From positions 1,054,001 to 1,118,000 of the forward strand of contig JAHLLQ010000001.1 of the NCBI GenBank assembly GCA_020444065.1: a DNA stretch of 64,000 nucleotides. Reading direction: 5' to 3'. Each line of letters begins with the position of its first letter. Positions within the stretch are counted from its first letter, which is position 1. Of the stretch, positions 1-64,000 are shown piece by piece. Below the pieces are notes generated by a model. That model was not told the DNA's origin, searched no databases, and saw only the letters and a list, made by a program, of their open reading frames with translations. The stretch comes from a bacterium (lineage in GTDB: Bacteria > Sumerlaeota > Sumerlaeia > SLMS01 > JAHLLQ01). The position numbers and the translations under genes are program-made.

Positions 1-2
1 CA

Positions 3-1160
3 CTGAATCCACTCGTGCTGCAGTTTGGCCGAATGGCGCTCGGTGTAGAACCCGCTGTCTTTCTCGCACTCCTCGCCTTCTGGATTATGGAACATGCAGA
101 TGGCAAAGCATGGCGCGCTGCGCTCGCGGGTGCCGTCGCGTTCGCAGCGTTCACATGCCATTATAACGTTGCTCCTTTGATGCTCGCACTGGGCATCGGA
201 GCCTGGCCGCTTTGGAGTCGTCGCACACGCATCGCCCTGATAGCAGGGGGCATTGTGTCAGCCGGCCTATTCGAAGGCGCTTTGCTCGGTGTCGACTTCG
301 TTCTGCGAAATGCCTATCCGGACTTCCGCAGTTTCTTTGGCGAGTTGTACTACAACTTCGCCGTTCACCAGGTCGCCGGCGGCGAAGAAGCCGTGATCGC
401 AGCAGGCGCAGCGGAATCAACCGATGGCGTTCGCGGCTACGGAGCGGCGGCATGGTTCTACCTGATCGGAACACTCGCGGCGGGAATGCACTGGCTTCTG
501 ATTGTCGGCGTGGTCGGACTCATTTGGATGAAGCGCGAGCCGATCATCGAAGGGTCGGATCAGCGACTCCTTCTCTGGTGGACGCTCTTCCCGTTGGTCG
601 TCTGGAGCCTCTATCCATGGAAGGTCGAGCGGTCGTTCTTGAACGTCGTCCCGGGAATCGCCGTCCTGGCAGCCGTCGTCCTCGATCGGTTCCAGGAGCG
701 CTGGAATCGAGCGGGACAGGAGGGGGAGGCGAACGCCGTTTGGAAGGCCCTCGGCTGGTTTCCGATCGCAATGGTGCTGCTGACGGCCGTGCTTCTTTCG
801 ATCCCACAACTCTCCCCCGATCCGTCCGGACAGAGGCGCCTGGTCATGAACAATCGTGACTGGATTGCATCGCTTCCGCGCGGATCGTTCACGGCCACAT
901 CGTTCAATTGGCGCTCGGCTCCGATCTGGAAGTGGTATCTGGGCCCGGAATTGCATCGGATGGACATCGAAACGCCGGGGATCGACTTCTCCAGCTTCGA
1001 CCTGCCGCTCTATGCAGCCCAGGACCCCCAAAGTGCCCTCCCAGACCCGGGATATGCGGCCCAGGAGCCGGAGTTCGAAGGCGCCCAGCCGGTGCTGGAA
1101 CTCCGTGACGATCCCGCGTTTGCCTTCCTGAGACGCCCTCAGAATCCTAGACCCCAGTAG
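3..1160 (+). CDS. Polytopic membrane protein, glycosyltransferase-39-like C-terminal part (5' end outside window)
   Basis: The reading frame is open from the first full codon at position 3, so the gene starts upstream of the window. The visible part holds several hydrophobic segments separated by short charged loops (for example around residues 15-35, 45-95, 150-185 and 255-280), then a soluble tail of about 110 residues. The phrase NPLVLQFGR near the start and the alternating helices recall GT-C fold transferases that move sugars from lipid-linked donors at the membrane. The catalytic N-terminal half is not visible, so substrate and reaction cannot be told. It lies just upstream of two secreted peptidase genes on the same strand. 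It could also be another polytopic protein of unknown role. Confidence 0.6.
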   Translation: MNPLVLQFGRMALGVEPAVFLALLAFWIMEHADGKAWRAALAGAVAFAAFTCHYNVAPLMLALGIGAWPLWSRRTRIALIAGGIVSAGLFEGALLGVDFVLRNAYPDFRSFFGELYYNFAVHQVAGGEEAVIAAGAAESTDGVRGYGAAAWFYLIGTLAAGMHWLLIVGVVGLIWMKREPIIEGSDQRLLLWWTLFPLVVWSLYPWKVERSFLNVVPGIAVLAAVVLDRFQERWNRAGQEGEANAVWKALGWFPIAMVLLTAVLLSIPQLSPDPSGQRRLVMNNRDWIASLPRGSFTATSFNWRSAPIWKWYLGPELHRMDIETPGIDFSSFDLPLYAAQDPQSALPDPGYAAQEPEFEGAQPVLELRDDPAFAFLRRPQNPRPQ

Positions 1161-1173
1161 AAACCCTCCGAAC

Positions 1174-1189
1174 AGGCACGAAATCCGCA
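1174..1189 (+). promoter_or_regulatory. Candidate sigma-54-like (-24/-12) element before first M23 gene
   Basis: The block GGCACGAAATCCGCAC (1175-1190) has GG and GC dinucleotides 12 nt apart, as in the consensus TGGCACG-N4-TTGC, but with CC where TT is usual. It differs at one base from 2673-2688, in front of the paralogous gene, and both blocks end exactly 40 nt before the chosen ATG. Conservation could also be a leftover of the duplication. Confidence 0.4.
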
Positions 1190-1228
1190 CTACCTATCGG
1201 CCGAGATCGTTTGGGATGGGTTCTGTAC

Positions 1229-2665
1229 ATGTTGAGTGTCTGGAGGATCTTGGCCCCGCTGGCAGCGGGCTTGTTCCCTTTCACATCTTTCGCCACGCAA
1301 ATGCTCGAGGAGTTCGGGGGCGGTGAATTGCCTTTGGCGCCTCACACGAACTGCATTTCAGACGCGGAGCGAGAGGCCGCGATGGCGAAGGTCGAAGCCT
1401 TCCGCGCAGCCAATCCGGAGGCTGCACGCGCCGAAGGACCAACGCACTATCCGTTCTATCCGCAAGCTGGCAGAATCTGGGATGACATCTTCCCCGGCAG
1501 TTTCTTCGATGTCGATCCGAGCCCGGGCATCAGCGACTACGAATGCACTGGCTACACGTACGATTCACACCAGGGTATCGACACAAGCATCGCGACGTGG
1601 GTACGGAAAGACATCGGCGTCCCCGTCTATGCGGCACTGCCAGGGATCGTTGCCGCAGTCGCGGATGGAAACTTCGATGAGCAGACGGATTGGAACCCGA
1701 ACAACAAAGCCAACTACGTGATCATCGATCACGGCAACACGCACCAGACGTGGTACTGGCACCTGAAGAACGGCAGCGTTGCGGTGGAAGTTGGAGAGAC
1801 CGTGCGAGCCGGCCAGCAGATTGCCATGACTGCAAGCAGCGGTATGAGCACCGGCCCGCATCTGCACTTCGAGTCCCGATTCGATGGTTCTCCCTACGAT
1901 CCCTTTGTAGGCACTTGCCATCCAGGCGAGAGCGGTTTCGAAAGCCAGCCGTCATTTCGCCGCGACCTATTCCTGCGCGAATTCATCGTCACCAAGGAAG
2001 ACCTCAGCAGTTGGTCCGGCCCTCCGGACGACACAACGCGCGAGGGCTACTTCGGCACGGGCGGCCAGCGAGTCCGATTCTGGGCAATGGCCCAGAATAT
2101 CCCGCCCTTCTGCCCCTGGCGCGTTCGTATTCTTCGGCCGGACAAGTCGTTGTCCTTCGACAGCGGCTCCAACTCCTTTTCAAACCCCACGCTTTATCGT
2201 CAGTCCTTCTGGTACTGGAGCTACTTACTGGATCTGAGCGTGACGGGAACCTGGACGATCGAACTGACGCTGGATGGCGAGGTAATGGCCGAGGCGCCGT
2301 TTGAGGTCGTGGGATCGCCCGAATCTGGCCCGAACCGCCCTCCCCTGCCGCCGGATGACCTGGCTTTCTCGCCCACAACCGCGACAGTCGCCGATGCGAT
2401 TCGCTGCGATGCAATCGCTCCGTGGATTGTGCGCGATCCGGACTACGATCAGTTGCGCTATCGATTCGTGTGGAGGGTCGACGGCGAGATTCGCCGCGAC
2501 GTGACAATCGCAGCCCCCTCGGATATGCTTCCTGCCTTCGAAGCACAGAGCGGCCAGACGGTCGAATGCGCCGTCACAGCGAGCGACGGTTTGCTGGAAT
2601 CCGAAGCTCGACAAATCTCCATGACGGTGCAGGGAATTGGGCTGCGTGGCTGGATGATGTTCTAG
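1229..2665 (+). CDS. Secreted M23 family metallopeptidase, copy 1
   Basis: The predicted 478-residue protein starts with a signal peptide (MLSVWRILAPLAAGLFP). A LytM/M23 zinc peptidase domain covers about residues 100-225: H114 and D118 in HQGID, H178 in WYWHLK, and the HLHFE motif at 211-215. M23 enzymes cut peptide cross-links in peptidoglycan or other glycine-rich peptides outside the cytoplasm. The C-terminal 250 residues look like beta-rich accessory domains. The in-frame TTG at 1211 would put charged and odd residues before the signal peptide, and ATG 1229 has the same spacing to the upstream conserved block as in copy 2. The next gene encodes a close paralog of equal length, so this is a tandem duplication. 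Confidence 0.88.
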   Translation: MLSVWRILAPLAAGLFPFTSFATQMLEEFGGGELPLAPHTNCISDAEREAAMAKVEAFRAANPEAARAEGPTHYPFYPQAGRIWDDIFPGSFFDVDPSPGISDYECTGYTYDSHQGIDTSIATWVRKDIGVPVYAALPGIVAAVADGNFDEQTDWNPNNKANYVIIDHGNTHQTWYWHLKNGSVAVEVGETVRAGQQIAMTASSGMSTGPHLHFESRFDGSPYDPFVGTCHPGESGFESQPSFRRDLFLREFIVTKEDLSSWSGPPDDTTREGYFGTGGQRVRFWAMAQNIPPFCPWRVRILRPDKSLSFDSGSNSFSNPTLYRQSFWYWSYLLDLSVTGTWTIELTLDGEVMAEAPFEVVGSPESGPNRPPLPPDDLAFSPTTATVADAIRCDAIAPWIVRDPDYDQLRYRFVWRVDGEIRRDVTIAAPSDMLPAFEAQSGQTVECAVTASDGLLESEARQISMTVQGIGLRGWMMF

Positions 2666-2671
2666 TCGAAT

Positions 2672-2687
2672 CGGCACGGAATCCGCA
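2672..2687 (+). promoter_or_regulatory. Candidate sigma-54-like (-24/-12) element before second M23 gene
   Basis: GGCACGGAATCCGCAC (2673-2688) matches 15 of 16 bases of the block at 1175-1190. GG and GC are 12 nt apart, and the block ends 40 nt before ATG 2727. The leader between block and start codon has otherwise diverged from that of the first copy, which argues for selection on the block itself. Confidence 0.4.
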
Positions 2688-2726
2688 CCTGGCCGCCGCT
2701 ATCGTCGCCCCGTGAGGATTCCCGCC

Positions 2727-4163
2727 ATGAGCTTCTTGCGCACAACCATTCTGCTCTTCGCATCGCCCTTTCTTCTGACCGCGGGAACAGCCTCGGCCGA
2801 TGGCCTCGGAGGCGGTCGCGAGCTCGATGAACAACCGCCGGCGGATTGTATTTCGAAGCTGCAGCGTCAGGAAGCTGAAGCGAAGTTGGCGAAGTACCGC
2901 GCCAGCCGCGTTGAAGGTGGCGTTATCCTGCCCCCAACTCTGTATCCGTTCTATCCTCAGGCAGGGGAATTCTGGGGCGATATCTTCCCGAACAACTTCG
3001 TCGATCTCGATCCATCCGCCGGAATCCAGGACTACGAGTGCACCGGCTACACGTACGACACGCACCAGGGAATCGATTCAGACATCACGACCTGGACGCG
3101 CAAAGACATCGGCGTGCCGGTTTACGCCGCGCTGCCGGGGACCGTCGTAGCGATTCAGGATGGGAACTTCGACGAACAGACAACCTGGGATCCAAACAAT
3201 CAGGCGAACTATGTGATCATCGACCACGGAGGAGAGCACACAACGTGGTACTGGCATCTGAAGAATGGCAGCGTCAGCGTGAGTCCCGGAGAGACAGTCC
3301 AGGCGGGCCAGCAGATCGGGCTGACGGCCAGCAGCGGATACAGCACTGGACCGCACCTGCACTTCGAGTCTCGCCTCTATGATAGCTACTACGAGCCCTT
3401 TGCCGGTGCGTGCCGCCCGGGAGACAGCGGTTTCGAAAACCAGCCGGCCTTTCGGCGGGATCTCTATCTGCGAGAGTTCGCGATCACGACAGACGATCTG
3501 TCGGTCTGGGCAGGCCCTCCGGTCGATACAGATCGCGAGGCTTATTTTGGGACGGGCGTGCAACCGATTCGCTTCTGGACTATCGCTCAGAACTTCCCCG
3601 CAGAGTGCCCGTGGCGCGTTCGATTCATCCGCCCCGATGACTCGGTTCGGTACGATAGTGGAGCACAGGCCTTTGCGAACTCGAACTTCTATCGGACTTC
3701 CTACTGGTGGTGGAACTACAACATCAACTTCGACGTCACAGGCACCTGGATAGTCGAGCTGACGCTGGATGGCGACGTTGTCGCCAACGCACCGTTTGAA
3801 GTTGTCGAAACGCCCGAGTCCGGCGTGAATCGCCCTCCCCTGCCGGCGGAGGGACTGTCTTTCATTCCTCCGTCCCCCAATTACACTCAAGCCGTTCGGT
3901 GCCAGGTGGAAGCGCCCATCATTCTGCGCGATCCTGACTACGATGTCGTTCGTTACCGGTTCCTCTGGACGGTCGATGGAGACGTACGCCGCGATGTAAC
4001 GATTGCAGCGACTTCGGACATGTTGCCTGCCTATGAAGCTAATGCCGGACAGGTTGTGGAATGCACAGTCACGGCATCCGACGGCATCACGAGTTCCACG
4101 CAGCTCAGCCTGTCCAGGCAACTTCTCGGCACTGGCCCTTATGATGGCTGGGTCGTTCAGTAA
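2727..4163 (+). CDS. Secreted M23 family metallopeptidase, copy 2
   Basis: This 478-residue paralog of the preceding gene has the same length and domain order: signal peptide (MSFLRTTILLFASPFLLTAGTASA), a short helical region, an M23 domain with HQGID (H113, D117), WYWHLK and HLHFE, then a beta-rich C-terminal half containing two blocks of near identity to copy 1 (CPWRVR and RPPLPA regions). All zinc and catalytic histidines are kept in both copies, so both should be active extracytoplasmic endopeptidases. An in-frame GTG at 2712 adds five residues; ATG 2727 is preferred because the signal peptide starts there. A hairpin follows the stop codon. Confidence 0.88.
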   Translation: MSFLRTTILLFASPFLLTAGTASADGLGGGRELDEQPPADCISKLQRQEAEAKLAKYRASRVEGGVILPPTLYPFYPQAGEFWGDIFPNNFVDLDPSAGIQDYECTGYTYDTHQGIDSDITTWTRKDIGVPVYAALPGTVVAIQDGNFDEQTTWDPNNQANYVIIDHGGEHTTWYWHLKNGSVSVSPGETVQAGQQIGLTASSGYSTGPHLHFESRLYDSYYEPFAGACRPGDSGFENQPAFRRDLYLREFAITTDDLSVWAGPPVDTDREAYFGTGVQPIRFWTIAQNFPAECPWRVRFIRPDDSVRYDSGAQAFANSNFYRTSYWWWNYNINFDVTGTWIVELTLDGDVVANAPFEVVETPESGVNRPPLPAEGLSFIPPSPNYTQAVRCQVEAPIILRDPDYDVVRYRFLWTVDGDVRRDVTIAATSDMLPAYEANAGQVVECTVTASDGITSSTQLSLSRQLLGTGPYDGWVVQ

Positions 4164-4193
4164 AAAAGGAGAACGGCCGCTTCTCGGCGGCCG
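4162..4193 (-). terminator. Rho-independent terminator for the minus-strand kinase gene
   Basis: A 7-bp stem CGGCCGC/GCGGCCG (4174-4180 with 4187-4193) with a 6-nt loop is followed on the minus strand by a T-rich stretch (complement of AAAAAA at 4162-4167). It lies between the convergent M23 and kinase genes and may stop both, but only the minus direction has the T tract. Confidence 0.75.
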
Positions 4194-4211
4194 CCTCACT
4201 GTTTACGATTC

Positions 4212-5552
4212 TCAGTACTTGTAACAACTGCCGCCGATGTACTCGCGCATCAGCGAATACTCCGGGATGCACTCCTCGTTGTCACACTGCGTAATCGAAT
4301 CGAGCAGTCGATGCACGCGCCGTGCGCGAATGGACGCATCGTAGCGCTTTGGCTCGTTCTCGTAGGTGCTGTGAATCTCGTCCATGTACTTCCAAAGGTG
4401 ACGTTTCAGCACCGGCAGTTCGTAGGGAAGCGAGCCGTTGAACACGAAGTCTGCCGTGTGAAGATAAGGCACGATGTACTGCAATTCGCTGCGCCGGACG
4501 TAGTGCCAGTGCCCAACTGTCTGGTTTGGCGAGTAAGCACGCGCCCATGAATCGCGCACCATGCGACGCAACATGCGCAGGTCCGCCCAACGGACGAACT
4601 CCATGTTGTTGTCTTTGATCTGACACATCGCCTCGATGTACATGCGGAAGATTCGATCCGCCGGAACCGATGCTGTCAGCGGCTCGTACAAACCGTGCAA
4701 GCTATCGACGATCAGGATCTGATTCTTCGCCAGCTTGAACGGCTTGGCGTTTTCCGGTTCGCGCTTGCCCGTCTTGAAGTTGTAGTAGGGCATCATCACT
4801 TCTTTGCCCTCGATCAGCGCGGCCAGATGCTCGTTCACGAGCGGAATATCGAGTGCCTCCGGCCGTTCGAAATCGTAGTCGCCGAATTCGTCCTTCGGAT
4901 GCGTCTCGAGGTCATAGAAATAGTTGTCGAGACCGATCGTGACGAACTCGACGTTCTTGTGCGCCAGCTTCTCGCCCAGGCGAATCGTCGTCGTGGTCTT
5001 GCCAGAACTCGATGGACCGGCAACGATAACGATCTTCACGTCGTCGAGACGCTCTTCGATCTCGCGCGCCAGCTTATCGATCTCCCGCTGATAGACGCGT
5101 TCCGCCTCGCGAACAAGAATCGGGAACGTGCCGCGGCGAATGTGTTCATTCAGATGATAGATCGTGTCACAGCCGTAGTCGACATTCCAGTTCACGACTT
5201 CCCAGAGCAGCTTGTAAGGGACGGTATCCGGAACCTCGCCGGTTTCGCGTTTGCGGCGCAGGCGAGAGTGTTCCTGGCGATAAGCGGCGTACGCGCGCGC
5301 CGTACGCATGTGGCCTTCGCGCTGCAGAACATTGATGATGATGTCCTGCGTCTCCTCAACGGTGGGATACTGCCCTTTCTCGTATTGCCCGTTCATGATC
5401 CCGACGACGATGTCGGTCAATTCTCGAGCACGGTCGACGTCTTTGCCGCCGATCGATGCCGCCGCCCGGAACATTGCATCCGTGACGCGCTTCTGGTCGA
5501 ACTTCACCAGTTGACCGTTTCGTTTGTAGATGTGCGTGATATGCGTTTCCAT
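4212..5552 (-). CDS. ATP-cone domain fused to uridine kinase-like P-loop kinase
   Basis: The 446-residue protein has an N-terminal ATP-cone (about residues 5-97, with KRNGQLVKFDQKRV), the small allosteric nucleotide-binding domain best known from ribonucleotide reductases and NrdR. A uridine kinase/phosphoribulokinase-like domain follows, with Walker A GPSSSGKT at 179-186 and the LDNYFYD segment at 208-214 expected near the nucleoside site. It probably phosphorylates a nucleoside in pyrimidine salvage, and the cone suggests feedback by (d)ATP; this is inference. ATG 5552 is chosen because the ATP-cone begins there and GAGG lies eight bases upstream; the frame runs open a further 34 codons. 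The C-terminal 70 residues with two CxxxC-type cysteines are not assigned. Confidence 0.8.
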   Translation of the reverse strand: METHITHIYKRNGQLVKFDQKRVTDAMFRAAASIGGKDVDRARELTDIVVGIMNGQYEKGQYPTVEETQDIIINVLQREGHMRTARAYAAYRQEHSRLRRKRETGEVPDTVPYKLLWEVVNWNVDYGCDTIYHLNEHIRRGTFPILVREAERVYQREIDKLAREIEERLDDVKIVIVAGPSSSGKTTTTIRLGEKLAHKNVEFVTIGLDNYFYDLETHPKDEFGDYDFERPEALDIPLVNEHLAALIEGKEVMMPYYNFKTGKREPENAKPFKLAKNQILIVDSLHGLYEPLTASVPADRIFRMYIEAMCQIKDNNMEFVRWADLRMLRRMVRDSWARAYSPNQTVGHWHYVRRSELQYIVPYLHTADFVFNGSLPYELPVLKRHLWKYMDEIHSTYENEPKRYDASIRARRVHRLLDSITQCDNEECIPEYSLMREYIGGSCYKY

Positions 5553-5741
5553 GATCGCCTCGCGAGTAGGGAGTCCTCCCAGCGGAGTCTTAACAGAGCA
5601 CGAGAGCAGAAACTGGACAGCGGGGTCAAAAGATAATTTCAGAACACCGAGCATTTCACGACGAGATCACTCCCCCATGGGGAATGCGCAGCGCTGCTCG
5701 AACGCATATTCTCGAATGTTCTGATGGGAGTCAGTCGGCGA

Positions 5742-6170
5742 TCAGTCGTCGGTCCCGGCCACAGCGGCCAGGGCTTCGTTCAGAATATCGCCATGATCGA
5801 ACGCGAGCTCCGGCAAGGACTCGATCGGCCACCACTGCGCCTTTGCCGCATCGTCAGCGCCTCTAACCTCGGGCATATCCTCCGGAAGCACGCCGAAGAA
5901 GGCGACGGTGATCGTGTGCCCACGAGGATCGCGTCCAGGAGTCCCGTAGGCTCCCAACTGCCAAAGCTCTCCGTCTTCCAGCGAAAGCCCTGTCTCCTCC
6001 TGCAGTTCGCGAAGGGCCGCCGGCTCCAGATCCTCGCCTTCATCCAGGAAACCGCCGGGGAACGCCCAGGCATCTGCAAATGGAGGATTCTTGCGCTGGA
6101 TCAGCAGCACGTGCAGTACCTGGTTCTCGACAGCAAACAGAATCACATCGACGGTTACAGAGATAGCCAT
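5742..6170 (-). CDS. NUDIX hydrolase
   Basis: The 142-residue protein carries a complete Nudix box, with G40, E46, R54, E55, E58, E59 and G61 in the GX5EX7REUXEEXGU pattern. NUDIX enzymes cleave nucleoside diphosphates linked to another group X using Mg2+ held by the glutamates. The AWAFPGG lead-in and the N-terminal VTVDVILFAV strand resemble ADP-ribose pyrophosphatase/NrtR-like NUDIX domains, but there is no DNA-binding domain. The substrate is unknown. It lies 15 nt downstream of the RlpA-like gene in the same direction, so the two are probably cotranscribed. Confidence 0.88.
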   Translation of the reverse strand: MAISVTVDVILFAVENQVLHVLLIQRKNPPFADAWAFPGGFLDEGEDLEPAALRELQEETGLSLEDGELWQLGAYGTPGRDPRGHTITVAFFGVLPEDMPEVRGADDAAKAQWWPIESLPELAFDHGDILNEALAAVAGTDD

Positions 6171-6185
6171 CGGATTTCCTCTCGA

Positions 6186-6620
6186 TTAGTGAACAGCCTG
6201 AAGAACTTCCAGGCGAACAGGGATAACGCCCCGCTCGACCGGTGCGAGCGACGCAAACGAGGCACGCGACAGATCGATGATCCGACCCTTTGTGCCGGGA
6301 AACCGATCGTTGACGCGCACGACAACTGACCTGCCATTTTCCAGATTGGTAACCCGAACGACGCTGCCGAGCGGAATGTTGCCGTGGGCCGCGGTCAGTT
6401 GGTCCGGATTGAAGATCTCGCCGCTGGCGGTCGGCCGACCGGCAAACCCGGGGCCGTACCACGAGGCCTCGCCCGTTGCTCGGAATTTCACCGTGCGGCC
6501 ATCAGGCCCGACGACAGACGCGTATTCTCCGTCCAGCCCACAGGCCGTAAGAATAACAAGCAGCGCGCACAGCACGCCTCCGACGAAGACAAGTCGTTCT
6601 TTCAGGATGCGGGAAGCCAT
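6186..6620 (-). CDS. rlpA: RlpA-like septal ring lipoprotein
   Basis: The 144-residue protein begins with a signal sequence ending in a lipobox (LTAC near residue 27), so it should be lipid-anchored after cleavage. The rest is a double-psi beta-barrel typical of RlpA: GEASWYGPGFAGRPTASGE, the LTAAH strand, VRVNDRFP and RIIDLS. The D of VNDRFP and the H of LTAAH match residues conserved in RlpA, a lytic transglycosylase acting on stem-less glycan at the division septum. It lacks a C-terminal SPOR domain, so septal targeting may differ from that of the longer proteobacterial proteins. It is the first gene of a two-gene unit with the NUDIX hydrolase. Confidence 0.85.
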   Translation of the reverse strand: MASRILKERLVFVGGVLCALLVILTACGLDGEYASVVGPDGRTVKFRATGEASWYGPGFAGRPTASGEIFNPDQLTAAHGNIPLGSVVRVTNLENGRSVVVRVNDRFPGTKGRIIDLSRASFASLAPVERGVIPVRLEVLQAVH

Positions 6621-6726
6621 AGAATCGCCTCGTTCAAAGGTCCTTGGATGAAAGCAGCCAACGGCTGGAGTCGTCCACGGGATTGTGCATGTTTTGGTGC
6701 AGATCGGGGAAGAGAATCAGGGTGCT

Positions 6727-6757
6727 AAAAAGAGCCGAAGCCTCCGCGAAGGAGGCT
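6727..6757 (-). terminator. Possible terminator downstream of the aminotransferase
   Basis: A 7-bp stem AGCCTCC/GGAGGCT (6739-6745 with 6751-6757) is followed on the minus strand, after TCGGCTC, by TTTTT (complement of 6727-6731). It lies about 200 nt past the aminotransferase stop codon, a long way for a dedicated terminator, so it may be a dispersed hairpin repeat instead. It sits in the 6621-6953 gap, which holds no gene. Confidence 0.45.
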
Positions 6758-6882
6758 CCAGCCCTTGGAGGAGGGGAGGGAGGAAAATAGGTTGTCTGGG
6801 AATGACACCTCTCTATTGGAATCGCGCCATCAGGCAAATGTGCGCATAACGACGACTTATTTGGAGAGTACGAAATGCTGTT

Positions 6883-6946
6883 GGCCGGTCAACGAAAAAA
6901 CGACAAATCTGTTGATAATTCTGCTTTGTTTTGGCGTTGACCGGCC
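6883..6946. repeat. Perfect 12-bp inverted repeat around an AT-rich 40-nt loop
   Basis: GGCCGGTCAACG (6883-6894) is exactly complementary to CGTTGACCGGCC (6935-6946). The 40-nt interior is AT-rich and adds further pairing (AAAAC-GA-CAAA against TTTGTTTT). It ends seven bases before the stop codon of the aminotransferase gene. No T tract follows in either direction, so it is not a canonical terminator. It may protect the 3' end of the mRNA or mark an old insertion. Confidence 0.7.
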
Positions 6947-6953
6947 GTCCAGC

Positions 6954-8153
6954 TTATTCGGCGCTCTCAATCAGCTTCCGCAGTCTCTCAAGGCCCTTCT
7001 CGATGACTTCCCGGCTCGTTGCGTAGCTCATTCTCACGCAACGATCTTCACCAAAAGCTTTACCAGGAACGACAGCGACTTTGGCCTCCTCAAGGGCTAC
7101 GTCGGCAAATGGCATTGAGCCATCGATCACCTTATTAGCGATTTTCTTGCCAAAGACCCCGGAAATATCCGGGAAGGCATAGAAGGCCCCCATTGGGGCC
7201 GGATCGCACGTCACGCCCGGGATTTCGTTCAATCCAGCGACGAGAATCTTGCGCCGAGCATCAAATTCGGCACGCCATTCATCCAGGAACTTCAGGTCGC
7301 TCTGCAGGGCAACCGCCGCCGCACGCTGGCAAAAAGACGTCACGTTCGAGGTCGAGTGGCTTTGCAGGCTTGTCATGGGCTTCACAGCCTCCACAGGACC
7401 CGCGATCCACCCCAACCGCCAGCCGGTCATCGAGAACGCTTTCGACCAGCCATTGACGATAATCGTGCGCCCGCGCAGCTCCGGTGCGACGTGCAGGATG
7501 CTGGTAAACTTTTCCGGCGCGTAAACTAACTTCTCGTACAAATCGTCACTGACGATCGTGACATTTTGATGCTTCTTCAGAACTTCGGCCAGCGCCGAGA
7601 GTTCGTCCTTCGAATAGACTGCGCCGGTCGGGTTGCTCGGACTGTTGAGAACGAGCGCCACGGTGCGGTCGGTGATCGCCGCCTCCAACTGCGCGGGCGT
7701 GATCTTGAAGTTCTGCTCGGGTCCGCACTTCACGATGACCGGCTCGCCTTCCGCCGCGCGCACCTGCTCCGGATACGTCAGCCAGAAGGGCGACGGAATG
7801 ATGACTTCATCGTCGTGGTCGACGATCGTCTGGAAGATATTGTAGAGTGAATGCTTGCCACCGACCGAGACGAGGATCTCCGCCGCCGTGTATTCGAGAC
7901 CGTAGTCGCGCTCGAGGGCCTGGCGCACCGACTCAATGATCTCCGGGCCGCCCTTCGCCGGTGTGTACTTCGTGCGGCCTGCCTTGATGTCTTCGATCGC
8001 GATGTTCTTGATGAACTCGGGTGTGTCGAAGTCGGGCTCTCCGGCGCCGAAGGACATGACATCAACGCCCTGCGCCTTCAGGGCCTTGGCCTTCGCCGTC
8101 AGCGCAAGAGTCATCGAGGGTTCGAGGCTGGCAACACGATTAGAGATTTTCAT
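6954..8153 (-). CDS. aspC: Class I aspartate aminotransferase
   Basis: The 399-residue protein is a fold-type I PLP aminotransferase of the Ib (Thermus-like) aspartate aminotransferase group. Visible landmarks are FGAGEPDFDTP near the start, NSPSNPTG (about 170-177), VSDDLYEKL with the PLP-ring aspartate (203/204), the Schiff-base lysine K238 in NGWSKAFSMTGWRLG, and R246. It should interconvert aspartate and 2-oxoglutarate with oxaloacetate and glutamate; prephenate or other amino acids are possible in this group. It is monocistronic, with a -10-like element 22 nt upstream of ATG 8153 and a GAAGG ribosome-binding site. A strong inverted repeat follows the stop codon. Confidence 0.92.
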   Translation of the reverse strand: MKISNRVASLEPSMTLALTAKAKALKAQGVDVMSFGAGEPDFDTPEFIKNIAIEDIKAGRTKYTPAKGGPEIIESVRQALERDYGLEYTAAEILVSVGGKHSLYNIFQTIVDHDDEVIIPSPFWLTYPEQVRAAEGEPVIVKCGPEQNFKITPAQLEAAITDRTVALVLNSPSNPTGAVYSKDELSALAEVLKKHQNVTIVSDDLYEKLVYAPEKFTSILHVAPELRGRTIIVNGWSKAFSMTGWRLGWIAGPVEAVKPMTSLQSHSTSNVTSFCQRAAAVALQSDLKFLDEWRAEFDARRKILVAGLNEIPGVTCDPAPMGAFYAFPDISGVFGKKIANKVIDGSMPFADVALEEAKVAVVPGKAFGEDRCVRMSYATSREVIEKGLERLRKLIESAE

Positions 8154-8174
8154 AGGTAAAGCACCTTCCAGAAG

Positions 8175-8183
8175 AGTATAGCA
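8175..8183 (-). promoter_or_regulatory. Extended -10 promoter of the aminotransferase gene
   Basis: On the minus strand TGCTATACT matches the extended -10 pattern TGnTATAAT, about 22 nt before the start codon. No good -35 hexamer is seen at 17 nt, as is usual for extended -10 promoters. The rest of the divergent gap up to 8428 shows nothing else firm. Confidence 0.4.
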
Positions 8184-8428
8184 TTACAATTCTGCGAGAC
8201 CCTGCAAAACGCACAGGCCGGAAAGCAAGCGCACTTTGCGTCATTGATTTTGTTCAAGATATGAAACGGAGAGGCCAGGAAAGCGCACGACAAATCGGAC
8301 CGCATTTGCGAGATTTCTCAGGGAGTAATTCGTATGCTCAGCTCTCCGCTGAAAGCGTCCTGGTTTTTCGCTAGCGCAATGGGCGGCGATCGGGCAAAAA
8401 CAACCGCTGATTTCCCACGGAGGTACCC

Positions 8429-9877
8429 ATGACAGTCGCCAGCCAATGCCAGGTCCTGATCGTCGACGACGAGAAAAACATGCGCAACCTCCTGTTGGAT
8501 ATTCTGGAGGATGACGGCTGGCAGGCGGTGGCCTGCGCGTCCGGCGAAGAAGCGCTCGAAGTCCTGCAGGAATCTTCGGCGACGATTCCCGCCATGATCG
8601 TCGATCTGTCCATGCCCGGCATGGACGGCTTTGAAGTCATCAAGCGCACTCTGAAAATGAGTCCGGACACCACGATCATCGTCATCACGGCTTTTGGCAA
8701 TGTCGACACCGCGGTGAAGGCGATGCAGCTCGGCGCCGCGGACTTTGTCGTCAAGCCATTCGATAATTCGCGCATTCGTTCAGCCGTGCGGCGCAGTTTC
8801 GAAAGCCGCGATCTGCTGACGCGCGCAGAATTTTGTCACCCGACGTTCGTCGGCGCCGATCGCGCTCCCCTGCCGATGATTGGAAGCGACGAAAGCCTGC
8901 AGGATGTCTTCACAATCATCAAGCGCATCGCCGACCTGAAGACCTCCGTTTTGATCCAGGGCGAATCGGGAACCGGTAAGGAGCTGGTTGCGCAGGCGGT
9001 CCACTACAACGGATCTCGGCGCGACAAGCCGTTTGTGGCCGTGAACTGCGCGGCCCTGCCGGAGACGTTGCTGGAATCCGAGTTCTTCGGCCACGAACGC
9101 GGCGCGTTCACCGGTGCCCACGCATTGCAGCGCGGCAAGTTTGAACTGGCAGACGGCGGCACGCTGTTCCTGGATGAGATTGGCGAAATGCCCCTGGGGC
9201 TGCAGGCGAAATTCCTGCGCGTGCTGCAGGACCAACGCTTCCGTCGTGTCGGCGGCGAGAGTGAGATCTCCGTCGACGTGCGCATCATCGCCGCAACAAA
9301 CGCCGATCTGCAGGAAAGCATTCGCACAAAGGCGTTCCGCGAGGATCTGTACTATCGCCTGAATGTGATTCCATTGCATCTGCCGCCCCTGCGCGAACGC
9401 CGACAGGACATTCCGCAACTCGCGCGTTACTTCAACCAGCGCTTCTCCGATCGGCACAAACTGGAACCGTTGAAACTGAGCGACGAGATCATTGCCGGCA
9501 TCCAGGAACGCGAATGGCCGGGCAACATCCGCGAACTCCAGAACGCCGTCGAGAAAGCGTTGGTCTTGCGCGATGCTCGCGTGTTGCTGGAGAGCAGTTC
9601 TTACACCGTGACGCCGTCCGGTTCAGAAATCCCCAAGATGACCGCCGCAAAGCCGCCGGTGAGCGAAGATCATCTGCTCGTCGATCTCGGCGAGGAGGGA
9701 GAGATCCGTCCGCTCGGCGACGTCGCTGCGGATGCCCAGCGCGGCGCCGTGATTCGCGCAATTCGCCTGTGCGGCGGCAACAAAGCCGAAGCAGCCAAAC
9801 GCCTCGGCGTCTCCTACAAGACACTCTTCAACAAGATCCACGAACTGGACATCACGACGTCCACCAAGGTGGAATGA
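8429..9877 (+). CDS. Sigma-54-dependent response regulator (NtrC family)
   Basis: The 482-residue protein has a receiver domain (acidic pair D13-D14, phosphoacceptor D59 in VDLSMPG, K109 in VVKPF), a sigma-54 AAA+ domain, and a C-terminal Fis-type HTH (GGNKAEAAKRLGVSYKTLFNK). The AAA+ part has Walker A GESGTGKE (178-185), the sigma-54-contacting loop GAFTGA (225-230) and Walker B LFLDE (246-250). It should open promoters for sigma-54 RNA polymerase after phosphorylation. No histidine kinase lies next to it, so its partner is elsewhere. A clear GGAGG ribosome-binding site precedes ATG 8429. The stop codon is directly joined to the CACGGA repeat. Confidence 0.93.
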   Translation: MTVASQCQVLIVDDEKNMRNLLLDILEDDGWQAVACASGEEALEVLQESSATIPAMIVDLSMPGMDGFEVIKRTLKMSPDTTIIVITAFGNVDTAVKAMQLGAADFVVKPFDNSRIRSAVRRSFESRDLLTRAEFCHPTFVGADRAPLPMIGSDESLQDVFTIIKRIADLKTSVLIQGESGTGKELVAQAVHYNGSRRDKPFVAVNCAALPETLLESEFFGHERGAFTGAHALQRGKFELADGGTLFLDEIGEMPLGLQAKFLRVLQDQRFRRVGGESEISVDVRIIAATNADLQESIRTKAFREDLYYRLNVIPLHLPPLRERRQDIPQLARYFNQRFSDRHKLEPLKLSDEIIAGIQEREWPGNIRELQNAVEKALVLRDARVLLESSSYTVTPSGSEIPKMTAAKPPVSEDHLLVDLGEEGEIRPLGDVAADAQRGAVIRAIRLCGGNKAEAAKRLGVSYKTLFNKIHELDITTSTKVE

Positions 9878-9905
9878 CCACGGATCGCACGGAGAACACG
9901 GATGG
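9878..9905 (+). repeat. CACGGA 9-bp-periodic repeat, left copy
   Basis: Three CACGGA units start at 9879, 9888 and 9897, exactly 9 bp apart. The block begins one base after the TGA stop codon of the sigma-54 activator (TGAC then CACGGA). An inverted copy with the same spacing to a stop codon lies at 11254-11281. Similar CACGGAT-rich intergenic repeats are common in environmental bacterial genomes; their mobility is not established here. Confidence 0.8.
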
Positions 9906-9911
9906 AGCGGA

Positions 9912-10004
9912 ATGGGAGACTTCGGCGGCTTCGACGAACAAGCGCTGTGGGAAGTATGGGAATCGAGGTACGTGCCCTCAACCTCAGGTGACGCTGAGAG
10001 GTAG
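9912..10004 (+). pseudogene. 3' remnant of a paralog of the gene at 10668-11231
   Basis: Thirty codons from ATG 9912 read DFGGFDEQALWEVWESR near the start. This matches DFGGLYEQALWDVWKSK at the C-terminus of the 10668-11231 protein; the DNA is also clearly similar (CGAACAAGCGCTGTGGGA is shared). Homology begins just after the left CACGGA repeat, which suggests that the rest of the paralog was lost at the repeat junction. It could be translated as a tiny protein, but no ribosome-binding site is evident. Confidence 0.65.
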
Positions 10005-10124
10005 GCAGGGAGATCGCCCAATGCTCTCCCTTCTCTCATCGCAATGATGAGAGTGATTCTTGAGAGAGTATCCTGCCCCCGAATCGCCGCGATCTCCAAG
10101 GGCCGAGACGAGGTCACACGGACT

Positions 10125-10487
10125 ATGAGAAGCATTGACCCGGTGGAACCGGAGGATCATGCAAGGTATTGGATCATTTGGGCAGTACATCTGTGCTTGT
10201 ACGTCATCCCTTATGCATTCCTGACACACTATGTCCTTCTCTTTCTGCCCTTCAGTCTGCTGGTGCCATCCTTACGTAATTGGTCGAGGAGCAAGCTGCT
10301 GCAGAGGCAAGGGTGGAGAATATCTTGGCCAGATCTGCTGCTTGCCCCTTCGGGGAGAATCGTCATACTCGCGAAACCTGAGCTTATCCCCCAGAGGGAG
10401 GATCTGGAACTGACACCCCTGTGGCTTGAATCTCGTTCGGAGTGGCAGAATCTCGTGTACTTCATCGTTCAAGCGAAGCAGAGATAG
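10125..10487 (+). CDS. Orphan small membrane protein
   Basis: The 120-residue product is not recognised. It has one long hydrophobic stretch (about residues 13-50, YWIIWAVHLCLYVIPYAFL onward, possibly a two-helix hairpin), followed by a basic segment (RNWSRSKLLQRQGWR) and a soluble tail. The frame extends back to 10044, but ATG 10125 gives a sensible acidic N-terminus before the membrane segment; the ribosome-binding site (GAGG) is rather far. Its base composition is visibly AT-richer than that of the flanking genes. It lies inside the repeat-bounded island, upstream of another orphan gene, and may have been acquired. Confidence 0.5.
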   Translation: MRSIDPVEPEDHARYWIIWAVHLCLYVIPYAFLTHYVLLFLPFSLLVPSLRNWSRSKLLQRQGWRISWPDLLLAPSGRIVILAKPELIPQREDLELTPLWLESRSEWQNLVYFIVQAKQR

Positions 10488-10667
10488 TGTTGTCCACTCT
10501 CTGCCCGCCACGCGCAGTCGTACCGTGAGAGCGTTTTGACTCCCAACTGGGGATTCTTAGGAACACCGTATACTATCTGAGACGATTCAATTCCGGCAGA
10601 TATCGCGTCCCCGCGGGCGCTCCACGATCTGAACATCCTTGCGTCGAAAATGAAGGAATACCGAGAG

Positions 10668-11231
10668 ATGAAGTTGAACGAGAAGAAACTGGAGCGATTC
10701 CGAAGGGATGGCGTCATCGTTCGAACTCGCAGTAGATTCGACGATAGCTTCTATCAGCAAGGTTACATCCTGGCGTGGTCGCCAAAGTGGCTTCTGCTGA
10801 AATTGGTTTCCGACGATATTCTCGCGAACGGGTACTCTGCGGAACTTGTCTCCACGCTGAAGTCCATCAAGCGTGCGCGGAATGGCGAGTTTGTTCGCAA
10901 GGCACTCGAGCTCCGCAGCCAGTCGTGGCCACATGAAGACGAAGTCGGTCGCATCAAGCTGACGAGCAAAAGAGGAGTCATCGAGAGTGCATTGGAATTC
11001 TTTCCACTTGTTTCAGTGCATCCACTGCGAACTGCGCCCGATATACTCTTCATTGGACGAGAGCCGTCATTCAGCGACGGGGAGATGGACTGGCGCGAGA
11101 TATCGATCCAAGGTGAGATGGATGACGGCCTTCGATGGCATCGCATGAAGCCCATCACTCGGATCGATTTCGGCGGACTGTACGAACAAGCGCTGTGGGA
11201 CGTCTGGAAATCGAAGAACGCGCCGGGTTGA
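10668..11231 (+). CDS. Orphan protein with DFGGxxEQALWxVWxS C-terminal motif
   Basis: The 187-residue protein is not recognised. It is basic at the N-terminus, shows beta-strand-like alternation in the first 60 residues, and ends in a conserved-looking DFGGLYEQALWDVWKS segment that recurs in the truncated copy at 9912-10004. There is no signal peptide or membrane segment. ATG 10668 is preferred over ATG 10650 because AAGGA lies ten bases upstream. A strong terminator overlaps its last codons. A damaged paralog in tandem is common for immunity-type or other accessory genes, but nothing in the sequence proves such a role. Confidence 0.6.
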   Translation: MKLNEKKLERFRRDGVIVRTRSRFDDSFYQQGYILAWSPKWLLLKLVSDDILANGYSAELVSTLKSIKRARNGEFVRKALELRSQSWPHEDEVGRIKLTSKRGVIESALEFFPLVSVHPLRTAPDILFIGREPSFSDGEMDWREISIQGEMDDGLRWHRMKPITRIDFGGLYEQALWDVWKSKNAPG

Positions 11232-11255
11232 TTGCCCGGCGCGTTCGCGTTTCTT
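11219..11255 (+). terminator. Terminator straddling the stop codon of the orphan gene
   Basis: A 9-bp perfect stem CGCGCCGGG/CCCGGCGCG (11219-11227 with 11235-11243) has a 7-nt loop and is followed by TTCGCGTTTCTT. The TGA stop codon (11229-11231) lies in the loop, so the last three codons form the stem. Confidence 0.75.
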
Positions 11256-11281
11256 ATCCGTGGTTTCCGTGAAATCCGTGG
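11254..11281 (-). repeat. CACGGA 9-bp-periodic repeat, right (inverted) copy
   Basis: Read on the minus strand, three CACGGA units begin at 11280, 11271 and 11262, again 9 bp apart. They start one base after the TGA stop codon (11284-11282) of the anti-sigma-like gene. Orientation is opposite to the copy at 9878-9905, so the two copies face each other across 1.35 kb. Confidence 0.8.
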
Positions 11282-12823
11282 TCAGTTCTCTACGCGGCTC
11301 TGGCGTTCTTCCAGGTAGCGCAGGCGTTGCAGGGCACGCAGGCGAATCGGCTCGCTGGTCGTGTTGTCGACAACCTGCTTGAATTCCTCGGTGGCTTCAT
11401 CGAGCTTCAGCAAGCGTCGTAGCAGCACTTCGCCCTTCGCGAACTGAATGTCTGCGCGATGGGCGGCGCCGGGTGAAGCAGCAATGGCTTCGTCGAGGAT
11501 GCGAACAACATAAAGCGGATTGATCTGCTCGCCGCGAATGTCCTCGAGCGTCAGTCCCGCCAACCTCAGCGCAGCCTGGCTGGCCAGCGGACTGGTCGGC
11601 GATTCCGTCAGCAGCATCTCAAGCTTCGAGATCTCACTGGCCGTGTCCGGCGCGGCAAGCGCGTCCTGCCAAACTCGCAGGGCCTTCCAATCGTCGCCGG
11701 AATTGCGCGTCAGAAGTTCGATGCGCTGAAGGATCAGGGCCTTGTTCTCGTCGCTCAGGAAGTGGCTCGGATACTCTTCCAACGCCACGCGATAGGCTTC
11801 CAGTGCGCTTTCGTAGTCGCGCAGGTTTTCGAAATCGATGCGTGCGATCTGGAACTGCGCCAGGAACGCCATGAAGGTCCCCGGAGCATGCCGGCGCACC
11901 TGGTCGAATGCCAGCAGCGCATCCGCGTAGCGGGAACGGGCCGCGAGGTCTTCGCCGCGTCGGAAGCTGTCGAGCGCTTCGACCTCCGCATTCGGAACAC
12001 CCTGCGTATCCTCCAGGAGCGGCGTCAGCGCCGATTCGAGCCGACGAATCTGGTACAGCGATTCTTCATCGCGTTCGACCATCGACTGGAACTTGAGCTG
12101 TTGCATCAGGCTGATCACCTGCTGGCGAGAGGAGGCGCCGGCTGTCGGTGCGCTCGAGACGACTTGAGGCGAACCGTACGACTCCATGTTCTGATTGAAA
12201 TTCCACCCCTGGTCGGAAGCCATTGTGCCTTCCCAATCCCAGTTCGCAGAGGCACGCTCATCGGTGTTCCACGCTTCGCGTTCAATCACGCGGCCGACCG
12301 TGGATGCGGGCGCTGCCGAAGCCACCCCGGCGGAAGGATCGTTGCTGACGGGAACAATGGTGCCGCCGCCGGCAGGCCCTTTCTCGTTCCCCGGAGATGC
12401 CATCGCGACCGTCCGTGCAGTGCCTGGGTGGTGCTGCGGCGTCGCCACCTGCTGAGGCGCGGTGTTGAGGCTCATGCCGATCAGCAACGCGCCGGTCGCA
12501 ACCGCAGCAAACCGGAATCCATGGGCCGGCAGACCGCCGCCGGTCAGGACGAGGCGCAACCAGTCGAGGAAGGACTCACGGCGCTGCTGGGCCGGCGCCG
12601 GGGCGCCTTCGGACCCGATCACCTCTTCCATCACCTCTGTGAACAATCGATCGTACTGCTCGTCCGTGGGTGTGGTGGGCTGATCGGATTCGCGAAGAAG
12701 CCGAACAATGCCCTCCCACTGGGCGTCTGAATCGCCCTCGGGGGACCAGTTCTTGGGGAGTTTTGCGGGGTCTTTGTCGCCGGACCGTGGAGACATGGTC
12801 GGAGTGTGCTCCGTATAAGTCAT
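11282..12823 (-). CDS. TPR-containing membrane protein, likely anti-sigma factor
   Basis: The 513-residue protein has a cytoplasmic N-terminus of about 100 residues, one membrane segment near 108-126 (FAAVATGALLIGMSL), a low-complexity Ala/Pro/Gly linker, and a C-terminal helical part from about 240 on with TPR-like repeats (RGEDLAARSRYADALLAFDQVRRH; LRDYESALEAYRVALEEYP). It begins 15 nt after the stop codon of the ECF sigma gene, an arrangement typical of anti-sigma factors that hold the sigma at the membrane. No zinc-binding HxxxCxxC motif is present. The TPR region would lie on the far side of the membrane and could sense protein ligands; this is inference. Confidence 0.65.
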   Translation of the reverse strand: MTYTEHTPTMSPRSGDKDPAKLPKNWSPEGDSDAQWEGIVRLLRESDQPTTPTDEQYDRLFTEVMEEVIGSEGAPAPAQQRRESFLDWLRLVLTGGGLPAHGFRFAAVATGALLIGMSLNTAPQQVATPQHHPGTARTVAMASPGNEKGPAGGGTIVPVSNDPSAGVASAAPASTVGRVIEREAWNTDERASANWDWEGTMASDQGWNFNQNMESYGSPQVVSSAPTAGASSRQQVISLMQQLKFQSMVERDEESLYQIRRLESALTPLLEDTQGVPNAEVEALDSFRRGEDLAARSRYADALLAFDQVRRHAPGTFMAFLAQFQIARIDFENLRDYESALEAYRVALEEYPSHFLSDENKALILQRIELLTRNSGDDWKALRVWQDALAAPDTASEISKLEMLLTESPTSPLASQAALRLAGLTLEDIRGEQINPLYVVRILDEAIAASPGAAHRADIQFAKGEVLLRRLLKLDEATEEFKQVVDNTTSEPIRLRALQRLRYLEERQSRVEN

Positions 12824-12838
12824 GGAAATTCAAGCGAG

Positions 12839-13447
12839 TTAGTCGAAATCCTCGACGTTTAGCTCGCCCTTCTCGTTAACATAACCATCGAGAAGCTGTC
12901 GAAGTTTGCGCCGACCCTGAAAAATGTTAAATTTCACGGCTCCCTCGGTGGTCCCCAGTTCCGCCGCTACTTCTTTGATACTCCAGCCTTTGACATCGAA
13001 GAGCAGGACGGCGGTGCGCTGGCGGGGCGGCAGTTCCTGGATTGCCGCGTTGACATCGCGATAGACCTCGTTGCGGCTGGCGGCAGCCCGCGGGCCCGCG
13101 CCGGGGGTGCCCTGGATCGGGAGCGACTCCTCGGGGGCTTCCAATCCGTCTTCCAGGCTCTCAGTCCGCGTGCGGGCAGCCTTCACCCGATAAGTATTCA
13201 CCTGGTTGACCAGCATACGGCCCACCCAGGCGCTGAAGCGCTTCGGGTCCTTCAGGCGTTCGAGGTGGCGGAAAATGCGGATCGAGCATTCCTGGACGAC
13301 TTCGAGAGCATCGTCCTCGTTGCGAAGGAGGGAATAGGCCCAACGAAAGAGATCGTCGCGGATCATCTCGAACAGATCGCTGAAGGCGTCGCTGTCGCCC
13401 TTCTGACAGCGCTCTACGAGTTCAGCGGGTACGTCTGAAAGAGCCAC
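12839..13447 (-). CDS. ECF sigma factor (RNA polymerase sigma-70 family)
   Basis: The 202-residue protein has sigma region 2 (residues about 20-90; FEMIRDDLFRWAYSLLRNEDDALEVVQE and RFSAWVGRMLVNQ) and region 4 (about 132-190; IQELPPRQRTAVLLFDVKG then WSIKEVAAELGTTEGAVK as the -35-binding HTH). The linker between them is somewhat long and Pro/Gly-rich. It starts at GTG 13447, with GGGAG upstream. It should direct RNA polymerase to a small regulon, with activity set by the TPR membrane protein encoded next. An ECF-type promoter in front of its own gene is not convincing. Confidence 0.92.
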   Translation of the reverse strand: MALSDVPAELVERCQKGDSDAFSDLFEMIRDDLFRWAYSLLRNEDDALEVVQECSIRIFRHLERLKDPKRFSAWVGRMLVNQVNTYRVKAARTRTESLEDGLEAPEESLPIQGTPGAGPRAAASRNEVYRDVNAAIQELPPRQRTAVLLFDVKGWSIKEVAAELGTTEGAVKFNIFQGRRKLRQLLDGYVNEKGELNVEDFD

Positions 13448-13475
13448 GCGGCGCTCACTCCCTGGATTCGAGTCA

Positions 13476-13510
13476 GCCCGCGAGACCTGCAGGTGGCAGA
13501 TCTCGCGGGC
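13476..13510 (-). other. Strong hairpin between TPR gene and ECF sigma gene
   Basis: A 10-bp perfect stem GCCCGCGAGA/TCTCGCGGGC (13476-13485 with 13501-13510) encloses a 15-nt loop containing CCTGCAGG. It lies after the stop codon of the ABC operon's last gene and 29 nt before the ECF sigma start codon. No T tract follows, so it may be a factor-aided terminator or a leader structure of the sigma mRNA. Confidence 0.45.
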
Positions 13511-13561
13511 CTGAAATCGGTTCGGCTTTCCGTCCCTGGTGCAATCCCCGGACCAACCGCC

Positions 13562-15100
13562 CTACTCCTCGGGTGGCGGGTACATTGGACCGACGAACCA
13601 TGCATTGAAACACTCCTTCACGATGCGTTCGCCGATCCCGTCCATCACCTCGGGAGGCTGATCCTGGTATGGGACTCCCGGAGTCAGTCCGATGTCCTCT
13701 GCCCAGACCGCGTCCTCCTCGAAATCCCACAATGTCGGTTCTGCCTGCAGGTAGTCGGGCTGATCGTCAGAGACACGGAAGGTTCGGCGCGGGAAGTTCT
13801 CCAGAGTGCCCGATAGACCGATACGCGGATCGTTGCCGTGCCGAACGCGCCACATCGCGGTCGAATAGAAGTACGGTCCACTTGGGTCGTAGACCATGTG
13901 TCCGCCGACCCAGTCCGGACCGAGGAAGCGGGCGAGTTCGGAAGGTTCGGGCAGACGGTTCTCGTTCCTTATCGTCTGTGCGACGGTATTCTGAGCCTGC
14001 AGGATGCGGGCGTCAACTCGCTCGTGCTGGTCGAAGATACTGCTGAAGTAAGGATACTTCACGACAAGATCGGCGTCCTCGGGCGGTGCTCCTTCGGGCA
14101 TCTGCGATCTCTGCAGGGACGACAAGTAGTACCATGTTCCATTCGGATCCGGCGGCAGGCCGACGATGTGCTCAATGGACTCTTCGCGGATGTCATCCTG
14201 GAAGTCCCGGATATCTTCGCCCTTGGTAGAATATTCTTCGACAGCGTTCAGCAAGCCAGTCATTGTCGGGGCAGTGAAGTCCGGCCGGTACTTCTCGTCC
14301 AAGAGGGCCTCGATATTGGGCGGATGCTCGCCGTGCTCCTTATAATAGGCATCGGCCGCACGGGCCAACTCCAGCTTGTACCAGCCATCGAGGATCGTCT
14401 TGAAGCGAATGATTGCAAGATTCGCTTCGGTCTCCCGGTTTGAGTGCAGGTAACGCAGATAGTAGCTGAGGTTCACATTGAATGCCGCGTGGAATCGCCC
14501 GGATTGGCGCTCGATATACTCCTCCATGCGAATCACGTAGCCGGGCGCATCGGGGATCCGCTTCACGTAATGGAGAAACTCACGAGCCACCGAGGGCTCG
14601 TTCATTCCCCACACGGCATTGTAAATCGCGAGGAAAGGAAGACGCCAGTTATTCGGGTTTTTACGGATGCCCTTCCGTAAAAGGTCGAAACTCAGATCAT
14701 AATCGCCCTTTCCTTCCGTCAGGACCAAATTCCCGAGTTCATAGGCCTCGATCCAGTGCGGAGCCAACTCCGTCACGGTATCGAAGTACTCCAGGATGGG
14801 CGTGTTGTCATTGTTGGGCGTCTGCCACTTTGAGCCGAAGGCCTGCACAGCCTGAAGAACCAGGAAATCCGCGTACAGATCGTCGTAACCGAGTGCAACA
14901 AAACGGATGATCTCCGTGGCGGGCAGACGAACCTCCTGAACGTAGACGCCACTGCCGCGGGTGTAGCCCTCGTAGCGGTGGACCTGAAAACGGAGACAGT
15001 AGAAGAAAGCCGCTGCGGCAATAAGCAGCAGTAGGAGCTCCCCCGCCGAGAAGCGCGCCCAAGGCCGGAAGCTCTTGGGCTTTGGAGTCTTCTCGCTCAT
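13562..15100 (-). CDS. Membrane-anchored TPR-like protein of the ABC operon
   Basis: The 512-residue protein has an N-terminal cytoplasmic tail, one membrane segment (about residues 20-38, AGELLLLLIAAAAFFYCLRF), then a large helical extracytoplasmic region with TPR-like pairs (YFDTVTELAPHWIEAYELG; DYDLSFDLLRKGIRKNPNNW). No known enzyme motif is visible. Its ATG overlaps the stop codon of the ABC permease gene (ATGA), so the product is probably translated with the transporter and works with it. It might hold a substrate or a partner at the membrane; function unknown. Confidence 0.7.
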   Translation of the reverse strand: MSEKTPKPKSFRPWARFSAGELLLLLIAAAAFFYCLRFQVHRYEGYTRGSGVYVQEVRLPATEIIRFVALGYDDLYADFLVLQAVQAFGSKWQTPNNDNTPILEYFDTVTELAPHWIEAYELGNLVLTEGKGDYDLSFDLLRKGIRKNPNNWRLPFLAIYNAVWGMNEPSVAREFLHYVKRIPDAPGYVIRMEEYIERQSGRFHAAFNVNLSYYLRYLHSNRETEANLAIIRFKTILDGWYKLELARAADAYYKEHGEHPPNIEALLDEKYRPDFTAPTMTGLLNAVEEYSTKGEDIRDFQDDIREESIEHIVGLPPDPNGTWYYLSSLQRSQMPEGAPPEDADLVVKYPYFSSIFDQHERVDARILQAQNTVAQTIRNENRLPEPSELARFLGPDWVGGHMVYDPSGPYFYSTAMWRVRHGNDPRIGLSGTLENFPRRTFRVSDDQPDYLQAEPTLWDFEEDAVWAEDIGLTPGVPYQDQPPEVMDGIGERIVKECFNAWFVGPMYPPPEE

Positions 15101-16053
15101 TTGAAATTCCGCCTGTTGAAGATCACGATCGCGATCACCAGCACGACGGCCGTGTATGCCACGCCGTATACGATCTGGTAACCCGTGATCTCGGGCGACA
15201 GCATCTCGGCGATGCGGTGTCGCTGGTTGAAGAACTCTAGGTTTGGTGCCACGTACGCCGCCTTGGTCGAGAACTGATAGGCAATGTACTGGCCCGTGGT
15301 GAGATTATCGACACCACCCGCCCTGAAGGCCAACAGGTCGGCCAGGTAATACAAGTCCTGGTTCAGTCGTCCCACCACGAACATGATCACCGTCATCATG
15401 GCGCTGAGGATTGGACTGGCGAAGGAGGAGAACAGAATCGCGAATGCTGTCACGATCGACATTTCCAACATCGTCAGGAAAGAGGCGGCCATGATGCCCT
15501 GAGTCGCCGGAATCGAGTAGATCCCGAAGGAGACGACGCTCAGCAGCGCCTGGGCAATCGCCTTCACGAAGGATATCAGGTAGTAGAATGTCGGCGCGAG
15601 AGGACTGATGGCTTCCTTGTAGGTACCATCAGCATTCATCCAAAGCGCTTTGCTCATCACCTCGTCGGTCGTGTACCTTCGGAAGTACAACACCGCCAGG
15701 AAGAAGAAGGTCATGATCAGAATGTTGACGCAGATGGTCAGCAAGAGCCCGAGGTATTTCCCGATGAGGAAGTGCCAGCGACTGATCGGCTTCGAGACGA
15801 TTGTGTAGATGGTTTTCTTGTCCAGATCGTTGTAGACGAGTCCAACGCCAACGAAGACGGCGATCAGGACGGAGATGATGTTGATAGCCGCGACACCGAG
15901 GTCGCGGACGATTTTCTCCTGTCCGAAGATAGCCAGAGTCGAGGCCACCCAGGCAGCCAATAGGATCAGCACAGCAAAGAACAGGAGCACGTACAGAACG
16001 CGGTTCCGGACGGCTTCCTTGAAAGTGTTGATAGCGATCGCAAAGACTTTCAT
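15097..16053 (-). CDS. ABC-2 type transporter permease
   Basis: The 318-residue protein has six or so membrane segments (first at residues 19-45, RVLYVLLFFAVLILLAAW, then about 55-80, 105-135, 165-215 and 290-312) and the ABC-2 layout with a large external loop between the early helices. The signature VYNDLDKKTIYTIVSKPISRWHFLIGKYLG is typical of ABC-2 permeases of the NosY/Cu-ABC type. Exporters of this group move lipids, drugs or unknown compounds. ATG 16053 overlaps the ATPase stop codon, and the next gene overlaps its own stop, so three genes are coupled. Confidence 0.88.
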   Translation of the reverse strand: MKVFAIAINTFKEAVRNRVLYVLLFFAVLILLAAWVASTLAIFGQEKIVRDLGVAAINIISVLIAVFVGVGLVYNDLDKKTIYTIVSKPISRWHFLIGKYLGLLLTICVNILIMTFFFLAVLYFRRYTTDEVMSKALWMNADGTYKEAISPLAPTFYYLISFVKAIAQALLSVVSFGIYSIPATQGIMAASFLTMLEMSIVTAFAILFSSFASPILSAMMTVIMFVVGRLNQDLYYLADLLAFRAGGVDNLTTGQYIAYQFSTKAAYVAPNLEFFNQRHRIAEMLSPEITGYQIVYGVAYTAVVLVIAIVIFNRRNFK

Positions 16054-17054
16054 GCCTTCGCCCCCTTCCCCTCGGCGTTGGCCGCTTCGGCACGCTTGCC
16101 TTCGATTTCACGAATGAAATAGCCCTCCAGCGTCTCGCGCCGTGGTGCGTAACTGACGAGTGTTCCCTCGCCGCCCGCCAGTCGGGAGAGAGTCTTCTTT
16201 GCTTCTTCTTCTGTCTCGAAGTCCGCCAGGTAGGATTCACCCTGCTCGAGCACCCGGCGGGCGGACTTGCGCACATCCGCCAGGAGCTCGGCCGATGGGG
16301 AAGCCATCTCCATTTCATAAGCAATGACTCGAGTCGAAAGCAGCTCGGACAACTGTCCCTCGGCAATCAGCTTGCCCTGGTTCAGAATCCCGACGCGATC
16401 GCAGATCATTTCCGCGTCGCCCAGAATGTGGCTGGAGAACATCACCGTCTTCCCGGCCTCTTTGAGGCGCAGAATCAAGTCGCGAACCTCTTTTCGACCG
16501 AATGGATCGAGGCCGGACTGCGGCTCATCCAGAATCACCAGTTTGGGGTCGTTCAGCAGCGCCTGCGCCAAACCGACGCGCTGGAGCATGCCCTTGGAGT
16601 ACCCGCGCAACGGAACGTTACCGGAGTCCTCCAGGCCAACCTGCTCGAGCAACTCGGGAATCCTGCGGCGGCGTGCTGCGCGGTCCATTCCGTAGAGTTG
16701 CCCGTAGAAATCCAGGAATTCTTGGCCCGTAAGATAGTCGTAGAAGAACGGATTCTCAGGCAGAAAGCCGATCTGGGCCTTCGAAGAGACATCACCCAGG
16801 GGGCGACCCATGATGGTGGCCGATCCGGCGGTCGGGAAATGCAGACCCATCAGGATCTTGATCGTTGTTGTCTTTCCGGCGCCGTTGGGACCGAGCAGAC
16901 CGAAAATCTGCCCTTCCTCGACCTGTAAGTTCAGGTTTTCCAGCGCAACGCGCTTGCGATCTTTGAGGCGCAGGCGGATGCGGCCATGCTCCGTCCCGAT
17001 CACATCGCGGACGTAGACCTTTGTCAGCCCCTTGATATCGATGATCGTGCTCAT
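16050..17054 (-). CDS. ABC transporter ATP-binding protein
   Basis: The 334-residue protein has one ABC ATPase domain with Walker A GPNGAGKTT, Q-loop, signature RGYSKGMLQRVGLAQALL and Walker B LVILDEPQSGLDP, then a C-terminal extension of about 100 residues (DUF4162-like position, ending in a Lys/Ala-rich tail). It should power export through the adjacent ABC-2 permease. The open frame reaches 17237, but ATG 17054 matches the family start (MSTIIDIKGLTKVY) and has GGGAG upstream. The region 17055-17188 in front of it holds no gene. Confidence 0.92.
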   Translation of the reverse strand: MSTIIDIKGLTKVYVRDVIGTEHGRIRLRLKDRKRVALENLNLQVEEGQIFGLLGPNGAGKTTTIKILMGLHFPTAGSATIMGRPLGDVSSKAQIGFLPENPFFYDYLTGQEFLDFYGQLYGMDRAARRRRIPELLEQVGLEDSGNVPLRGYSKGMLQRVGLAQALLNDPKLVILDEPQSGLDPFGRKEVRDLILRLKEAGKTVMFSSHILGDAEMICDRVGILNQGKLIAEGQLSELLSTRVIAYEMEMASPSAELLADVRKSARRVLEQGESYLADFETEEEAKKTLSRLAGGEGTLVSYAPRRETLEGYFIREIEGKRAEAANAEGKGAKA

Positions 17055-17188
17055 GAACTCCCATTTCGTCTGTGGTGATGGCTCTGCGGGGTTGCGACCA
17101 GACGCAACAAGGCCCGCGACCCGGGTGTTGTTGCCATCCGGGTCACTGGGAGGGCAAGCGATACCAATGCCAGGGATTGAATGAAGTG

Positions 17189-17788
17189 CTACTCCTGCCC
17201 CGAGCAGCGCACGATCCCCTCCGGCGTCGCGATCCAATCCATCCGCTGATCAAACTCGGGCCGAAATGGGATATCGTCAATGACCTGGAAGAAATGGGCG
17301 ACCCCGACTACGATCGAATCGATGCGACGATGGGCCAGCATCCGGTCGAAATGCCCTCCTCCCTGGCCCAGGCGCGCGCCCCCTCGATCGAATGCCACGC
17401 CGGGCGCCAGGAAGACATCGATTTCCGAAATGTCGGCTGCGGGGCAACGCACTGGATCGGGCTCCGGACAATCCCGATAGCCCGGCCGAATGTCCGACAT
17501 CGAAGCGACGCGCAACGGCGTCATCCCGATCAGATCTTCATCCACCTTGGGCAGAAAGAGGGCGCGGCCTCGCTGCAACCACTCGTCGAGGAACGGCGCG
17601 ACGCTGAGTTCTCCACCAACCGGCAGTGTCGCCAGAAGCCCTCGAGAATCCCCGATTCCCGGCAGCGACCACAGTTGTCCGACGAGCTTCCGGGCAGCGT
17701 CGGCCTGCTCCGAATCGCTCAGGGAGCGCCGCCGGGCGCGCATAATACGGCGCAGTTCTTTCTTCTTCAAATCGACTGGGTCTGTCAC
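17189..17788 (-). CDS. fthC: 5-formyltetrahydrofolate cyclo-ligase
   Basis: The 199-residue protein matches the 5-FTHF cyclo-ligase (YgfA/MTHFS) family. Landmarks are the basic N-terminus (KKKELRRIMRARRRSLS) that contacts ATP, LFLPKV, and the signature PGVAFDRGGARLGQGGGHFDR near residue 130-150, which binds phosphate. It converts 5-formyl-THF to 5,10-methenyl-THF with ATP hydrolysis, returning folate to the active pool. Its ATG overlaps the stop codon of the M28 peptidase gene by 4 nt, so it is cotranscribed with it, though no metabolic link is evident. Confidence 0.93.
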   Translation of the reverse strand: MTDPVDLKKKELRRIMRARRRSLSDSEQADAARKLVGQLWSLPGIGDSRGLLATLPVGGELSVAPFLDEWLQRGRALFLPKVDEDLIGMTPLRVASMSDIRPGYRDCPEPDPVRCPAADISEIDVFLAPGVAFDRGGARLGQGGGHFDRMLAHRRIDSIVVGVAHFFQVIDDIPFRPEFDQRMDWIATPEGIVRCSGQE

Positions 17789-19101
17789 CGGCTCTCCGAT
17801 CCCCTGATCATCATTCCCGAAGGCCCGACAGGATCCGGGTTCGCCAACTGCAGCGCGGCTGCGATGGTCATCCGGAGGACTTCACTCCCCACTGCAGGCG
17901 TGATCTTGTCCATCGTGTCGTCGGAAGTATGATAGTAGGGGTAATTCCCCCACTCGGATTCGATAATCAGCACCGCCGCCAAGCCGCGGTTGAGGAAAGA
18001 CATATGGTCACTGCGTCCGGTGCTCGACGACCAGTATCGGGTCAGTGTGGAGAAGTCATCGGCGCATGCGAGGACAGTCGACGCAAAGTTCGCGTGCCAA
18101 ATGAAACTCTCCACGTGCACATCCCAAACTGGATCGCTCGTGTACGAAATCATATCCATAATCAGTGCACCGCGGAAGCCCGCATAGTCCTGTGGGGTGA
18201 ACTGCTCGACGAAGTATTCGCTTCCGAGCAATCCCTGCTCCTCCGCGGAGAACGTGACGAACAGGATAGTGCGCTGGGGGCGCGGCGTGACCTGTGAAAT
18301 CACGCGCGCCGCCTCAAGAACGCCGGCGGTCCCGGAGGCATTGTCCTCGGCACCAGGCCCAGGATTCGGAGGGCACGGGAGGGAATCGTAATGGCCACCG
18401 ACGACCAGAAACTGATCGGGATACCGCGCCCCTTCCAGTCGCCCAATCACATTCGTGTAGCCGATGCCCCGGAGGATCGGTTCGTAGTGCTGCAGCTCTA
18501 CATCGAGTCCCATCGAGGCGAACTCCGCCGCAATGTAGTCCCGAGCCGCGTCATTTCCGTCCGAGTGTGTGCAGCGGCTATCGATACTGGTCAGCGACAC
18601 CAACTGCGAAGTGTAAATATCGACGGAAATTGCCTGGATCGCATCGGCGACCATGAAGTCGGGAATCCCCGTTGGAAGAGGAGTGCCGGGGAGAGTCTCC
18701 GTCACCAGCGCCCGGTTGACTGCAAGTGGAGTGAGTGATCCTTCGAACGGGCAATCCGGACAGTTTGTGCCGTGCAGATCGGTTGGGGGACCGTCAGGCA
18801 GGTAGAGGATTGTCTTGCTCAAGTGAGAGGCCGCCACCCGATCCGCAAGCGACGGCGGGACGGGCGCGCCATCCAGGATGTAGTACACGGCTGGATCGCT
18901 CTCGGCCTCGCCGAGCGATGGACTGTAAAGACGGTCCCCGATCTGGATCCACCAGGACTCCTCCTCACAGATTGAGCGCAGGCCGTCCTGCTGGACTCGA
19001 TCGGATCCGTCCAACGAGACGAAGGGCAACCGATCCGCCGCTGGAGCGGCGACAACCAAGAGAAGCATGATGATGGCAGGTATGATAGCCTTCACGAGCA
19101 C
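17785..19101 (-). CDS. Secreted M28 family zinc aminopeptidase
   Basis: The 438-residue protein has a signal peptide (MLVKAIIPAIIMLLLVVAAPAA), about 170 residues of unassigned N-terminal sequence with a CPDCPF pair, and an M28 catalytic domain. Zinc and catalytic motifs are visible: GGHYDS, AEDNASG and SAEEQGLLGSEYF with the catalytic glutamate, then a distal DHMSF segment. M28 enzymes remove N-terminal amino acids from peptides outside the cytoplasm. It overlaps the cyclo-ligase gene. The 19102-19219 gap upstream is the shared promoter region with the divergent GYF_2 gene. Confidence 0.88.
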   Translation of the reverse strand: MLVKAIIPAIIMLLLVVAAPAADRLPFVSLDGSDRVQQDGLRSICEEESWWIQIGDRLYSPSLGEAESDPAVYYILDGAPVPPSLADRVAASHLSKTILYLPDGPPTDLHGTNCPDCPFEGSLTPLAVNRALVTETLPGTPLPTGIPDFMVADAIQAISVDIYTSQLVSLTSIDSRCTHSDGNDAARDYIAAEFASMGLDVELQHYEPILRGIGYTNVIGRLEGARYPDQFLVVGGHYDSLPCPPNPGPGAEDNASGTAGVLEAARVISQVTPRPQRTILFVTFSAEEQGLLGSEYFVEQFTPQDYAGFRGALIMDMISYTSDPVWDVHVESFIWHANFASTVLACADDFSTLTRYWSSSTGRSDHMSFLNRGLAAVLIIESEWGNYPYYHTSDDTMDKITPAVGSEVLRMTIAAALQLANPDPVGPSGMMIRGSESR

Positions 19102-19219
19102 TTCACCTCTTCAGGACAGAGTGGCCCGATCGGAGGGGCTTCGACAACGGTTATTTGGCCTTGGCCCCTGGCTCGCGGTCGCCTATCCAGATATTGAGAT
19201 TTGACAGGGGGGAGTTGCG

Positions 19220-19675
19220 ATGGAGTTTGAAAATGTCTATGTGATCCATCCGGATGGGAGCCGATACGGCCCGGCGGACATCCCGACATTGATCGAGTGG
19301 GCGCGACAAGGCCGCGTCCCTTTTGCAAGCCTGGTCGAGGATGCCGAGACTCACCAGATGCGGCCCGTTAATTCAGTTCCAGAGTTGAAGAACGAGATTC
19401 CGAGGGACCTCTTCCAAAAGCTGATTCCGCCGAACACGCTGGCCGTTATCGGCTATTACGTGGCCATTCTCTCCCTGCTTGGAGCGCTCTGTCTCTTCAT
19501 CCCGACTGGAATCGGGGGCCTGGCGGCTGTCATTCTCGGCGGGATGGGCTTGCGATCCGCCAAGCGGGACCCCGATATTCGGGGCGTAGCGCATGCGTGG
19601 ACGGCAATTATACTCGGCTCGCTGGAAGTGTTGGCACTTCTTGCAGTTGGGATTATGATCTTCCTGGCCCAGTAA
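19220..19675 (+). CDS. GYF_2-domain membrane protein with DUF4190-like tail
   Basis: The 151-residue protein starts with a GYF_2-like domain (residues 1-60; YVIHPDGSRYGPADIPTLIEWARQG), thought to bind proline-rich peptides or partner proteins. Two hydrophobic stretches follow (about 75-105 and 125-150) with a GMGLRSAKRDPDIRG loop between them, as in DUF4190-type membrane proteins. It has a strong GGGGAG ribosome-binding site. A second GYF_2 domain occurs in the SPFH protein at 57443-58564. The role is unknown; it may recruit other proteins to the membrane. Confidence 0.75.
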   Translation: MEFENVYVIHPDGSRYGPADIPTLIEWARQGRVPFASLVEDAETHQMRPVNSVPELKNEIPRDLFQKLIPPNTLAVIGYYVAILSLLGALCLFIPTGIGGLAAVILGGMGLRSAKRDPDIRGVAHAWTAIILGSLEVLALLAVGIMIFLAQ

Positions 19676-19754
19676 AACAAGGTCCGAGTGGCACATGACT
19701 CGCATGCACGAAGCGAGAGTATATCAGACTGAGATTCCGAAGGAGAAATAGCTC

Positions 19755-20615
19755 ATGGCAAAACGCCTCATTAAGATCGTCGTCGGACTGGTCATCGTCC
19801 TGATCGTGGCGGCAGTGGTAGTTGGCGGTATTCTCTACATGAAGAAGGACTCGATCGTTCGCACGGCGACGGAGCGGGTTCTTGAGTACGTCTTGCAGGT
19901 CGATGTTTCAATCGAGAGCGCTGAGGTCGAACCGGCGAAGGGCACGATTCAGTTCAACAACATCGTGATCGACAATCCCGAAGGGTACGACTCGGATCAC
20001 GCGATGAAGTTCGGCGTCGTTCGCGTGGAAGCCGATCTGCCTTCCTTCCGCACGGACAAGCCGGTCATCCACCTGATCCAGATTTCCGACTCCGACATCA
20101 CGATGGAGAAGAAGTCGCTGAAGTCCTCCAACCTGCAGGATCTGGCGGAGAATGCCAAGCGTCTCTCCAGCGGCACCGAAGAAGCGCCGAAGGAAGAGGG
20201 CACCGAGAAGCAGATGAAGATCGAGCAACTGATCATCGAGGGAACAACGATCTCCGTGGCCATGCCGTTCCTGAATGGGCAGACGGCTGAAGTACCTGTC
20301 CCACGCATCGACAAGAAGGACCTCGGCGGCGAGAAGGAAACGGTCAATCCGGCCGAAGCGCTGGAGATCTTCTTCGCCGAGTTGCTTGGCGCGATCCGCG
20401 ACGCCGGCACAGGCATCCTGCCTGACGAAGCGCTGAAGGATCTGGGCAACACGCTGAACTCGCTCGGCGCCGATGTTGGCGAGCAGTTCCGTGGATTGAC
20501 TGAAGGCGCCGGCAGCGCCGCCGAAGATGTCGAAGACGCGGCAGGCGATGCTGTGCGCAACGTGCGCGAAGGTCTTGGCGGTCTGCTGGGCGGCGGCGAC
20601 GACGAGGACGAATGA
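19755..20615 (+). CDS. AsmA/DUF748-like membrane-anchored protein
   Basis: The 286-residue protein has one N-terminal membrane helix (residues 6-28) and then a periplasmic-type domain that begins like AsmA/DUF748 proteins: a VRTATERVLEYVLQVDVSIESAEVEP stretch followed by beta strands (GTIQFNNIVIDNPEGYDSDHAMKFGVVRVEADL). Such proteins belong to the envelope bridge family that moves lipids between membranes. It is much shorter than AsmA/TamB, and its last 80 residues are an acidic, Gly-rich amphipathic tail. AAGGAG precedes the start. Its TGA directly adjoins the stop codon of the convergent efflux gene. Confidence 0.7.
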   Translation: MAKRLIKIVVGLVIVLIVAAVVVGGILYMKKDSIVRTATERVLEYVLQVDVSIESAEVEPAKGTIQFNNIVIDNPEGYDSDHAMKFGVVRVEADLPSFRTDKPVIHLIQISDSDITMEKKSLKSSNLQDLAENAKRLSSGTEEAPKEEGTEKQMKIEQLIIEGTTISVAMPFLNGQTAEVPVPRIDKKDLGGEKETVNPAEALEIFFAELLGAIRDAGTGILPDEALKDLGNTLNSLGADVGEQFRGLTEGAGSAAEDVEDAAGDAVRNVREGLGGLLGGGDDEDE

Positions 20616-22217
20616 TCAGTGCCCGGCTGCGCCGTTCTTCTTGGCAGTCGCTGCCAGAACGGCGCGGCCGGGAATCAGAAAGACCAGCGGTACCGTGATC
20701 AGAAAGAGCAGTCCGGTAATCAACGAGGCATCGTTGTAAGCCAACATCGTGGCGTGCCGGTGTACCATAAAATCTGTGTAACCCATCGTCGCCCTCGGGA
20801 TCAGCCCGGGGGCGACGCCTGCATGAGCCAACCCCGCGGCGAGATGCTGCTTGAAAGCCATGAAGTTCGGATTGAAGTCCGTAATGTGGCTGACAAGCGT
20901 CGTGCGGTGGATCTGCTGTCCGCGCGCAACGAGCGTTGCGATCAGCGCGTAGCCGATGTTACCGCCGACGCGTCGAGAGAGCGTATAGATGCCGGACGCA
21001 TCGGTCATGTCCTCGCGTCGCGTAGTGCTGAGAGACACGGTCGTCATCGTGACGAACATGAAAGGCATGCCGGCACCCATCAGCAGAAGCATCGGAACCA
21101 GTGTCCAGAAGTCTGCCTCAAGCGACAAGTGCGAAAGATCCCAATACGACCAGCAGATCAAGACAATGCCGAAGAAGATCATGACTCGCGCATCGAAGTG
21201 ACGGTACAGCCAGCCGGCGATCGGCATCAGCATCAGAATCGCCACGGCGCGTGGCGCCAGTACAAGCCCCGCATCAAACGCCGTATAGCCCAGCAGGTTC
21301 TGCGTGAATTGCGGCAGGATAAAGGTCGTACCGAATAAGCCAATGCCGAAGATGAGACTCATAGCAGAACCCAGCGTTAACGGCAAGTCCCGCAGCACGC
21401 GGAAGTTCACAACTGGCTCGGGAATCTTGAGTTCGTAGATGATCAGCGTGATCAGTGAGACGACCGTGACGATCGAGCCGGCCACGATCCACTTCGATTC
21501 AAACCAGTCGTTCTCCTGACCGCGTTCGAGCACGATCTGCATCATTGTGAGGGACAAGGCGAGGAGACCGATTCCCCACCAGTCGACCTTCTGCACACCG
21601 CGGCGCAGGTACGGAGGATCGTGCACGAACGTTGCCACCAGGAACATTCCCAGCAGGCTGACCGGTACGTTGATGTAGAAAATCCACGGCCAACCGTAGT
21701 GATCGGTCAGCCAACCGCCGAGGATCGGCCCAAAGGCCGGCGCCAGCACGACACCCATGCCGTACATGGCCATCGCCATGCCCTGCTCTTCGGGCGGGAA
21801 AGTCTCCCGCAAGATCGCCTGCGAAACCGGGATGAGCGCTCCCCCGCCGGCGCCTTGCAAAACGCGACAGACGAGCATCATCGGATAAGTGGTCGCGGAT
21901 CCGCAGAGAACGGAACCGGCAGTAAACACTCCAAATGACAGTAGATACAGGCGCTTCCGGCCGATCATGGTGCTCCACCATCCGGTCATCGTCACCATGA
22001 TGATTTCCGCGATGCTGTAGCCTGTTGCCACCCACGTGATGGAGGACAGATCCTCACCGAACGTGCCCATCATGTGAGGCAGCGCAACGTTCACGACGCT
22101 GATGTCCATCACGGAAATGAACGCGCCGAACATGACCGTAAAGGCAATGATCCACTTGTTGGCGGACGCCATCAGGTCGTGTGCGTGCTGGGCATGCGAT
22201 TCGGTGGACGCAGACAT
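20616..22217 (-). CDS. emrB: MFS multidrug exporter, DHA2/EmrB type
   Basis: The 533-residue protein has the 14-helix layout of DHA2 drug:proton antiporters. Visible markers are the first-helix motif near VVNVALPHMMGTFGEDLSSITWVATGY, motif A in WWSTMIGRKRLYLLS, and motif C-like GMGVVLAPAFGPILGGWL, typical of antiporters. It pumps hydrophobic compounds out of the inner membrane, and with the EmrA-like adaptor could pass them across the envelope. Its ATG overlaps the adaptor stop codon by one base (TGATG). No TolC-type outer-membrane gene is nearby. Confidence 0.93.
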   Translation of the reverse strand: MSASTESHAQHAHDLMASANKWIIAFTVMFGAFISVMDISVVNVALPHMMGTFGEDLSSITWVATGYSIAEIIMVTMTGWWSTMIGRKRLYLLSFGVFTAGSVLCGSATTYPMMLVCRVLQGAGGGALIPVSQAILRETFPPEEQGMAMAMYGMGVVLAPAFGPILGGWLTDHYGWPWIFYINVPVSLLGMFLVATFVHDPPYLRRGVQKVDWWGIGLLALSLTMMQIVLERGQENDWFESKWIVAGSIVTVVSLITLIIYELKIPEPVVNFRVLRDLPLTLGSAMSLIFGIGLFGTTFILPQFTQNLLGYTAFDAGLVLAPRAVAILMLMPIAGWLYRHFDARVMIFFGIVLICWSYWDLSHLSLEADFWTLVPMLLLMGAGMPFMFVTMTTVSLSTTRREDMTDASGIYTLSRRVGGNIGYALIATLVARGQQIHRTTLVSHITDFNPNFMAFKQHLAAGLAHAGVAPGLIPRATMGYTDFMVHRHATMLAYNDASLITGLLFLITVPLVFLIPGRAVLAATAKKNGAAGH

Positions 22218-23632
22218 CAGCGATCCTCTGCAGCGCCCTGTGCAATGCTCGAGTCGATCTTCGTTCCCGGTGCAGAAATGTCGACGTCGGGAATGACGGA
22301 CATACCGGGAACCAGGCGATAGTCAGCAGCCTTTGGATCGTCGAAGACGATCTTCACCGGCACGCGCTGAACCACTTTCACGAAGTTCCCGGTGGCGTTC
22401 TCCGGCGGCAGGAGACTGAATCGCGCCCCGGTGCCGCGCTGCACACTATCGACGCGCCCCTCGAAAGAGACGCCGGGGAATGTGTCGACCTCAACCTCCA
22501 CCGGCTGGCCGGGTTTCATTTCGCCAATCTGTGTTTCCTTGAAATTCGCCGTCACCCAAACATCCGGATCCACGATCGCGAGCAGCGGCTGGCCGCGTGA
22601 AACGAATGCACCTGGTTCGACCGACTTCTTGGTCACGAATCCGTCGCACGGTGCATAGATCTTCGTGTACGAGAGATTCAGGCGCGCTTGATCGACCTTT
22701 GCTTCCGCCTGCTTCGAATCCGCGTGAGAAATGTCCGCATTGGCCTTGCTCTGCGCGACGCGCTGCGGAGCGGCCAGTGCTGAATCGACGCGACTGCGCG
22801 CGACATTAGCTTGGGCACGGCGAACTTCCAACTGGGCCTTCGCTCGATCGAGATCGCTCTGGGCCGACTTCAACGATGCGCCAGCCATCTTGATCAGTGC
22901 TTCCTGGGTCTGGACCTTCTGGCGCTTTGATTCCAAATCCGCAGCCGTGATGCGCTCGGCGGCGATCGCGTGATCGAGATCTTGTCGGCTGGCCGTCTGC
23001 GAATCGACGAGGCTGCGTTCGCGCTCCAGGTCGAGCACATCGCGATCGTGCTCCGCCTCTGCGGAGTTCACATCGGCCTTCGCCTGGTCCAGCGCCGCCC
23101 CGGCGTACGAAAGCGCAGCTTGAGACTGATCGAGTTTGTTCTCCGCCGACGTCAGGAGGGCCTCACCCTCCTCGACTGAGGCTTCGGCGGCGGCAAGGCT
23201 TGCCTTGCTCTCTTCCAGCGTCGAAGAAGTCGTGATCGAAGTGACGTCGACATCCAACTGTCGAGCTTCATGAGCGGCCTTCGCGGCATTCAGCGTCGCC
23301 TCCGCCGCATCCAGTGCAGCCTGGAAATCGCTCGGATCGAGTTCGGCCAGCAGTTCCCCCTTCTTGACCCACTGATTGTCCGAAACATGAACCCGTGCGA
23401 CAATGCCTTCGACACGTGGGCTGATCGAGATGATGTGCCCCTCGATGAATGCGTCGTCCGTGGACTCATGGCTCCGCGCATGCAAGTACGCAGGCACGCC
23501 AAAGATCAGACCCACGAGGATGAGGATCGCAATGACGACGACTGCCACCTTGCGCTTTGACGAATTCTGTTCGCCGTTCTCCTGCTGCTTTTCCTGGGGC
23601 TCTTCTGTCGCTGTCTTTTCAGAGTCGCTCAT
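22217..23632 (-). CDS. emrA: HlyD/EmrA membrane fusion protein
   Basis: The 471-residue protein has a cytoplasmic Glu/Lys-rich N-terminus, one membrane helix (about 28-50), a biotinyl-lipoyl-like domain (VEGIVARVHVSDNQWVKKGELLAELD) split by a very long coiled coil of about 200 residues (Ala/Glu/Asp-rich), then the second lipoyl half and a beta-barrel (YAPCDGFVTKKSVEPGAFV; VEVDTFPG). This is the EmrA/HlyD adaptor layout. The coiled coil is longer than in E. coli EmrA, which may fit a wider periplasm. It works with the exporter encoded next. Confidence 0.93.
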   Translation of the reverse strand: MSDSEKTATEEPQEKQQENGEQNSSKRKVAVVVIAILILVGLIFGVPAYLHARSHESTDDAFIEGHIISISPRVEGIVARVHVSDNQWVKKGELLAELDPSDFQAALDAAEATLNAAKAAHEARQLDVDVTSITTSSTLEESKASLAAAEASVEEGEALLTSAENKLDQSQAALSYAGAALDQAKADVNSAEAEHDRDVLDLERERSLVDSQTASRQDLDHAIAAERITAADLESKRQKVQTQEALIKMAGASLKSAQSDLDRAKAQLEVRRAQANVARSRVDSALAAPQRVAQSKANADISHADSKQAEAKVDQARLNLSYTKIYAPCDGFVTKKSVEPGAFVSRGQPLLAIVDPDVWVTANFKETQIGEMKPGQPVEVEVDTFPGVSFEGRVDSVQRGTGARFSLLPPENATGNFVKVVQRVPVKIVFDDPKAADYRLVPGMSVIPDVDISAPGTKIDSSIAQGAAEDR

Positions 23633-23666
23633 TTATTCCAAATCCCTCACTATGAATTCCAAATCT

Positions 23667-24239
23667 TCATTTCCTGCAAAGCGCCCTCGAAACAAGGCGA
23701 GTGATCTGCTGAGTCAGCGCTTCCTCGTCGACTTCTTCGCCATCGAAATGGAACGTCGAGCGCACCATTCCCGGAATGAAGACGGCGGTTAACTCCGGGT
23801 GAGGATCGTCGTAGATTCCGCACTCGATGCCGCGTCGGATGATCGATTCGATTAATCCGCGCAACTCGCGGCGTTTCTGCTCCCATGCAGGCTGATCCAG
23901 GGTCTGGTCCGGCACAGTCCGCATCAGTTGAAAGACATGCGGGTTTCGGCAGGCGAAGTGCACGAGCTCCCGAATAACGATCGCGAGGCTCTCGGGCGGC
24001 GCCAACTGCTGGTCGCCCAAACGCGCATTCAGGCAATCGACGAGATCGAGGAAACCTTCCTGAACTGTGGCGATATAGAGGTCCTCTTTGCTCTTGAAAT
24101 AGACGTAAAGAGTGCCCTTCCCAACTCCCGCAGCCGCGGCAACTTGACTCAGCAGCACCTTGCGAAAGGGCTCTGTGGCAAAGAGCTCTGTCGCTGCCTG
24201 GATGATGCGGGCGCGTTTCTTTTCGTCCAAAACCTGCAT
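23667..24239 (-). CDS. TetR-family repressor of the efflux operon
   Basis: The 190-residue protein has a TetR N-terminal HTH (residues about 8-54; RIIQAATELFATEPFRKVLLSQVAAAAGVGKGTLYVYFKSKEDLY) and a helical ligand-binding C-terminal part. It is the first gene of the tetR-hlyD-emrB unit, 34 nt ahead of hlyD. A perfect palindrome of 26 bp lies 36-61 nt upstream of its start codon, so autorepression relieved by an efflux substrate is likely. Confidence 0.93.
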   Translation of the reverse strand: MQVLDEKKRARIIQAATELFATEPFRKVLLSQVAAAAGVGKGTLYVYFKSKEDLYIATVQEGFLDLVDCLNARLGDQQLAPPESLAIVIRELVHFACRNPHVFQLMRTVPDQTLDQPAWEQKRRELRGLIESIIRRGIECGIYDDPHPELTAVFIPGMVRSTFHFDGEEVDEEALTQQITRLVSRALCRK

Positions 24240-24274
24240 TTTCAGGGTCCTTCCGCTTTCGGTCGGAGGCGGCT

Positions 24275-24300
24275 TTCAATACCGACCGGTCGGTATTGAA
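24275..24300. promoter_or_regulatory. TetR operator: perfect 26-bp palindrome
   Basis: Positions 24275-24287 and 24288-24300 are exact reverse complements, with core ACCGACC|GGTCGGT and flanks TTCAAT/ATTGAA. TetR-family operators with an ACCGACCGGTCGGT-like core are well known. It lies just upstream of the tetR start codon and should repress tetR-hlyD-emrB. Confidence 0.85.
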
Positions 24301-24485
24301 GCGAACCGTGTTCCACTTCTCCCTGCGGGTCAATCGATGATCCGTGCCTGGCGCCGTGGAGCGATTCGGAGCGCTCCCAATGCGGATTGACAGGCTTCTG
24401 TGTTGTCGATAGTCTTCTCCAAACTTCAGATTCCGGGTGGCGGGGCGATTTTGAGAGCCAGGATCATCCGAAAGGTGCTCGATCC

Positions 24486-25175
24486 ATGGATCTAGCTGAA
24501 CGACTGATTTTCCTGATCATCGGCGTGGCGATTGGTATTTCTCTCTCCGGTATTTCCGCCAAGCTGACGAAGGTCGTTAAAGGGCAGAAAAACAAGAAGG
24601 CGAAGAAGGGAAAGCAGCAGGAGACAAAATACCGTCCCCCCAGCGATCCCGCCACGCAGGAGATCTTCACCACGTACATCGATAAGGTGGATGTGGATCG
24701 TGGAATGACGATCAGCGTCTCTAGCCATCTGCGGGATGTCGTCGAGGAGTCAGCGACGACCGGGCGATTCGGGCACCAATTACGCCTCGTGATTAAGCAG
24801 TTCGATGGCCAGGGCCCGCTGGATCAGATCGACGAGTTGGTCCGCCATTGCGTCAAAGTCCATCGCGATTGTCCGCACCTTCCGTTCTGGCTGGATGGAG
24901 AAACCATCGAACTCTACCTGGGCCTGGTTTATCGCGGCCACCAGGTCATTGCAGACGAGGAGGATGAAGATAAGGCAATCGTCAGTTGGGGGCAGTTGCA
25001 GGACGATATCGCGACCCGAAGTCCCGCCGCAATTACGCGGGACATCGGCGATGCACCGGAAGGCACAGTCATGCGTCTGGTCGGCGAAGGTATGGTGCGA
25101 ATCCGTTCCATTATCGGGAAACTGGATCCCATGCATCAGGAAGAACCGGAAGAAGCCGAGGCCCAGTCCATCTGA
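24486..25175 (+). CDS. Orphan membrane-anchored protein
   Basis: The 229-residue product is not recognised. It has one N-terminal membrane segment (residues 5-25, RLIFLIIGVAIGISLSGISA), a highly basic stretch right after it (KGQKNKKAKKGKQQETK), and a mixed alpha/beta soluble domain that would lie in the cytoplasm, with HCVKVHRDCPHLPFW in the middle and an acidic end. ATG 24486 is chosen over an upstream in-frame start at 24387 because the membrane segment begins there and AGGTG lies nine bases before. A terminator follows. Nothing in the neighbourhood tells its role. Confidence 0.65.
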   Translation: MDLAERLIFLIIGVAIGISLSGISAKLTKVVKGQKNKKAKKGKQQETKYRPPSDPATQEIFTTYIDKVDVDRGMTISVSSHLRDVVEESATTGRFGHQLRLVIKQFDGQGPLDQIDELVRHCVKVHRDCPHLPFWLDGETIELYLGLVYRGHQVIADEEDEDKAIVSWGQLQDDIATRSPAAITRDIGDAPEGTVMRLVGEGMVRIRSIIGKLDPMHQEEPEEAEAQSI

Positions 25176-25201
25176 CAATCGCGATACCGTGCCGAAGTTT
25201 C

Positions 25202-25240
25202 CGCGCCGGGAGCCAAAGAGCTTCCGGCGCGTCTCTTTTC
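25202..25240 (+). terminator. Rho-independent terminator after the orphan membrane gene
   Basis: A 12-bp stem CGCGCCGGGAGC/GCTTCCGGCGCG (25202-25213 with 25220-25231; one G-T wobble), a 6-nt loop and the tail TCTCTTTTC. It lies 26 nt after the stop codon. Confidence 0.8.
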
Positions 25241-25400
25241 GCGGCGCCGATCAACCGCCGCAGCCTGCGGCCGCGCGCCCAAGTTCCAATTCCTGGATTA
25301 CGCAACTCACTGATACCAGAAGCCTTGGCCATTCACGCAACGGTTTGGCACGCATCTCCGGAGTGCCGAAAAACGGCGGTCCGGGTCTTGCATAGGGATA

Positions 25401-25419
25401 CTGTGAGAGATGGTCACAG
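25401..25419. promoter_or_regulatory. Inverted repeat upstream of superoxide dismutase
   Basis: CTGTGA (25401-25406) and TCACAG (25414-25419) are perfect complements with a 7-nt spacer, 57 nt before the sod start codon. It may be an operator. The spacer is one base longer than in CRP sites. The rest of 25241-25475 shows only an AAGGAG ribosome-binding site at the end. Confidence 0.35.
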
Positions 25420-25475
25420 AGATGAGAAAGTGACAATTCGCGAACAAGTCTGACTGATTTAAGGAGATACGCTTT

Positions 25476-26087
25476 ATGGCTTACACACTGCCTGATCTAC
25501 CGTATGCAAAGGATGCTCTGGAGCCGCACATCGATGCGAAGACGATGGAGATCCACCACGACAAGCACCATGGCGGCTACGTGAAGAAGACCAACGCGGC
25601 CCTCGAAGGACACGCCGATCTCGCCGCGAAGTCGATCGAAGACCTGATTTCGGATCTGAGCGCCGTGCCGGAAGACATCCGCGGCGGCATCCGCAACAAC
25701 GGCGGCGGACACGCCAACCACAGCCTGTTCTGGACGGTTATGAGTCCGAACGGCGGCGGCGCCCCGACCGGCGACTTGGCCACCGCGATCGACGCAGCCT
25801 TCGGCAGCTTCGACGGATTCAAAGAGAAGTTCTCCAACGCCGCGGCCACGCGCTTCGGCAGTGGCTGGGCCTGGCTCGTCGTCAAGGATGGCAAGCTCGC
25901 CGTCACCAGCACCCCGAACCAGGACAACCCGTTGATGGACGGCAGCGGCACGCCGATCCTCGGCCTGGACGTCTGGGAGCACGCCTACTACCTGAAGTAT
26001 CAGAACCTGCGGCCGGACTACATCGCCGCGTTCTGGAACGTCGTGAATTGGGAAGAAGTGGCCAAGCGCTTCGCCTCGGCGAAGTAA
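25476..26087 (+). CDS. sodA: Superoxide dismutase, Mn type
   Basis: The 203-residue protein is a complete Fe/Mn superoxide dismutase. Metal ligands H27 (MEIHHDKHH), H82 (NHSLFW), D165 and H169 (DVWEHAYY) are all present. The glutamine in TPNQD (149) together with glycines in the N-terminal GGGHANH segment is the manganese-type signature; iron enzymes carry the glutamine in the N-terminal region. It converts superoxide to oxygen and peroxide in the cytoplasm, which suggests an aerobic or aerotolerant host. It has an AAGGAG ribosome-binding site and its own strong terminator. Confidence 0.95.
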
Positions 26088-26114
26088 GCGGAAGCACTTG
26101 CGGGATGGATCAAT

Positions 26115-26150
26115 CGGCCCGGGCGACAACGCCCGGGCCGGTTTTGTGTT
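26115..26150 (+). terminator. Strong rho-independent terminator of sodA
   Basis: An 11-bp perfect stem CGGCCCGGGCG/CGCCCGGGCCG (26115-26125 with 26130-26140), the 4-nt loop ACAA and the tail GTTTTGTGTT. Confidence 0.9.
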
Positions 26151-26167
26151 TCTGCTATTCAGAGGAC

Positions 26168-29100
26168 TCACTGCGGTGGAAGTGCATCTGGCACATCTCC
26201 AAGAGAGTTGTTTAGGTTATAGGGAATGTATGGCAAGTCATCCAGGCTCACTAAGGAAGGGTGCCGCTCATACTCAGGTACATAGTCGTCATCATCAGGT
26301 GATCCGTCAGGGTACCCGTCATGATTCCAGGTGATTTCGGACATGAGTACAAGGCCATCGAAGTCATGAGAAATGTATGTCGGTGGTGTCGCACCTTCGT
26401 CTTGGATGAATAGTGCCCTCCATGTTGCCCAACAAGCGCCTTTGTTCAGGGAATGGGGCTTTGCCGCAGCCATCCACTGTGGTGCAGTCTCCCAGTTGGA
26501 TTCGTCCTCAACACCACCCGTGCCCACCCAGGTCAGGCCGTACCCGTCAACGGCGCGGGCGAAATTCTCCGCATGGGCTGCAGATTCACCGCCATTCGAG
26601 TAGTAATCCCACGGCATATAGCGGATGCTCTTCGGCACTTGCCCTGCTGCGCGATACCTTTCTTCCGCAAAATCGCCCTTGAAACGGTCGAAATGGTAGC
26701 GATCGAAAGCGTCTGCCCAAGCAATCAAGCTGCAGCCCTCGGGGACGATCTCACTCAGTCTAGACAGACTGTAGGCAACTTGCTGGCTGTTCGTCAGACC
26801 AGCCGAAAGAGAACGTCCATCCAGATTGATTAATCGAATGTCGTCATGCCCAACAACGAACGTCGTAAGGCCGAACCCGTAGCCGTCAGGATCCACTTCC
26901 GGATCGGCATGCCATGCATTGAAGAATGCCTCTGCCAGCAAATAGAGTTTCTCGCTTTGGGGGCAACTGTGTCCAGTCGGCACGGGACCAACTTCATTCC
27001 ATGAGACCGTAAGGCGTTTACCGATCGGCCAGTCCAAGTTCCAGAGTTCCCAATTCTGGTCCTGCTCCGTACCGACCAGGCGCAGATTGTAGTCAGTACC
27101 TTCGACGAGGGTGTTCCCGAGATGGTCCCTGACAAGGAGGGTGTCGTGATTCAGGCTGTTGGTGATCAGCCCGGACCCAATCTCCTCGGGGATGCACTTG
27201 ACCTGAACATCGTCGAACCAGAAGTCGCCTGACCAGTTGCTGTTGTCGATCGGAGATACGTCTATCGAGCAGGTGATACGAGTATTTCGGCCAGTGTTGA
27301 AGAGTATTCGGTACTTTCGCCAGTCAGAGGATGAAGGGAAAGGAGCGAAAGTCCGGTTGATGTTGAGATCCCGGTAATTGTGCCGTGCCCAGGAGCCATC
27401 TTCATCCACATCAATGGATGTTTCTGGAGCGGCCGCCGGCTTGGCAGCGCTGAGGGTTGCGCCGAAGTTCGCATTGGAGACGCTCTGCCATTTCGCCCAG
27501 AAGCTCATTTCAATGGTCGTCCAGGGGGGAACAGTGAAGTCCTGGTAGATTGATCTATTGGTCTTCGTATCTGGGTCATCCGCCCCGCTGTTTGATGTTA
27601 CGAGGAGCGCACTATTTCCGGAATGGAAATCGGCTGAATCCACAAATACGCCTGGTCTCTGCATCTGGTAGAACCACATTTCACCCCATGAGCCATTTCC
27701 AATAGAACCATCTGGGTATGCCTCCGCAGCCTCAAACGAGCCATCGAGAACATAGCTGGATGGATACAGATTCGCCGAATCGAAAACAGTGGAGCCACCC
27801 TCGGCGCAAAGCTGAAGACGCAGACTGGAGTATTCTCGGGAATTCAGTGTGATTCGCAGTGGTGTCCAGTCAGAGGTGGATACGACCCTTGGACTGGCCA
27901 GCATTTCCGCTGTAACGTCGTTGCCATAGTCATCGACCGGATATGCCTCGATCCATGCGCCATAGGCTGAATCCGTCTTCACGTATGCTTCGAAACAATA
28001 ATCGGTGTAGGGCTCTATGGAGACTGATTGATATGCCCGATTGGTTACAGGCTTTCTAGGCAGCGGTGGGAATATGACTTTCTCTGTCACGATGGGGCTT
28101 TTTTTTGATGTCTCGGATGCCTTTAGAAGAATTGGGTCAATCACAGGGGCGTGCATCCAGAGGCCGTACGTCCCGGTGTAGGGATCTGAGGCTCTTGAGA
28201 TGTTGTCCGGAATCTCTTCTGTCCAATCGTAGATGAGTCCATTCGATTGCAGATACTCAAAATCCGCATTCTTGAGCCAATTGGAACGGTAGATGCCCAC
28301 TGCGTCGAAGTGCTGTGGCTGCGAATCCAGGGTTTCGAGTTCTAAATAATGGGCACTCTCTACCGGGCCTGTTTCAAAGGTCTGTCGGAACGAGCGCCAG
28401 TGGGGCTGAAAGGTACTCGGCTCGTTAAGGGTGGCATTCAAAATCGGCGTTCCATCCAACTCGGAGATGTCCAGGACGGGAAGGAGCGAAGAGCCGTCGG
28501 CCAGATCGCCGGGCTCAAAAAGGGCACGTGCCTCATACTGAACCCGCGGCTCTGGAGTGAACTCCTGCCGCAGTTTCATGAGACCAGTCGTCCTGACAGA
28601 GGATACGCCATCTCCGCTGGTCTTGGCATCGAGAATGGCATCGGCACCGGCGGATTGCGGAAGCTCCTGCCAACCGGCGGGATCGAAGTCGTGATCTTCG
28701 AAGCTCTCTACGAACAGGGTGTTCGGGGCTTCCGGTTCAACCGTGATGTCGTCAAACCATGTGGTTCCCCCGCCGTGAAGATGAAGATAGATACGGAAAG
28801 TCCCCGTCGAGTTCGTCTCGAAGGTTAGCTCCTGCATGTACCAATCTGAATCTATCCCGGGCCGCAGATCTCGAGCAACCACATAGGAATCATCAATAAT
28901 CTGCCCATTCTCAGTTGCGTAGATCTCGCAGTAGGCAATGGATTCCGATTGCAGGTCATGCTTCACCCAGGCTCTGAGCGTGTGGATCATGTTCGGCGTG
29001 GAGATGAAGTCCTGGGTCATGCGAGTCATGCCGGCAGAGGAGCGCGACATTCTCAAGCAGGACGCTCCGTTGCGGGGCTGTGTTTGATCGCGCGAGATCA

Positions 29101-31165
29101 CCCCTCCTCCCGAGTCTTCCTGCCATTCGTGTGCGTTGTAGCTGGTACTCCAATACTCGAAAGTCCCGTTACGCGCAATGTCGCGCTGGATGAGACGAAA
29201 GTAATCAAAGCCCCGCTCTAATCCCATCGCTGGGAAGATGATACCGATTTCTTGAGAGTCCTCGGTAAAGAGCCGGGCTTCGTAGCTCGTCCAATCATTG
29301 GTTTCCAAGGCTAGGTTCGAGGTTCCCAGAAGTGAAGCCCCAGTCACATGAACTAGGTCCTCGGCCTTGGCATCCCACCTGGCTCGAATCCATCCGGTGA
29401 CTTCCAAGTTCGAGTAAGAGGGGGCAGGAATCGAAGCCAGCGAGTAATCCACGTCGCCGGGAACCTGTGGAACCTGTGGAGGTCGATAGAAGTAGTTGTT
29501 CCCGTGAATCGGACTTTGATTGCGATACGTGGAAGTATCTGCCGCCTCTTCGAAGTCTCCCTTCGCCAGAAGGTTTTCGTCATCTGAAAGAACTGGAGCG
29601 TTAAGCGCCGGCGTTGCCACCCCAAGAGACTGAACTTCGAATGGGATTTGATTGCAGAAATAGCCTTCCGTTAACGAGAATGGATCGTAGAACGTGATGA
29701 TGGCGTAGTTGAAGAACCCCAGTCCGATAATTGGCGTCAAATGGCGCTCGTTCATGTAGTCGAAGAGCTTGCCAAAGTGCGTCCAGTAAGCCCATCCCTG
29801 CGATTCATTCTCATTTACCTTGAGATCCCATTGCTCCGTCGCGGGATTCCACGAAAAGAGCCTGTTTTCCTCCAGTTGTCCCCATCCATACCCTATGGCA
29901 TCATCGTAGCCAAGCATCACCTCGGAGAGCTTCAGATTGGTCAGGTAATCGAGTCGTTCTCTTCCCTCCACGGAGAGGTCGTAGGGCCAAGGCGAATCAA
30001 TAAAATCAAAAAACGCACCCAAATCCGGATCCTGGTACATCATACTCCGGACCGGATAGTCTGGATAGTCAAGTACACTGAAGTCGTAGGGCACGCCCAG
30101 GCTGCCACGTGGGCAGTCGCCAGCCTCAACTTGGGTGAGGACTTGTCGCAGCGATTGCATTCCATAGTAACGCCCCTGGGCGCCTTTGCCAACGACGTAG
30201 TACCCGACCTTCCACTGGCCAGGAGCATCCTCAAATCGATTCGCCCAGAGGAGATAGGATTGATCACGCTGCCAAGACTCGAGCGCGCGAACATACCGAT
30301 CGTATCTCTGGACGAGGTCTTCTGGAATGTCGTCCAACTTAAGTTGAAGCTCAGCATCATATTCCGTGAGGTTGGTGACTCCCTCTTCTGCTCGAAAGAC
30401 CCTGACGGAATCGAACCAGGCCTGACCGGACGAACCGTGGAGCCGAAGATAGATTCGGGCTGATGTGTATTGGCCTGAATTGAAGGTTCCGCGAAGGACA
30501 CACCAGTCATTCGTGCCGGAGAGCCATTCCGTTTGGAAGGAATCGACATGGCCCCCGTTGTCATCCATGCGATACATCTCGCCAAGAACGACTCCTCCGA
30601 CCGATTCTGTGCGGACCCACATCTCGAAGCAGTACTCTGTATCGAGTTCAACGCGAAAGTCCTGATAGAGACGCGTCATCTCAATCGGATCTGTGTGCGG
30701 AAGTAGCTTAGCAGATGCATCGCCTCGCTTCTTCGTCGTGGTGTCATAGAAGTTGAGAACGGAGGTCCATTCTTCGACCCAATCGTCGATATCATCGCCG
30801 GAGTGTTCCTCCATGGATGGATTCTTCAAGAGGTTCTCTGAGTTGATCAGATAGACTTGAATTGGGGAAGAGGAATCGCCTAGAACCCCGAATCCATCCT
30901 CGCGATCGGGATCGACCTGCTCAGCGGCGATCGTTTCACCTTCCGTTCTATCGGACCAGACATAAGTGGATCCTTGATCATCCACACACTCGAATTGAAT
31001 CTGTGAGTCGTCGTACTTCTGCGGCATGGGGATGATAAGCGGTGTATCAGCGTGAGATAGTCCCGGATGGCCTATCCAACAGAGCGACAGAAAGGCCAAG
31101 GGTGCCAGCAATGACAACCGACGATTGATAGAAAGCTTGGTACGGACCGACAGGCATTCTGTCAT
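26168..31165 (-). CDS. Giant secreted GH20-like protein with nested carbohydrate-binding-like modules
   Basis: The 1665-residue protein has a signal peptide (1-39). Residues 43-110 and 265-350 look like the GH20b lead domain (IPMPQKY; GKGAQGRYYGMQSLRQVL), split by a CBM-like jelly roll (111-262). A barrel-like part starts at 365 (DYPDYPVRSMM) and stops near 520. Five more CBM-like or beta-sandwich modules follow, opening with NGTFEYW, NADFEYL or DGSFEAA (about 530-660, 662-810, 815-958, 960-1135, 1137-1325). The barrel-like sequence resumes at about 1400-1640 with VGHDDIR (1438-1444) where GH20 enzymes have GGDE. It may act on amino-sugar polymers. The function is inferred; identity to any known enzyme is low by eye. 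Base composition is AT-richer than that of neighbours. Confidence 0.6.
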   Translation of the reverse strand: MTECLSVRTKLSINRRLSLLAPLAFLSLCWIGHPGLSHADTPLIIPMPQKYDDSQIQFECVDDQGSTYVWSDRTEGETIAAEQVDPDREDGFGVLGDSSSPIQVYLINSENLLKNPSMEEHSGDDIDDWVEEWTSVLNFYDTTTKKRGDASAKLLPHTDPIEMTRLYQDFRVELDTEYCFEMWVRTESVGGVVLGEMYRMDDNGGHVDSFQTEWLSGTNDWCVLRGTFNSGQYTSARIYLRLHGSSGQAWFDSVRVFRAEEGVTNLTEYDAELQLKLDDIPEDLVQRYDRYVRALESWQRDQSYLLWANRFEDAPGQWKVGYYVVGKGAQGRYYGMQSLRQVLTQVEAGDCPRGSLGVPYDFSVLDYPDYPVRSMMYQDPDLGAFFDFIDSPWPYDLSVEGRERLDYLTNLKLSEVMLGYDDAIGYGWGQLEENRLFSWNPATEQWDLKVNENESQGWAYWTHFGKLFDYMNERHLTPIIGLGFFNYAIITFYDPFSLTEGYFCNQIPFEVQSLGVATPALNAPVLSDDENLLAKGDFEEAADTSTYRNQSPIHGNNYFYRPPQVPQVPGDVDYSLASIPAPSYSNLEVTGWIRARWDAKAEDLVHVTGASLLGTSNLALETNDWTSYEARLFTEDSQEIGIIFPAMGLERGFDYFRLIQRDIARNGTFEYWSTSYNAHEWQEDSGGGVISRDQTQPRNGASCLRMSRSSAGMTRMTQDFISTPNMIHTLRAWVKHDLQSESIAYCEIYATENGQIIDDSYVVARDLRPGIDSDWYMQELTFETNSTGTFRIYLHLHGGGTTWFDDITVEPEAPNTLFVESFEDHDFDPAGWQELPQSAGADAILDAKTSGDGVSSVRTTGLMKLRQEFTPEPRVQYEARALFEPGDLADGSSLLPVLDISELDGTPILNATLNEPSTFQPHWRSFRQTFETGPVESAHYLELETLDSQPQHFDAVGIYRSNWLKNADFEYLQSNGLIYDWTEEIPDNISRASDPYTGTYGLWMHAPVIDPILLKASETSKKSPIVTEKVIFPPLPRKPVTNRAYQSVSIEPYTDYCFEAYVKTDSAYGAWIEAYPVDDYGNDVTAEMLASPRVVSTSDWTPLRITLNSREYSSLRLQLCAEGGSTVFDSANLYPSSYVLDGSFEAAEAYPDGSIGNGSWGEMWFYQMQRPGVFVDSADFHSGNSALLVTSNSGADDPDTKTNRSIYQDFTVPPWTTIEMSFWAKWQSVSNANFGATLSAAKPAAAPETSIDVDEDGSWARHNYRDLNINRTFAPFPSSSDWRKYRILFNTGRNTRITCSIDVSPIDNSNWSGDFWFDDVQVKCIPEEIGSGLITNSLNHDTLLVRDHLGNTLVEGTDYNLRLVGTEQDQNWELWNLDWPIGKRLTVSWNEVGPVPTGHSCPQSEKLYLLAEAFFNAWHADPEVDPDGYGFGLTTFVVGHDDIRLINLDGRSLSAGLTNSQQVAYSLSRLSEIVPEGCSLIAWADAFDRYHFDRFKGDFAEERYRAAGQVPKSIRYMPWDYYSNGGESAAHAENFARAVDGYGLTWVGTGGVEDESNWETAPQWMAAAKPHSLNKGACWATWRALFIQDEGATPPTYISHDFDGLVLMSEITWNHDGYPDGSPDDDDYVPEYERHPSLVSLDDLPYIPYNLNNSLGDVPDALPPQ

Positions 31166-31179
31166 GATATCCTCTCCCG

Positions 31180-31216
31180 CAGACAGTATAAAGTGATCTC
31201 GAAGTACACCTGTCTG
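31180..31216 (-). promoter_or_regulatory. Promoter with flanking inverted repeat for the giant GH20-like gene
   Basis: On the minus strand TATACT (31185-31190) lies 20 nt before the ATG, next to a GGGAGAGG ribosome-binding site. CAGACAG (31180-31186) and CTGTCTG (31210-31216) are perfect complements around the promoter and could be an operator. No good -35 is seen. The remainder of the 31166-31570 gap holds AT-rich sequence but no recognisable gene or terminator. Confidence 0.4.
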
Positions 31217-31570
31217 TGAGCTGAGATGGCGTCAATGGCGATTTACATTTATTTATCTCCAAGAAGCGGTGGGTTGGCCGCAAATCGGGCAGTGTAAATG
31301 GTACACCGGTAAAATAAAACTGCGGGGGCGCAGGTGCTTGCTGCTCCTGGAGAACAAAATAGCAGGCAATCGCACGCAGAATGGCCGCCGGATTTCGCAC
31401 TCGGAATACGGATGCATTCGAAGGGTTTGTTTGGGCGAGGTAAGCCGAACCACTTGCGGGATGGTTTTGTGTGCCGCTGAGTTCCAGCATTGCCTGCCGC
31501 GCGAACGCGGATCATTGGCTCGACGCGGGCCACCTGGTTGGGATGACCCACGCCGAGGAGTGCATTCGGA

Positions 31571-34500
31571 TTATCTCGCCCCGACAGCGATGAAGTTGAA
31601 CGATGCGCGTTCGGCGTCGTTATTACCGAGTTGGCGCGTCTCGATCTTGATCACATTCGTGCCGGACTGCGTGACGATGCAGGCGCGGTTCAGTGTCCTC
31701 GCCGTCGCGGTGACAATCGGATTATCCGCGAACGAGGCCGCAAAGGTGATCGTGTACTCGTTGTTCGTGCGGGTGACACTCTGGATGCCATTGCCGGAGA
31801 CTCCATCGACTCCGGTCCCCGATTCGTCGTCGATGATGGAACCCGCAACGATGCGCAACGGGCTGGCCGCTTCCGATGCAACCGGGGAGTATTGCTGGGC
31901 GCCAAACGTCATCTCGCCAGTTTGAGATTCGACTTCGACAAGCGGTGTTGAACTTCCCGATTCATTGAGAACGTAAGCGACGAAGTAGTGATCATAGGTC
32001 GAACTGATCTCCCCGCGCCCGCCCGCGTATGGGTCGGTGGGAGTCTGCCCCCAACTGACAAAACCGCTCGATGCGACCAGGTGCACGGTGTATTGATTGC
32101 CGGCTGTGATCGGCACTGGGAAGATCCAGGAGACTTCCTGCAACGCGCCTCCAGTGCCTGCGATTGCAGGCAGAGAGCTCTGCGAAAGGATCGCGCCACC
32201 GGCTCCCTCGCCTTCGCGCAAGTAGGCAGTAACCGGACCCGCCGGACCGATGCGCTGAATGACCACTCGGGCTAGCCGCGCGGATGCTACGGCGGTGAAA
32301 CTCTGCCATTCGTCTGTGGCATTCGTGAAACTGCTGCCCGTCGGATTGCTCGCGTCAGTACTCAGGGCACGATCGGACAATCGGTAGAATCCATTTTCAA
32401 CTTCGAGGGTTCCAACGCTGCCGACATTGAAATTCGCGGCAGAGAATTCATCGGCCGAGGCTTCTCCATTCACTTCGAGCGGAGTATCCGGGTCATCGGT
32501 GCCGATGCCGACATTGCCGCCAAGGAAAGTCGCCGCGTAAGGCACCGTTGCAGCGCCGCCGCTCATGTCGACTTTGAAGGCGCGGGCTGCTGTCGTGCCT
32601 TCAAGACTGCTGCCGTCAATCAGCAGGAGGGGACCGTTGCTTGGTTCCTCTCCAATCGGATCGCTAATCAGGCCCCCCTTGGGTTCCGTACCCGAAATCA
32701 CCATGCCGCCGGACTTGTCCTTGTTGAGAATCACGTTGATTTCCGCCGGCGTATTCTCCCGCCCGATTTTGATGTCTGCCTTGGACTGATCGAGAGAACT
32801 CGGGGCCAGATTGCTGCCAAGCGTCACATTCACCTGCCGTGCGTTGAAATTCACGCTCGCTGTCGTGTCGAAGCCGAAACCACCGAGAGTAGGATCGAAA
32901 CTGAGGTCGTTCAGACCACTAATGGAGAGGCCGCCGGCGCTGTCGCCCTGTGTGAGAACGCTATTTAGATTCTGCAACTCATTCGTCGAATCGCCGTCGC
33001 CGTCGACGGGCAGATTCGTCAGCGCCGAACCATCTCCGATGAAGCTGTTGGCGTACACCGTTCCACCAGCTTCGATATCGTCGGCTACCCAAAGGTCGCC
33101 GTTGTTTCCGATCCCGAAATCCAGGTTGCTGGATGGGTCGAAGGACAACAGGCGCGTATACCCATTGGAGCCAACTGCGACGCTGTCGTGGAACTGGCTG
33201 CCGTAACCAGTGTTGCCGTGTACCACGGAGAAGCGATTGGCGTCGCCGCCGCTCTGGACGCTGAAGAGTTGGAAACTGCCGTCCGCCGAGGGGTTGTCCT
33301 GGGTCTGAATGACAAGGGCCTGCGAAGTTGTTGTGGCCTGGGCCGAGTCGGTGCCACTCGTGAGAATCTGATAATTGCCGATGGCAATATTGCCCCAACT
33401 GTTCCCGGGCTGGGCATTCGTATTCAGCCCACCATCAAAGCCAATTCGCAATGTGCTGTTGACCTGCGAAGATGAGAACTGCCCCTGGCCGCCGATGTTC
33501 GCCTGGTTGCCATTGCTGAGAACAGACTGAAGATCCTGGAGCTCATTCGTCGGATCGGAGTCCGCGTCGTCCACGTTATCGACGAGACCAGTCAGGCCCG
33601 ATCCGTCGCCGACAAATGCAGAGGCCGTCACTGTTCCGTTCACATCGAGTTCCGATGTGGGGTCCTCCTTGTTGATGCCAACGCCATTGGCCGCTTCGAT
33701 CAGGAACTGCCCCGGCGCAGTTGTGGAGAAAAGGTCCGTTAAGCCGCTGTCGTACCCGGTCGTACCATCGGACCAGACAAACGAGAAATCGTGATCCGCC
33801 GCGGCATTGGAACCGGCAGCGAGGCTGGCGTAACCGTTGGCCTCGTTCGCTTCGCCACCGACCGTCGCCCCCAGAGGCGCGGAAACGTAGTTGTAGTAAC
33901 CACCGCCTATGAAGCCAAGTTCGCCTTCAGAGCCCGGGAAATCGTCGATGTAATTATCGACGCCTCCGACGATCCCGGAATCGAGCGCTCCAGCGTAATT
34001 CAAGTCGCCGCCCAACACGACAGATTCCTCGCCATAGGCGAGATTGTCTTCGCCGGCAAACACGCCTGCCTGGTGATTGCTCGCTTCATTCTTCTCTCCG
34101 CCAACGACGACCGCCTGCGGTCCCGTTGCGAAGTTCCGATTGCCGCCGAATACACCAGCATCCAGCGCGGATTGTGAATCGCCATCGGGCGAACCGGCTG
34201 TGTTTTCCTGTCCACCAATAACGACGCTGAAGTCATCCCACGCCGAGTTGATCTCTGGAATCGGCGCGGGGAAATCGTTCTGATTCGCGTCGCTGGCAGA
34301 GACGATCGTCCCGACCGCACCATCGCCGACAACGGATGCTCGGAAGTCACCGAGCGTGATGTTCGGCGCGAAATCGCCCTCGCTGTCCGCGCCGGTACTC
34401 ACGCGAATGGCACGCTGCCCTTCCACACGAATGTCGAAGGGCGCTTCATTGACGGTTCCGATGTAAGTGGTGTCGGTGGTGCCCTGGTTGCCGGAAAGAG

Positions 34501-36460
34501 TCCAGAATTCCGCAGACAGATCAACGTCGGTCGGATCGCCGGTCAGGTTTAGCATGCTTCCACTGAGCGATAGGTCCTGCAGTTCGTTCGTCGGATCTGC
34601 GTCCGCATCGCCGGGCAAATTCGTCAGAGCCGAACCGTCGCCGACGAACCGATTTGCCGTGACAGCACCACCGAAGATGCCATTGCCGTTCGCGATCAAC
34701 GCGTTCGCCGCGCCGGTACTACTCACGATTCCATACATGGAAAGCGCCCTGTCGTTGAGCGATGTTGCGTAGATGATTCCGCTGCGGAACTTGAGCCCTT
34801 GCGGGTACTGAAGCAGCGAGAAATCGCCTCCCCGCGAATCATCCGTCGCATACGCCATCTCCGTTGGGTTCGTTGGATCCGATACGTCAACCACAGTGAG
34901 CGAATCGTCGAACAGCGAACCAACCGCTGCCCACGTGCCATCGGATGAAATGTGCCGGGCGCCCTCAAGACGACTGAACGTGCCACCGCGGCTCGAGCCG
35001 ACCCCAACACCAAGTTCGACAGGAGCCGAAGGAACAGAAACATCGATCATCGTCACGGCATCTGACACCGAGGCGGTCACATAGGCGATATCCCCAACGA
35101 GGTCGAGACCGACCGCCCCGTTGAGTTGAGAGAAAGTTCCGCCGCTACTGACATCTTGAGCGACGCCGATTTCGACCGGTATCGCCGGATTTGTGACATC
35201 GATGATGCTGAGCGCGTCGTTGTCCTGAGAGGTCACATAGGCGAGATTGTTTCTTACGATCACGGTTCCACTGCCGCCTAGCTTGAAACCGGCCTTGGCT
35301 TCTCCGAGGAAGGCAGGAGATGCCGGATTCGAGAGATCGATGATCGTGAGGGCATCGTCGTATTGGGCAAGCGCGTAAGCAGTCGTCCCCTGCACGAAGA
35401 CATCGGCAACCGGGAAAAGGGAGGGGAAACTCCCACCGAGGTTGTCATCGACAGCGGTTCCAAGGAGGACGGGCGTGGTCGGATCGGAGACATCGATGAC
35501 TTTTACTGTCTGCCCGGACCCGACGCAGGCCAGATCACCATCGACGCTGATGCAGCTTCCGCCCAATCCAGCAACATTGGCAACAGGGATCGGATTCGTG
35601 GGATTAGAGATGTCGAGCACGACCAGTGAACCTGATACGACAAACGCCAATGAACCTTGAAGTTCAACGTCCTGCGGAGCGATAAGTCCCTCGAACGTCC
35701 CACCGGGTTTGGAGACATCAATGGCGGCGCCTACCTGGGTCAACAATGTGACGGCACTTCCCGAGGCTCGCGTTTGAATCTCCAGGCCTGCGACGGGAGA
35801 CGTGGTTCCGATACCAACACGTCCTTCGCCATCCACGTAAAGCGCATCGATCGGATCGCCGTCTGCCGCGTCCAGCGAGTGGCCGTCAGGAACGGCGGAA
35901 AGCAGGCCGCCGAGGCTCACGGAGTTTCCGCCACTGATTGACAGGTTCGGGGATGTGAAGGAGAGCGTCTGTAGTTCATTCGCCGGATCGGCATCGGCAT
36001 CATCTACATTGCCGGCCGTCTCCGCATACATCGCATACGGGGCCGGAAGCATCTGCACCCGCGGCGTTACCGTCTCGAAGTTGTCGGCCCCACCATCGGC
36101 ATCGACGGCAATCTCCAGCCACCGGGAGGAGCCATCGAACGCTGTAGCGCCAAAATCGAGCGATTCCTCGACCAGGCCGGAAGAGATGAGCCGGTCAGGT
36201 GGGGCGATCGTTCCGCCGATTTGAGTGCCGGTTGTCGGGGCGTCAAAGAGGGAGAAGCGAAGGCTGACCGGCCCGTCCAACGGCGCCCCCCCGTTTGTCA
36301 AACGCCCCTGGTAGGTGAAGGCAGTGCCCGGGTCTGCGAAGGCACTCCCACCGAAAACGCAGACAAGCCCTGCGATCACGACGACAGGCCGAATGGTTAA
36401 AACATGGCTCAAAAACGCCGAAAGCGCGCCCCAGGGCGCGAATCGTCTGGCGGATATCAT
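31571..36460 (-). CDS. Giant secreted LVIVD-propeller and YadA-head-like surface protein
   Basis: The 1629-residue protein has an N-terminal signal region (to about residue 43) followed by the FTYQGRLTNGGAPLDGPVSLRFSLFD opening found in many large exported proteins. Residues about 255-580 hold LVIVD-type repeats (VIDVSDPTTP, IIDLSNPASP, IIDVTNPAIP, VVDVSDPTNP), which form a beta-propeller. Residues about 740-890 hold short repeats with GG/N spacing (VIGGQEN, VVVGGEKNEA, VVLGGDLN, ATVGGEANEA) like left-handed YadA adhesin heads. Linkers DADxDPTNELQDL and FVGDGSALTNLP recur at least three times, each before VGIGT-type blocks. No membrane anchor or enzyme motif is seen. It is probably a surface or extracellular structural or binding protein. 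Confidence 0.65.
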   Translation of the reverse strand: MISARRFAPWGALSAFLSHVLTIRPVVVIAGLVCVFGGSAFADPGTAFTYQGRLTNGGAPLDGPVSLRFSLFDAPTTGTQIGGTIAPPDRLISSGLVEESLDFGATAFDGSSRWLEIAVDADGGADNFETVTPRVQMLPAPYAMYAETAGNVDDADADPANELQTLSFTSPNLSISGGNSVSLGGLLSAVPDGHSLDAADGDPIDALYVDGEGRVGIGTTSPVAGLEIQTRASGSAVTLLTQVGAAIDVSKPGGTFEGLIAPQDVELQGSLAFVVSGSLVVLDISNPTNPIPVANVAGLGGSCISVDGDLACVGSGQTVKVIDVSDPTTPVLLGTAVDDNLGGSFPSLFPVADVFVQGTTAYALAQYDDALTIIDLSNPASPAFLGEAKAGFKLGGSGTVIVRNNLAYVTSQDNDALSIIDVTNPAIPVEIGVAQDVSSGGTFSQLNGAVGLDLVGDIAYVTASVSDAVTMIDVSVPSAPVELGVGVGSSRGGTFSRLEGARHISSDGTWAAVGSLFDDSLTVVDVSDPTNPTEMAYATDDSRGGDFSLLQYPQGLKFRSGIIYATSLNDRALSMYGIVSSTGAANALIANGNGIFGGAVTANRFVGDGSALTNLPGDADADPTNELQDLSLSGSMLNLTGDPTDVDLSAEFWTLSGNQGTTDTTYIGTVNEAPFDIRVEGQRAIRVSTGADSEGDFAPNITLGDFRASVVGDGAVGTIVSASDANQNDFPAPIPEINSAWDDFSVVIGGQENTAGSPDGDSQSALDAGVFGGNRNFATGPQAVVVGGEKNEASNHQAGVFAGEDNLAYGEESVVLGGDLNYAGALDSGIVGGVDNYIDDFPGSEGELGFIGGGYYNYVSAPLGATVGGEANEANGYASLAAGSNAAADHDFSFVWSDGTTGYDSGLTDLFSTTAPGQFLIEAANGVGINKEDPTSELDVNGTVTASAFVGDGSGLTGLVDNVDDADSDPTNELQDLQSVLSNGNQANIGGQGQFSSSQVNSTLRIGFDGGLNTNAQPGNSWGNIAIGNYQILTSGTDSAQATTTSQALVIQTQDNPSADGSFQLFSVQSGGDANRFSVVHGNTGYGSQFHDSVAVGSNGYTRLLSFDPSSNLDFGIGNNGDLWVADDIEAGGTVYANSFIGDGSALTNLPVDGDGDSTNELQNLNSVLTQGDSAGGLSISGLNDLSFDPTLGGFGFDTTASVNFNARQVNVTLGSNLAPSSLDQSKADIKIGRENTPAEINVILNKDKSGGMVISGTEPKGGLISDPIGEEPSNGPLLLIDGSSLEGTTAARAFKVDMSGGAATVPYAATFLGGNVGIGTDDPDTPLEVNGEASADEFSAANFNVGSVGTLEVENGFYRLSDRALSTDASNPTGSSFTNATDEWQSFTAVASARLARVVIQRIGPAGPVTAYLREGEGAGGAILSQSSLPAIAGTGGALQEVSWIFPVPITAGNQYTVHLVASSGFVSWGQTPTDPYAGGRGEISSTYDHYFVAYVLNESGSSTPLVEVESQTGEMTFGAQQYSPVASEAASPLRIVAGSIIDDESGTGVDGVSGNGIQSVTRTNNEYTITFAASFADNPIVTATARTLNRACIVTQSGTNVIKIETRQLGNNDAERASFNFIAVGAR

Positions 36461-36532
36461 GGCAATTTGCTCCCAATCCAGCGGAATGGAACTGGAAGAG
36501 CCATGGATGTGCCATGTGGAATGTGTTAGCGG

Positions 36533-37675
36533 TTACAACCGTCGTACGGGAGTCGCCTCGTCTTTAGAGACGGCGATGTTCAGATCGCGGCCGGCCAGGC
36601 GGGGGTGGTCGGCGATCATCTTCGCGAAGCGCGGCGAGACGATGGCTTCGCTGTTGAAGTGCCCGACAAGGACGACGGCGAGGCCGCGTTCGCGCGCATC
36701 GGCTGCCTGGTGGTGCGTCATCTCGCCGGTGACAAAGACGTCGGCGCTGCCGGGCTTCCAGCCACTAATGAAGGAACCGCCCGCTCCGGAGCAAATCGCC
36801 ACACGCTCGATGGGCTTATCATCAGGGCCGACAACGCCGATGCTCTTGATGCAGAAGGCCCGTTTGCAGGTGCGGACGAATTGCGCGAGGGTCGTCGCTT
36901 TCGAAAGTTTCCCGATGCAGCCCATGCCGTATTGCCGCGCGCCGGTCGGTTCGAGCGGATACACATCGAAGGCGACTTCTTGGTAGGGATGCGCGGCGCG
37001 GACCTTATCGATCAGGCGCGCCAGGTTCGACTTCGGACAAACACACTCGAGGCGAACTTCATCGGTCGCTTCTTCGAACTTCCCGATCTTACCGGCGTAT
37101 GGCTTCGCGCCGTCCATCGGCGTGTAAGTCCCGGTTCCGGGTGAACGGAATGTGCAGTGACTGTACTGCCCGATCACGCCCGCGCCCGCGGATGCGATCG
37201 CTTCGATCACCGCGTCGACGTGGCTGGTGGGAACAAAGACAACATACTTCACCGAATCCGCGGAATTCGGAAGCGCCTTCAGGAAACGCCGATCGTCCAG
37301 CTTCAGGCGATCGGCGATTTCGCCGTTTGTCCCGTGCGCAACGGAATCGAGGTTCGTGTGCGCGGCAATCAGATTGATTCCTGCCCGAATCAGTTCCGCG
37401 CCCATCTGTGTCACAGGGGTCGTCTCGGCAAAGGACTTCGGGGGCACGAAGAGAAGCGGATGATGCGTAACAAGCGTCCCAACGCCGAGGCGCTTCGCCT
37501 CTGCAATCACGGCCGGACTGACTTCGAGCGCAACCAGCACCTTCCCTGCGGGATTCGAGGGGCTGCCGAACTGCAGGCCAACATTGTCCCAGTGCTCGGC
37601 GAGGCGGAACGGTGCGATATCGTTGATCACGCCGACGAGATCGCTGACCAGCACGGGGTTCTTCTTCTTTGCCAT
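36533..37675 (-). CDS. NIF3-like dinuclear metal centre protein
   Basis: The 380-residue protein belongs to the NIF3/YbgI/YqfO family. It keeps the metal-binding motifs THHPLLF near residue 70, HTNLDS near 107, and the C-terminal GHFNSE. Between the two NIF3 halves lies the insert (about residues 140-235; YVVFVPTSHVDAVIEAI) with the PII-like CutA-type fold seen in the longer Gram-positive members. NIF3 proteins form hexamers with two metal ions per subunit; a GTP cyclohydrolase-like activity has been reported for some, but the general role is unsettled. The next gene starts 11 nt upstream on the same strand. Confidence 0.9.
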   Translation of the reverse strand: MAKKKNPVLVSDLVGVINDIAPFRLAEHWDNVGLQFGSPSNPAGKVLVALEVSPAVIAEAKRLGVGTLVTHHPLLFVPPKSFAETTPVTQMGAELIRAGINLIAAHTNLDSVAHGTNGEIADRLKLDDRRFLKALPNSADSVKYVVFVPTSHVDAVIEAIASAGAGVIGQYSHCTFRSPGTGTYTPMDGAKPYAGKIGKFEEATDEVRLECVCPKSNLARLIDKVRAAHPYQEVAFDVYPLEPTGARQYGMGCIGKLSKATTLAQFVRTCKRAFCIKSIGVVGPDDKPIERVAICSGAGGSFISGWKPGSADVFVTGEMTHHQAADARERGLAVVLVGHFNSEAIVSPRFAKMIADHPRLAGRDLNIAVSKDEATPVRRL

Positions 37676-37686
37676 ATCGAAGTCCT

Positions 37687-38643
37687 TTAGAACGCCGGAT
37701 CGTCGGCCGATGTGCTGACCAGGTGGTTCAGCAGCCGACGCGCTTCCGGCGAAAGTTCGTTCTGTTTATCAAGCCATGTGAGCGTCTGAATCGCGGCCGG
37801 TCCTTCGCCCAGATTGACCGCCTCGACAAGACCTCGCATCGCGGCGTTGCGCTCCTGGTCAATCGACAGCAGCCAGCGCGCCTCGCGGACGACGCGGGGC
37901 TCGATGCCGAGGCTGCGCCCCGCTTCGAGCGGTGCTTCCGGCATTCGCAGGTCGGGGAGAATCCAGCGGAAGCCGCGCTTGTCCATGTGATGGACGAATT
38001 CGTAGGCCGTGTCCTGGCGACCGATCAATTGAGCGACGCGAATAATCTCGGCGTGGAACGCTTCTTTCGACTGGCGCGGCACGGGTAGTTGACGCGCCGC
38101 AGCAGTCAAAGCCTGAAAGGAAACCTGGTACATCTCTTCCGCACGGTCGTAGTCGCCCGTCAGCGTCAACAGATCGCCAAACATCAACGCAGTCTCACCG
38201 TGAGCGCGCACGACGTCGGGCTCGAAGGGGTAAATGATGCGCGCACGTGCCAACAAACGCAGGCCTTCCTCGATCCGATCCTGCGACATTGATCGGAGTT
38301 GTCGGCGCGAGTACTTGATCTTCTCGTTTCGAATCAGGTTATTCGCCAGCGCACGCATGATCTCCGGATGGTTCGGATCCTGAGCATAGGCCTGGCGGAA
38401 TTTGACCTCGGCAAGCGGCGACGTGTCGTCGCGCTGCTGGATCATTCGGGCCTTTTCAAAGAGCACCTCGGCCCGCACTTCATGGACGGTCTGAATCGAC
38501 ATCCAGACCGCAATCGCGATCAGACCAAGGGAGAAAATCGCAACGATGCCCTGGCGCAGGGGCACGGGTTTGCGAGCGGCCTCGCGAGAGGTCGAGGACT
38601 TTGCCTCTTTAATTGATGTGGGATATGATCGCTTGCGTCCCAT
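37687..38643 (-). CDS. Membrane-anchored TPR-like protein
   Basis: The 318-residue protein has a basic N-terminus, one membrane segment (about 30-48, GIVAIFSLGLIAIAVW), and a helical soluble part with TPR-like pairs (AEVKFRQAYAQDPNHPEIMRALANN; RIEEGLRLLARARIIYPFEPDVVRAHG). No catalytic motif is visible. It precedes the NIF3 gene with an 11-nt gap, so they are probably cotranscribed, although no functional link is known. The divergent double-receiver gene lies 154 bp away. Confidence 0.65.
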   Translation of the reverse strand: MGRKRSYPTSIKEAKSSTSREAARKPVPLRQGIVAIFSLGLIAIAVWMSIQTVHEVRAEVLFEKARMIQQRDDTSPLAEVKFRQAYAQDPNHPEIMRALANNLIRNEKIKYSRRQLRSMSQDRIEEGLRLLARARIIYPFEPDVVRAHGETALMFGDLLTLTGDYDRAEEMYQVSFQALTAAARQLPVPRQSKEAFHAEIIRVAQLIGRQDTAYEFVHHMDKRGFRWILPDLRMPEAPLEAGRSLGIEPRVVREARWLLSIDQERNAAMRGLVEAVNLGEGPAAIQTLTWLDKQNELSPEARRLLNHLVSTSADDPAF

Positions 38644-38797
38644 AATGGAGTAGAGAACGCGGAAGGGCCGAAGAGGTCAAGGGCGGGTTTCACCCCTCCG
38701 GGCCCGGTGCGTTCTCGCTTGCTTCTGTGTGTGCCCCCCCTTAGCCTGGATTTTGCTCACGCGATGCACCTATTCCGAACCCGAGGATTCTGAACCA

Positions 38798-39937
38798 ATG
38801 TGGCGAATCTTGGTTGTGGACGATGAGCCGGATGTCCGGACGATTATTGTAGCGACTTTGAAGTCCTCCTACGAGGTGCTTGAGGCCCACGACGGCCTCG
38901 ACGCATTGGAGAAATTGGATCGCTACGAACCCGACTTCGTCCTGATGGATGTGATGATGCCGTTGATGAACGGCTTCGAGGCCTGTTCGGCCATCCGCAA
39001 GAACCCGCGGTTCTCGGCCCTGCCGGTCATGTTCCTGACGGCTCTGGGCGGCAAAGAGGACATCAAGAAGGGCTACGGCGCGGGCGCGAATCTCTACCTG
39101 ACAAAGCCGTTCGATCCGTCGCGCCTGCTGAAGAACATCGACGTGTTCTTCCAGACGACGCCTCCCCAGCAGAAGCGTAAACGCTATTCGTTGAAGGAAC
39201 TCAAAGAGGCTGAGGCGGCCAACGTCGAACCGGCAGCCCCCGGATCCGGCGAGTTCCAGAAGCCCGAGGCGCCGGAGAAGGTAGAAGCGCCGGTCGAAGA
39301 TGTCAGCCCGGTCGGCCCAAAGCCGCGCGTGATGATCGTCGATGACGACGAAGACATCCAGGATTTGATGAAGGCGTCGCTGGAACGCGACTTCGAGCTC
39401 GTCCGCGCGGGTGATGGAATGGAAGCCATCGAACGCCTGGTGCGCTACCAGCCGGACATTCTGGTCATCGACATCATGCTGCCGAAGATGAGCGGCTTCC
39501 AGCTCTGCCAGTCGCTCCGCTCGAACCGCGCGTTCCGCAGACTGCCGATAATGGTCTGCACGGCGAAGAGCGGAGATAAGGATCGCCAGATGGCCTCGCG
39601 TGTCGGCGCCAACGACTTCCTGACGAAGCCCTTCATGCCGAGCGATCTGCTGGGCAAAGTCCGCGATCTGATGAAGATGGAAGGATTCCGCGTTCGTCCG
39701 AAGAAGTACACGATCGAGGAGATCCAGGACATGGAGGCGCCGAAAGAGAAGTCGGACGTCTTCGATGGAGATTTGGAAGCGCGCCATGTAAAGGAAAGCC
39801 ACAAGGCGATGGATCGCTTCCTTCAGAAGGAAGGCGAAAAGGAAGCCTTCGAACGTCCCGGCGAGAAAGAGCACAAGGACGCCGATGGACACGACAAGCG
39901 CAAGCGCAAGTTCTTCGGCTTTGGACGCAAGGAGTAG
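38798..39937 (+). CDS. Double-receiver response regulator without output domain
   Basis: The 379-residue protein has two CheY-like receiver domains. The first (1-120) has D8/D9 and phosphoacceptor D51 (LMDVMMP), the second (175-295) has the acidic cluster VDDDED and D225 (VIDIMLP); both keep the distal lysine (TKPF). A Pro/Glu/Ala-rich linker joins them, and each domain is followed by a similar segment (KKYTIEEIQDMEA; KRYSLKELKEAEA), so the whole unit looks duplicated. The tail is charged and ends in FGFGRKE. Such proteins may relay phosphate or dock with kinases. ATG 38798 has GAGG upstream; an in-frame start at 38729 is less likely. Confidence 0.88.
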   Translation: MWRILVVDDEPDVRTIIVATLKSSYEVLEAHDGLDALEKLDRYEPDFVLMDVMMPLMNGFEACSAIRKNPRFSALPVMFLTALGGKEDIKKGYGAGANLYLTKPFDPSRLLKNIDVFFQTTPPQQKRKRYSLKELKEAEAANVEPAAPGSGEFQKPEAPEKVEAPVEDVSPVGPKPRVMIVDDDEDIQDLMKASLERDFELVRAGDGMEAIERLVRYQPDILVIDIMLPKMSGFQLCQSLRSNRAFRRLPIMVCTAKSGDKDRQMASRVGANDFLTKPFMPSDLLGKVRDLMKMEGFRVRPKKYTIEEIQDMEAPKEKSDVFDGDLEARHVKESHKAMDRFLQKEGEKEAFERPGEKEHKDADGHDKRKRKFFGFGRKE

Positions 39938-39943
39938 CCGCTC

Positions 39944-40750
39944 GTGATAGACGCTCCCCTGCCGGTTCGGTTGCGGCAAGGCGCAGGCGTCGTCTGGGAA
40001 TGGTTCTTTCCGCCCGCCTGTATGGCCTGCCACGTTCCGTTGCGGCCGGAGGCGGGCGATTTTCTTTGCACCGAGTGCCGCGGGGAATTGCGGGTAATCG
40101 TCCCGGCGGATTGCCCGCGCTGTTCACTCGGCAATTATGAGGAAACCAGCGAGCAGCCCTGCGAGTTCTGCCGTCGCCTGCCGGATTCCTTCCGCAGCGC
40201 CCGAGCGGCGTTTCCTTACGCAGGCGTAGCGGGCGATCTGATCCGCAACATGAAGTACCGGCACGCCGAACATGTTGGCAGCGCACTGGCGCGTCTCACA
40301 GTCGCGGCCATGGCAGAGCACTTCGACATCCTGGTGCGTGACCGCGGAGTCGACTTCATCGTGCCTGTCCCGATGTTCTATCGCAGGCGCTGGGGGCGAG
40401 GCTACAATCAGGCCGAGAGTATCGCGCGCGGATTGCAGGATGTGCTGCGCTTGCCATGTCGGCCCGATCTGCTGGTGCGCCACAAGCCCACTCCCCCACA
40501 GGCGCGCCAGCAATCGAAGGAAGCCCGCCTTTCGAATGTGCGTGGGGCATTCGAGGTGCCGGAACCGGCCGAATTGAGGGGGAAACGCATTCTGCTGGTC
40601 GACGACGTGATGACGACCGGTGCGACGGTCTCGAGCTGTGCCGAAGTTCTGATGGATGCGGGAACGGAAGAGGTCCACATCGTGACCGTCGCCCGAGCGG
40701 GCTCCGCCCGGATCGTCGCGGCGGATCCGGAGATGACGGGTCGCGAGTAG
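39944..40750 (+). CDS. comF: ComF family protein with phosphoribosyltransferase domain
   Basis: The 268-residue protein begins with a zinc-finger region (CMAC, CTEC, CPRC, CEFC pairs between residues 26 and 78) and ends with a type I phosphoribosyltransferase fold. PVPMFYRRRWGRGYNQAE and the PRPP-binding LLVDDVMTTGATV motif are both present. ComF helps single-stranded DNA import or recombination in competent bacteria; many non-competent genomes also carry it. It starts with GTG six bases after the double-receiver gene. Its stop codon lies only 3 bp from that of convergent glgA. Confidence 0.9.
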   Translation: MIDAPLPVRLRQGAGVVWEWFFPPACMACHVPLRPEAGDFLCTECRGELRVIVPADCPRCSLGNYEETSEQPCEFCRRLPDSFRSARAAFPYAGVAGDLIRNMKYRHAEHVGSALARLTVAAMAEHFDILVRDRGVDFIVPVPMFYRRRWGRGYNQAESIARGLQDVLRLPCRPDLLVRHKPTPPQARQQSKEARLSNVRGAFEVPEPAELRGKRILLVDDVMTTGATVSSCAEVLMDAGTEEVHIVTVARAGSARIVAADPEMTGRE

Positions 40751-40753
40751 CTG

Positions 40754-42226
40754 TTACTTCTTCATCGTCTTCTTGTAGACCTTCTCGTACTCTTTCGCCG
40801 AGCGATCCCAGGTGAAATCCTTGGTCATGGCGTCCTTCACCAGCTTCTGCCAGAGTTTCTGATCCTGGTAGCACTGCACGGCGCGTTTAACCATTTGTTG
40901 CAACGCCCCAGCGGTATAGCGCTCAAACACGAAGCCGGTGGCCTTGCCCGCGGTGATGGTCTTCTTGTTGGCGTGTTCTATGGAGTCCTTCAGCCCACCC
41001 ACGCCGCGCACGATGGGAATCGTTCCATAGCGCATGGAATAGAGCTGATTCAATCCGCTGGGTTCAAAGTAGGAGGGCATCAGGAAGCAGTCCGAGCCGG
41101 CCTCGATCAGGTGAGCGGTCTTCTCGTTGTACTCGATGGCAACGCCGACCTGGCCCGGGTTCCGCGCGGCCAGACTACGGAAGAACTCTTCGTGCTTCGC
41201 CTCGCCGGTACCGAGGAGGACGATGCGTGCTCCCGTTGCCAGAATCTCCGGCATTGCTTTCGCCACAATGTCGAAGCCCTTCTGGTCAACCAGCCGCGAG
41301 ATCATCCCGATAACAGGCGCCCCAGCCTTGTCCTTGATCCCGAATTGCTTCAGCAGGGCCTTGCGGCACTTGGCCTTTCCACTTGTATCGTCCGCTGAGT
41401 AATTCGCCGGGATCAGTGCATCCGTTTCGGGGTTCCAGACATCGTCGTCGATGCCGTTCAGAATTCCATCCAATTCGCGCGCGCGCAGGCGAAGAACGCC
41501 ATCCATTCCGGCACCGTGTTCCTCAGTCTGGATTTCCTTTGCATATGTCGGCGAGACCGTCGTTATGCGATCGGAGAAGACGATACCCGCCTTCAAAGTG
41601 CTGACCTGGTTGTGAAACTCGATACCATCCGGGTTGTAGATGTACCAGGGCAGGTTCATCCGCGGCATCATGTCGTGGTGGAAGAGTCCCTGGTATGCCA
41701 TATTGTGGATGGTGAAAACCGTTCGGATCCGGCGATAGAAGTCGTCTTCCGAAATGATGGGGTGGTGCTTCAACAAGGCCGCCACCATACCCGCCTGCCA
41801 ATCGTTCAGGTGAATGACGTCCGGGCTCCAATTCAGCCCCTTTAGCATCCACAGCGTGGCGAAATTGAAGAAGGCGAAACGCCGATCGTTGTCGAAGTAA
41901 TCCTGACCCGCCTCGCCATACAAGCCGTCGCGATCGAACAATAGCTCTTGGGCGATGAAGTACATTGGCACGTCCGCCGGGCTGGATGGATGCGAGCAGC
42001 GCATCACTTCTCCCGAGATGCGGTCGGTTCCCCAATCGACGATGATTTCGGGCAGAAGCGGAATCAGCCTGTGGGCGTAGGTGTCGATGCTCTTGTATAG
42101 CGGCATCACAACGCGCACGTCATGTCCCCGACGGGCAAGATACTGGGGCAGCGCCCCAACGACATCCGCCAGTCCGCCTGTCTTGGCGAAGGGACTGACT
42201 TCAGATGAGACGAACAAGATCTTCAC
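40754..42226 (-). CDS. glgA: Glycogen synthase (ADP-glucose type, GT5)
   Basis: The 490-residue protein starts at GTG 42226 (VKILFVSSEVSPFAKTGGLADVVGALP), with AGGAG nine bases upstream; the frame is open further to 42295 but without family match. KTGGLADV is the nucleotide-sugar-binding motif of bacterial glycogen synthases, and the C-terminal region SDCFLMPSYFEPSGLNQLYSMRYGTIPIVRGVGGL carries the catalytic glutamate in the ExGL motif. It extends alpha-1,4-glucan chains from ADP-glucose. rsmE lies 72 nt upstream on the same strand. Confidence 0.95.
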   Translation of the reverse strand: MKILFVSSEVSPFAKTGGLADVVGALPQYLARRGHDVRVVMPLYKSIDTYAHRLIPLLPEIIVDWGTDRISGEVMRCSHPSSPADVPMYFIAQELLFDRDGLYGEAGQDYFDNDRRFAFFNFATLWMLKGLNWSPDVIHLNDWQAGMVAALLKHHPIISEDDFYRRIRTVFTIHNMAYQGLFHHDMMPRMNLPWYIYNPDGIEFHNQVSTLKAGIVFSDRITTVSPTYAKEIQTEEHGAGMDGVLRLRARELDGILNGIDDDVWNPETDALIPANYSADDTSGKAKCRKALLKQFGIKDKAGAPVIGMISRLVDQKGFDIVAKAMPEILATGARIVLLGTGEAKHEEFFRSLAARNPGQVGVAIEYNEKTAHLIEAGSDCFLMPSYFEPSGLNQLYSMRYGTIPIVRGVGGLKDSIEHANKKTITAGKATGFVFERYTAGALQQMVKRAVQCYQDQKLWQKLVKDAMTKDFTWDRSAKEYEKVYKKTMKK

Positions 42227-42298
42227 GGCGACTCCTGCATTCCTGATCCAATGGCCTGCCAAACGAAAATGCCCCGCACCAGCGGGACGCTCCAAGCC

Positions 42299-43042
42299 CT
42301 AATCTCGACGCATCGCCTGCGCAACTGCCAATGCGGCCATCACGGCAGTTTCGGCGCGCAGGATGGCTCTCCCGAAGGATGCCTGGCAAGCACGAGCCTC
42401 CTCAAACACGGCCCGCTCCTCGTCTGTCCAGCCCCCCTCTGGCCCAAAGAAGAAGCACCTCGGGCGATCCGGCGCTTCGGCCAACAAGTCGGCCAGCGGA
42501 GGCGCTTTCTCTGAGCGCTCGGCGAGAACAACAGCCTCTGCGCCGGAACTCCGGACGGCCGCAAGAGTGTCATCAAGCTCCGCTGGTTCAGCGACTTCCG
42601 GCAACCAAAGCCGCTCGCATTGCTTGAGCGCCTCGACGGCCAGACGGCGCCAGCGTTCGGCCCGGTCATGCGCCTTCCGTTCATCCAGTCGCACGACTCC
42701 GCGATCGGCGACAATCGGGCGGATCGCCGTCGCACCTAACTCGATCGACCGTTGCAGCATATCTTCGAAAGCCGAGGTGCGCGTCAGCGAAGGAGCAATC
42801 TCCAGCGCCGGAGGCGGCGAGGATTCACAGCGCAAGCGCTCGATCACTTCGATGCGAGCGCTGCGCTTGCCGGCTTCCAGCAGGCGGGCCTGGGCTTCAA
42901 TACCGCGCCCATTGATGGCAACCACGTCGTCGCCCGCGGATGCGCGGCGCACTCGGACAAGGTGCTCGGCCTCCGGTGCCGGCAACTCGATCGTTTCGCC
43001 CGGTTGCAGTTCGCTGTCGCAGAAGCAACGATAGATTCGCAT
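42299..43042 (-). CDS. rsmE: 16S rRNA (uracil-1498-N3)-methyltransferase RsmE
   Basis: The 247-residue protein has the N-terminal PUA-like domain (HLVRVRRASAGDDV) and the SPOUT methyltransferase fold of RsmE: ERSIELGATAIRP-like segment (QRSIELGATAIRPIVADRGVV), EALKQCERLWLPEV and the knot motif FFFGPEGGWTDEE, then LRAETAVMAALAVAQ. It methylates U1498 of 16S rRNA, close to the ribosomal P site. The family length is about 245 residues, so the gene is complete. Confidence 0.95.
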   Translation of the reverse strand: MRIYRCFCDSELQPGETIELPAPEAEHLVRVRRASAGDDVVAINGRGIEAQARLLEAGKRSARIEVIERLRCESSPPPALEIAPSLTRTSAFEDMLQRSIELGATAIRPIVADRGVVRLDERKAHDRAERWRRLAVEALKQCERLWLPEVAEPAELDDTLAAVRSSGAEAVVLAERSEKAPPLADLLAEAPDRPRCFFFGPEGGWTDEERAVFEEARACQASFGRAILRAETAVMAALAVAQAMRRD

Positions 43043-43122
43043 GGGTCAGCCGCGCTTCGGACTGGGATTCAATCGACAATCCCGTGATGCCGATTGGTGG
43101 AGAGGGTGTCAAGTTGGTCCAG

Positions 43123-44025
43123 CTAGATGAACCTAACGGGGATGAACCGCCCGAGTTCCACGTTCCATCGCCGGGATATTTCCTCTGCGGCCAACATACC
43201 GGAGTCCGCATGCCGCCCAATCAACAGCACCATGAGATTGTACGGCAGAGAATCGCTCAGCGTGCGCAGACAGACATCGCCACTGCCACGAATCAGCGAA
43301 ACGGCATTCGCCGCCTTCGACGCATCTTCGTCGCGCAATTGCCAGCACGCCAATCCGCAACCTTCCCAACCCATCGCCGTCGGATTCAACTTCAACGCGA
43401 ACCTGCGCCAGAACTTGTTCATCGTGAGACGCTGGATCGCCATCCGCGCTTCCTCGGGCTGAATGCCACACAAGTCGCCAATCTGTTCCCAGGGCGATGT
43501 CGCTGACAGAAGTCGGCGAGGCGTCTTGAGGGCCTCCCACACAGGGCGGTCCTCGTCGGGAATCGCCTTCGCCTCCGGTTGGTCTTTGATCAACGTCGAT
43601 CGATCCGCGCCTGCTTCAAGCAGGTTCTCCTGCTCCGGCAAACTCAGATTCGGCGACCAACCGGTCTTGAACCAGCGGATCGACGGGCTTCCACCAGCAT
43701 CCATCGAACGCTGTTCGCCTGCGACTGATGTCAGCACACCCATCTCGGTTTCGAGCAGGTAGCGCACGCAAAGCGATTCGTCCTGAACATCCCCCTGCAG
43801 CAGGGCTTCACCGATGTTCGGATGCGAAGGGTTCGGTTCGCCCCAGAATCCAGCGGAGAGACCGGCGGCGTACAGGTCTTCCAGTCCGGAGCGCAAGTCT
43901 CCCGCCTTGATTCCGATGCCGTAAGCCAAGTCATTCCAGAAGTCCTTGGTTACGGGCAGCGCGGCCTGGCCAGATCGGAGCAGGCGAATCAGGATCGGGT
44001 TTTCTTCGAGCAAATCGTGCAGCAT
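43123..44025 (-). CDS. Duplicated AsnC/Lrp-like protein, siroheme-decarboxylase-like
   Basis: The 300-residue protein seems to contain two related halves. The second (about 150-295) has the pattern of AhbA/AhbB-type siroheme decarboxylases and Lrp/AsnC regulators: a winged-helix-like start (PWEQIGDLCGIQPEEARMAIQRLTMNKFWRRFALKLNPTAMGW) and an alpha/beta part with SLPYNLMVLLIGR. The first half (10-120) has a similar helix-turn-helix arrangement (DFWNDLAYGIGIKAGDLRSGLEDL). AhbA and AhbB are normally separate proteins, so this would be a fusion. No other heme or nitrite reductase gene is nearby, so a regulator remains equally possible. sixA lies 9 nt upstream. Confidence 0.45.
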   Translation of the reverse strand: MLHDLLEENPILIRLLRSGQAALPVTKDFWNDLAYGIGIKAGDLRSGLEDLYAAGLSAGFWGEPNPSHPNIGEALLQGDVQDESLCVRYLLETEMGVLTSVAGEQRSMDAGGSPSIRWFKTGWSPNLSLPEQENLLEAGADRSTLIKDQPEAKAIPDEDRPVWEALKTPRRLLSATSPWEQIGDLCGIQPEEARMAIQRLTMNKFWRRFALKLNPTAMGWEGCGLACWQLRDEDASKAANAVSLIRGSGDVCLRTLSDSLPYNLMVLLIGRHADSGMLAAEEISRRWNVELGRFIPVRFI

Positions 44026-44034
44026 CGGGAACCT

Positions 44035-44526
44035 TTACTGGAGAGTCTTTGCGACGGAGTGCGTCAGATAGAACAGGAGATTGCCCGTCCCGGATTCAAT
44101 GCGACGATCAAACTCGATGCCCATCGCGGCGGATTTGCGAAAGCGGAAGTCATCCTCCTGGCCGGTCAGGCACATCGATGCCAGCATGCTGACCTGCGGC
44201 ATGTGCCCCGCCACAAGGACGGTCTCTGCCCCAGAGGACTTGATGCGCCGATTCACATCCGACGCGAATTGTTCCCAGGGCACGTAGAAATCCACGCCGT
44301 CGGAGCGAACCCACTTCGTCTTCAGCCCCAGCGTCTCGATGACGATCTGGGCCGTCTCCTGCGCCCTAATGCGGTGGCTGGTAATTACAAGATCGGGACG
44401 AACGCCGAACCTTTCGAGACCCTTTGCCACGCGTACGGTTTTCTCTCGGCCATCGCCCGTTAGGCGGCGAGCTTCGTCCGGCGAGCCATCCTCCGCTATG
44501 CCGTGGCGCATCAGAACAAGTAGCAT
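44035..44526 (-). CDS. sixA: SixA-type phosphohistidine phosphatase
   Basis: The 163-residue protein is a small histidine phosphatase with the RHG catalytic motif at residues 7-9 (LVLMRHGIAED), the second arginine in SHRIRAQETAQI, and the distal histidine in VAGHMPQVSML. SixA removes phosphate from phosphohistidine, for example on phosphorelay or nitrogen-PTS proteins. It is followed closely by the AsnC-like gene. A divergent MBL hydrolase gene with a sigma-54-like promoter lies upstream. Confidence 0.9.
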   Translation of the reverse strand: MLLVLMRHGIAEDGSPDEARRLTGDGREKTVRVAKGLERFGVRPDLVITSHRIRAQETAQIVIETLGLKTKWVRSDGVDFYVPWEQFASDVNRRIKSSGAETVLVAGHMPQVSMLASMCLTGQEDDFRFRKSAAMGIEFDRRIESGTGNLLFYLTHSVAKTLQ

Positions 44527-44592
44527 CTCGATTCTCCTGAGTGACTAGCTAGCAATCTTCCCGCCGAAGTCGAAAGTTCTCCCCGGCCCGAA

Positions 44593-44608
44593 TGGCACTC
44601 ATTTGGCA
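44593..44608 (+). promoter_or_regulatory. Candidate sigma-54 promoter of the MBL hydrolase gene
   Basis: TGGCACTCATTTGGCA has TGGCAC and a T-GGCA -12 part with GG and GC 12 nt apart; it departs from TGGCACR-N4-TTGCW at two positions only. It lies 45 nt before ATG 44653. Two sigma-54 activators are encoded in the window, so the sigma factor is expected in this genome. Confidence 0.55.
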
Positions 44609-44652
44609 TTCACAGAGGGCCGTTGGGGAATCCGCCACGAAACGGGCAATGA

Positions 44653-45768
44653 ATGTCTACAGAAGCTGGACTTATCCGCCGAACATTCAAGCGAAAAGGC
44701 GTACGTCGCGCGCTTTGGTTCCTGCTCGGCGTGGGAGTGACGGGGATCCTGATTCCAATGTTCATGGGGGCTGTTGTGCTATCTGCACCGGGGTATGAAG
44801 GGCCTGAATCGGATCACTTCGATGGCGAACGCTTCTCGAACCAGGTCCCAATCGCAAACAAGAATCGGTTTGCAACGTTCCTGAAGTGGCGTTTCACCGC
44901 CGATCCGGGTGAGTGGCGCGACTTCAAACCCGCCGATCCCGGACCGGCTCCTCCAGAGCGCGTTGGTGATGGCGAGATGCGCGTCACGTTTGTCAATCAC
45001 GCCACGGTGCTGCTGCAGATGGATGGACTGAACATCCTGACCGATCCGATCTGGTCCGAGCGCGCAAGCCCCTTCACCTGGATTGGCCCGAAGCGCGTCC
45101 ACCCGCCGGGGATTCGTTTCGAAGACCTTCCCCCAATCGATGCCATCGTGATCAGCCACAACCACTACGATCACCTCGACCTGACTACGCTGAAGCGACT
45201 GGCCAAAACGCATGATCCCACGATCTATGTTCCTCTCGGGAACGATCTCTATCTGCGACGCCAGGGACTGACAAACTGCAAGGCAATGGACTGGTGGGAT
45301 GACGTAAAGTTGGCGGACAATGTGGAACTGACTTTTGTCCCGGCGCAGCACTGGTCCGGGCGAGGAACGCGTGATCGTCGCAAGACGCTCTGGGGCGGCT
45401 ATGTCGTCAAAGGTCCGGCGGGCGTCGCTTACTACGCCGGCGACACGGGAACGGGCCCGCACTTCGAACAGGTCAAAGAGCGCTTCGGCGCTCCGCGCGT
45501 TGCGATGCTCCCAATCGGAGCATACAAGCCCATCTGGTTCATGGGTCCGATGCACATGACACCGCGAGAGGCCGTCGAGGCGCACCAGCTTCTCGAAGCC
45601 GGAACGAGCCTCGCCGTGCACTACGGTACGTTTGAACTGGCCGATGATGGACAGGATGACGCGCCGAGGGATCTCAGGAAAGCACGCAAGGAACTCGACG
45701 TCAGCGAAGAGGAATTCTGGATGCTGGACCCCGGCGAGGGACGTTCAGTGCCGCAGCGGGAACAATGA
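44653..45768 (+). CDS. Membrane-anchored metallo-beta-lactamase fold hydrolase (NAPE-PLD/UlaG-like)
   Basis: The 371-residue protein has a basic N-terminus, one membrane segment (about residues 17-40, ALWFLLGVGVTGILIPMFMGAVVLS) and an MBL domain. The dinuclear metal motif HNHYDHLD (about 173-180) is complete, as are YAGDTGTG and the final HYGTFE histidine. The layout FVNHATVLLQMDGLNILTDPIWSERASPF is that of the NAPE-phospholipase D/RomA branch, which acts on phospholipid-like phosphodiesters; the substrate here is unknown. TGA 45768 is part of a REP-like repeat. Confidence 0.87.
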   Translation: MSTEAGLIRRTFKRKGVRRALWFLLGVGVTGILIPMFMGAVVLSAPGYEGPESDHFDGERFSNQVPIANKNRFATFLKWRFTADPGEWRDFKPADPGPAPPERVGDGEMRVTFVNHATVLLQMDGLNILTDPIWSERASPFTWIGPKRVHPPGIRFEDLPPIDAIVISHNHYDHLDLTTLKRLAKTHDPTIYVPLGNDLYLRRQGLTNCKAMDWWDDVKLADNVELTFVPAQHWSGRGTRDRRKTLWGGYVVKGPAGVAYYAGDTGTGPHFEQVKERFGAPRVAMLPIGAYKPIWFMGPMHMTPREAVEAHQLLEAGTSLAVHYGTFELADDGQDDAPRDLRKARKELDVSEEEFWMLDPGEGRSVPQREQ

Positions 45769-45872
45769 GGTGGCTTGGGCATCTCTGCCCAAGAGCGAAC
45801 CCAGACGCCGGCGCGTCCAAAGACGAAGAGCCCCTCATCACTGGGCTTGAGCAAGGATGCTCAAGTCACCTC
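45767..45872. repeat. Inverted pair of REP-like hairpin repeats
   Basis: On the plus strand GAGGTGGCTTGGGCATC (from 45767) forms an 8-bp hairpin CTTGGGCA/TGCCCAAG (45774-45781 with 45786-45793). On the minus strand GAGGTGACTTGAGCATC (from 45872) forms CTTGAGCA/TGCTCAAG (45846-45853 with 45858-45865). The two elements are alike but differ by one base pair that changes on both sides of the stem. They fill the gap between convergent MBL and prfA genes, like the paired REP units of other bacteria. Confidence 0.8.
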
Positions 45873-45897
45873 GTGTGATCGCCGCCAGCGCTTCGAT

Positions 45898-47007
45898 TTA
45901 CTGCCCCATCTCCTCCATCAGCTCTTGCATCTCAGCTTTGCGCAAGGAACCGACCAACTCCTCCAGATCGCCTTCCATGACGCGATCGAGGCAATACAGT
46001 GTGAGATTGATGCGGTGGTCGGTCACGCGGTTCTGGGGGAAATTGTAGGTGCGGATGCGCTCGCTTCGGTCGCCGCTGCCGACCATCTGTTTGCGCGAGG
46101 CGCTGCGCGCGGCCATGTCTTCGCGCATCTTCTGTTCGAGAAGCCGGGAACGCAGGACCTGCATCGCCTTGGCGAGGTTCTTCCGCTGGCTGCGCTCGTC
46201 CTGGCAGGAGATGATCATGCCGGTCGGCAAGTGCACGACGCGCACGGCGCTGTACGTCGTATTCACGCCCTGGCCGCCGGGGCCGCTGGCGCACATGGTA
46301 TCGATGCGAAGGTCGGAGTCTTTGACTTCGATGTCGGTCTCTTCCGCTTCGGGCAAGACCGCCACCGTCGCGGCGGACGTGTGAATGCGCCCTTGAGTTT
46401 CAGTGACGGGAACGCGCTGCACGCGATGAACGCCACCTTCGTACTTCAAGTGGCTGTAGACCCGATCGCCCCGAATGCCGACGATGACTTCGCGGAAGCC
46501 GCCGAGGTCGCTCTCGGTCTGCGAGACCAGTTCCACCTTCCATCCCTGGGTCTCCGCATATCGTGAGTACATCCGCAGCAGATCGCCCGCGAAGAGCCCG
46601 GCCTCATCGCCGCCGGTGCCTGCGCGGATTTCCAGCAGCAGGTCGCGGTCATCCAGCGGATCCTTCGGCATCAGGCGAAGCTGCAGTTCCTCGGTCAACT
46701 TCTCGACCAACTCGCCGGCCTCTTCCGCGTCCGCTTCTGCCAACTCCCTGAGTTCGCCGTCGGATTCCGTTCGCAGCAACTCCTCCGCCTCTGCCAGCCG
46801 CTGCTCGGAGGACACCAATTGCCGCGCCACAGCGATCGTCTCCGTCAGGTCGCTGTGCTCGCGCCCAAGTTCCGCCAGGCGGCGCGGATCGCCGGCGACG
46901 GCCGGGTCGCTCAGTTCGCCCTCGATCGCCTTGTGGCGATGTTCGAGATCCTGAAGGCGCTCGCGCGTCGAGCGTACGGTCTTTTTCTTTCCGCGGGTTG
47001 ATTCCAT
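45898..47007 (-). CDS. prfA: Peptide chain release factor 1
   Basis: The 369-residue protein is a class I release factor. The anticodon-like PVT (200-202, in [15 protein letters not shown]) identifies RF1, which reads UAA and UAG; RF2 has SPF there. The catalytic GGQ is at 244-246 ([16 protein letters not shown]). ATG 47007 fits the family start; the frame is open up to 47088 but with no matching sequence. The GGQ glutamine is usually methylated by PrmC, whose gene is not nearby. Confidence 0.96.
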
Positions 47008-47084
47008 GGGTGTTTCCAAGAGGCCAGGGGCCAAAGAGTATTCAGCAAGCGACGGGTGAATGTGGGTGAAAGAGCCGTTGGAGG

Positions 47085-48047
47085 TCAAATCCCATCCGAC
47101 AACTCGTGGACGGAAGCATACGCCTCGAGCGCGTCCGGCGGAGCGATCTCGCCCGTTGGGTGAGCCGCCGTATGGTCGTCCGGCTCCAGGTGCGCGGTCA
47201 CGTATACCTGCTCGCCTTCATAGGCGTGATGGATTGCGTCCTCAACCTTCGATGCCTGCGCATGGGCCTGCATCATCGAGAGGTTCCCCGGCAGAAGAAA
47301 GTGGACCTCAACCCAGAGCGCGTCGTTCACACGACGATGCCGAACAGCATGGAAGCCGGAGATCAGTTTCTCGTCGACCGCCTTGCGAAGACAGTGAATG
47401 AGGCGATCCGAATCCTCCGGGCTCGCTTTCTCCATCAGGCCGTGGTAGGCATCCCGGGCCATTGAAAGACCGCTGCCTAGAATGTGGAGGGCTGCCAGAA
47501 TCGCCACGATTGGATCCAGGATTGCAATCTCGGTGAAGTAGACAAGAGCCACACCGACCACGACGGCGGCGCTGGTCCAAACGTCGGTGAGAACGTGCCT
47601 GCCGTTCGCGACGAGGACCATCGAATGGGTCTTCTTGCCGTAGTGGACCAGCGAAAGACCCAGGATCAGATTCACCAGCGCCAGCGCCGCGATAATTGCA
47701 AGGCCCCAGTCCAGCGAGTGAAGTTCCGGCCCGACAATGATCGCCTTGATGGCCGTGAAGAGAATCGCCAGCGCGGCCATGAAGATCATGGCGCCCTCGA
47801 AGCCGGCAGAGAAGTAGGCGATTTTGCCGTGACCGTAGGGATGATCCTGGTCCGCAGGGCGCGCCGAATACCACAGGCAGTAACCCACGACGCCCGTCGC
47901 CACGATGTGAATCACCGACTCCGCAGCATCGGAGAGGATCGCGGTACTGTTCGTCAGGAGATAGGCACCCACTTTGCCCGCCAGCATCAGGACAGCGACT
48001 CCGAGGCTGGCCATCATGGCGAGTTTGCGCGGGTCTCGTTCTTTCAC
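47085..48047 (-). CDS. Cation diffusion facilitator (CDF) transporter
   Basis: The 320-residue protein has six membrane helices and the CDF metal site motifs: SDAAES in helix II (S/D-x-x-x-D/E pattern), HPYGHGK after it, and a second site in helix V region ([10 protein letters not shown]). The C-terminal cytoplasmic domain follows (about 215-320, [24 protein letters not shown]). CDF proteins export Zn2+, Fe2+, Co2+ or Mn2+ in exchange for protons. It starts with GTG overlapping the stop codon of the GNAT gene by 4 nt, so the two are cotranslated. Confidence 0.92.
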
Positions 48048-48493
48048 TTGGTCAGATCCAGATCCATGTCTCGGTGCGGAATCCCGGCGTCCATGTAAAC
48101 GTCCCCATAGGCCCGGAATCCGGCGCGCTCGTAGAATCCCATCGCGTGTGTTTGGGACGAGAGCACGGCTCTCTTGTACCCTGCGCGGCGTGCTTCCTCA
48201 ATCAAGGAGTTGAGTACGGCCATCCCACAGCCGGTACCTCGCGCGGAAGCCGAAACGGCCACCCGTCCGATGTGCGCGTGGGAGGGTTCCTTCGGGTCCG
48301 GGAAGATCCGCCCGGTCCCACAGGCGTGCCCCGATTCATCGACGGCCAGGACGTGGTGCGCCGTCGGATCGATCGCGTCGATCTCTTCCTCGATCGGCAC
48401 CTTCTGCTCGTCGACGAAAACGGTCAGGCGAATTCGCCGCGCCTCCTCGCCATCCGCCGAGTCCCACTCAATTGGGCGAACCGTGTAATGCAT
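48044..48493 (-). CDS. GNAT family N-acetyltransferase
   Basis: The 149-residue protein has the GNAT fold. RLTVFVDEQKVPIEEEIDAID resembles the ElaA-like subgroup. The acetyl-CoA motif A reads AHIGRVAVSASARGTGCGMAVLNSLI, in which RGTGCG is the pyrophosphate loop, and the C-terminal GFYERAGFRAYGDVYMDAGIPHRDM is motif B. The acceptor is unknown. It precedes the CDF transporter with an overlap of 4 nt. Confidence 0.9.
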   Translation of the reverse strand: MHYTVRPIEWDSADGEEARRIRLTVFVDEQKVPIEEEIDAIDPTAHHVLAVDESGHACGTGRIFPDPKEPSHAHIGRVAVSASARGTGCGMAVLNSLIEEARRAGYKRAVLSSQTHAMGFYERAGFRAYGDVYMDAGIPHRDMDLDLTK

Positions 48494-48534
48494 TCTGCTA
48501 ATGCTCCGAACTTTTTCCTTGTTATTCTTGGTGT

Positions 48535-50079
48535 TCAGTCTTCCTCGTCGGTGCTGTCTGGAGCCTTGCCGATGTCGTACTTCTCCAGGCGATAGCGTAG
48601 CGTGGCGCGCGTCAGGCCCAGGAGCTTGGCCGCGGCGGTCTTGTTGTAGCGCGTCCGCTCAAGCGCCTGCTCGATGAGTTCTTTTTCGTGCGTTTCGAGA
48701 CTGAAGCCGATTTCGGGGATTCGGAACGGATGCCAGCGCGAGCGTCCGAGCCGGGATGCGATGCTCTCGCCTCCCTCTTCGCCCGAATCGTCCTCGTCAC
48801 TCTCCTCGTCATCCGTGCGACGCAGAGGAACCGGCGTGGCGCCTCGGCGCGGCCCGAGCGATGGGCCCACACGTTGGTACTCGGCGGTCGCGCGATCCAT
48901 GGATTCGAGGCCCTCAAGCGCATCGATATGCAGCAAATCGATGGTCAGTTCTTCGCCGGCCAGCAGGATCATCGCGCGCTCGATGACGTTCTGCAGTTCG
49001 CGCACGTTGCCCATCCACTGATGCCCGAGCAGGACCTCTTCGGCTTCAGGCGTGATACGCGGGGGCTTCTTGCCCATCTCGCGGGCGAACCGCGCCAGGA
49101 AGTGCTCCGTCAGCGGAATGATGTCATCGGGGCGTTCGCGCAGCGCGGGAATCACGATGGGGAAGACGTTGAGGCGGTAGAAGAGATCGTCGCGGAACTC
49201 CCCCTTCGCGACGCGCTGCTTCAGGTTCTTGTTCGTCGCCGCGATGAAGCGAATGTCCGCCTTGATCGTCCGCGTGCCGCCGACGCGCTCGAACTCCTGC
49301 GTCTCCAGCGCGCGCAGAACCTTTGCCTGCAGCGCCGCCGCCATCTCGCCGATCTCATCCAGGAACAACGTGCCGCCGTGGGCCATCTCGAAGCGCCCCT
49401 TCTTGGCCTCGGTTGCCCCCGTGAAGGACCCCTTCTCGTGGCCGAACAGTTCGCTCTCAAGCAAAGTGTCCGGAATCGCGGCGCAGTTCAGTGCGATGAA
49501 CGGTCCTCGACTGCGTGGTGAAGATTCGTGAATCGCGCGCGTGACCATTTCCTTACCGGCGCCGGATTCGCCGTAGATCATCACGGTCGTCGAGGCCGCC
49601 GCGACCTGACGGGCGAGATCGAGGACCTGAAGTGTCTTGCGATCTTCGGCGATGATATTGTCGAAGGCGTACCGGCTGCGCAGTTCGCTGCGAAGAACGC
49701 GGTTCTCCATCATCAGTTCGCGAGCAGCCAACGCGTGCTCGATCGCCAGGCGAATGCGAGCTTCCTCGAATGGCTTGGTAATGTAATCCGTCGCACCGGC
49801 CTGCATCGCTTCGACGGCAGATTCGATGCTGCCGAAGGCAGTAATCACGATTACCGGAACGTCGGGCTGACGTTCGCGGATCGCCTTGATCAGATCCGTG
49901 CCGGACATCTTCGGCATGCGAAGGTCCGTAATCACGAGATCCGGACTGGTTTCCTCGAATTTCTGCAGGGCTTCTTCGCCGTCGGCGGCGAGTTGAAGAT
50001 CGAACTTGTCGCCGCCCAACAACATGCCCAGCAGCCGGCGCATTCTCTCTTCATCTTCGGCAATCAGCAGCTTAATCAT
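48535..50079 (-). CDS. Sigma-54-dependent response regulator with GSFTGA loop
   Basis: The 514-residue protein has a receiver (phosphoacceptor D52 in [12 protein letters not shown]), a sigma-54 AAA+ domain (Walker A GESGAGKE, Walker [10 protein letters not shown]) and a C-terminal Fis-type HTH ([26 protein letters not shown]). The sigma-54-contacting loop reads GSFTGA in place of GAFTGA. A long acidic, Ser/Arg-rich linker of about 75 residues separates AAA+ and HTH. ATG 50079 is chosen since the receiver begins at once; the frame is open to 50154. There is no neighbouring histidine kinase. Confidence 0.93.
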
Positions 50080-50329
50080 AGCTTTGGCGTTATTGCGCTT
50101 ATACCTCTTCGGCGAATGTCGAGTGGAGAGCCCGCGAATCCGTCCGACGGACAAGCGTCAGCGATACGTCCCCTCCAGGTGGCTGAAAACAGCCACAGAA
50201 CCGCCGAGGGCACAACGTTTTTTGAGGGAAATGGCGCCGGAATCAGGCAGATTTTGTCGTCAGGTTCACCGTTGACAAGGCCCCGTTTTCGAGGCCACCC
50301 TTCCGCCACCTTGGGCACGCCCGAGATGC

Positions 50330-50404
50330 TGGGGAGTAGTTCAGTGGTAGAACGTCGGCCTTTGGAGCCGAATGTCGCAGGTTCGACCCCTGCCTCCCCA
50401 GCCA
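50330..50404 (+). tRNA. tRNA-Gln (anticodon TTG)
   Basis: The cloverleaf is complete: acceptor TGGGGAG/CTCCCCA (50330-50336 with 50394-50400), D arm GTTC/GAAC, anticodon arm TCGGC/GCCGA with loop CTTTGGA giving anticodon TTG (50362-50364), and T arm GCAGG/CCTGC with TTCGACC. The discriminator G is followed by an encoded CCA (50402-50404). Confidence 0.97.
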
Positions 50405-50447
50405 GTAGATTTCGAGGGCCCGGATGCCGCCGCGTTCGGGTCTTTTC

Positions 50448-50714
50448 CTATTTCCGGGGAATCACGCCGCTGATCACGCCGCCGCGGCTGGAGACGTCTT
50501 CAAGGCGATGGGAGAGCTGCAGCGACTGCACGATACGCAGAACTTTGTCCTCCTCGATCCGCGCCCGACTGGCCGCTTCGGCCAGCGGGATTTCGAACTC
50601 ATAGCCGAAACTTTCATCCGTCGATACGACAGCAAACGCCAGCGCCACGAGCACCTTTTCCGGCGTATCGAAAGCCTCGTCGTCCCACACCTGCCGCATT
50701 GCGTTTGCCGACAT
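50448..50714 (-). CDS. Small orphan protein, possible winged helix
   Basis: The 88-residue product is not recognised. Its second half (EIPLAEAASRARIEEDKVLRIVQSLQLSHRLEDVSSRGGVISGV) has the helix-turn-helix then beta-wing rhythm of a small winged-helix domain, and the first half is a helix rich in acidic residues. GGAGG lies nine bases before ATG 50714, so translation is likely. It lies convergent to the tRNA gene. Confidence 0.55.
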   Translation of the reverse strand: MSANAMRQVWDDEAFDTPEKVLVALAFAVVSTDESFGYEFEIPLAEAASRARIEEDKVLRIVQSLQLSHRLEDVSSRGGVISGVIPRK

Positions 50715-50796
50715 GATCGTGTCCTCCGTACATCCCAATAGATTCCAGTTTCTCAATGGTTGCACAAAGGCTGTCGATGCGGCAATGCGAATCAAT

Positions 50797-50961
50797 GGGG
50801 GGCCTTGGCCCCCTCCGGGGACCGCAACACGCTCGTTCCAAGTCCCCGGGCTCCCGATGGTCGCCCGGGGCCATTCAACTAGCCCTCCTTCGGAGGACCC
50901 AACAGACAGATTCCCACATTCTCAATTCGGGGGCGACTCTTCGGGAACGGCGTCCCCGAAG
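50797..50961. repeat. Cluster of GC-rich hairpins
   Basis: The 50715-51001 gap holds several hairpins in a row: GGGGGCC/GGCCCCC (50798-50804 with 50807-50813), CCCCGGGC/GCCCGGGG (50844-50851 with 50863-50870), a CCTCC/GGAGG hairpin near 50885, and CTTCGGG/CCCGAAG (50939-50945 with 50955-50961). No coding capacity is credible. It may be a dispersed hairpin repeat and could also end transcription of the minus-strand gene at 51002. Confidence 0.5.
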
Positions 50962-51001
50962 GGAGCGAAGGCTTCCTTGCGAGTAGACGGAGGCAAGATG
51001 C

Positions 51002-54000
51002 CTAAGACTGCCCGCCCACACCGGACTTCTCCAGCGCAATCGACTTGATCTTCCGCAAGTCCATCTTGCCGGTTCCGAGGACAGGAATCTCTTCGATGCG
51101 ATGGAAATCCGCCAGGCGAGGGATGTAGAGGTTTGGCAGTGCACCGCTCTTGGAGAGTTTGTCCACGGCCTCCTTCGCTTCCTCGTCGGTCATGGTGTGG
51201 AGAACGACCAGCTTCTCGCCCTTTTTCTCGTCCGGTATGCCGGTGACGGCGAAGCGCATTTCGCTCAAGTCCAGCACTTCGTGCAGTGCTTCCTCAACGC
51301 GCCCGTGCGGAACCATCTCGCCGGCCAGCTTGCTGAACCGGGAGAGGCGATCGGTAATCTCGACAAACCCGTCCTCGTCGATCTTCGCCATGTCTCCGGT
51401 CACATACCAACCGTCGTGAATCACTTCGGCGGTCTTTTCTGGCTGGTTCAAGTACCCCATCATGACGTTGGGACCCTTCACGAGCATCAGCCCTTCCTCG
51501 CCCAGGGGGAGTTCCATGTGAGATGCCGGATCGACGATCCGGAGGCTGACGCCGGGCAACGGATGGCCGATCTTGCCAGGTTTGAAGCCCAACTGGTACA
51601 TGCCCGGCGCGCGGAAGTCGTTGGTGTTAACGGCAACAACGGGCGAGCATTCGGTGCAGCCGTAGCCTTCGTAGGGTCGGATGCCAAAGCGTTCTTGGAA
51701 CGCCTTCGCCACGCCTTCGCGGAGTTTCTCTGCGCCGGTCACGACAACTTGAAGCGAACCGAACTGAGAGGGTTGAATGCGCCGCGTGTAGCTTTGCAGG
51801 AACGTTGGCGTGGCGACCATGAACGTGACGGCGTGTCGTTCCACAATCTCTCCGATGCTCTTCGCGTCCAACGGGTTCGGATGATACGCGACGCCGATTC
51901 CCAGGCAGAGCGGCATGAACAACGTCGCCGTAAATCCAAACGAATGGAAGAACGGCAGAATGCCGAGAATCGCGTCCTTCTTCGTCAACGAGAAGAGCTG
52001 GCCGATGGCCTCGATGTTGGAGTAGATGTTCCAGTGCGACAGCATCACGCCCTTCGGGTTGCCGGTGCTGCCGCTGGAGAAGATGATGCCAGCCATATCG
52101 TCGACGGAGCGATGGCTCGGCGCCCCAAGGTTTCGTTCGAGCCGTACGATCGGAAGGAACATCGCCTCCATCATCGCGCGAAGACGGGCGCTGCCATTGA
52201 TGCGCTTGCGCAGGTCTTCCGCATGTATGATGCGCCCGGGCAGTTCCAACGGGAGCTTCTGAAGGAACGCGCGCGATGTGATCACCGTCTCCAGTTCGCA
52301 CTGTTCCGCGATGTTCTTGAGGATCTCCGCAGAGGCGGTGTAGTTCATATTCACGGGCACTTTGCCCATCAGGAGCGCCGCGACGTTCACCATCGCGCCG
52401 GCGATTGAGGGCGGCAGACAAATGCCAACCATCTTCTGCCCCTGCCACTCGCTGCGCAGAACATGCGCGAGCGCCACGACGCCGGTCAGGAACTTCCAGC
52501 GGGGAATCCCATTTGGCGCATTGATGTCCGCCATCCATTTCGAGAACGGATGCCGCCGGCCAGAGACAAACGCGTCTCGATGCAGCATCGGTGCGTCCTC
52601 TTTTCGGTGCTGCCAAGCATCGGATGCGAGATCGAGCACCGCCTGGCGAACTTCCGTCGACGTCGCGGTGGCTGGCATCGGCTCACCGTAACTGATCGTC
52701 ACCGGCCAGGGAATGCGCTTCGGCAATTTCAGCAGCCAGCGCTGGTTGCTGAAACTGAGGAGACTCCCCCACACTCGATCTAGATGCATTGGGATGATCG
52801 GCGCGTCGACGTCCTTCATGATACGCTCGAGGCCGCGCCGGAACGGCAGCAACTGTCCCGTGCGCGTGATCTGGCCTTCGGCAAAAATCCCGACGAGATC
52901 GCCGTCGTTGATGGCTTCGGAAGCGGTATGGAAAGCCGTCAGGAGTTCCCGCGGCCCCATGCGATCGGAAACGGGGATCGAGCGAGAGAGCTTCGCGAAC
53001 GGCTTCACGAGGGGATGGTGGTAGATTTCCTCGAAGAGCAACATGCGGATCGGCCGATCCATCGCTGATATGATCAGCAGCGCATCGGCAAAGCTCATGT
53101 GATTACAGACGAAGAGGGCGCCGCCTTTCTCCGGGATGTTCTCCCGACCGACGACACGCGTCTTATAGATCGTATTGGCGAAGACAAACAGAATGAAGCG
53201 CAGGCCGGCGCCGGGAATCACGGCGATTACGATCCCGGACAAAACCAGCTCGAAGATCCCGAGCGACAAGTAGATGTGATAAGCCGAGAAATCGAATGTC
53301 TTTGTCAGAAGAACGTACAGCAACAGACCCGCCCCAACCGCCAAGGTGGCGATGGCGTTCATGAAGCCAATAATTCCGGCACGCGAATCCGGCCGGGCGG
53401 CGTGCTGGATGAAAGCCTTCAAGGGAATCGCAAAGGAGGCCGAGAAGAACCCATAGGATGCCGCACTGACGACGAACCAGAACTCGTAATGCGGCAGGAA
53501 GAAGACTGCCAGCGCCGAAATCGCCATCCCGAATCCGCCGAGTGGAACGACGCCGACCTCGATCTTCTGGCGAGAGATTCGCCCCGTCACGTAGCATCCG
53601 AGCGCCAGGCCCGTCGCGACGGCAAGCAGGACACGAACCGCGTCAAACGTGGAGACACTCTGGCTGCCATACTGAACGGCTGCCTGCAACGCGATCGCTG
53701 TCACCGCCCACCAGACGGCAATTCCGCCGATGGACCAGAACAAGCCGGGTGTTGTTCGAATCTCGTCGATGTGCCGACGCAGGCGCGCCATTGGGAAGAA
53801 GGATGGCGCCTCGTCCGGTGCTGCCGGCGGCAGCTTATCGATTCCCAGACTGATGAGAAGGCCAACTCCCGCCAGGACGGCAAGGGCGAATGTTGGAATC
53901 CAAAGCTGGTCGGCAAAGCGACTCGAAGCAAGTTCGCCAACAATGACGCCGAAGGCTCCGGCAAGAAACCACAGTGAGTCCACCCAGCCATTCGCCCAGG

Positions 54001-54445
54001 AGAGCCGGCGAGCCGGAAGCAACTCCGGTAGTAGGCCGTACTTCGCGGGATCCGATAGAGTCCCCACGGCGGCGAGCAGGCCCAGGACCCCAAGCGCAAG
54101 CCACGTCTGGCCGGCCAGAAAGAGGAAGGCGCCTGCCAACCCAGCGACGACTTCCAGGAGCTTGGTCGCGATGATCACGCGACGCTTCGAGACACGGTCC
54201 GCCCACTGGCCCGCGAGGATGGAGAAAACCAGCCATGGCAATCCCACCGCCAGGGCGAGGCTGAAGCTGCCGCTGCCGGCCCGCCCAATCTCCGCCCCCG
54301 CCGCGAACCACAGGAAGAAACGGAAGAAGGTCGAACTGAACGCCCCCTGGAAAACCACCGCCGCTAATGCGCGGAAGGAGAGCAAATCGGGCTCGGCCGG
54401 TTCGTTCGGTGGTCGGTGGATCGAGGTGGCTTCTGGTTCGGTCAT
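51002..54445 (-). CDS. aas: MFS - acyltransferase - acyl-ACP synthetase fusion (Aas-like)
   Basis: The 1147-residue protein joins three parts. Residues 25-415 are a 12-helix MFS transporter (LplT-like). Residues 435-600 are a PlsC acyltransferase with H449-x4-D454 (NHMSFAD) and FAEGQITRTG. Residues 640-1135 are an AMP-forming acyl ligase with SSGSTGNPKGV (790-800), a GYGCTECSP segment and the TGDMAKIDEDGF hinge. In E. coli, LplT and Aas are separate proteins that flip lysophospholipids inward and re-acylate them; a single chain would couple import and repair. The gap upstream (54446-54747) is the divergent promoter region. Confidence 0.92.
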   Translation of the reverse strand: MTEPEATSIHRPPNEPAEPDLLSFRALAAVVFQGAFSSTFFRFFLWFAAGAEIGRAGSGSFSLALAVGLPWLVFSILAGQWADRVSKRRVIIATKLLEVVAGLAGAFLFLAGQTWLALGVLGLLAAVGTLSDPAKYGLLPELLPARRLSWANGWVDSLWFLAGAFGVIVGELASSRFADQLWIPTFALAVLAGVGLLISLGIDKLPPAAPDEAPSFFPMARLRRHIDEIRTTPGLFWSIGGIAVWWAVTAIALQAAVQYGSQSVSTFDAVRVLLAVATGLALGCYVTGRISRQKIEVGVVPLGGFGMAISALAVFFLPHYEFWFVVSAASYGFFSASFAIPLKAFIQHAARPDSRAGIIGFMNAIATLAVGAGLLLYVLLTKTFDFSAYHIYLSLGIFELVLSGIVIAVIPGAGLRFILFVFANTIYKTRVVGRENIPEKGGALFVCNHMSFADALLIISAMDRPIRMLLFEEIYHHPLVKPFAKLSRSIPVSDRMGPRELLTAFHTASEAINDGDLVGIFAEGQITRTGQLLPFRRGLERIMKDVDAPIIPMHLDRVWGSLLSFSNQRWLLKLPKRIPWPVTISYGEPMPATATSTEVRQAVLDLASDAWQHRKEDAPMLHRDAFVSGRRHPFSKWMADINAPNGIPRWKFLTGVVALAHVLRSEWQGQKMVGICLPPSIAGAMVNVAALLMGKVPVNMNYTASAEILKNIAEQCELETVITSRAFLQKLPLELPGRIIHAEDLRKRINGSARLRAMMEAMFLPIVRLERNLGAPSHRSVDDMAGIIFSSGSTGNPKGVMLSHWNIYSNIEAIGQLFSLTKKDAILGILPFFHSFGFTATLFMPLCLGIGVAYHPNPLDAKSIGEIVERHAVTFMVATPTFLQSYTRRIQPSQFGSLQVVVTGAEKLREGVAKAFQERFGIRPYEGYGCTECSPVVAVNTNDFRAPGMYQLGFKPGKIGHPLPGVSLRIVDPASHMELPLGEEGLMLVKGPNVMMGYLNQPEKTAEVIHDGWYVTGDMAKIDEDGFVEITDRLSRFSKLAGEMVPHGRVEEALHEVLDLSEMRFAVTGIPDEKKGEKLVVLHTMTDEEAKEAVDKLSKSGALPNLYIPRLADFHRIEEIPVLGTGKMDLRKIKSIALEKSGVGGQS

Positions 54446-54672
54446 CTCGGAAAGCCTTCTTCAGGATGGCATTGCAGTTTAGAATCGACTCTTCTGTGCT
54501 TGTGTCGAGCGGATTTGGACCGCGAGCGGCGGATTCGGGGCATACGGCGCCACTCGATGTTCTGAGATTGATTGCTGGCCTCGCGGACAGTATTTGTCAA
54601 CGAACGTTTACTTTGTGACACAGTTTTTTTGCGCCAGGACAACTCTCGGAAACATTTCAGGGTTGAGATGGC

Positions 54673-54699
54673 ACGAGCGCTTGGGGCACCATCGCTCGT
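54673..54699. promoter_or_regulatory. Inverted repeat upstream of a small orphan gene
   Basis: ACGAGCG (54673-54679) and CGCTCGT (54693-54699) are perfect complements with a 13-nt spacer, 49 nt before ATG 54748. It could be an operator or a leader hairpin. Nothing else firm is visible in 54446-54747. Confidence 0.3.
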
Positions 54700-54747
54700 T
54701 GACGTAGCGGTATGAGAATTCGACTCCAACGTGCGGGAGGCAAGCCC

Positions 54748-55134
54748 ATGAAGACGACTGCGCAAGCGGAAGTACTGACGGAGCAGGAGTGGAACGAGGT
54801 GGAGCACGAGTTCCTGGCAATGGCCCGTACACCGACGATGGCACCCTACGTCGGGATGTGGTCCATGGCCGGCGACGAGGAATTGAAATCGATCTTCGGA
54901 GTTGCCATGGCGGCCCTGCGCCAGTGCAAACGGCGCGAGTCTGCCTCGCTCACACAGGCCATCGATCCGACCGTCCCCGAAGAAGAGTTCGAGAATCGCC
55001 TGGAGGAAATGAGCGTAGCGCTTGCCCAGCGCGATGCCCGTATTCGCGAACTGACACTGGCTCTCGAACGTCAATCATACAAGCAGCCGGCGGAACGTCT
55101 CTCCGCCGGCTCTTCTTATTCCGAGACCCGCTGA
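54748..55134 (+). CDS. Orphan helical protein
   Basis: The 128-residue product is not recognised. It is rich in Glu, Ala and Leu. The second half (EEEFENRLEEMSVALAQRDARIRELTLALERQ) looks like a coiled coil; no membrane segment or signal is visible. GGAGG lies ahead of ATG 54748, so this start is preferred to 54712. A terminator-like hairpin overlaps its final codons, which makes the last 15 residues doubtful as a functional part. Confidence 0.6.
   Translation: MKTTAQAEVLTEQEWNEVEHEFLAMARTPTMAPYVGMWSMAGDEELKSIFGVAMAALRQCKRRESASLTQAIDPTVPEEEFENRLEEMSVALAQRDARIRELTLALERQSYKQPAERLSAGSSYSETR
55085..55120 (+). terminator. Terminator-like hairpin inside the 3' end of the orphan gene
   Basis: A 10-bp stem AGCCGGCGGA/TCCGCCGGCT (55085-55094 with 55102-55111), a 7-nt loop and the tail CTTCTTATT. 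The stop codon is downstream at 55132-55134, so termination here would leave out the stop codon. Confidence 0.6.
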
Positions 55135-55196
55135 CAACCCCCGACAGAGCATCGCTTCCCCGCCCCTGGCACCCCGCCGGGGGCGATTTCATATCG

Positions 55197-55577
55197 TCAA
55201 GTCTGTGCGAGACTCTGAACCAGCATCAGCTTGTTGCCATCCTCATCGTAGAACGTCGCCAGCTTGACCATGTCCGGAATCGTAATCGTGGGGCCGTCGA
55301 ATTTCACATTCAACGCCTCCAGTTTGCCGCGTTCGTGATCGATGTCCCCCACGCCGAACACCGGCGTGCACCCGCCGCGCACCTGGGGGTGCTCCACTTG
55401 GGACAGGCCGATCGTCACGCCCGGCACGCATGTCTTCACCTCCGCCCACCCCATCTCCTCCACCTGAAAGTCGACGGGAAAGCTGAGGACATCCCCGTAC
55501 CACTTCAGGCTCTTCTGCAGATTGGAGACACCGAAGACCAGTGTAACGGTGCCGTTCGCATTCAGGGAGTTCGCCAT
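55197..55577 (-). CDS. VOC family (glyoxalase-like) protein
   Basis: The 126-residue protein has two beta-alpha-beta-beta-beta units of the vicinal oxygen chelate fold (VTLVFGVSNLQKSLKWYGDVLSFPV and CTPVFGVGDIDHERGKLEALNVKF). The C-terminal FYDEDGNKLMLVQSL carries the usual glutamate region, but here Lys-Leu replaces the metal-binding glutamate pattern NxLEL, so metal binding is uncertain. AGGAG lies nine bases before ATG 55577. It is divergent from a tandem HxlR-type regulator that may control it. Confidence 0.85.
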   Translation of the reverse strand: MANSLNANGTVTLVFGVSNLQKSLKWYGDVLSFPVDFQVEEMGWAEVKTCVPGVTIGLSQVEHPQVRGGCTPVFGVGDIDHERGKLEALNVKFDGPTITIPDMVKLATFYDEDGNKLMLVQSLAQT

Positions 55578-55625
55578 GTTGTAGCTCCTGGGAGGGATTG
55601 GGGTCTTTTCGACCTTGGTCCTGGA

Positions 55626-55652
55626 AATATACTTGCTTCTGTTCCAAGTCAA
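55626..55652 (-). promoter_or_regulatory. Promoter and possible operator of the VOC gene
   Basis: On the minus strand TTGACT (55647-55652) and TATATT (55626-55631) lie 15 nt apart, a short spacer for sigma-70. The inverted repeat ACTTG-N9-CAAGT (55631-55649) fills that spacer and resembles sites bound by HxlR-type regulators. It lies in the 94-bp gap shared with the regulator gene. Confidence 0.4.
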
Positions 55653-55671
55653 GGCCTAAGAATACACCCAG

Positions 55672-56253
55672 ATGGAGCGACGCGACAGCCACATGGATCT
55701 CACCCTTCTCAGCCGCCTTGTTCACCATCGCTGGAGCCTGCCGGCCCTGGCGGAACTGCACCGTCACGGCGGCGCACGATTCGTCGTGATGCTGCACGCC
55801 ATCGGCCTTAGCCGCGATTCGCTGAGTCGAACGTTGGCGGGCCTCATCGAGGAAGGCGTTGTGATGAAGAACCCGGGCTACGGCATTGCGTTGAGACCCG
55901 AATACATCCTCACGCCCTTGGGGGAACGGATCGCTCCGGCTGCAGCAGAGGTCGTCGAAGAACTGAAGGAGTTGCAGGCTGAGGAACCGTGCCTGCGCAA
56001 GTGGTCTCTGCCAGCGCTTCTGGCTGTGGCGCGGGGCCGGTGCCGATTCAACGAAATCCGCGAGGCCATGCCCGAAGCCACACCGCGCGCCATCGCCGCT
56101 GCATTGAAGACGCTGCAGAAGGCCAGGTTGATCGATCGGAGAATCGAGGACTCCTATCCGCCGACGCCAATCTATGAACCAGCATTGCGAGTCCAGCGCC
56201 TGGCGGACTTACTTGAGACTCTCGTACGGGCGGGTGAACGCGAAACGCCCTGA
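55672..56253 (+). CDS. Regulator with two HxlR-like winged-helix domains
   Basis: The 193-residue protein holds two copies of an HxlR-like unit. Each begins with RWSLPAL or KWSLPAL (residues about 20-26 and 109-115), continues with a recognition-helix-like stretch (LSRDSLSRTLAGLIEEGVV; ATPRAIAAALKTLQKARLI), and the first ends in YILTPLGERI. HxlR proteins are usually single-domain dimers of about 110 residues, so this chain may be a built-in dimer. There are few cysteines, which argues against thiol sensing. It is divergent from the VOC gene. A hairpin includes its stop codon. Confidence 0.75.
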   Translation: MERRDSHMDLTLLSRLVHHRWSLPALAELHRHGGARFVVMLHAIGLSRDSLSRTLAGLIEEGVVMKNPGYGIALRPEYILTPLGERIAPAAAEVVEELKELQAEEPCLRKWSLPALLAVARGRCRFNEIREAMPEATPRAIAAALKTLQKARLIDRRIEDSYPPTPIYEPALRVQRLADLLETLVRAGERETP

Positions 56254-56272
56254 CTGCAAGGCAGCCAGGGCG
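56246..56272 (-). terminator. Hairpin over the stop codon, shared by convergent genes
   Basis: CGCCCTG/CAGGGCG (56246-56252 with 56266-56272) plus CTGC/GCAG inside, with one mismatch. On the minus strand it is followed by TTTCGCG, a weak T tract, about 28 nt after the stop codon of the TPR gene. The TGA of the plus-strand regulator (56251-56253) lies in its stem. Confidence 0.45.
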
Positions 56273-56300
56273 ATGGAAAACGTGAACTCGGAATTCCCGG

Positions 56301-57194
56301 TCAGGACTCGGAATCGTCCGTGGCTTTCTCGAAGGTCGGATACTCGTCGGCGACGTCTACGCCCAGGGCCTGGAGGCGAACGCGCGCGGTTCCGGCGAGC
56401 GAGAACGTATTCAACTGGCCGCGCAACTGCAGGAGAGCTTTGCGGTTCGGATTCTCTGTCTCATCGGGCGAAGGAAGCGGCTCGTAGCGGGCCTCCATAA
56501 TTTCGCGATAAAGCTCAATGGCCTTCTGATCCTGTCCCTGGAACTCATACAGGCGGCCTTTGGCGAGCATGGCCTCGTAGCGCATGAAACCCGCGTCCTC
56601 GTCGGCAACGACCTGGTCGTAGGCAGCCTGTGCGTTGTTGTAGAAGGAATCCTGGTTTGTCAGGAAGAACGCGTTTTCGTTTGCGTAACCCAGCGCGAGA
56701 TTACCTTTGGCACGGTCGAAGGCATTGTCTGCCTCCGCGGCGTAGCGCGTGAAGATCTCGATTGCCTTCTGAGTGTTCTCGGCCTCGCCGGAGGACACGG
56801 AGACGGCGATGTCGTCGCCCGCCTGGTAGTAGGCGTTGCCCTGCAGGAAGAGAGCCTGGCGGGCGATCGGGGTGCCCGAGTACTGATCCTCAACTTCCTG
56901 GGCCTTCTCAGCAACCGCGGTCAACTGCTGCGTCCGTTCGGCAGAAGCCCACTCAGTACCGTAAACGGCCTTCTGGTAATTATCCATCGCCGCCGTGAGT
57001 GCGTCGTTCGCAGCGACCAGGGTGTTCTGCTTGCTGGACTTGTAGTAGGTAATCGCGGAATAAGCCACCACGAAGACGGCGATTCCAATCAGCACGGCGG
57101 TCAGATTCTCTTTGATCCAGCGAATCGTCTTCTCACTGGTCTCCATGATTTCATCGTGCTGGAGTTCTTCTTTGGAGATCTTGATCTTAGCCAT
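56301..57194 (-). CDS. YfgM-like membrane-anchored TPR protein
   Basis: The 297-residue protein has a charged N-terminus, one membrane helix (about residues 33-50, LTAVLIGIAVFVVAYSAI) and a periplasmic-type helical region with TPR repeats (ARQALFLQGNAYYQAGDDIAVSV; YEAMLAKGRLYEFQGQDQKAIELYREIM). The order resembles YfgM, an ancillary chaperone-linked SecYEG partner, but this protein is longer and the gene is not next to bamB or der. The exact role is not certain. Confidence 0.7.
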   Translation of the reverse strand: MAKIKISKEELQHDEIMETSEKTIRWIKENLTAVLIGIAVFVVAYSAITYYKSSKQNTLVAANDALTAAMDNYQKAVYGTEWASAERTQQLTAVAEKAQEVEDQYSGTPIARQALFLQGNAYYQAGDDIAVSVSSGEAENTQKAIEIFTRYAAEADNAFDRAKGNLALGYANENAFFLTNQDSFYNNAQAAYDQVVADEDAGFMRYEAMLAKGRLYEFQGQDQKAIELYREIMEARYEPLPSPDETENPNRKALLQLRGQLNTFSLAGTARVRLQALGVDVADEYPTFEKATDDSES

Positions 57195-57371
57195 CGAAAG
57201 TCTTTCAATTTCAAAGGTTTAGGTTTGTCCACAAAGGACATCGGCGCGCACCGCCCCGAGGCCGAGAGTCGTCCCGGCTTGAGCGAGCGCGGAAGCCTAG
57301 GCATTCCCTCCGAGCCGGAGCAAGCCAAAACGGGGCGTCGATCAGGTTCTCTGGCTCTTCAAGTCCTCGCT

Positions 57372-57396
57372 TGAATACCCGCGGCCGGCTCCCGTA
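57372..57396 (+). promoter_or_regulatory. Weak candidate ECF-type promoter of the SPFH gene
   Basis: TGAATA (57372-57377) and CGTA (57393-57396) are 15 nt apart, 46 nt before ATG 57443, recalling the sigma-W type TGAAAC-N16-CGTA. The Bacillus homologue ydjI is under sigma-W control. The match is short. The rest of 57195-57442 holds nothing firm. Confidence 0.22.
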
Positions 57397-57442
57397 CAAA
57401 TTGTGGAAACGAATGCCATTTCGACGGATGGAGAACCTGACC

Positions 57443-58564
57443 ATGGGCTTGTGGGATAAATTGCGCGGTGAACTCATCGACATTATTGAATGGAACCAGC
57501 CCTCGGAGAGCGACCTGATGGCGTGGCGCTTTCCGCGCCGCGACAATGAGATCAAGAATGGCGCAAAGCTGATCGTCCGCGAAGGCCAGTCGGCGATCTT
57601 CGTCAATATGGGCCAGCTCGGCGACATCTTCAACCCGGGCATCTTCACCCTCGAGACGAAGAACCTGCCCATCCTGAGCAAAATCATGGGCTGGAAGTAC
57701 GGGTTCGAGTCGCCGTTCAAGGCAGACGCCTACTTCGTCGCTACACGCCGATTCACTGACCAGAAGTGGGGAACGCCGAATCCGATTATGCTGCGAGATC
57801 GCGAGTTCGGTGCGGTGCGCGTACGGGCCTTCGGCAACTACGCGATTCAGGTTACCGATCCGGCGGCCTTCCTGCGCCAGCTTGTGGCAACTGATCCGGC
57901 ATTCGAGACGTTCGAGATTTCCTCGCAATTGCGCAGCCTGATCGTGACGCGATTCTCCGATGCACTGGCCAGTTCCGGCATTCCGGTCCTGGACATGGCT
58001 GCGAACCTTGACGAGCTGAGCAAGTTCGTCTGCGAACGCATCCGCCCCGATTTCGAAGAGATGGGCATCTCGGTGCCGATCTTCCTGATCGAGAACATTT
58101 CGCTGCCTCCGAACGTCGAGGAGGCGCTCGACAAGCGCACGTCGATGGGAATCATCGGCAACCTGGACCAGTACACGAAGTTCCAGGCGGCGGAGGCGAT
58201 GCGCGATGCCGCGCAGAATCCCGGCAGCGGCGGTGCCGGCATGGGGATGGGACTCGGGGCCGGAATGGCCATGGCCCAGCAGATGATGAACGTCATGGGG
58301 CCGGGACAGCAGCCCGCGGCCCCCGGGGCGACTCCGGGAGGACCGCCTCCTCTCCCGACGGCGGTGCAGTTCTTTGTCGGCATCAACGGCCAGCAGCAGG
58401 GACCGTACGATGCGGGGGCGATTCAACAACTGATACAGGCGGGGACGCTGACGCGCGAGACGCTGGTCTGGAAACAAGGCATGGCGAATTGGACGCCTGC
58501 CGGCCAGGTTCCGGAAGTTTCCCAGTTGTTCGGAAGCGTACCGCCTCCGTTGCCGCCGCAGTGA
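57443..58564 (+). CDS. SPFH-domain protein (YdjI-like) with C-terminal GYF_2 domain
   Basis: The 373-residue protein starts MGLWDKLRGELIDIIEWNQPSESDLMAWRFPR, the signature of the YdjI (virion-core-like) SPFH branch. The SPFH part covers about 30-250 (VRAFGNYAIQVTDPAAFLRQLV; ISVPIFLIENISLPPNVEEALDKR). A Gly/Met/Pro-rich linker follows, then a GYF_2 domain (about 303-360, FVGINGQQQGPYDAGAIQQLI). There is no membrane segment of its own. In Bacillus the operon pspA-ydjGHI responds to envelope stress. Here the next gene is a YdjG-like zinc-ribbon membrane protein, 44 nt downstream. GGAG at nine bases sets ATG 57443. Confidence 0.88.
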   Translation: MGLWDKLRGELIDIIEWNQPSESDLMAWRFPRRDNEIKNGAKLIVREGQSAIFVNMGQLGDIFNPGIFTLETKNLPILSKIMGWKYGFESPFKADAYFVATRRFTDQKWGTPNPIMLRDREFGAVRVRAFGNYAIQVTDPAAFLRQLVATDPAFETFEISSQLRSLIVTRFSDALASSGIPVLDMAANLDELSKFVCERIRPDFEEMGISVPIFLIENISLPPNVEEALDKRTSMGIIGNLDQYTKFQAAEAMRDAAQNPGSGGAGMGMGLGAGMAMAQQMMNVMGPGQQPAAPGATPGGPPPLPTAVQFFVGINGQQQGPYDAGAIQQLIQAGTLTRETLVWKQGMANWTPAGQVPEVSQLFGSVPPPLPPQ

Positions 58565-58608
58565 CCTGACAAAGGAACCAGCCAGACAAGCAAAAGGAAT
58601 GTTGTTTC

Positions 58609-59841
58609 ATGGGTAATGATTCCCGACCGGCGGTTCACGAAGTCGATCCGGGAGCCGCAACGCAACGAGTGCGGCCTCCCGGCGCAGGTGAGTGGAAACC
58701 TTCGGGCAAGCGCCTGAAGCCTTCCGCTCCTCCCCCGCCGGTGCCGGAACTGGAAGAGAAGCCGGAGCCGGGCCCGGGAAAGAAGTTTCCATGCCGCAAC
58801 TGCGGGGCGGAGCTGAACTACAGTCCGGGCGTGCAGTCGCTTAAGTGCGAGTACTGCGGCTACGTCGAGGAAATCCCTCAGTCGGCCGAGGACGTGCAGG
58901 AACTACCCTTCGCCGAGCATTGGGAGAAGGGCATGACAACAGCCGAGGTTTTGGCCGGCGCCGAGGCGGAAACGCGCTGTGGCGGATGCGGTGCCATCGT
59001 GGAACTGCCGGCAAACGTCTCGGCCGATCTTTGCCCGTTCTGTGGGTCGGTGCTCGACAACCCCATCGAAGCCCCACAGCCGATGATGCGGCCGGGCGGT
59101 GTGTTGCCATTTGCGGTCGATGACGATTCAGCGCGCACGCGTTTTGGCGAATGGGTGCGCAGTCGATGGCTCGCCCCGAATGAGTTCAAGAAGATCGCGA
59201 AACTGGGCAAGCTAAGCGGGCTCTACGTTCCCTACTGGACGTACGACTCGATGACGTTCACGTTCTACACTGGCCAGCGCGGCGAGCATTATTGGGTCAC
59301 GGTCGGCAGCGGCAAGAACCGTCGGCGAGTGCGCAAGACGCGCTGGTATCCCGCCAGCGGAAATGTAAACCATTTCTTCGACGATGTCCTGGTGTGCGGG
59401 TCACGCAGCTTGCCTGGCGGACTTGTCGAAGATCTCGAGCCCTGGGACCTGAAGAACAGCGTCTCGTACGAACCGGCATACCTGTCGGGCTTCCGTGCGG
59501 AGCGCTATCAGGTGGACGCGACGGAGGGATTCGCCACGGCTCGCAAGATCATGGACGAGGAAATCCTGCGACTCGTGAAGCGGCGTATCGGCGGCGATGT
59601 GCAACGCGTGCACAGCGTCTCGACCCAGTGCACGGGAATCACGTTCAAACTGCTGCTGCTACCGGTCTGGTTGTCCGCCTATCAATTCCACAAGAAGGTC
59701 TTCCGCGTGCTGATCAACGCGCGAACAGGCGAGGTCCAGGGCGAACGTCCATGGAGCATCGTGAAGATCACGCTACTGGTCATAGCGATCCTGGCGGTAC
59801 TGATACCGCTCGGATTCTACTTCGCTCAGAATATGCAGTAA
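58609..59841 (+). CDS. Zinc-ribbon membrane protein (YdjG-like) paired with SPFH protein
   Basis: The 410-residue protein has a Pro/Lys-rich N-terminal tail, two zinc ribbons (CRNCG...CEYCG at about 62-84; CGGCG...CPFCG at about 125-146), a conserved beta-rich core (LSGLYVPYWTYDSMTFTFYTGQRGEHYW; KTRWYPASGNVNHFFDDVLV) and one C-terminal membrane helix (about 383-403). Proteins of this type are often misnamed PriA-like because of the ribbons. It is probably the membrane partner of the SPFH protein. No pspA gene accompanies the pair. Its stop codon lies 3 bp from that of the convergent gene. Confidence 0.8.
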   Translation: MGNDSRPAVHEVDPGAATQRVRPPGAGEWKPSGKRLKPSAPPPPVPELEEKPEPGPGKKFPCRNCGAELNYSPGVQSLKCEYCGYVEEIPQSAEDVQELPFAEHWEKGMTTAEVLAGAEAETRCGGCGAIVELPANVSADLCPFCGSVLDNPIEAPQPMMRPGGVLPFAVDDDSARTRFGEWVRSRWLAPNEFKKIAKLGKLSGLYVPYWTYDSMTFTFYTGQRGEHYWVTVGSGKNRRRVRKTRWYPASGNVNHFFDDVLVCGSRSLPGGLVEDLEPWDLKNSVSYEPAYLSGFRAERYQVDATEGFATARKIMDEEILRLVKRRIGGDVQRVHSVSTQCTGITFKLLLLPVWLSAYQFHKKVFRVLINARTGEVQGERPWSIVKITLLVIAILAVLIPLGFYFAQNMQ

Positions 59842-59844
59842 AGG

Positions 59845-61002
59845 TCAGCGCGCCGCGACACCGTCACGGGCTTCAATCAGTCGTCCGTAGAAATCCAACA
59901 CATGACGCGCGACGGCAGTTGGTGAGTGTTCGCGCTCGATATGCTGCCGGGCTGCGTCTCCACGCGCTCGACAGGCGGCGGGATCGGCAGTTGCCTTAAC
60001 CATCGCGTCGGCCAGTGCGGACGCGTCGTTTGTGGGAACGAGCCAACCGAAGTCGCCCTCGTCCAGCAAATCGTGAATCGCACCGATGTCGCCACCGATG
60101 ACGGGACGCCCGCAGGCCATCGCTTCGAGGGCGCTGCGACAGGAACCGTCGTTGCCAGGGATCAACATCAGCGCGACGTCGAACGCGTGGTAAGCCCCAA
60201 TCAGTTCGTCGCCGGAGACGTAGCCGGCATAGATGATCTGGTTCTTGACGGAAAGCTGCTCGAGGCGTTCGAGCATCTTGTCCTTATAGCTACCGCGGCC
60301 GCAGATCACGAGGCGCGCCTCTGGGTTCTGCTTCAAGGCGATCTCCGCGGCATCCAGCATCCAGTCGATCCCGCGTGTGCGACGAAGTCGGCTGATCAGG
60401 CCGATCACAGGAGCATCGGGTTCGATGCCCCATTCCTTGCGCATGTCGACCGGGCGTTCGCCGGGCTGGAAGACATCGAGATCGACCTGGCCGCCGATGC
60501 GCAGCATGCGCTCGTTGGAAAGACCGAAAGCCTGCGACAGCGCGTCTTCCTGCTGCGTGGAAATCGTCACGATACCGGCAGTCCGTTTTTCAACCAGTGA
60601 CTTCGTGAAGGCATCCTGGCGCGGAGGCGATTCGCGATGGAATGTGCGGACGAGGATCGGCTTGCCGGGTCCGGTCGGCCCGATGGCGACGCCGGCTAGA
60701 ATGTGATCGTGCGTCAGGTGAGAGTGGACGACATCAGGCTTGTAGTCGGCGATGAGTTCTTTCAGAAGGCGGAGATCCCTCAGTTTGCGGTGCGGCCAGT
60801 AGGAGCGCTCGAAGGGTACGGCGCCAGTGACTTCGACGCCGGCTTCGCGCGCGCGGCGCTCGAAGCTGCTGCCGGTCGTCATTGCGTAGAGCACGTCGTG
60901 TCCCGCCTGTGTTTCAGCGGCGGCCTGGCGCGCGGCAGGTTCGGCGGCACCGGTCCACCGATGCGATGCCGTCAAGTGCAGGATTCTCAACCTCTCCGCC
61001 AT
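59845..61002 (-). CDS. Family 4 glycosyltransferase
   Basis: The 385-residue protein has the GT-B fold. The N-terminal domain has ILHLTASHRWTGAAEPAARQAA and DVVHSHLTHDHILA; the C-terminal domain has VIGLISRLRRTRGIDWMLDAAEIAL, EARLVICGRGSYKDKM and PGNDGSCRSALEAMACGRPVIGGDIGAIHDLL, including the E-x7-E-like donor site with a serine-cysteine variation. It should transfer a sugar from a nucleotide donor, probably for an envelope glycan. ATG 61002 fits the family start; the frame opens to 61095. Confidence 0.9.
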   Translation of the reverse strand: MAERLRILHLTASHRWTGAAEPAARQAAAETQAGHDVLYAMTTGSSFERRAREAGVEVTGAVPFERSYWPHRKLRDLRLLKELIADYKPDVVHSHLTHDHILAGVAIGPTGPGKPILVRTFHRESPPRQDAFTKSLVEKRTAGIVTISTQQEDALSQAFGLSNERMLRIGGQVDLDVFQPGERPVDMRKEWGIEPDAPVIGLISRLRRTRGIDWMLDAAEIALKQNPEARLVICGRGSYKDKMLERLEQLSVKNQIIYAGYVSGDELIGAYHAFDVALMLIPGNDGSCRSALEAMACGRPVIGGDIGAIHDLLDEGDFGWLVPTNDASALADAMVKATADPAACRARGDAARQHIEREHSPTAVARHVLDFYGRLIEARDGVAAR

Positions 61003-61098
61003 AAATCGATCCCCGGGCTGGAATGGCCCCATATAGCAAGAGGGCCGGGCGCCGAAGCCAAGAGGAAATTGGCCAAGTGACGCATTTCGGACCACTCT

Positions 61099-61920
61099 TT
61101 ACATGCGAATTGCCAGTGAGACCTCAAGCGAGAGTGCTCGATAGGCCGCATTCAAGAACAACTTGAAGGCATGAACCGATGGGTCGTCCGCAGGTTCCGG
61201 CTGCAGATTGCAGCGCAGCGCCGGTACTTCCTCAGCGGACTGGGTCAACTGGACTTGCTCGATGATCTGGAGGACTTCGTCGGTATCCGCTCCCTGGTCC
61301 GTCGTGAGCGCTCGTGTGAAGAGCAACAGCGAAAGGCAATGGCTCGGCCCCAGGTCGCCGACCATCAGCATCGGGTGAAGAACCTGATTGCTGGTCAACG
61401 GCCGCTCGTCTCCCTCGTCAGTGCGCTCAGCGGGCTTCTTGCCCTTCAGGAAACCGGCGCCACGCCAGTCGCGCAGGCGATCACAATCGCCATAACTCAT
61501 CTGCTCGACGGCCCGGCGGAAGAACTGGCCGGTCAAAGAATCCGGCGGGCCAATCCGACTCAGAAGCCACTCCTCGCCTGCCTCGCTGATCGGAAGCGGG
61601 ATGGACTGAATGCAACTGTAGGGATCGCCGGTGATGGCCGCGGGACAGCCCTGGCAGATCGTTGCGAGTCGATCCAACTCGCTGGTGCGCTCGCGGACAT
61701 CGGCGACATTGAACTCGTTCTCGACCTCGGAGCCATCTTCGTGGACTTCGCGCCGACGGAACTTCATCTCAGACTCGGGCATTTTGTCGCCGAACTTGTC
61801 GCGATAACCTTGGCGAACGGTGGCTGCGAGCGTTCGATCACGCAGCATACCAAGCAGAGGTTCGGCGCCAAGGTCCTCGCGGGCCTGGCAATTGAGGTCG
61901 ATGTAGAAGTGGACAGCCAT
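61099..61920 (-). CDS. Orphan protein with conserved-looking cysteine segment
   Basis: The 273-residue protein is not recognised. It is acidic, has no membrane segment and starts MAVHFYIDLNCQ. A CQGCPA...GDPYSCIQSIPLPIS segment (about 88-112) with three cysteines could bind a metal or cluster. A glutamate-rich loop (PAERTDEGDER) follows. It lies between the GT4 gene and gatA on the same strand, with a 76-bp gap to gatA. Confidence 0.6.
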   Translation of the reverse strand: MAVHFYIDLNCQAREDLGAEPLLGMLRDRTLAATVRQGYRDKFGDKMPESEMKFRRREVHEDGSEVENEFNVADVRERTSELDRLATICQGCPAAITGDPYSCIQSIPLPISEAGEEWLLSRIGPPDSLTGQFFRRAVEQMSYGDCDRLRDWRGAGFLKGKKPAERTDEGDERPLTSNQVLHPMLMVGDLGPSHCLSLLLFTRALTTDQGADTDEVLQIIEQVQLTQSAEEVPALRCNLQPEPADDPSVHAFKLFLNAAYRALSLEVSLAIRM

Positions 61921-61996
61921 GGAGAAAATCGAGTTTCAGAGTCGAGGGTTATCTCTTTTGATTTCAGCCCTACGCGCCGCGCCCGGCGCCTCCCCG

Positions 61997-63469
61997 TCAG
62001 CCCGCCAGCGTAGCTGTCCGGGAATTGACGACGGCCAGCGCCTGCTCGAGCTGCCAGGCTGACTGAAGCAGCTTCGCCTCGGCGAAGGGGCCGCTGAAGA
62101 GCTGCATTCCGACGGGCATTCCCACGTCCGTGAATCCTACCGGCATGGAGAGTCCGCAGTAGCCGGCGAGGTTCAGGGACAGCGTGAAGATGTCGGACAG
62201 GTACATCTGCATCGGGTCGCCGATCTTGTCGCCGATTCGGAACGCAGCCGTGGGAGCGGTTGGCGCTGCAATCACGTCGACCTTCTCAAGCGCAGCAGTG
62301 TAGTCCTGCTGGATCAGCGTGCGAACCTTCTGGGCTCGCAGGTAGTAGGCGTCGAAGGTCTCGGCCGAGAGGACGAAAGTCCCAAGCATGATGCGGCGTT
62401 TCACTTCATCGCCAAACCCGGCGGCACGCGTCTTGGAGAACATCTCGACGATGTCCTTGGTTCCTTCGGCGCGGAAGCCGTAGTGGGCTCCGTCGTAGCG
62501 CGCGAGGTTGGAGCTGGCCTCGGCCGTCGCGATCACGTAGTACGTCGACACGGCGAACTTCGCGGCGTGCGGCATGGAGACGTCGACAATCTGGGCGCCG
62601 GCGTTCTCAAGCTCGGTGAGAGCATTGCGGCAAGCCGCAGCGACCTCGGCATCCAGGCCTTCGACCTCGAAGAATTCCTTCGGCCGACCGACGCGCAGGC
62701 CCTTGAGGGAGCCGCTCTTCAACTGTCCGTAGTAATCGTCCGTACCAAGCTCAGAGCTCGTACTGTCCCTCGGATCGTGTCCTGCGATCGCGCCCAGCAT
62801 CAAAGCCGCGTCTTCGACATCCACCGTCAATGGGCCGATCTGGTCAAGCGACGAGGCGAACGCCACGAGTCCGTAGCGCGACACACGGCCGTATGTCGGC
62901 TTCAGCCCGACGACACCGCAAAATCCGGCGGGCTGCCGAATCGAACCGCCGGTGTCGCTTCCGAGCGCCGCAGGCGCCATTCCTGCAGCAACCGCCGCAG
63001 CCGATCCGCCGGAGGAGCCACCCGGCACGAAGGCGGGGTTCCACGGGTTGCGAGCGGCACCGTGCGCGGACTGCTCATTCGAGCTGCCCATGGCGAACTC
63101 GTCCATGTTGGCCTTGCCGAGGATGATCGCGCCGGCCGCTTCCAGTTTCTGAGCGACGGTCGAATCGTACGGAGCGCGGAAGTTCGACAGGATCTTGCTG
63201 GCGCACGTTGTCAGCGTGCCGCTCTTGCACATGTTATCCTTCAGCAGAACCGGTACGCCATCCAGCGGCCCGAGGGCGTTTCCGGCCTTGCGGCGCGCAT
63301 CCGACTCGTCGGCGGCGGCGAGCGCTTCATCCCGCATCAAATCGACGACGGCGTTGACCGTGTCATTCACATTCTCGATCTGGCCGAGATAGCGTGTGAC
63401 GACCTCGCGGGAAGAGACTTCCCCACCGCTCAACTGGCGGGCGATTTCGTGAACCGTCATCAAGGGCAT
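61997..63469 (-). CDS. gatA: Aspartyl/glutamyl-tRNA amidotransferase subunit A
   Basis: The 490-residue protein is a full amidase-signature enzyme. The Ser-cisSer-Lys triad is seen in LLKDNM (lysine), GGSSGGSAAA and GSDTGGSIRQPA. The GatCAB complex turns mischarged Glu-tRNA-Gln into Gln-tRNA-Gln (and Asp-tRNA-Asn). ATG 63469 (MPLMTVHEIARQLSGGE) fits the family; the frame opens to 63583 and overlaps gatC. gatB is not in the window. tRNA-Gln is present at 50330. Confidence 0.96.
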   Translation of the reverse strand: MPLMTVHEIARQLSGGEVSSREVVTRYLGQIENVNDTVNAVVDLMRDEALAAADESDARRKAGNALGPLDGVPVLLKDNMCKSGTLTTCASKILSNFRAPYDSTVAQKLEAAGAIILGKANMDEFAMGSSNEQSAHGAARNPWNPAFVPGGSSGGSAAAVAAGMAPAALGSDTGGSIRQPAGFCGVVGLKPTYGRVSRYGLVAFASSLDQIGPLTVDVEDAALMLGAIAGHDPRDSTSSELGTDDYYGQLKSGSLKGLRVGRPKEFFEVEGLDAEVAAACRNALTELENAGAQIVDVSMPHAAKFAVSTYYVIATAEASSNLARYDGAHYGFRAEGTKDIVEMFSKTRAAGFGDEVKRRIMLGTFVLSAETFDAYYLRAQKVRTLIQQDYTAALEKVDVIAAPTAPTAAFRIGDKIGDPMQMYLSDIFTLSLNLAGYCGLSMPVGFTDVGMPVGMQLFSGPFAEAKLLQSAWQLEQALAVVNSRTATLAG

Positions 63470-63491
63470 CGCGGATTCCAATCGACTGAAG

Positions 63492-63812
63492 TCAGATAAT
63501 CTGCGGGACTTTGAAGCAGTCGTCTTCCTGCTCCGGGGCGTTCGCGAGCGCCTGGCCGGGCGCCAGACTCTTGCTCGGCACATCGGTGCGGAAGACGTTC
63601 CTCGTGGGGATGGCGTGACTGGTTGGCTCGACGCCGTCGAGGTCCAGTTCCGCCAGGAGATTCAAATGGCCGACGATCTCGGTCAGTTCGCGAGAGTAGC
63701 GCTCGACCTCGTCGTCGCTGAGCTCCAGACGCGAGAGCAGGGCCACGTGTCGCACGCGGTCCCGATCGATTCGTTCAACTTTGTCGACTTTCTGGAGATC
63801 GTCTCCGGCCAT
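63492..63812 (-). CDS. gatC: Aspartyl/glutamyl-tRNA amidotransferase subunit C
   Basis: The 106-residue protein has the GatC pattern: VRHVALLSRLELSDDEVERYSRELTEIVGHLNLLAELDLDGVEPTSHA, then NVFRTD and the final DDCFKVPQII. GatC holds GatA and GatB together. It lies 22 nt before gatA and 5 nt after the helicase gene, so the three are in one transcript. Confidence 0.96.
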   Translation of the reverse strand: MAGDDLQKVDKVERIDRDRVRHVALLSRLELSDDEVERYSRELTEIVGHLNLLAELDLDGVEPTSHAIPTRNVFRTDVPSKSLAPGQALANAPEQEDDCFKVPQII

Positions 63813-63817
63813 CCGGA

Positions 63818-64000
63818 TTACTCCTCTTCTTCCTCGTCGGGCTTGTCGACGGTCAAGCCGGCAAACTTGAGTGCCAGCTTCTTCTCGCCCTCTTCCTTGA
63901 ATTTGACGATCGCCTTGCTGCGCTCGTCCATGCCCGTACGCAGCAGAACCTTGCCAATACCGAACTTGGGATGGTGAACCTGAGCGTTATTCTGGATCTC
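63818..64000 (-). CDS. C-terminal end of a UvrD/PcrA-like helicase (partial)
   Basis: Only the last 60 codons are in the window, and they end at TAA 63818-63820. The visible sequence has VHHPKFGIGKVLLRT, a VKFKEEGEKKLALKFAGL stretch and an acidic DEEEEE tail. It resembles the Tudor-like C-terminal domain of PcrA/UvrD helicases, which binds RNA polymerase. The rest of the gene lies to the right of the window, so the helicase part is not seen. Confidence 0.6.
   Translation of the reverse strand, partial: EIQNNAQVHHPKFGIGKVLLRTGMDERSKAIVKFKEEGEKKLALKFAGLTVDKPDEEEEE

Follow-up and report, generated by a model that had tools for sequence, protein, structure and literature searches.

GH84 O-GlcNAcase-type hexosaminidases use an Asp-Asp pair at the end of barrel strand 4 for catalysis, and many of them have a GH20b-like lead domain. 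In the GH20 enzymes, the pair is Asp-Glu; the Asp polarizes the 2-acetamido group and the Glu is the acid/base, as seen from mutation in the Vibrio harveyi GlcNAcase (PMC4752478). Catalytic domains that hold a nested carbohydrate-binding module (CBM) are known from other families. GH10 xylanases of the Xyn10C type carry one to three CBMs in the loop between strand 3 and helix 3 of the barrel, and removal of the CBMs from Pm25 left catalysis intact (PMC7848910). The GH13 amylase SusG is mentioned in the same paper as having CBM58 inserted in its domain B (PMC7848910). A literature search limited to open access turned up no report of a GH20 barrel with nested CBMs.

The gene studied here lies at positions 26168 to 31165 on the (-) strand of the window, which is the whole 64,000-nucleotide stretch of DNA that was analyzed. 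It is a single open reading frame of 1,665 codons without internal stops in its translation. The genome has 5.2 Mb, and the gene is located well inside a 1.26-Mb contig, which rules out an edge artefact. We consider the product (the window protein) to be a secreted multimodular glycosidase-like protein, with a GH20-type barrel split by an insertion arm and a GH20b-like domain split by a sixth CBM, a reading to which we assign a probability of roughly 80%. From the N terminus, its order is predicted signal peptide, split GH20b-like domain, strands 1 to 3, five CBM-like modules, a beta module, and strands 4 to 8. The features are listed below; P0001 (at L013) is a homologue from the same-class genome G034, which is cut off by its contig end, and L042 and L102 are relatives that each belong to another phylum.

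31049..31165 (-): predicted signal peptide, residues 1-39, with RR, a hydrophobic stretch and the end ...GLSHA, read from the translation
30842..31048 (-): GH20b-like domain, part 1, residues 40-108 (IIPMPQ... IQVYLI), aligned with LLIPWPQ of P0001 and PIIPTPS of L102, weak in the GH20 profile
30395..30841 (-): M0, CBM_4_9 module within the GH20b-like domain, residues 109-257, Pfam CBM_4_9 at 3.7e-8, above cutoff
30071..30394 (-): GH20b-like domain, part 2, residues 258-365 (GRYYGMQSLRQ), matched by Glyco_hydro_20b after M0 removal and by P0001 (52 bits)
29576..30070 (-): barrel strands 1-3 and the strand-3 loop running into the insert, residues 366-530 (contains SLTEGYFCNQIPFEV), colinear with P0001 to the CBM start
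29900..29905 (-): Asp421-Asp422 (GYDDAIGYGW), presumed end of strand 2, possible counterpart of the GH20 second acidic pair, placed from sequence alone with an inferred register
29186..29575 (-): M1, residues 531-660, CBM-like by end motifs alone (NLLxxGDFE start, FDxxxL end), no profile match
28721..29185 (-): M2, residues 661-815, CBM_4_9-like, family CBM profile 35 bits, 28% identity to M0 (6e-8)
28283..28720 (-): M3, residues 816-961, CBM-like by end motifs alone (FVESFE start, FDAVGI end), no profile match
27755..28282 (-): M4, residues 962-1137, CBM_4_9-like, 34% identity to M0 (7e-17), Pfam CBM_4_9 at 0.045, family profile 19 bits
27182..27754 (-): M5, residues 1138-1328, CBM_4_9-like, family profile 32 bits, colinear in the alignment with the single CBM of the family
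26978..27181 (-): beta module, residues 1329-1396 (LLVRDHLGNTLVEGTDYN ... LTVSWN), which ends the insert throughout the family, aligned with L042 and the ~600-aa family
26366..26977 (-): barrel helix 3 and strands 4-8, residues 1397-1600 (end approximate), from the relatives' HMM, L102 (43.9 bits) and the helix/strand order in a partial model
26840..26851 (-): GHDD, residues 1439-1442, where GH20 enzymes have their Asp-Glu pair (GHDEV in those of the same class)
26711..26719 (-): Trp-Ala-Asp, residues 1483-1485, strand 5; W.D is conserved in most relatives

When the full window protein was compared with Pfam, CBM_4_9 was the sole match above cutoff, and Glyco_hydro_20b was weak. The GH20 catalytic barrel (PF00728) gave no match to the protein at E<=1 and none in its genome, and the Pfam scan of the protein contained neither NAGidase (PF07555, GH84) nor a GH10 barrel. 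Zero matches were obtained from NCBIfam and PDB sequences with the full protein, and a PDB sequence search with the protein, its C half, or a two-row N profile returned nothing useful. The protein as a single query found zero relatives in the genome contig collection, and the plasmid search gave zero matches. Since conservation is highest in the CBMs, these supplied most of the matches when relatives were sought with the whole protein, and the barrel halves were therefore searched separately.

An earlier note on this DNA, made from the sequence, had described GH20b-like and barrel-like sequence on both sides of a series of modules, and a further module in the lead domain. Both descriptions are borne out. 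Cutting residues 109 to 257 out of the query improved the match to Glyco_hydro_20b (PF02838) from 0.0075 to 2.1e-4 (22.4 bits; curated cutoff, 26.1), part of which gain is explained by the shorter query; a better score is what is predicted if M0 interrupts the domain. The alignment shows no counterpart of M0 in the GH20b domain of P0001, L102, or L042, and since P0001 lacks the module there, residues 109 to 257 are a second insertion. From GH20b through the first barrel half, in which strands 1 to 3 span residues 366 to ~486, P0001 matches the window protein with 52 bits (2e-10), and the CBM starts at the same place in both ('IPFEVQSLGVATPALNAPVLSDDENLLAKGDFEE' in the window protein, 'IPFIFQQGLNIAQPVYPVSVPIPIENAVKNGDFSE' in P0001). 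The junction is marked by an EG...PF motif, which is common to the window protein, P0001, L042, L100, and a family of ~600-aa proteins described below. The likeness of the first half to that family is confined to this junction (hhalign probability of 5% with the N-half profile), and MAFFT could not align the family's N-half rows to the window protein. We considered L069, from the same genome as P0001, as the missing half of P0001 and rejected it, as it is a complete stand-alone barrel with HVGMDE. Such barrels of 350 to 410 aa, with HVGMDE and without GH20b, are also encoded at L101:1954-3000 and L106:1199-2425; in motif and size they resemble Treponema GH20 (lacto-N-biosidase, 9fyl/9fym).

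The arm between the barrel halves comprises five CBM-like modules (residues 531 to 1328), followed by the small beta module. The count of five agrees with the earlier note, with M2, M4, and M5 backed by profile and M1 and M3 by end motifs only; the CBM-like call for the latter two draws on these shared motifs, their length, and weak pairwise scores. The family CBM profile matches residues 665 to 813 (35 bits), 1042 to 1121 (19 bits), and 1170 to 1360 (32 bits) between the halves, and the profile of the ~600-aa family picks up four window modules. The beta module of ~68 residues had been missing from the earlier list and is a conserved part of the insert in the family. M0 (30395-30841) and M4 (27755-28282), both on the (-) strand, are the most alike pair of modules despite their different host domains. 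The identities of M0 to M4 (34%) and to M2 (28%) indicate modules copied within the gene or drawn from one pool, and related modules thus appear to have gone into two different hosts, the GH20b domain and the barrel arm.

Relatives were found with and without the insert. L102, L190, and L191 have GH20b and an uninterrupted barrel, which in L102 reads HIGHDDV and lacks the insert. L042, with 1,121 aa, has GH20b (1e-12), a strand 3 with PIPEVQGGG, and one CBM (~329-486), after which come a beta module, LTNVIRTDSSDIVITNLDKTTTYLEGIDYN, and a second half with NIGHGEIRGMNRDSRS; the window counterparts of these two segments are LITNSLNHDTLLVRDHLGNTLVEGTDYN and FVVGHDDIRLINLDGRS. One CBM plus a beta module occupies the site of the window insert in L042, L100, and the ~600-aa family. 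Between the end of strand 3 and the acidic pair lie 57 residues in L102, 298 in L100, 318 in L042, and 295 to 300 in the ~600-aa family (49 measured members), compared with 955 in the window protein, which therefore lies about four modules above the family norm and has the longest module string among the relatives found here.

The ~600-aa proteins (L109 to L188) were reached via a two-row profile of the second half. In a scan with one genome per species, at least 465 stretches encode relatives, spread over Planctomycetota, Verrucomicrobiota, Lentisphaerae, Armatimonadota, Poribacteria, Omnitrophota, and others. The first half stands directly before the CBM, and the CBM directly before the second half; members such as L154:4001-5641 and L156:4001-5632 are secreted proteins of ~600 aa with a GH20-like barrel split by CBM plus beta module. 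None of the members scanned has a catalytic match in Pfam or NCBIfam, and one member matches the GH20 structure 9fym by sequence (3e-8). The family profile detects L100 (206 bits) and L042 (171 bits) across the split. We propose that these proteins constitute a putative enzyme family of PVC and related phyla that has so far gone without annotation. The window protein shares with them the CBM and beta module between strand 3 and helix 3, including both anchors, and adds four further modules. The strictly conserved family motifs are MDE[IV]R and WSDM[FL]DPxHNA, in place of which the window protein has HDDIR and WADAFDRYH, so it is a distant branch outside the core family. The earlier note had called such nesting unusual. 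This holds for five modules plus a sixth in GH20b; the insertion as such deserves a milder word, since one insert is typical of a family with hundreds of members and one to three CBMs sit in the equivalent loop of GH10 xylanases (PMC7848910).

The homology of the second half was established with L042, L102, and a mixed HMM. L102 matches it with 43.9 bits (5e-8), and an HMM built from the second halves of 48 relatives, excluding the window protein, gives that protein 32 bits over strands 4 to 8, where the best of 1,000 shuffles scored 7.4. The lone C half compared with the ~600-aa family by hhalign is not significant (probability of 1%). The fold was modeled with AlphaFold2 on L154 from Planctomycetes bacterium CA13, using 53 sequences (pLDDT, 93; pTM, 0.88). 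The model has strands 1 to 3, the CBM and beta module (115 to 356), helix 3 (372 to 388), and strands 4 to 8. Foldseek matches its barrel to the GH20 structures 9fyl, 9fym, and 8bal, with one 8bal alignment covering the entire query including both barrel halves, and its insert to CBM16 and CBM4 structures. In the window protein, strand 1 to strand 8 takes about 1,215 residues. A model of residues 368 to 1567, for which the alignment rows covered only M5 and the second half, reached a pLDDT of 47.7 overall and 22 to 46 in the first barrel half; the second half, M2, M4, and M5 show the expected secondary structure, and the part of the barrel that formed is strands 4 to 6 with their helices. This weak model, together with the faint likeness of the first half to the ~600-aa family, is what speaks for a rival reading, in which each end has its own catalytic or binding domain, the two being unrelated and separated by CBMs, and there is no single barrel. 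We find that improbable, given that L102, L190, and L191 carry both halves as one continuous barrel and that in L042 and L100 the halves flank one CBM, their order and anchors being the same. A chimera or frameshift introduced by assembly or gene calling would fit the fact that the exact architecture is known in a single copy, and it is highly improbable for a gene with one open frame of this length inside such a contig whose homologues have the parts in the same order. Because of the uninterrupted relatives, the one-CBM relatives, and the CBM of P0001 at the same site, we favor one split barrel, as had been suggested for this gene; the three kinds of relatives and the L154 model agree with it, and we infer that the two halves of the window protein close into one barrel.

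GHDD stands where the earlier note had placed it, so that the pair after strand 4 is Asp1441-Asp1442, as in GH84, and not the Asp-Glu of GH20. Since GH84 enzymes work with Asp-Asp, GHDD would be compatible with catalysis. In the GH20b-bearing relatives the pair reads DD (L102), ED (L190), TD (L191), GE (L042), and NE (L100). The strand-4 motif thus differs even among near relatives (HIGHED in L190, HIGHTD in L191, HIGHDD in L102), and the variation among these three suggests that, inside a single family of a single phylum, the mechanism has shifted or activity has been lost. Such drift in the branch, window protein included, is one reason to ask if the split barrel is no longer an enzyme and serves as a scaffold or lectin-like unit bearing a CBM string, in a secreted protein for glycan binding or adhesion. 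The six CBM-like modules, which make up most of the protein, and the lack of adjacent sugar-utilization genes point the same way. Against it, the second residue of the pair, at the acid/base position, is Asp or Glu in every GH20b-bearing relative examined while the first, polarizing one drifts, the strand-5 W.D is retained in the window protein (L100 reads YGD where most relatives have W.D), and [MA]DE[IV]R is kept in 51 of the 51 measured ~600-aa relatives. We regard the loss of enzymatic function as a possibility, with the odds against it. The same residues bear on the idea, in our view an unlikely one, that the clade has departed from the substrate-assisted mechanism of GH20 and acts on a sugar without a 2-acetamido group, with a different nucleophile, for example the Asp of W.D on strand 5. 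Of the five GH20b-bearing relatives examined, four have Gly, Asn, Thr, or Glu instead of the polarizing Asp, with an acid/base position that stays acidic and W.D in most, but the window protein retains Asp at the polarizing position and the ~600-aa family retains DE. Tentatively, and with more doubt than confidence, the window protein could be grouped with L042, L100, L102, L190, and L191 as a GH20-derived lineage of enzymes that has abandoned the polarizing residue in favor of another catalytic scheme and collects CBMs in its strand-3/helix-3 loop, up to five in the window protein, and which, joined with the ~600-aa family, would form a new, usually split GH family.

The neighboring genes encode an LVIVD-repeat protein (upstream), an HlyD/MFS pair, an M28 peptidase, NIF3, and a starch synthase-type glycosyltransferase. 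No glycan-utilization cluster is evident among the genes beside the split-barrel gene, and there is no further GH20 or GH20b match elsewhere in the genome. The LVIVD-repeat protein (31571-36460, (-) strand; 1,629 aa) lies directly upstream and has weak similarity to choice-of-anchor B. Elsewhere in the window, 51002-54445 (-) encodes an 1,147-aa fusion of an MFS transporter, an acyltransferase, and an AMP-binding enzyme with an LplT-Aas-like layout.

Returning to the reading of a glycosidase-like protein with one split barrel, we propose the following model. The strand-to-helix loops of such barrels lie on the active-site face, so the arm is expected to leave from that face. It may have started as a single-CBM insert in an ancestor and then lengthened, in part at least through copying of modules within the gene, as the M0/M4 similarity would suggest. 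The arm would serve the enzyme as a tether to a glycan, insoluble or branched, from which the barrel would remove or cut sugar, with Asp1442 as the putative acid/base and Asp1441 orienting the 2-acetamido group. Judged from descent only, the substrate is likely an amino-sugar glycan. If so, a sugar-cleaving barrel can accommodate, in just one loop, an insert exceeding several whole barrels in length (955 residues between strand 3 and the acidic pair), and such inserts would grow by module addition. The graded relatives, with no insert, one CBM, and five CBMs, make this pathway of domain insertion directly testable. As Pfam and NCBIfam miss the family in the members scanned, glycan degraders in these phyla would be undercounted.

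Among known systems, the GH84 O-GlcNAcase-type hexosaminidases are like the window protein in having Asp-Asp at the end of strand 4, but NAGidase (PF07555) is absent from the window protein and its nearest relatives are GH20-like. With the GH20 beta-N-acetylhexosaminidases and lacto-N-biosidases (9fyl/9fym from Treponema denticola; 8bal, Niako3494), it shares the GH20b-like lead, the predicted barrel order, and an acidic pair at the end of strand 4 (GHDE versus GHDD). It differs from them in the second catalytic position, which is Asp and not Glu, in giving no Pfam GH20 match, in the interruption of the barrel at strand 3/helix 3, and in the extra module in GH20b. SusG, as far as it is covered in the paper cited, also has a CBM nested in its catalytic domain, although as a single CBM in a different region of the fold (PMC7848910). 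The Xyn10C-type GH10 enzymes (Pm25, BACINT_04215, and BABRYA_1893) are alike in that their (b/a)8 barrel has CBM4-type modules inserted in the same loop, and unlike in having a GH10 barrel, xylan as the substrate, and one to three CBMs, with a second insert in the neighboring domain unreported in that paper (PMC7848910). Since these xylanases have CBMs at the equivalent loop, the principle is already known; what appears to be new here is the GH20-type host, the number of modules, the second insert in GH20b, and the drifting acidic pair.

Follow-up and report, generated by a model that had tools for sequence, protein, structure and literature searches.

The locus lies in a window of 64,000 nt, the whole stretch of DNA that was analysed (G000:C1:1054001-1118000), from a 5.2-Mb genome assembled in 14 contigs and 97% complete. 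Here a gene for a metallo-beta-lactamase-fold hydrolase and a gene for a peptide chain release factor converge on a short unit of two facing hairpin arms, the end of which falls 25 nt short of the stop end of the release-factor gene (Table 1). The sequence GAGGTGRCTTGRGCATC occurs twice in facing orientation, at 45767-45783 (+) and 45856-45872 (-) in the letters of the 64-kb window; with up to three mismatches the window holds three matches against 0.72 expected from shuffles, and the exact matches are this pair only. Each 27-nt arm consists of a head, GAGGTGR, and an 8-bp hairpin with a 4-nt loop, namely CTTGGGCA-TCTC-TGCCCAAG (45774-45793) in the first arm and CTTGAGCA-AGGA-TGCTCAAG (45846-45865) in the second, with 8/8 stem pairs formed in both. 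The stems differ at a single pair, G-C in the first arm and A-T in the second, and the change is thus compensated. The original prediction had described exactly this arrangement, two facing copies with 8-bp hairpins and one compensated difference, the first beginning inside the TGA of the hydrolase gene, and every element of it was recovered: the stop codon of the open reading frame 44653-45768 occupies 45766-45768, the first G of the repeat is its second base, and only 5 nt separate the stop codon from the stem. The unit contains one arm of each of two types, A and B, in the order B> <A. Its arms can also pair with each other over 27 nt with 81% complementarity, and the predicted RNA fold of the 112 nt around the unit (-54.8 kcal/mol, z -4.75, with 0/200 shuffles this low) is that of arm paired with arm. 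An Rfam search of the window returned tRNA only.

Table 1. Features at the hairpin locus, in window coordinates
Feature	Position	Strand	Remark
Upstream gene, metallo-beta-lactamase-fold hydrolase, 371 aa	44653..45768	+	PF12706; TGA overlaps unit
Whole REPIN-like unit, B> <A, 106 nt	45767..45872	.	As single strand, arms can also pair into one long hairpin
REP arm type B: GAGGTGG head + 8-bp hairpin CTTGGGCA/TGCCCAAG, then AGC	45767..45793	+	Overlaps TGA 45766-45768
Spacer separating the arms of the unit	45794..45845	.	
REP arm type A: GAGGTGA head + 8-bp hairpin CTTGAGCA/TGCTCAAG, then CCC	45846..45872	-	
Downstream gene, peptide chain release factor	45898..47046	-	PCRF and RF-1 domains

Genome-wide searches revealed that the element is far from confined to this site. 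The pattern of the complete hairpin occurs 45 times without mismatch (0 for the reversed control), the 17-nt head has 96 matches at up to two mismatches (3 for the reversed-pattern control), and a covariance model trained on 49 distinct arms, with 150 of 2905 first-look candidates scored, gave 90 matches at E<=0.01, rising to 95 at E<=1. A set of 38 stretches (37 fetched and the window) contained 106 matches at up to three mismatches, of which 89 had at least 7/8 Watson-Crick stem pairs and were retained, the other 17 being excluded from all later counts; the 89 good arms are distributed over 45 places. The head GAGGTGR is conserved across the arms of this genome, and 12 identical copies were counted of the most frequent 27-nt arm. 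In the set of 49 distinct arms, pairing is kept in 98.7% of stem cells, 34 cells are changed on both stem sides (shuffled mean 8.7), and the stem covariation score is 0.279 against 0.117 after shuffling, with 0/500 shuffles as high in either measure. Changes on both sides affect three stem pairs (T-A/C-G, G-C/A-T and G-C/C-G/A-T), a number not unusual in itself (2.3 in shuffled data; 164/500 shuffles). Since compensated stems are found across the 49 arms, the single-pair difference of the window unit is a general trait of the family. The REP-like character originally proposed for the pair is upheld by this anatomy and covariation, together with the paired orientation and intergenic location described below.

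Sorting of the arms by the bases that follow the stem separated 47 type A arms (mostly CCC), 39 type B arms (AG or AA) and 3 unassigned arms (n=89). The types also differ in stem sequence, CTTGAGCA being present in 30/47 A arms and CTTGGGCA or CTTGGCCA in 31/39 B arms; the tag next to the stem is GTGA in 35/47 A and 28/39 B arms, most arms having either GTGA or GTGG. Among 44 neighbouring arm pairs 24 are facing, and 20 of these combine A with B. In units of up to 150 nt, the minimum-energy fold joins arm to arm, not within arms, in 21 of 24 cases. Some places hold arrays in tandem with a period close to 213, 320 or 150. A degenerate GAGTACGAGTACGAG-type short tandem sequence was also seen beside or inside several units on contigs C3 and C7 (L087, L088, L094, L095 and others).

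Facing ends, and unit lengths of 81-256 nt at many places, would also suit MITEs of a classical DDE transposon, with the 27-nt arms as terminal inverted repeats. Such an origin is highly improbable, given that conservation and covariation mark every single arm as a hairpin in its own right, a property not required of terminal repeats, that 18 of the 45 places carry a lone arm, and that flush direct repeats of 3-7 nt at the unit ends, the mark of target duplication, were found in 0/31 units. Repeats of 6-mers at offsets of up to 4 were in slight excess (4 against 1.02, the largest shuffle giving 4), an excess that the tandem arrays may cause. The spacers more than 45 nt from each unit end are no more similar to one another than shuffled sequence (median 0.415 vs 0.414), and whole units from different places reach at most 81% identity; near-identical units at different places are thus lacking, and recent movement is without support.

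The arms are intergenic in 88 of 89 cases, in DNA of which 79% was called coding by a gene finder trained on the window. The 44 places flanked on either side by a called gene comprise 18 between convergent, 17 between tandem and 9 between divergent genes, compared with 27, 79 and 42, respectively, for the reference gaps of at least 60 nt in the same DNA (n=148). The distribution along the genome is strongly uneven: contigs C3 (below 465 kb), C7 and C10 hold 78/89 arms and 37/45 places on 23.7% of the genome. Contamination as the source of this bias was considered and is not favoured, the G+C contents of the three contigs in the stretches read (0.610, 0.619 and 0.615) differing little from those of the others (0.572-0.637) and six other contigs carrying the repeat as well. 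No empty site was readable for the window unit, the release-factor gene not lying beside the metallo-hydrolase gene, within the DNA retrieved, in any of the four relatives that have the hydrolase.

The enrichment between convergent genes, which extends to 7/8 places outside C3, C7 and C10, and the compensated stems speak for transcription terminators or RNA-processing signals selected at gene ends and not mobile. This reading is nevertheless very unlikely. A T-run after the stem is absent, the following bases being mostly CCC or AGC, and 0 terminator-like sites were predicted at 45600-46000. Moreover, the repeat also lies between divergent genes at 9/44 places, only 7/89 arms are 15 nt or less from a stop codon, and its near-absence from four same-family genomes (2, 0, 0 and 0 matches at up to one mismatch) is unlike a core housekeeping signal.

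The same counts bear on the stop codon, to which the original prediction had given weight: overlap concerns 2 of the 89 arms, is not supported as a family trait and is incidental to the family. Nor could the statement that this is the third repeat in the window touching a stop codon be confirmed as worded, the positions of the other two not having been given. A survey of window hairpins (stem of at least 8, loop of 3-8) yielded 11 distinct positions. One is a perfect 12-bp hairpin at 11216-11246, GAACGCGCCGGG-TTGATTG-CCCGGCGCGTTC, with the stop codon of a called gene in its loop; another, an 11-bp hairpin at 26115-26140, CGGCCCGGGCG-ACAA-CGCCCGGGCCG, starts 28 nt past a called stop codon.

Searches for a transposase in the window genome with PF01797 detected four Y1 genes. 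NCBIfam places three of the proteins in the IS200 type (65.5, 64.2 and 58.6 bits, cut-off 55), with an HVH motif in their reading frames, and the fourth is a weak RAYT homologue (38.2 bits against the NCBIfam RAYT cut-off of 80). In the latter (L070, G000:C2:662500-671000) the HUH motif reads RVH, in place of the H-x-H of aligned RAYTs, and a relative of this protein in genome G001 has AVH at the same site; judging from these residues, catalysis may have been lost in this subgroup and the protein retained for another role. A RAYT profile of six proteins detected no further gene and no full RAYT in this genome, and 0 copies of the repeat were found within about 4 kb on each side of the four Y1 genes. 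On both sides of the IS200-type gene at C3:432128-432469 there are palindromes of another kind, CCTGGCGC-GNTTA-GCGCCAGG. They belong to a second REP-like family on both sides of this gene (stretch L068, G000:C3:428000-436500), CATACCAG-CCTGGCGC-GNTTA-GCGCCAGG together with GTTA-CCTGGGGT-TGGC-ACCCCAGG, and sequence similar to it is contained in the spacer of unit C10:71389-71644.

With three Y1 proteins above the IS200 cut-off, HVH motifs in their frames and no other candidate in the genome, one may ask whether one of these IS200-type transposases continues to mobilize the repeats in trans. This is unlikely, as no repeat copy lies within about 4 kb of the IS200-type genes and the palindromes on their flanks are of other kinds. 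The RAYT-type gene towards which the original prediction had pointed is not found in intact form alongside the repeat in the window genome; the association is present elsewhere, in two genomes where related GTGG-tagged hairpins flank full-length RAYTs. The assembly being 97% complete and in 14 contigs, a RAYT could also sit in a gap.

The first of these two RAYTs (L311, from the Hydrogenedentota isolate SJ204) is full-length with an intact HVH motif and scores 81.1 bits with NF047646, against a cut-off of 80. A GGTGGCATGGGCTTCCAGCCCATG hairpin lies upstream of it, near the 5' end of the open frame, and two facing copies follow immediately downstream. At L311:1775-1981 the RAYT's own TGA overlaps the first downstream REP, an arrangement as in the window. 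The second (L322, from genome G003 of the same family as the window genome) is likewise full-length (profile E-value 4.1e-73) with an intact HVH, and carries facing TGTGG-CTCGGGCG-TC(C/T)-CGCCCGAG hairpins on both sides; a further hairpin copy, GTGGCTTGGGCGTCCCCGCCCAAG, is present elsewhere in the same genome (L346). An incomplete portion of the L322 frame had no Pfam match and was left out of account. Among 16 RAYT loci, L322 included, nine have hairpins of other sequence beside GTAG-, GTGG- or GGAG-like bases and seven have none of this kind. When 83 Y1 loci were scanned automatically for tagged hairpins, 4 matches were obtained, two of them at L311, against 5 in the reversed control, and since the scan did no better than this control, the link to RAYT genes is drawn from the flanks of L311 and L322.

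Related hairpins are more widely distributed than these two loci. In the 99 genomes searched with the exact head at up to one mismatch, 81 matches were in the window genome, 7 in G016, and 1 or 2 in each of seven others. The covariance model at E<=0.05 recognized 12/40 genomes, including G016 with GAGGTGGCATGGGCATCTTGCCCATG and G004 with AGGTGGCTTGGGCGTCTCGCCCAAG. A collection scan for GAGGTGRCWTGRGCAN{3,4}TGCYCAWG returned at least 93 stretches; among the matches listed, most were in two Hydrogenedentota genomes and some in Sedimentisphaerales, Akkermansiaceae, Opitutia, Nitrospiraceae and Sumerlaeota. The GAGGTGGCATGGGCATCNTGCCCATG hairpins of Hydrogenedentota and other phyla resemble the window family in the GAGGTGRC head, the loop-proximal GCATCNTGC, the position of the stem and the loop of 3-4 nt, but differ in the second stem pair, which is A-T in them and T-A in the window genome; some copies are followed by a GGGCTGGAAGCCC-type hairpin. 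A Y1 gene was found in 0/80 loci with a related hairpin in other genomes (L120-L199).

Overall, the window pair is very probably one REPIN in a population of about 90 arms at 45 places that was spread by a RAYT, the cognate RAYT not being in the assembly. What was observed is the copy number, the structure with its covariation, the pairing of arm types, the intergenic location and the RAYT-flanking relatives elsewhere; the spread of the arms by a RAYT in the window genome is the inferred part. The best reading is a REPIN population of a known kind, with a cognate RAYT that is absent, defective or lies in unassembled sequence. Since no cognate RAYT is present in the assembly and the sole RAYT-like gene has RVH and no nearby repeat, the population is most likely an orphan, no longer moving or moving rarely. 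In single-stranded DNA, for example the lagging-strand template, each arm can form an 8-bp hairpin with a GTGR tag, the type of structure bound and cut by RAYT (TnpA-REP) HUH transposases, and copies have spread into intergenic DNA. For other REPs, an HUH enzyme is known to cut the tagged hairpin as a single strand and to transfer it (PMC8266576), and by analogy this mechanism would apply to the repeats considered here. In E. coli, the portion of PMC12306157 available reports that REPs less than 16 nt from a stop codon reduce translation; by the same kind of analogy, translation could be lowered at the window copy and at 6 others of the 89 arms.

Two further properties of the tag were considered and set aside. 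Under an IS608-type guide model for the cleavage dinucleotide, as outlined in the accessible part of PMC8266576, GTGA would predict TC, which precedes 16/28 B arms and only 4/35 A arms with that tag, and the CC corresponding to GTGG arms was not seen; nothing is concluded from this guess. The head GAGGTGA resembles a Shine-Dalgarno sequence, a likeness given no weight, as related families differ in those bases.

A different fate for an orphan population is that the REPIN hairpins are kept by selection on the hairpins alone, serving the host through DNA binding, topology or RNA stability and not a transposase, with the arm-rich part of the chromosome being repeat-tolerant. The background to this proposal is that arms are identical in up to 12 copies while spacers are at the shuffled level, and that most arms lie in part of the chromosome; both the proposal and the tolerance that forms part of it are doubtful. 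On the favoured reading, that of a RAYT-spread population most likely left without its transposase, about 90 copies lacking an intact RAYT stand against a relative that has one, which offers a natural comparison for the fate of REPINs after transposase loss. The analysis adds a REPIN family from a class including Candidatus Sumerlaeota genomes, with related hairpins in Hydrogenedentota, Planctomycetota, Verrucomicrobiota and others that are tied to RAYT genes in two genomes; the general picture of REP function is unchanged. The literature consulted did not include a report of REPs from Sumerlaeota or Hydrogenedentota, which is no proof of absence.

Members of the GTAG superfamily and REPINs, as described in the accessible part of PMC3733652, are tagged palindromes of 20-40 nt with stems of 6-9 bp and mostly very short loops, which form head-head heterodimers with spacers mostly of 20-100 nt, occur in tandem clusters and are intergenic, often between convergent genes. 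The window family is like the REP/REPIN elements of that description in its tagged palindrome, stem length, compensated variants, heterodimers, clusters and location. It is unlike the GTAG superfamily in its tag, mostly GTGA and not GTAG; the available sections of the same paper report a GTGG tag form in the GTAG-20 family of Opitutus terrae, and a GTGA form was not found in them. Because all features except an in-genome cognate RAYT match the REPIN description, as far as that part of PMC3733652 gives it, the repeats are read as a REPIN family. They differ from described REP/REPIN elements in having two arm types distinguished by the stem and by the bases after the hairpin, and from REPIN-RAYT systems in that no cognate RAYT was found in the genome. 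E. coli REPs have a bulged stem, and a BIME consists of alternating unlike REP units. The stem of the window family is without a bulge and its sequence is unrelated to those elements, but, as in the E. coli BIMEs (cf. PMC2817692), unlike REP types alternate in orientation and are sometimes arranged in tandem arrays.
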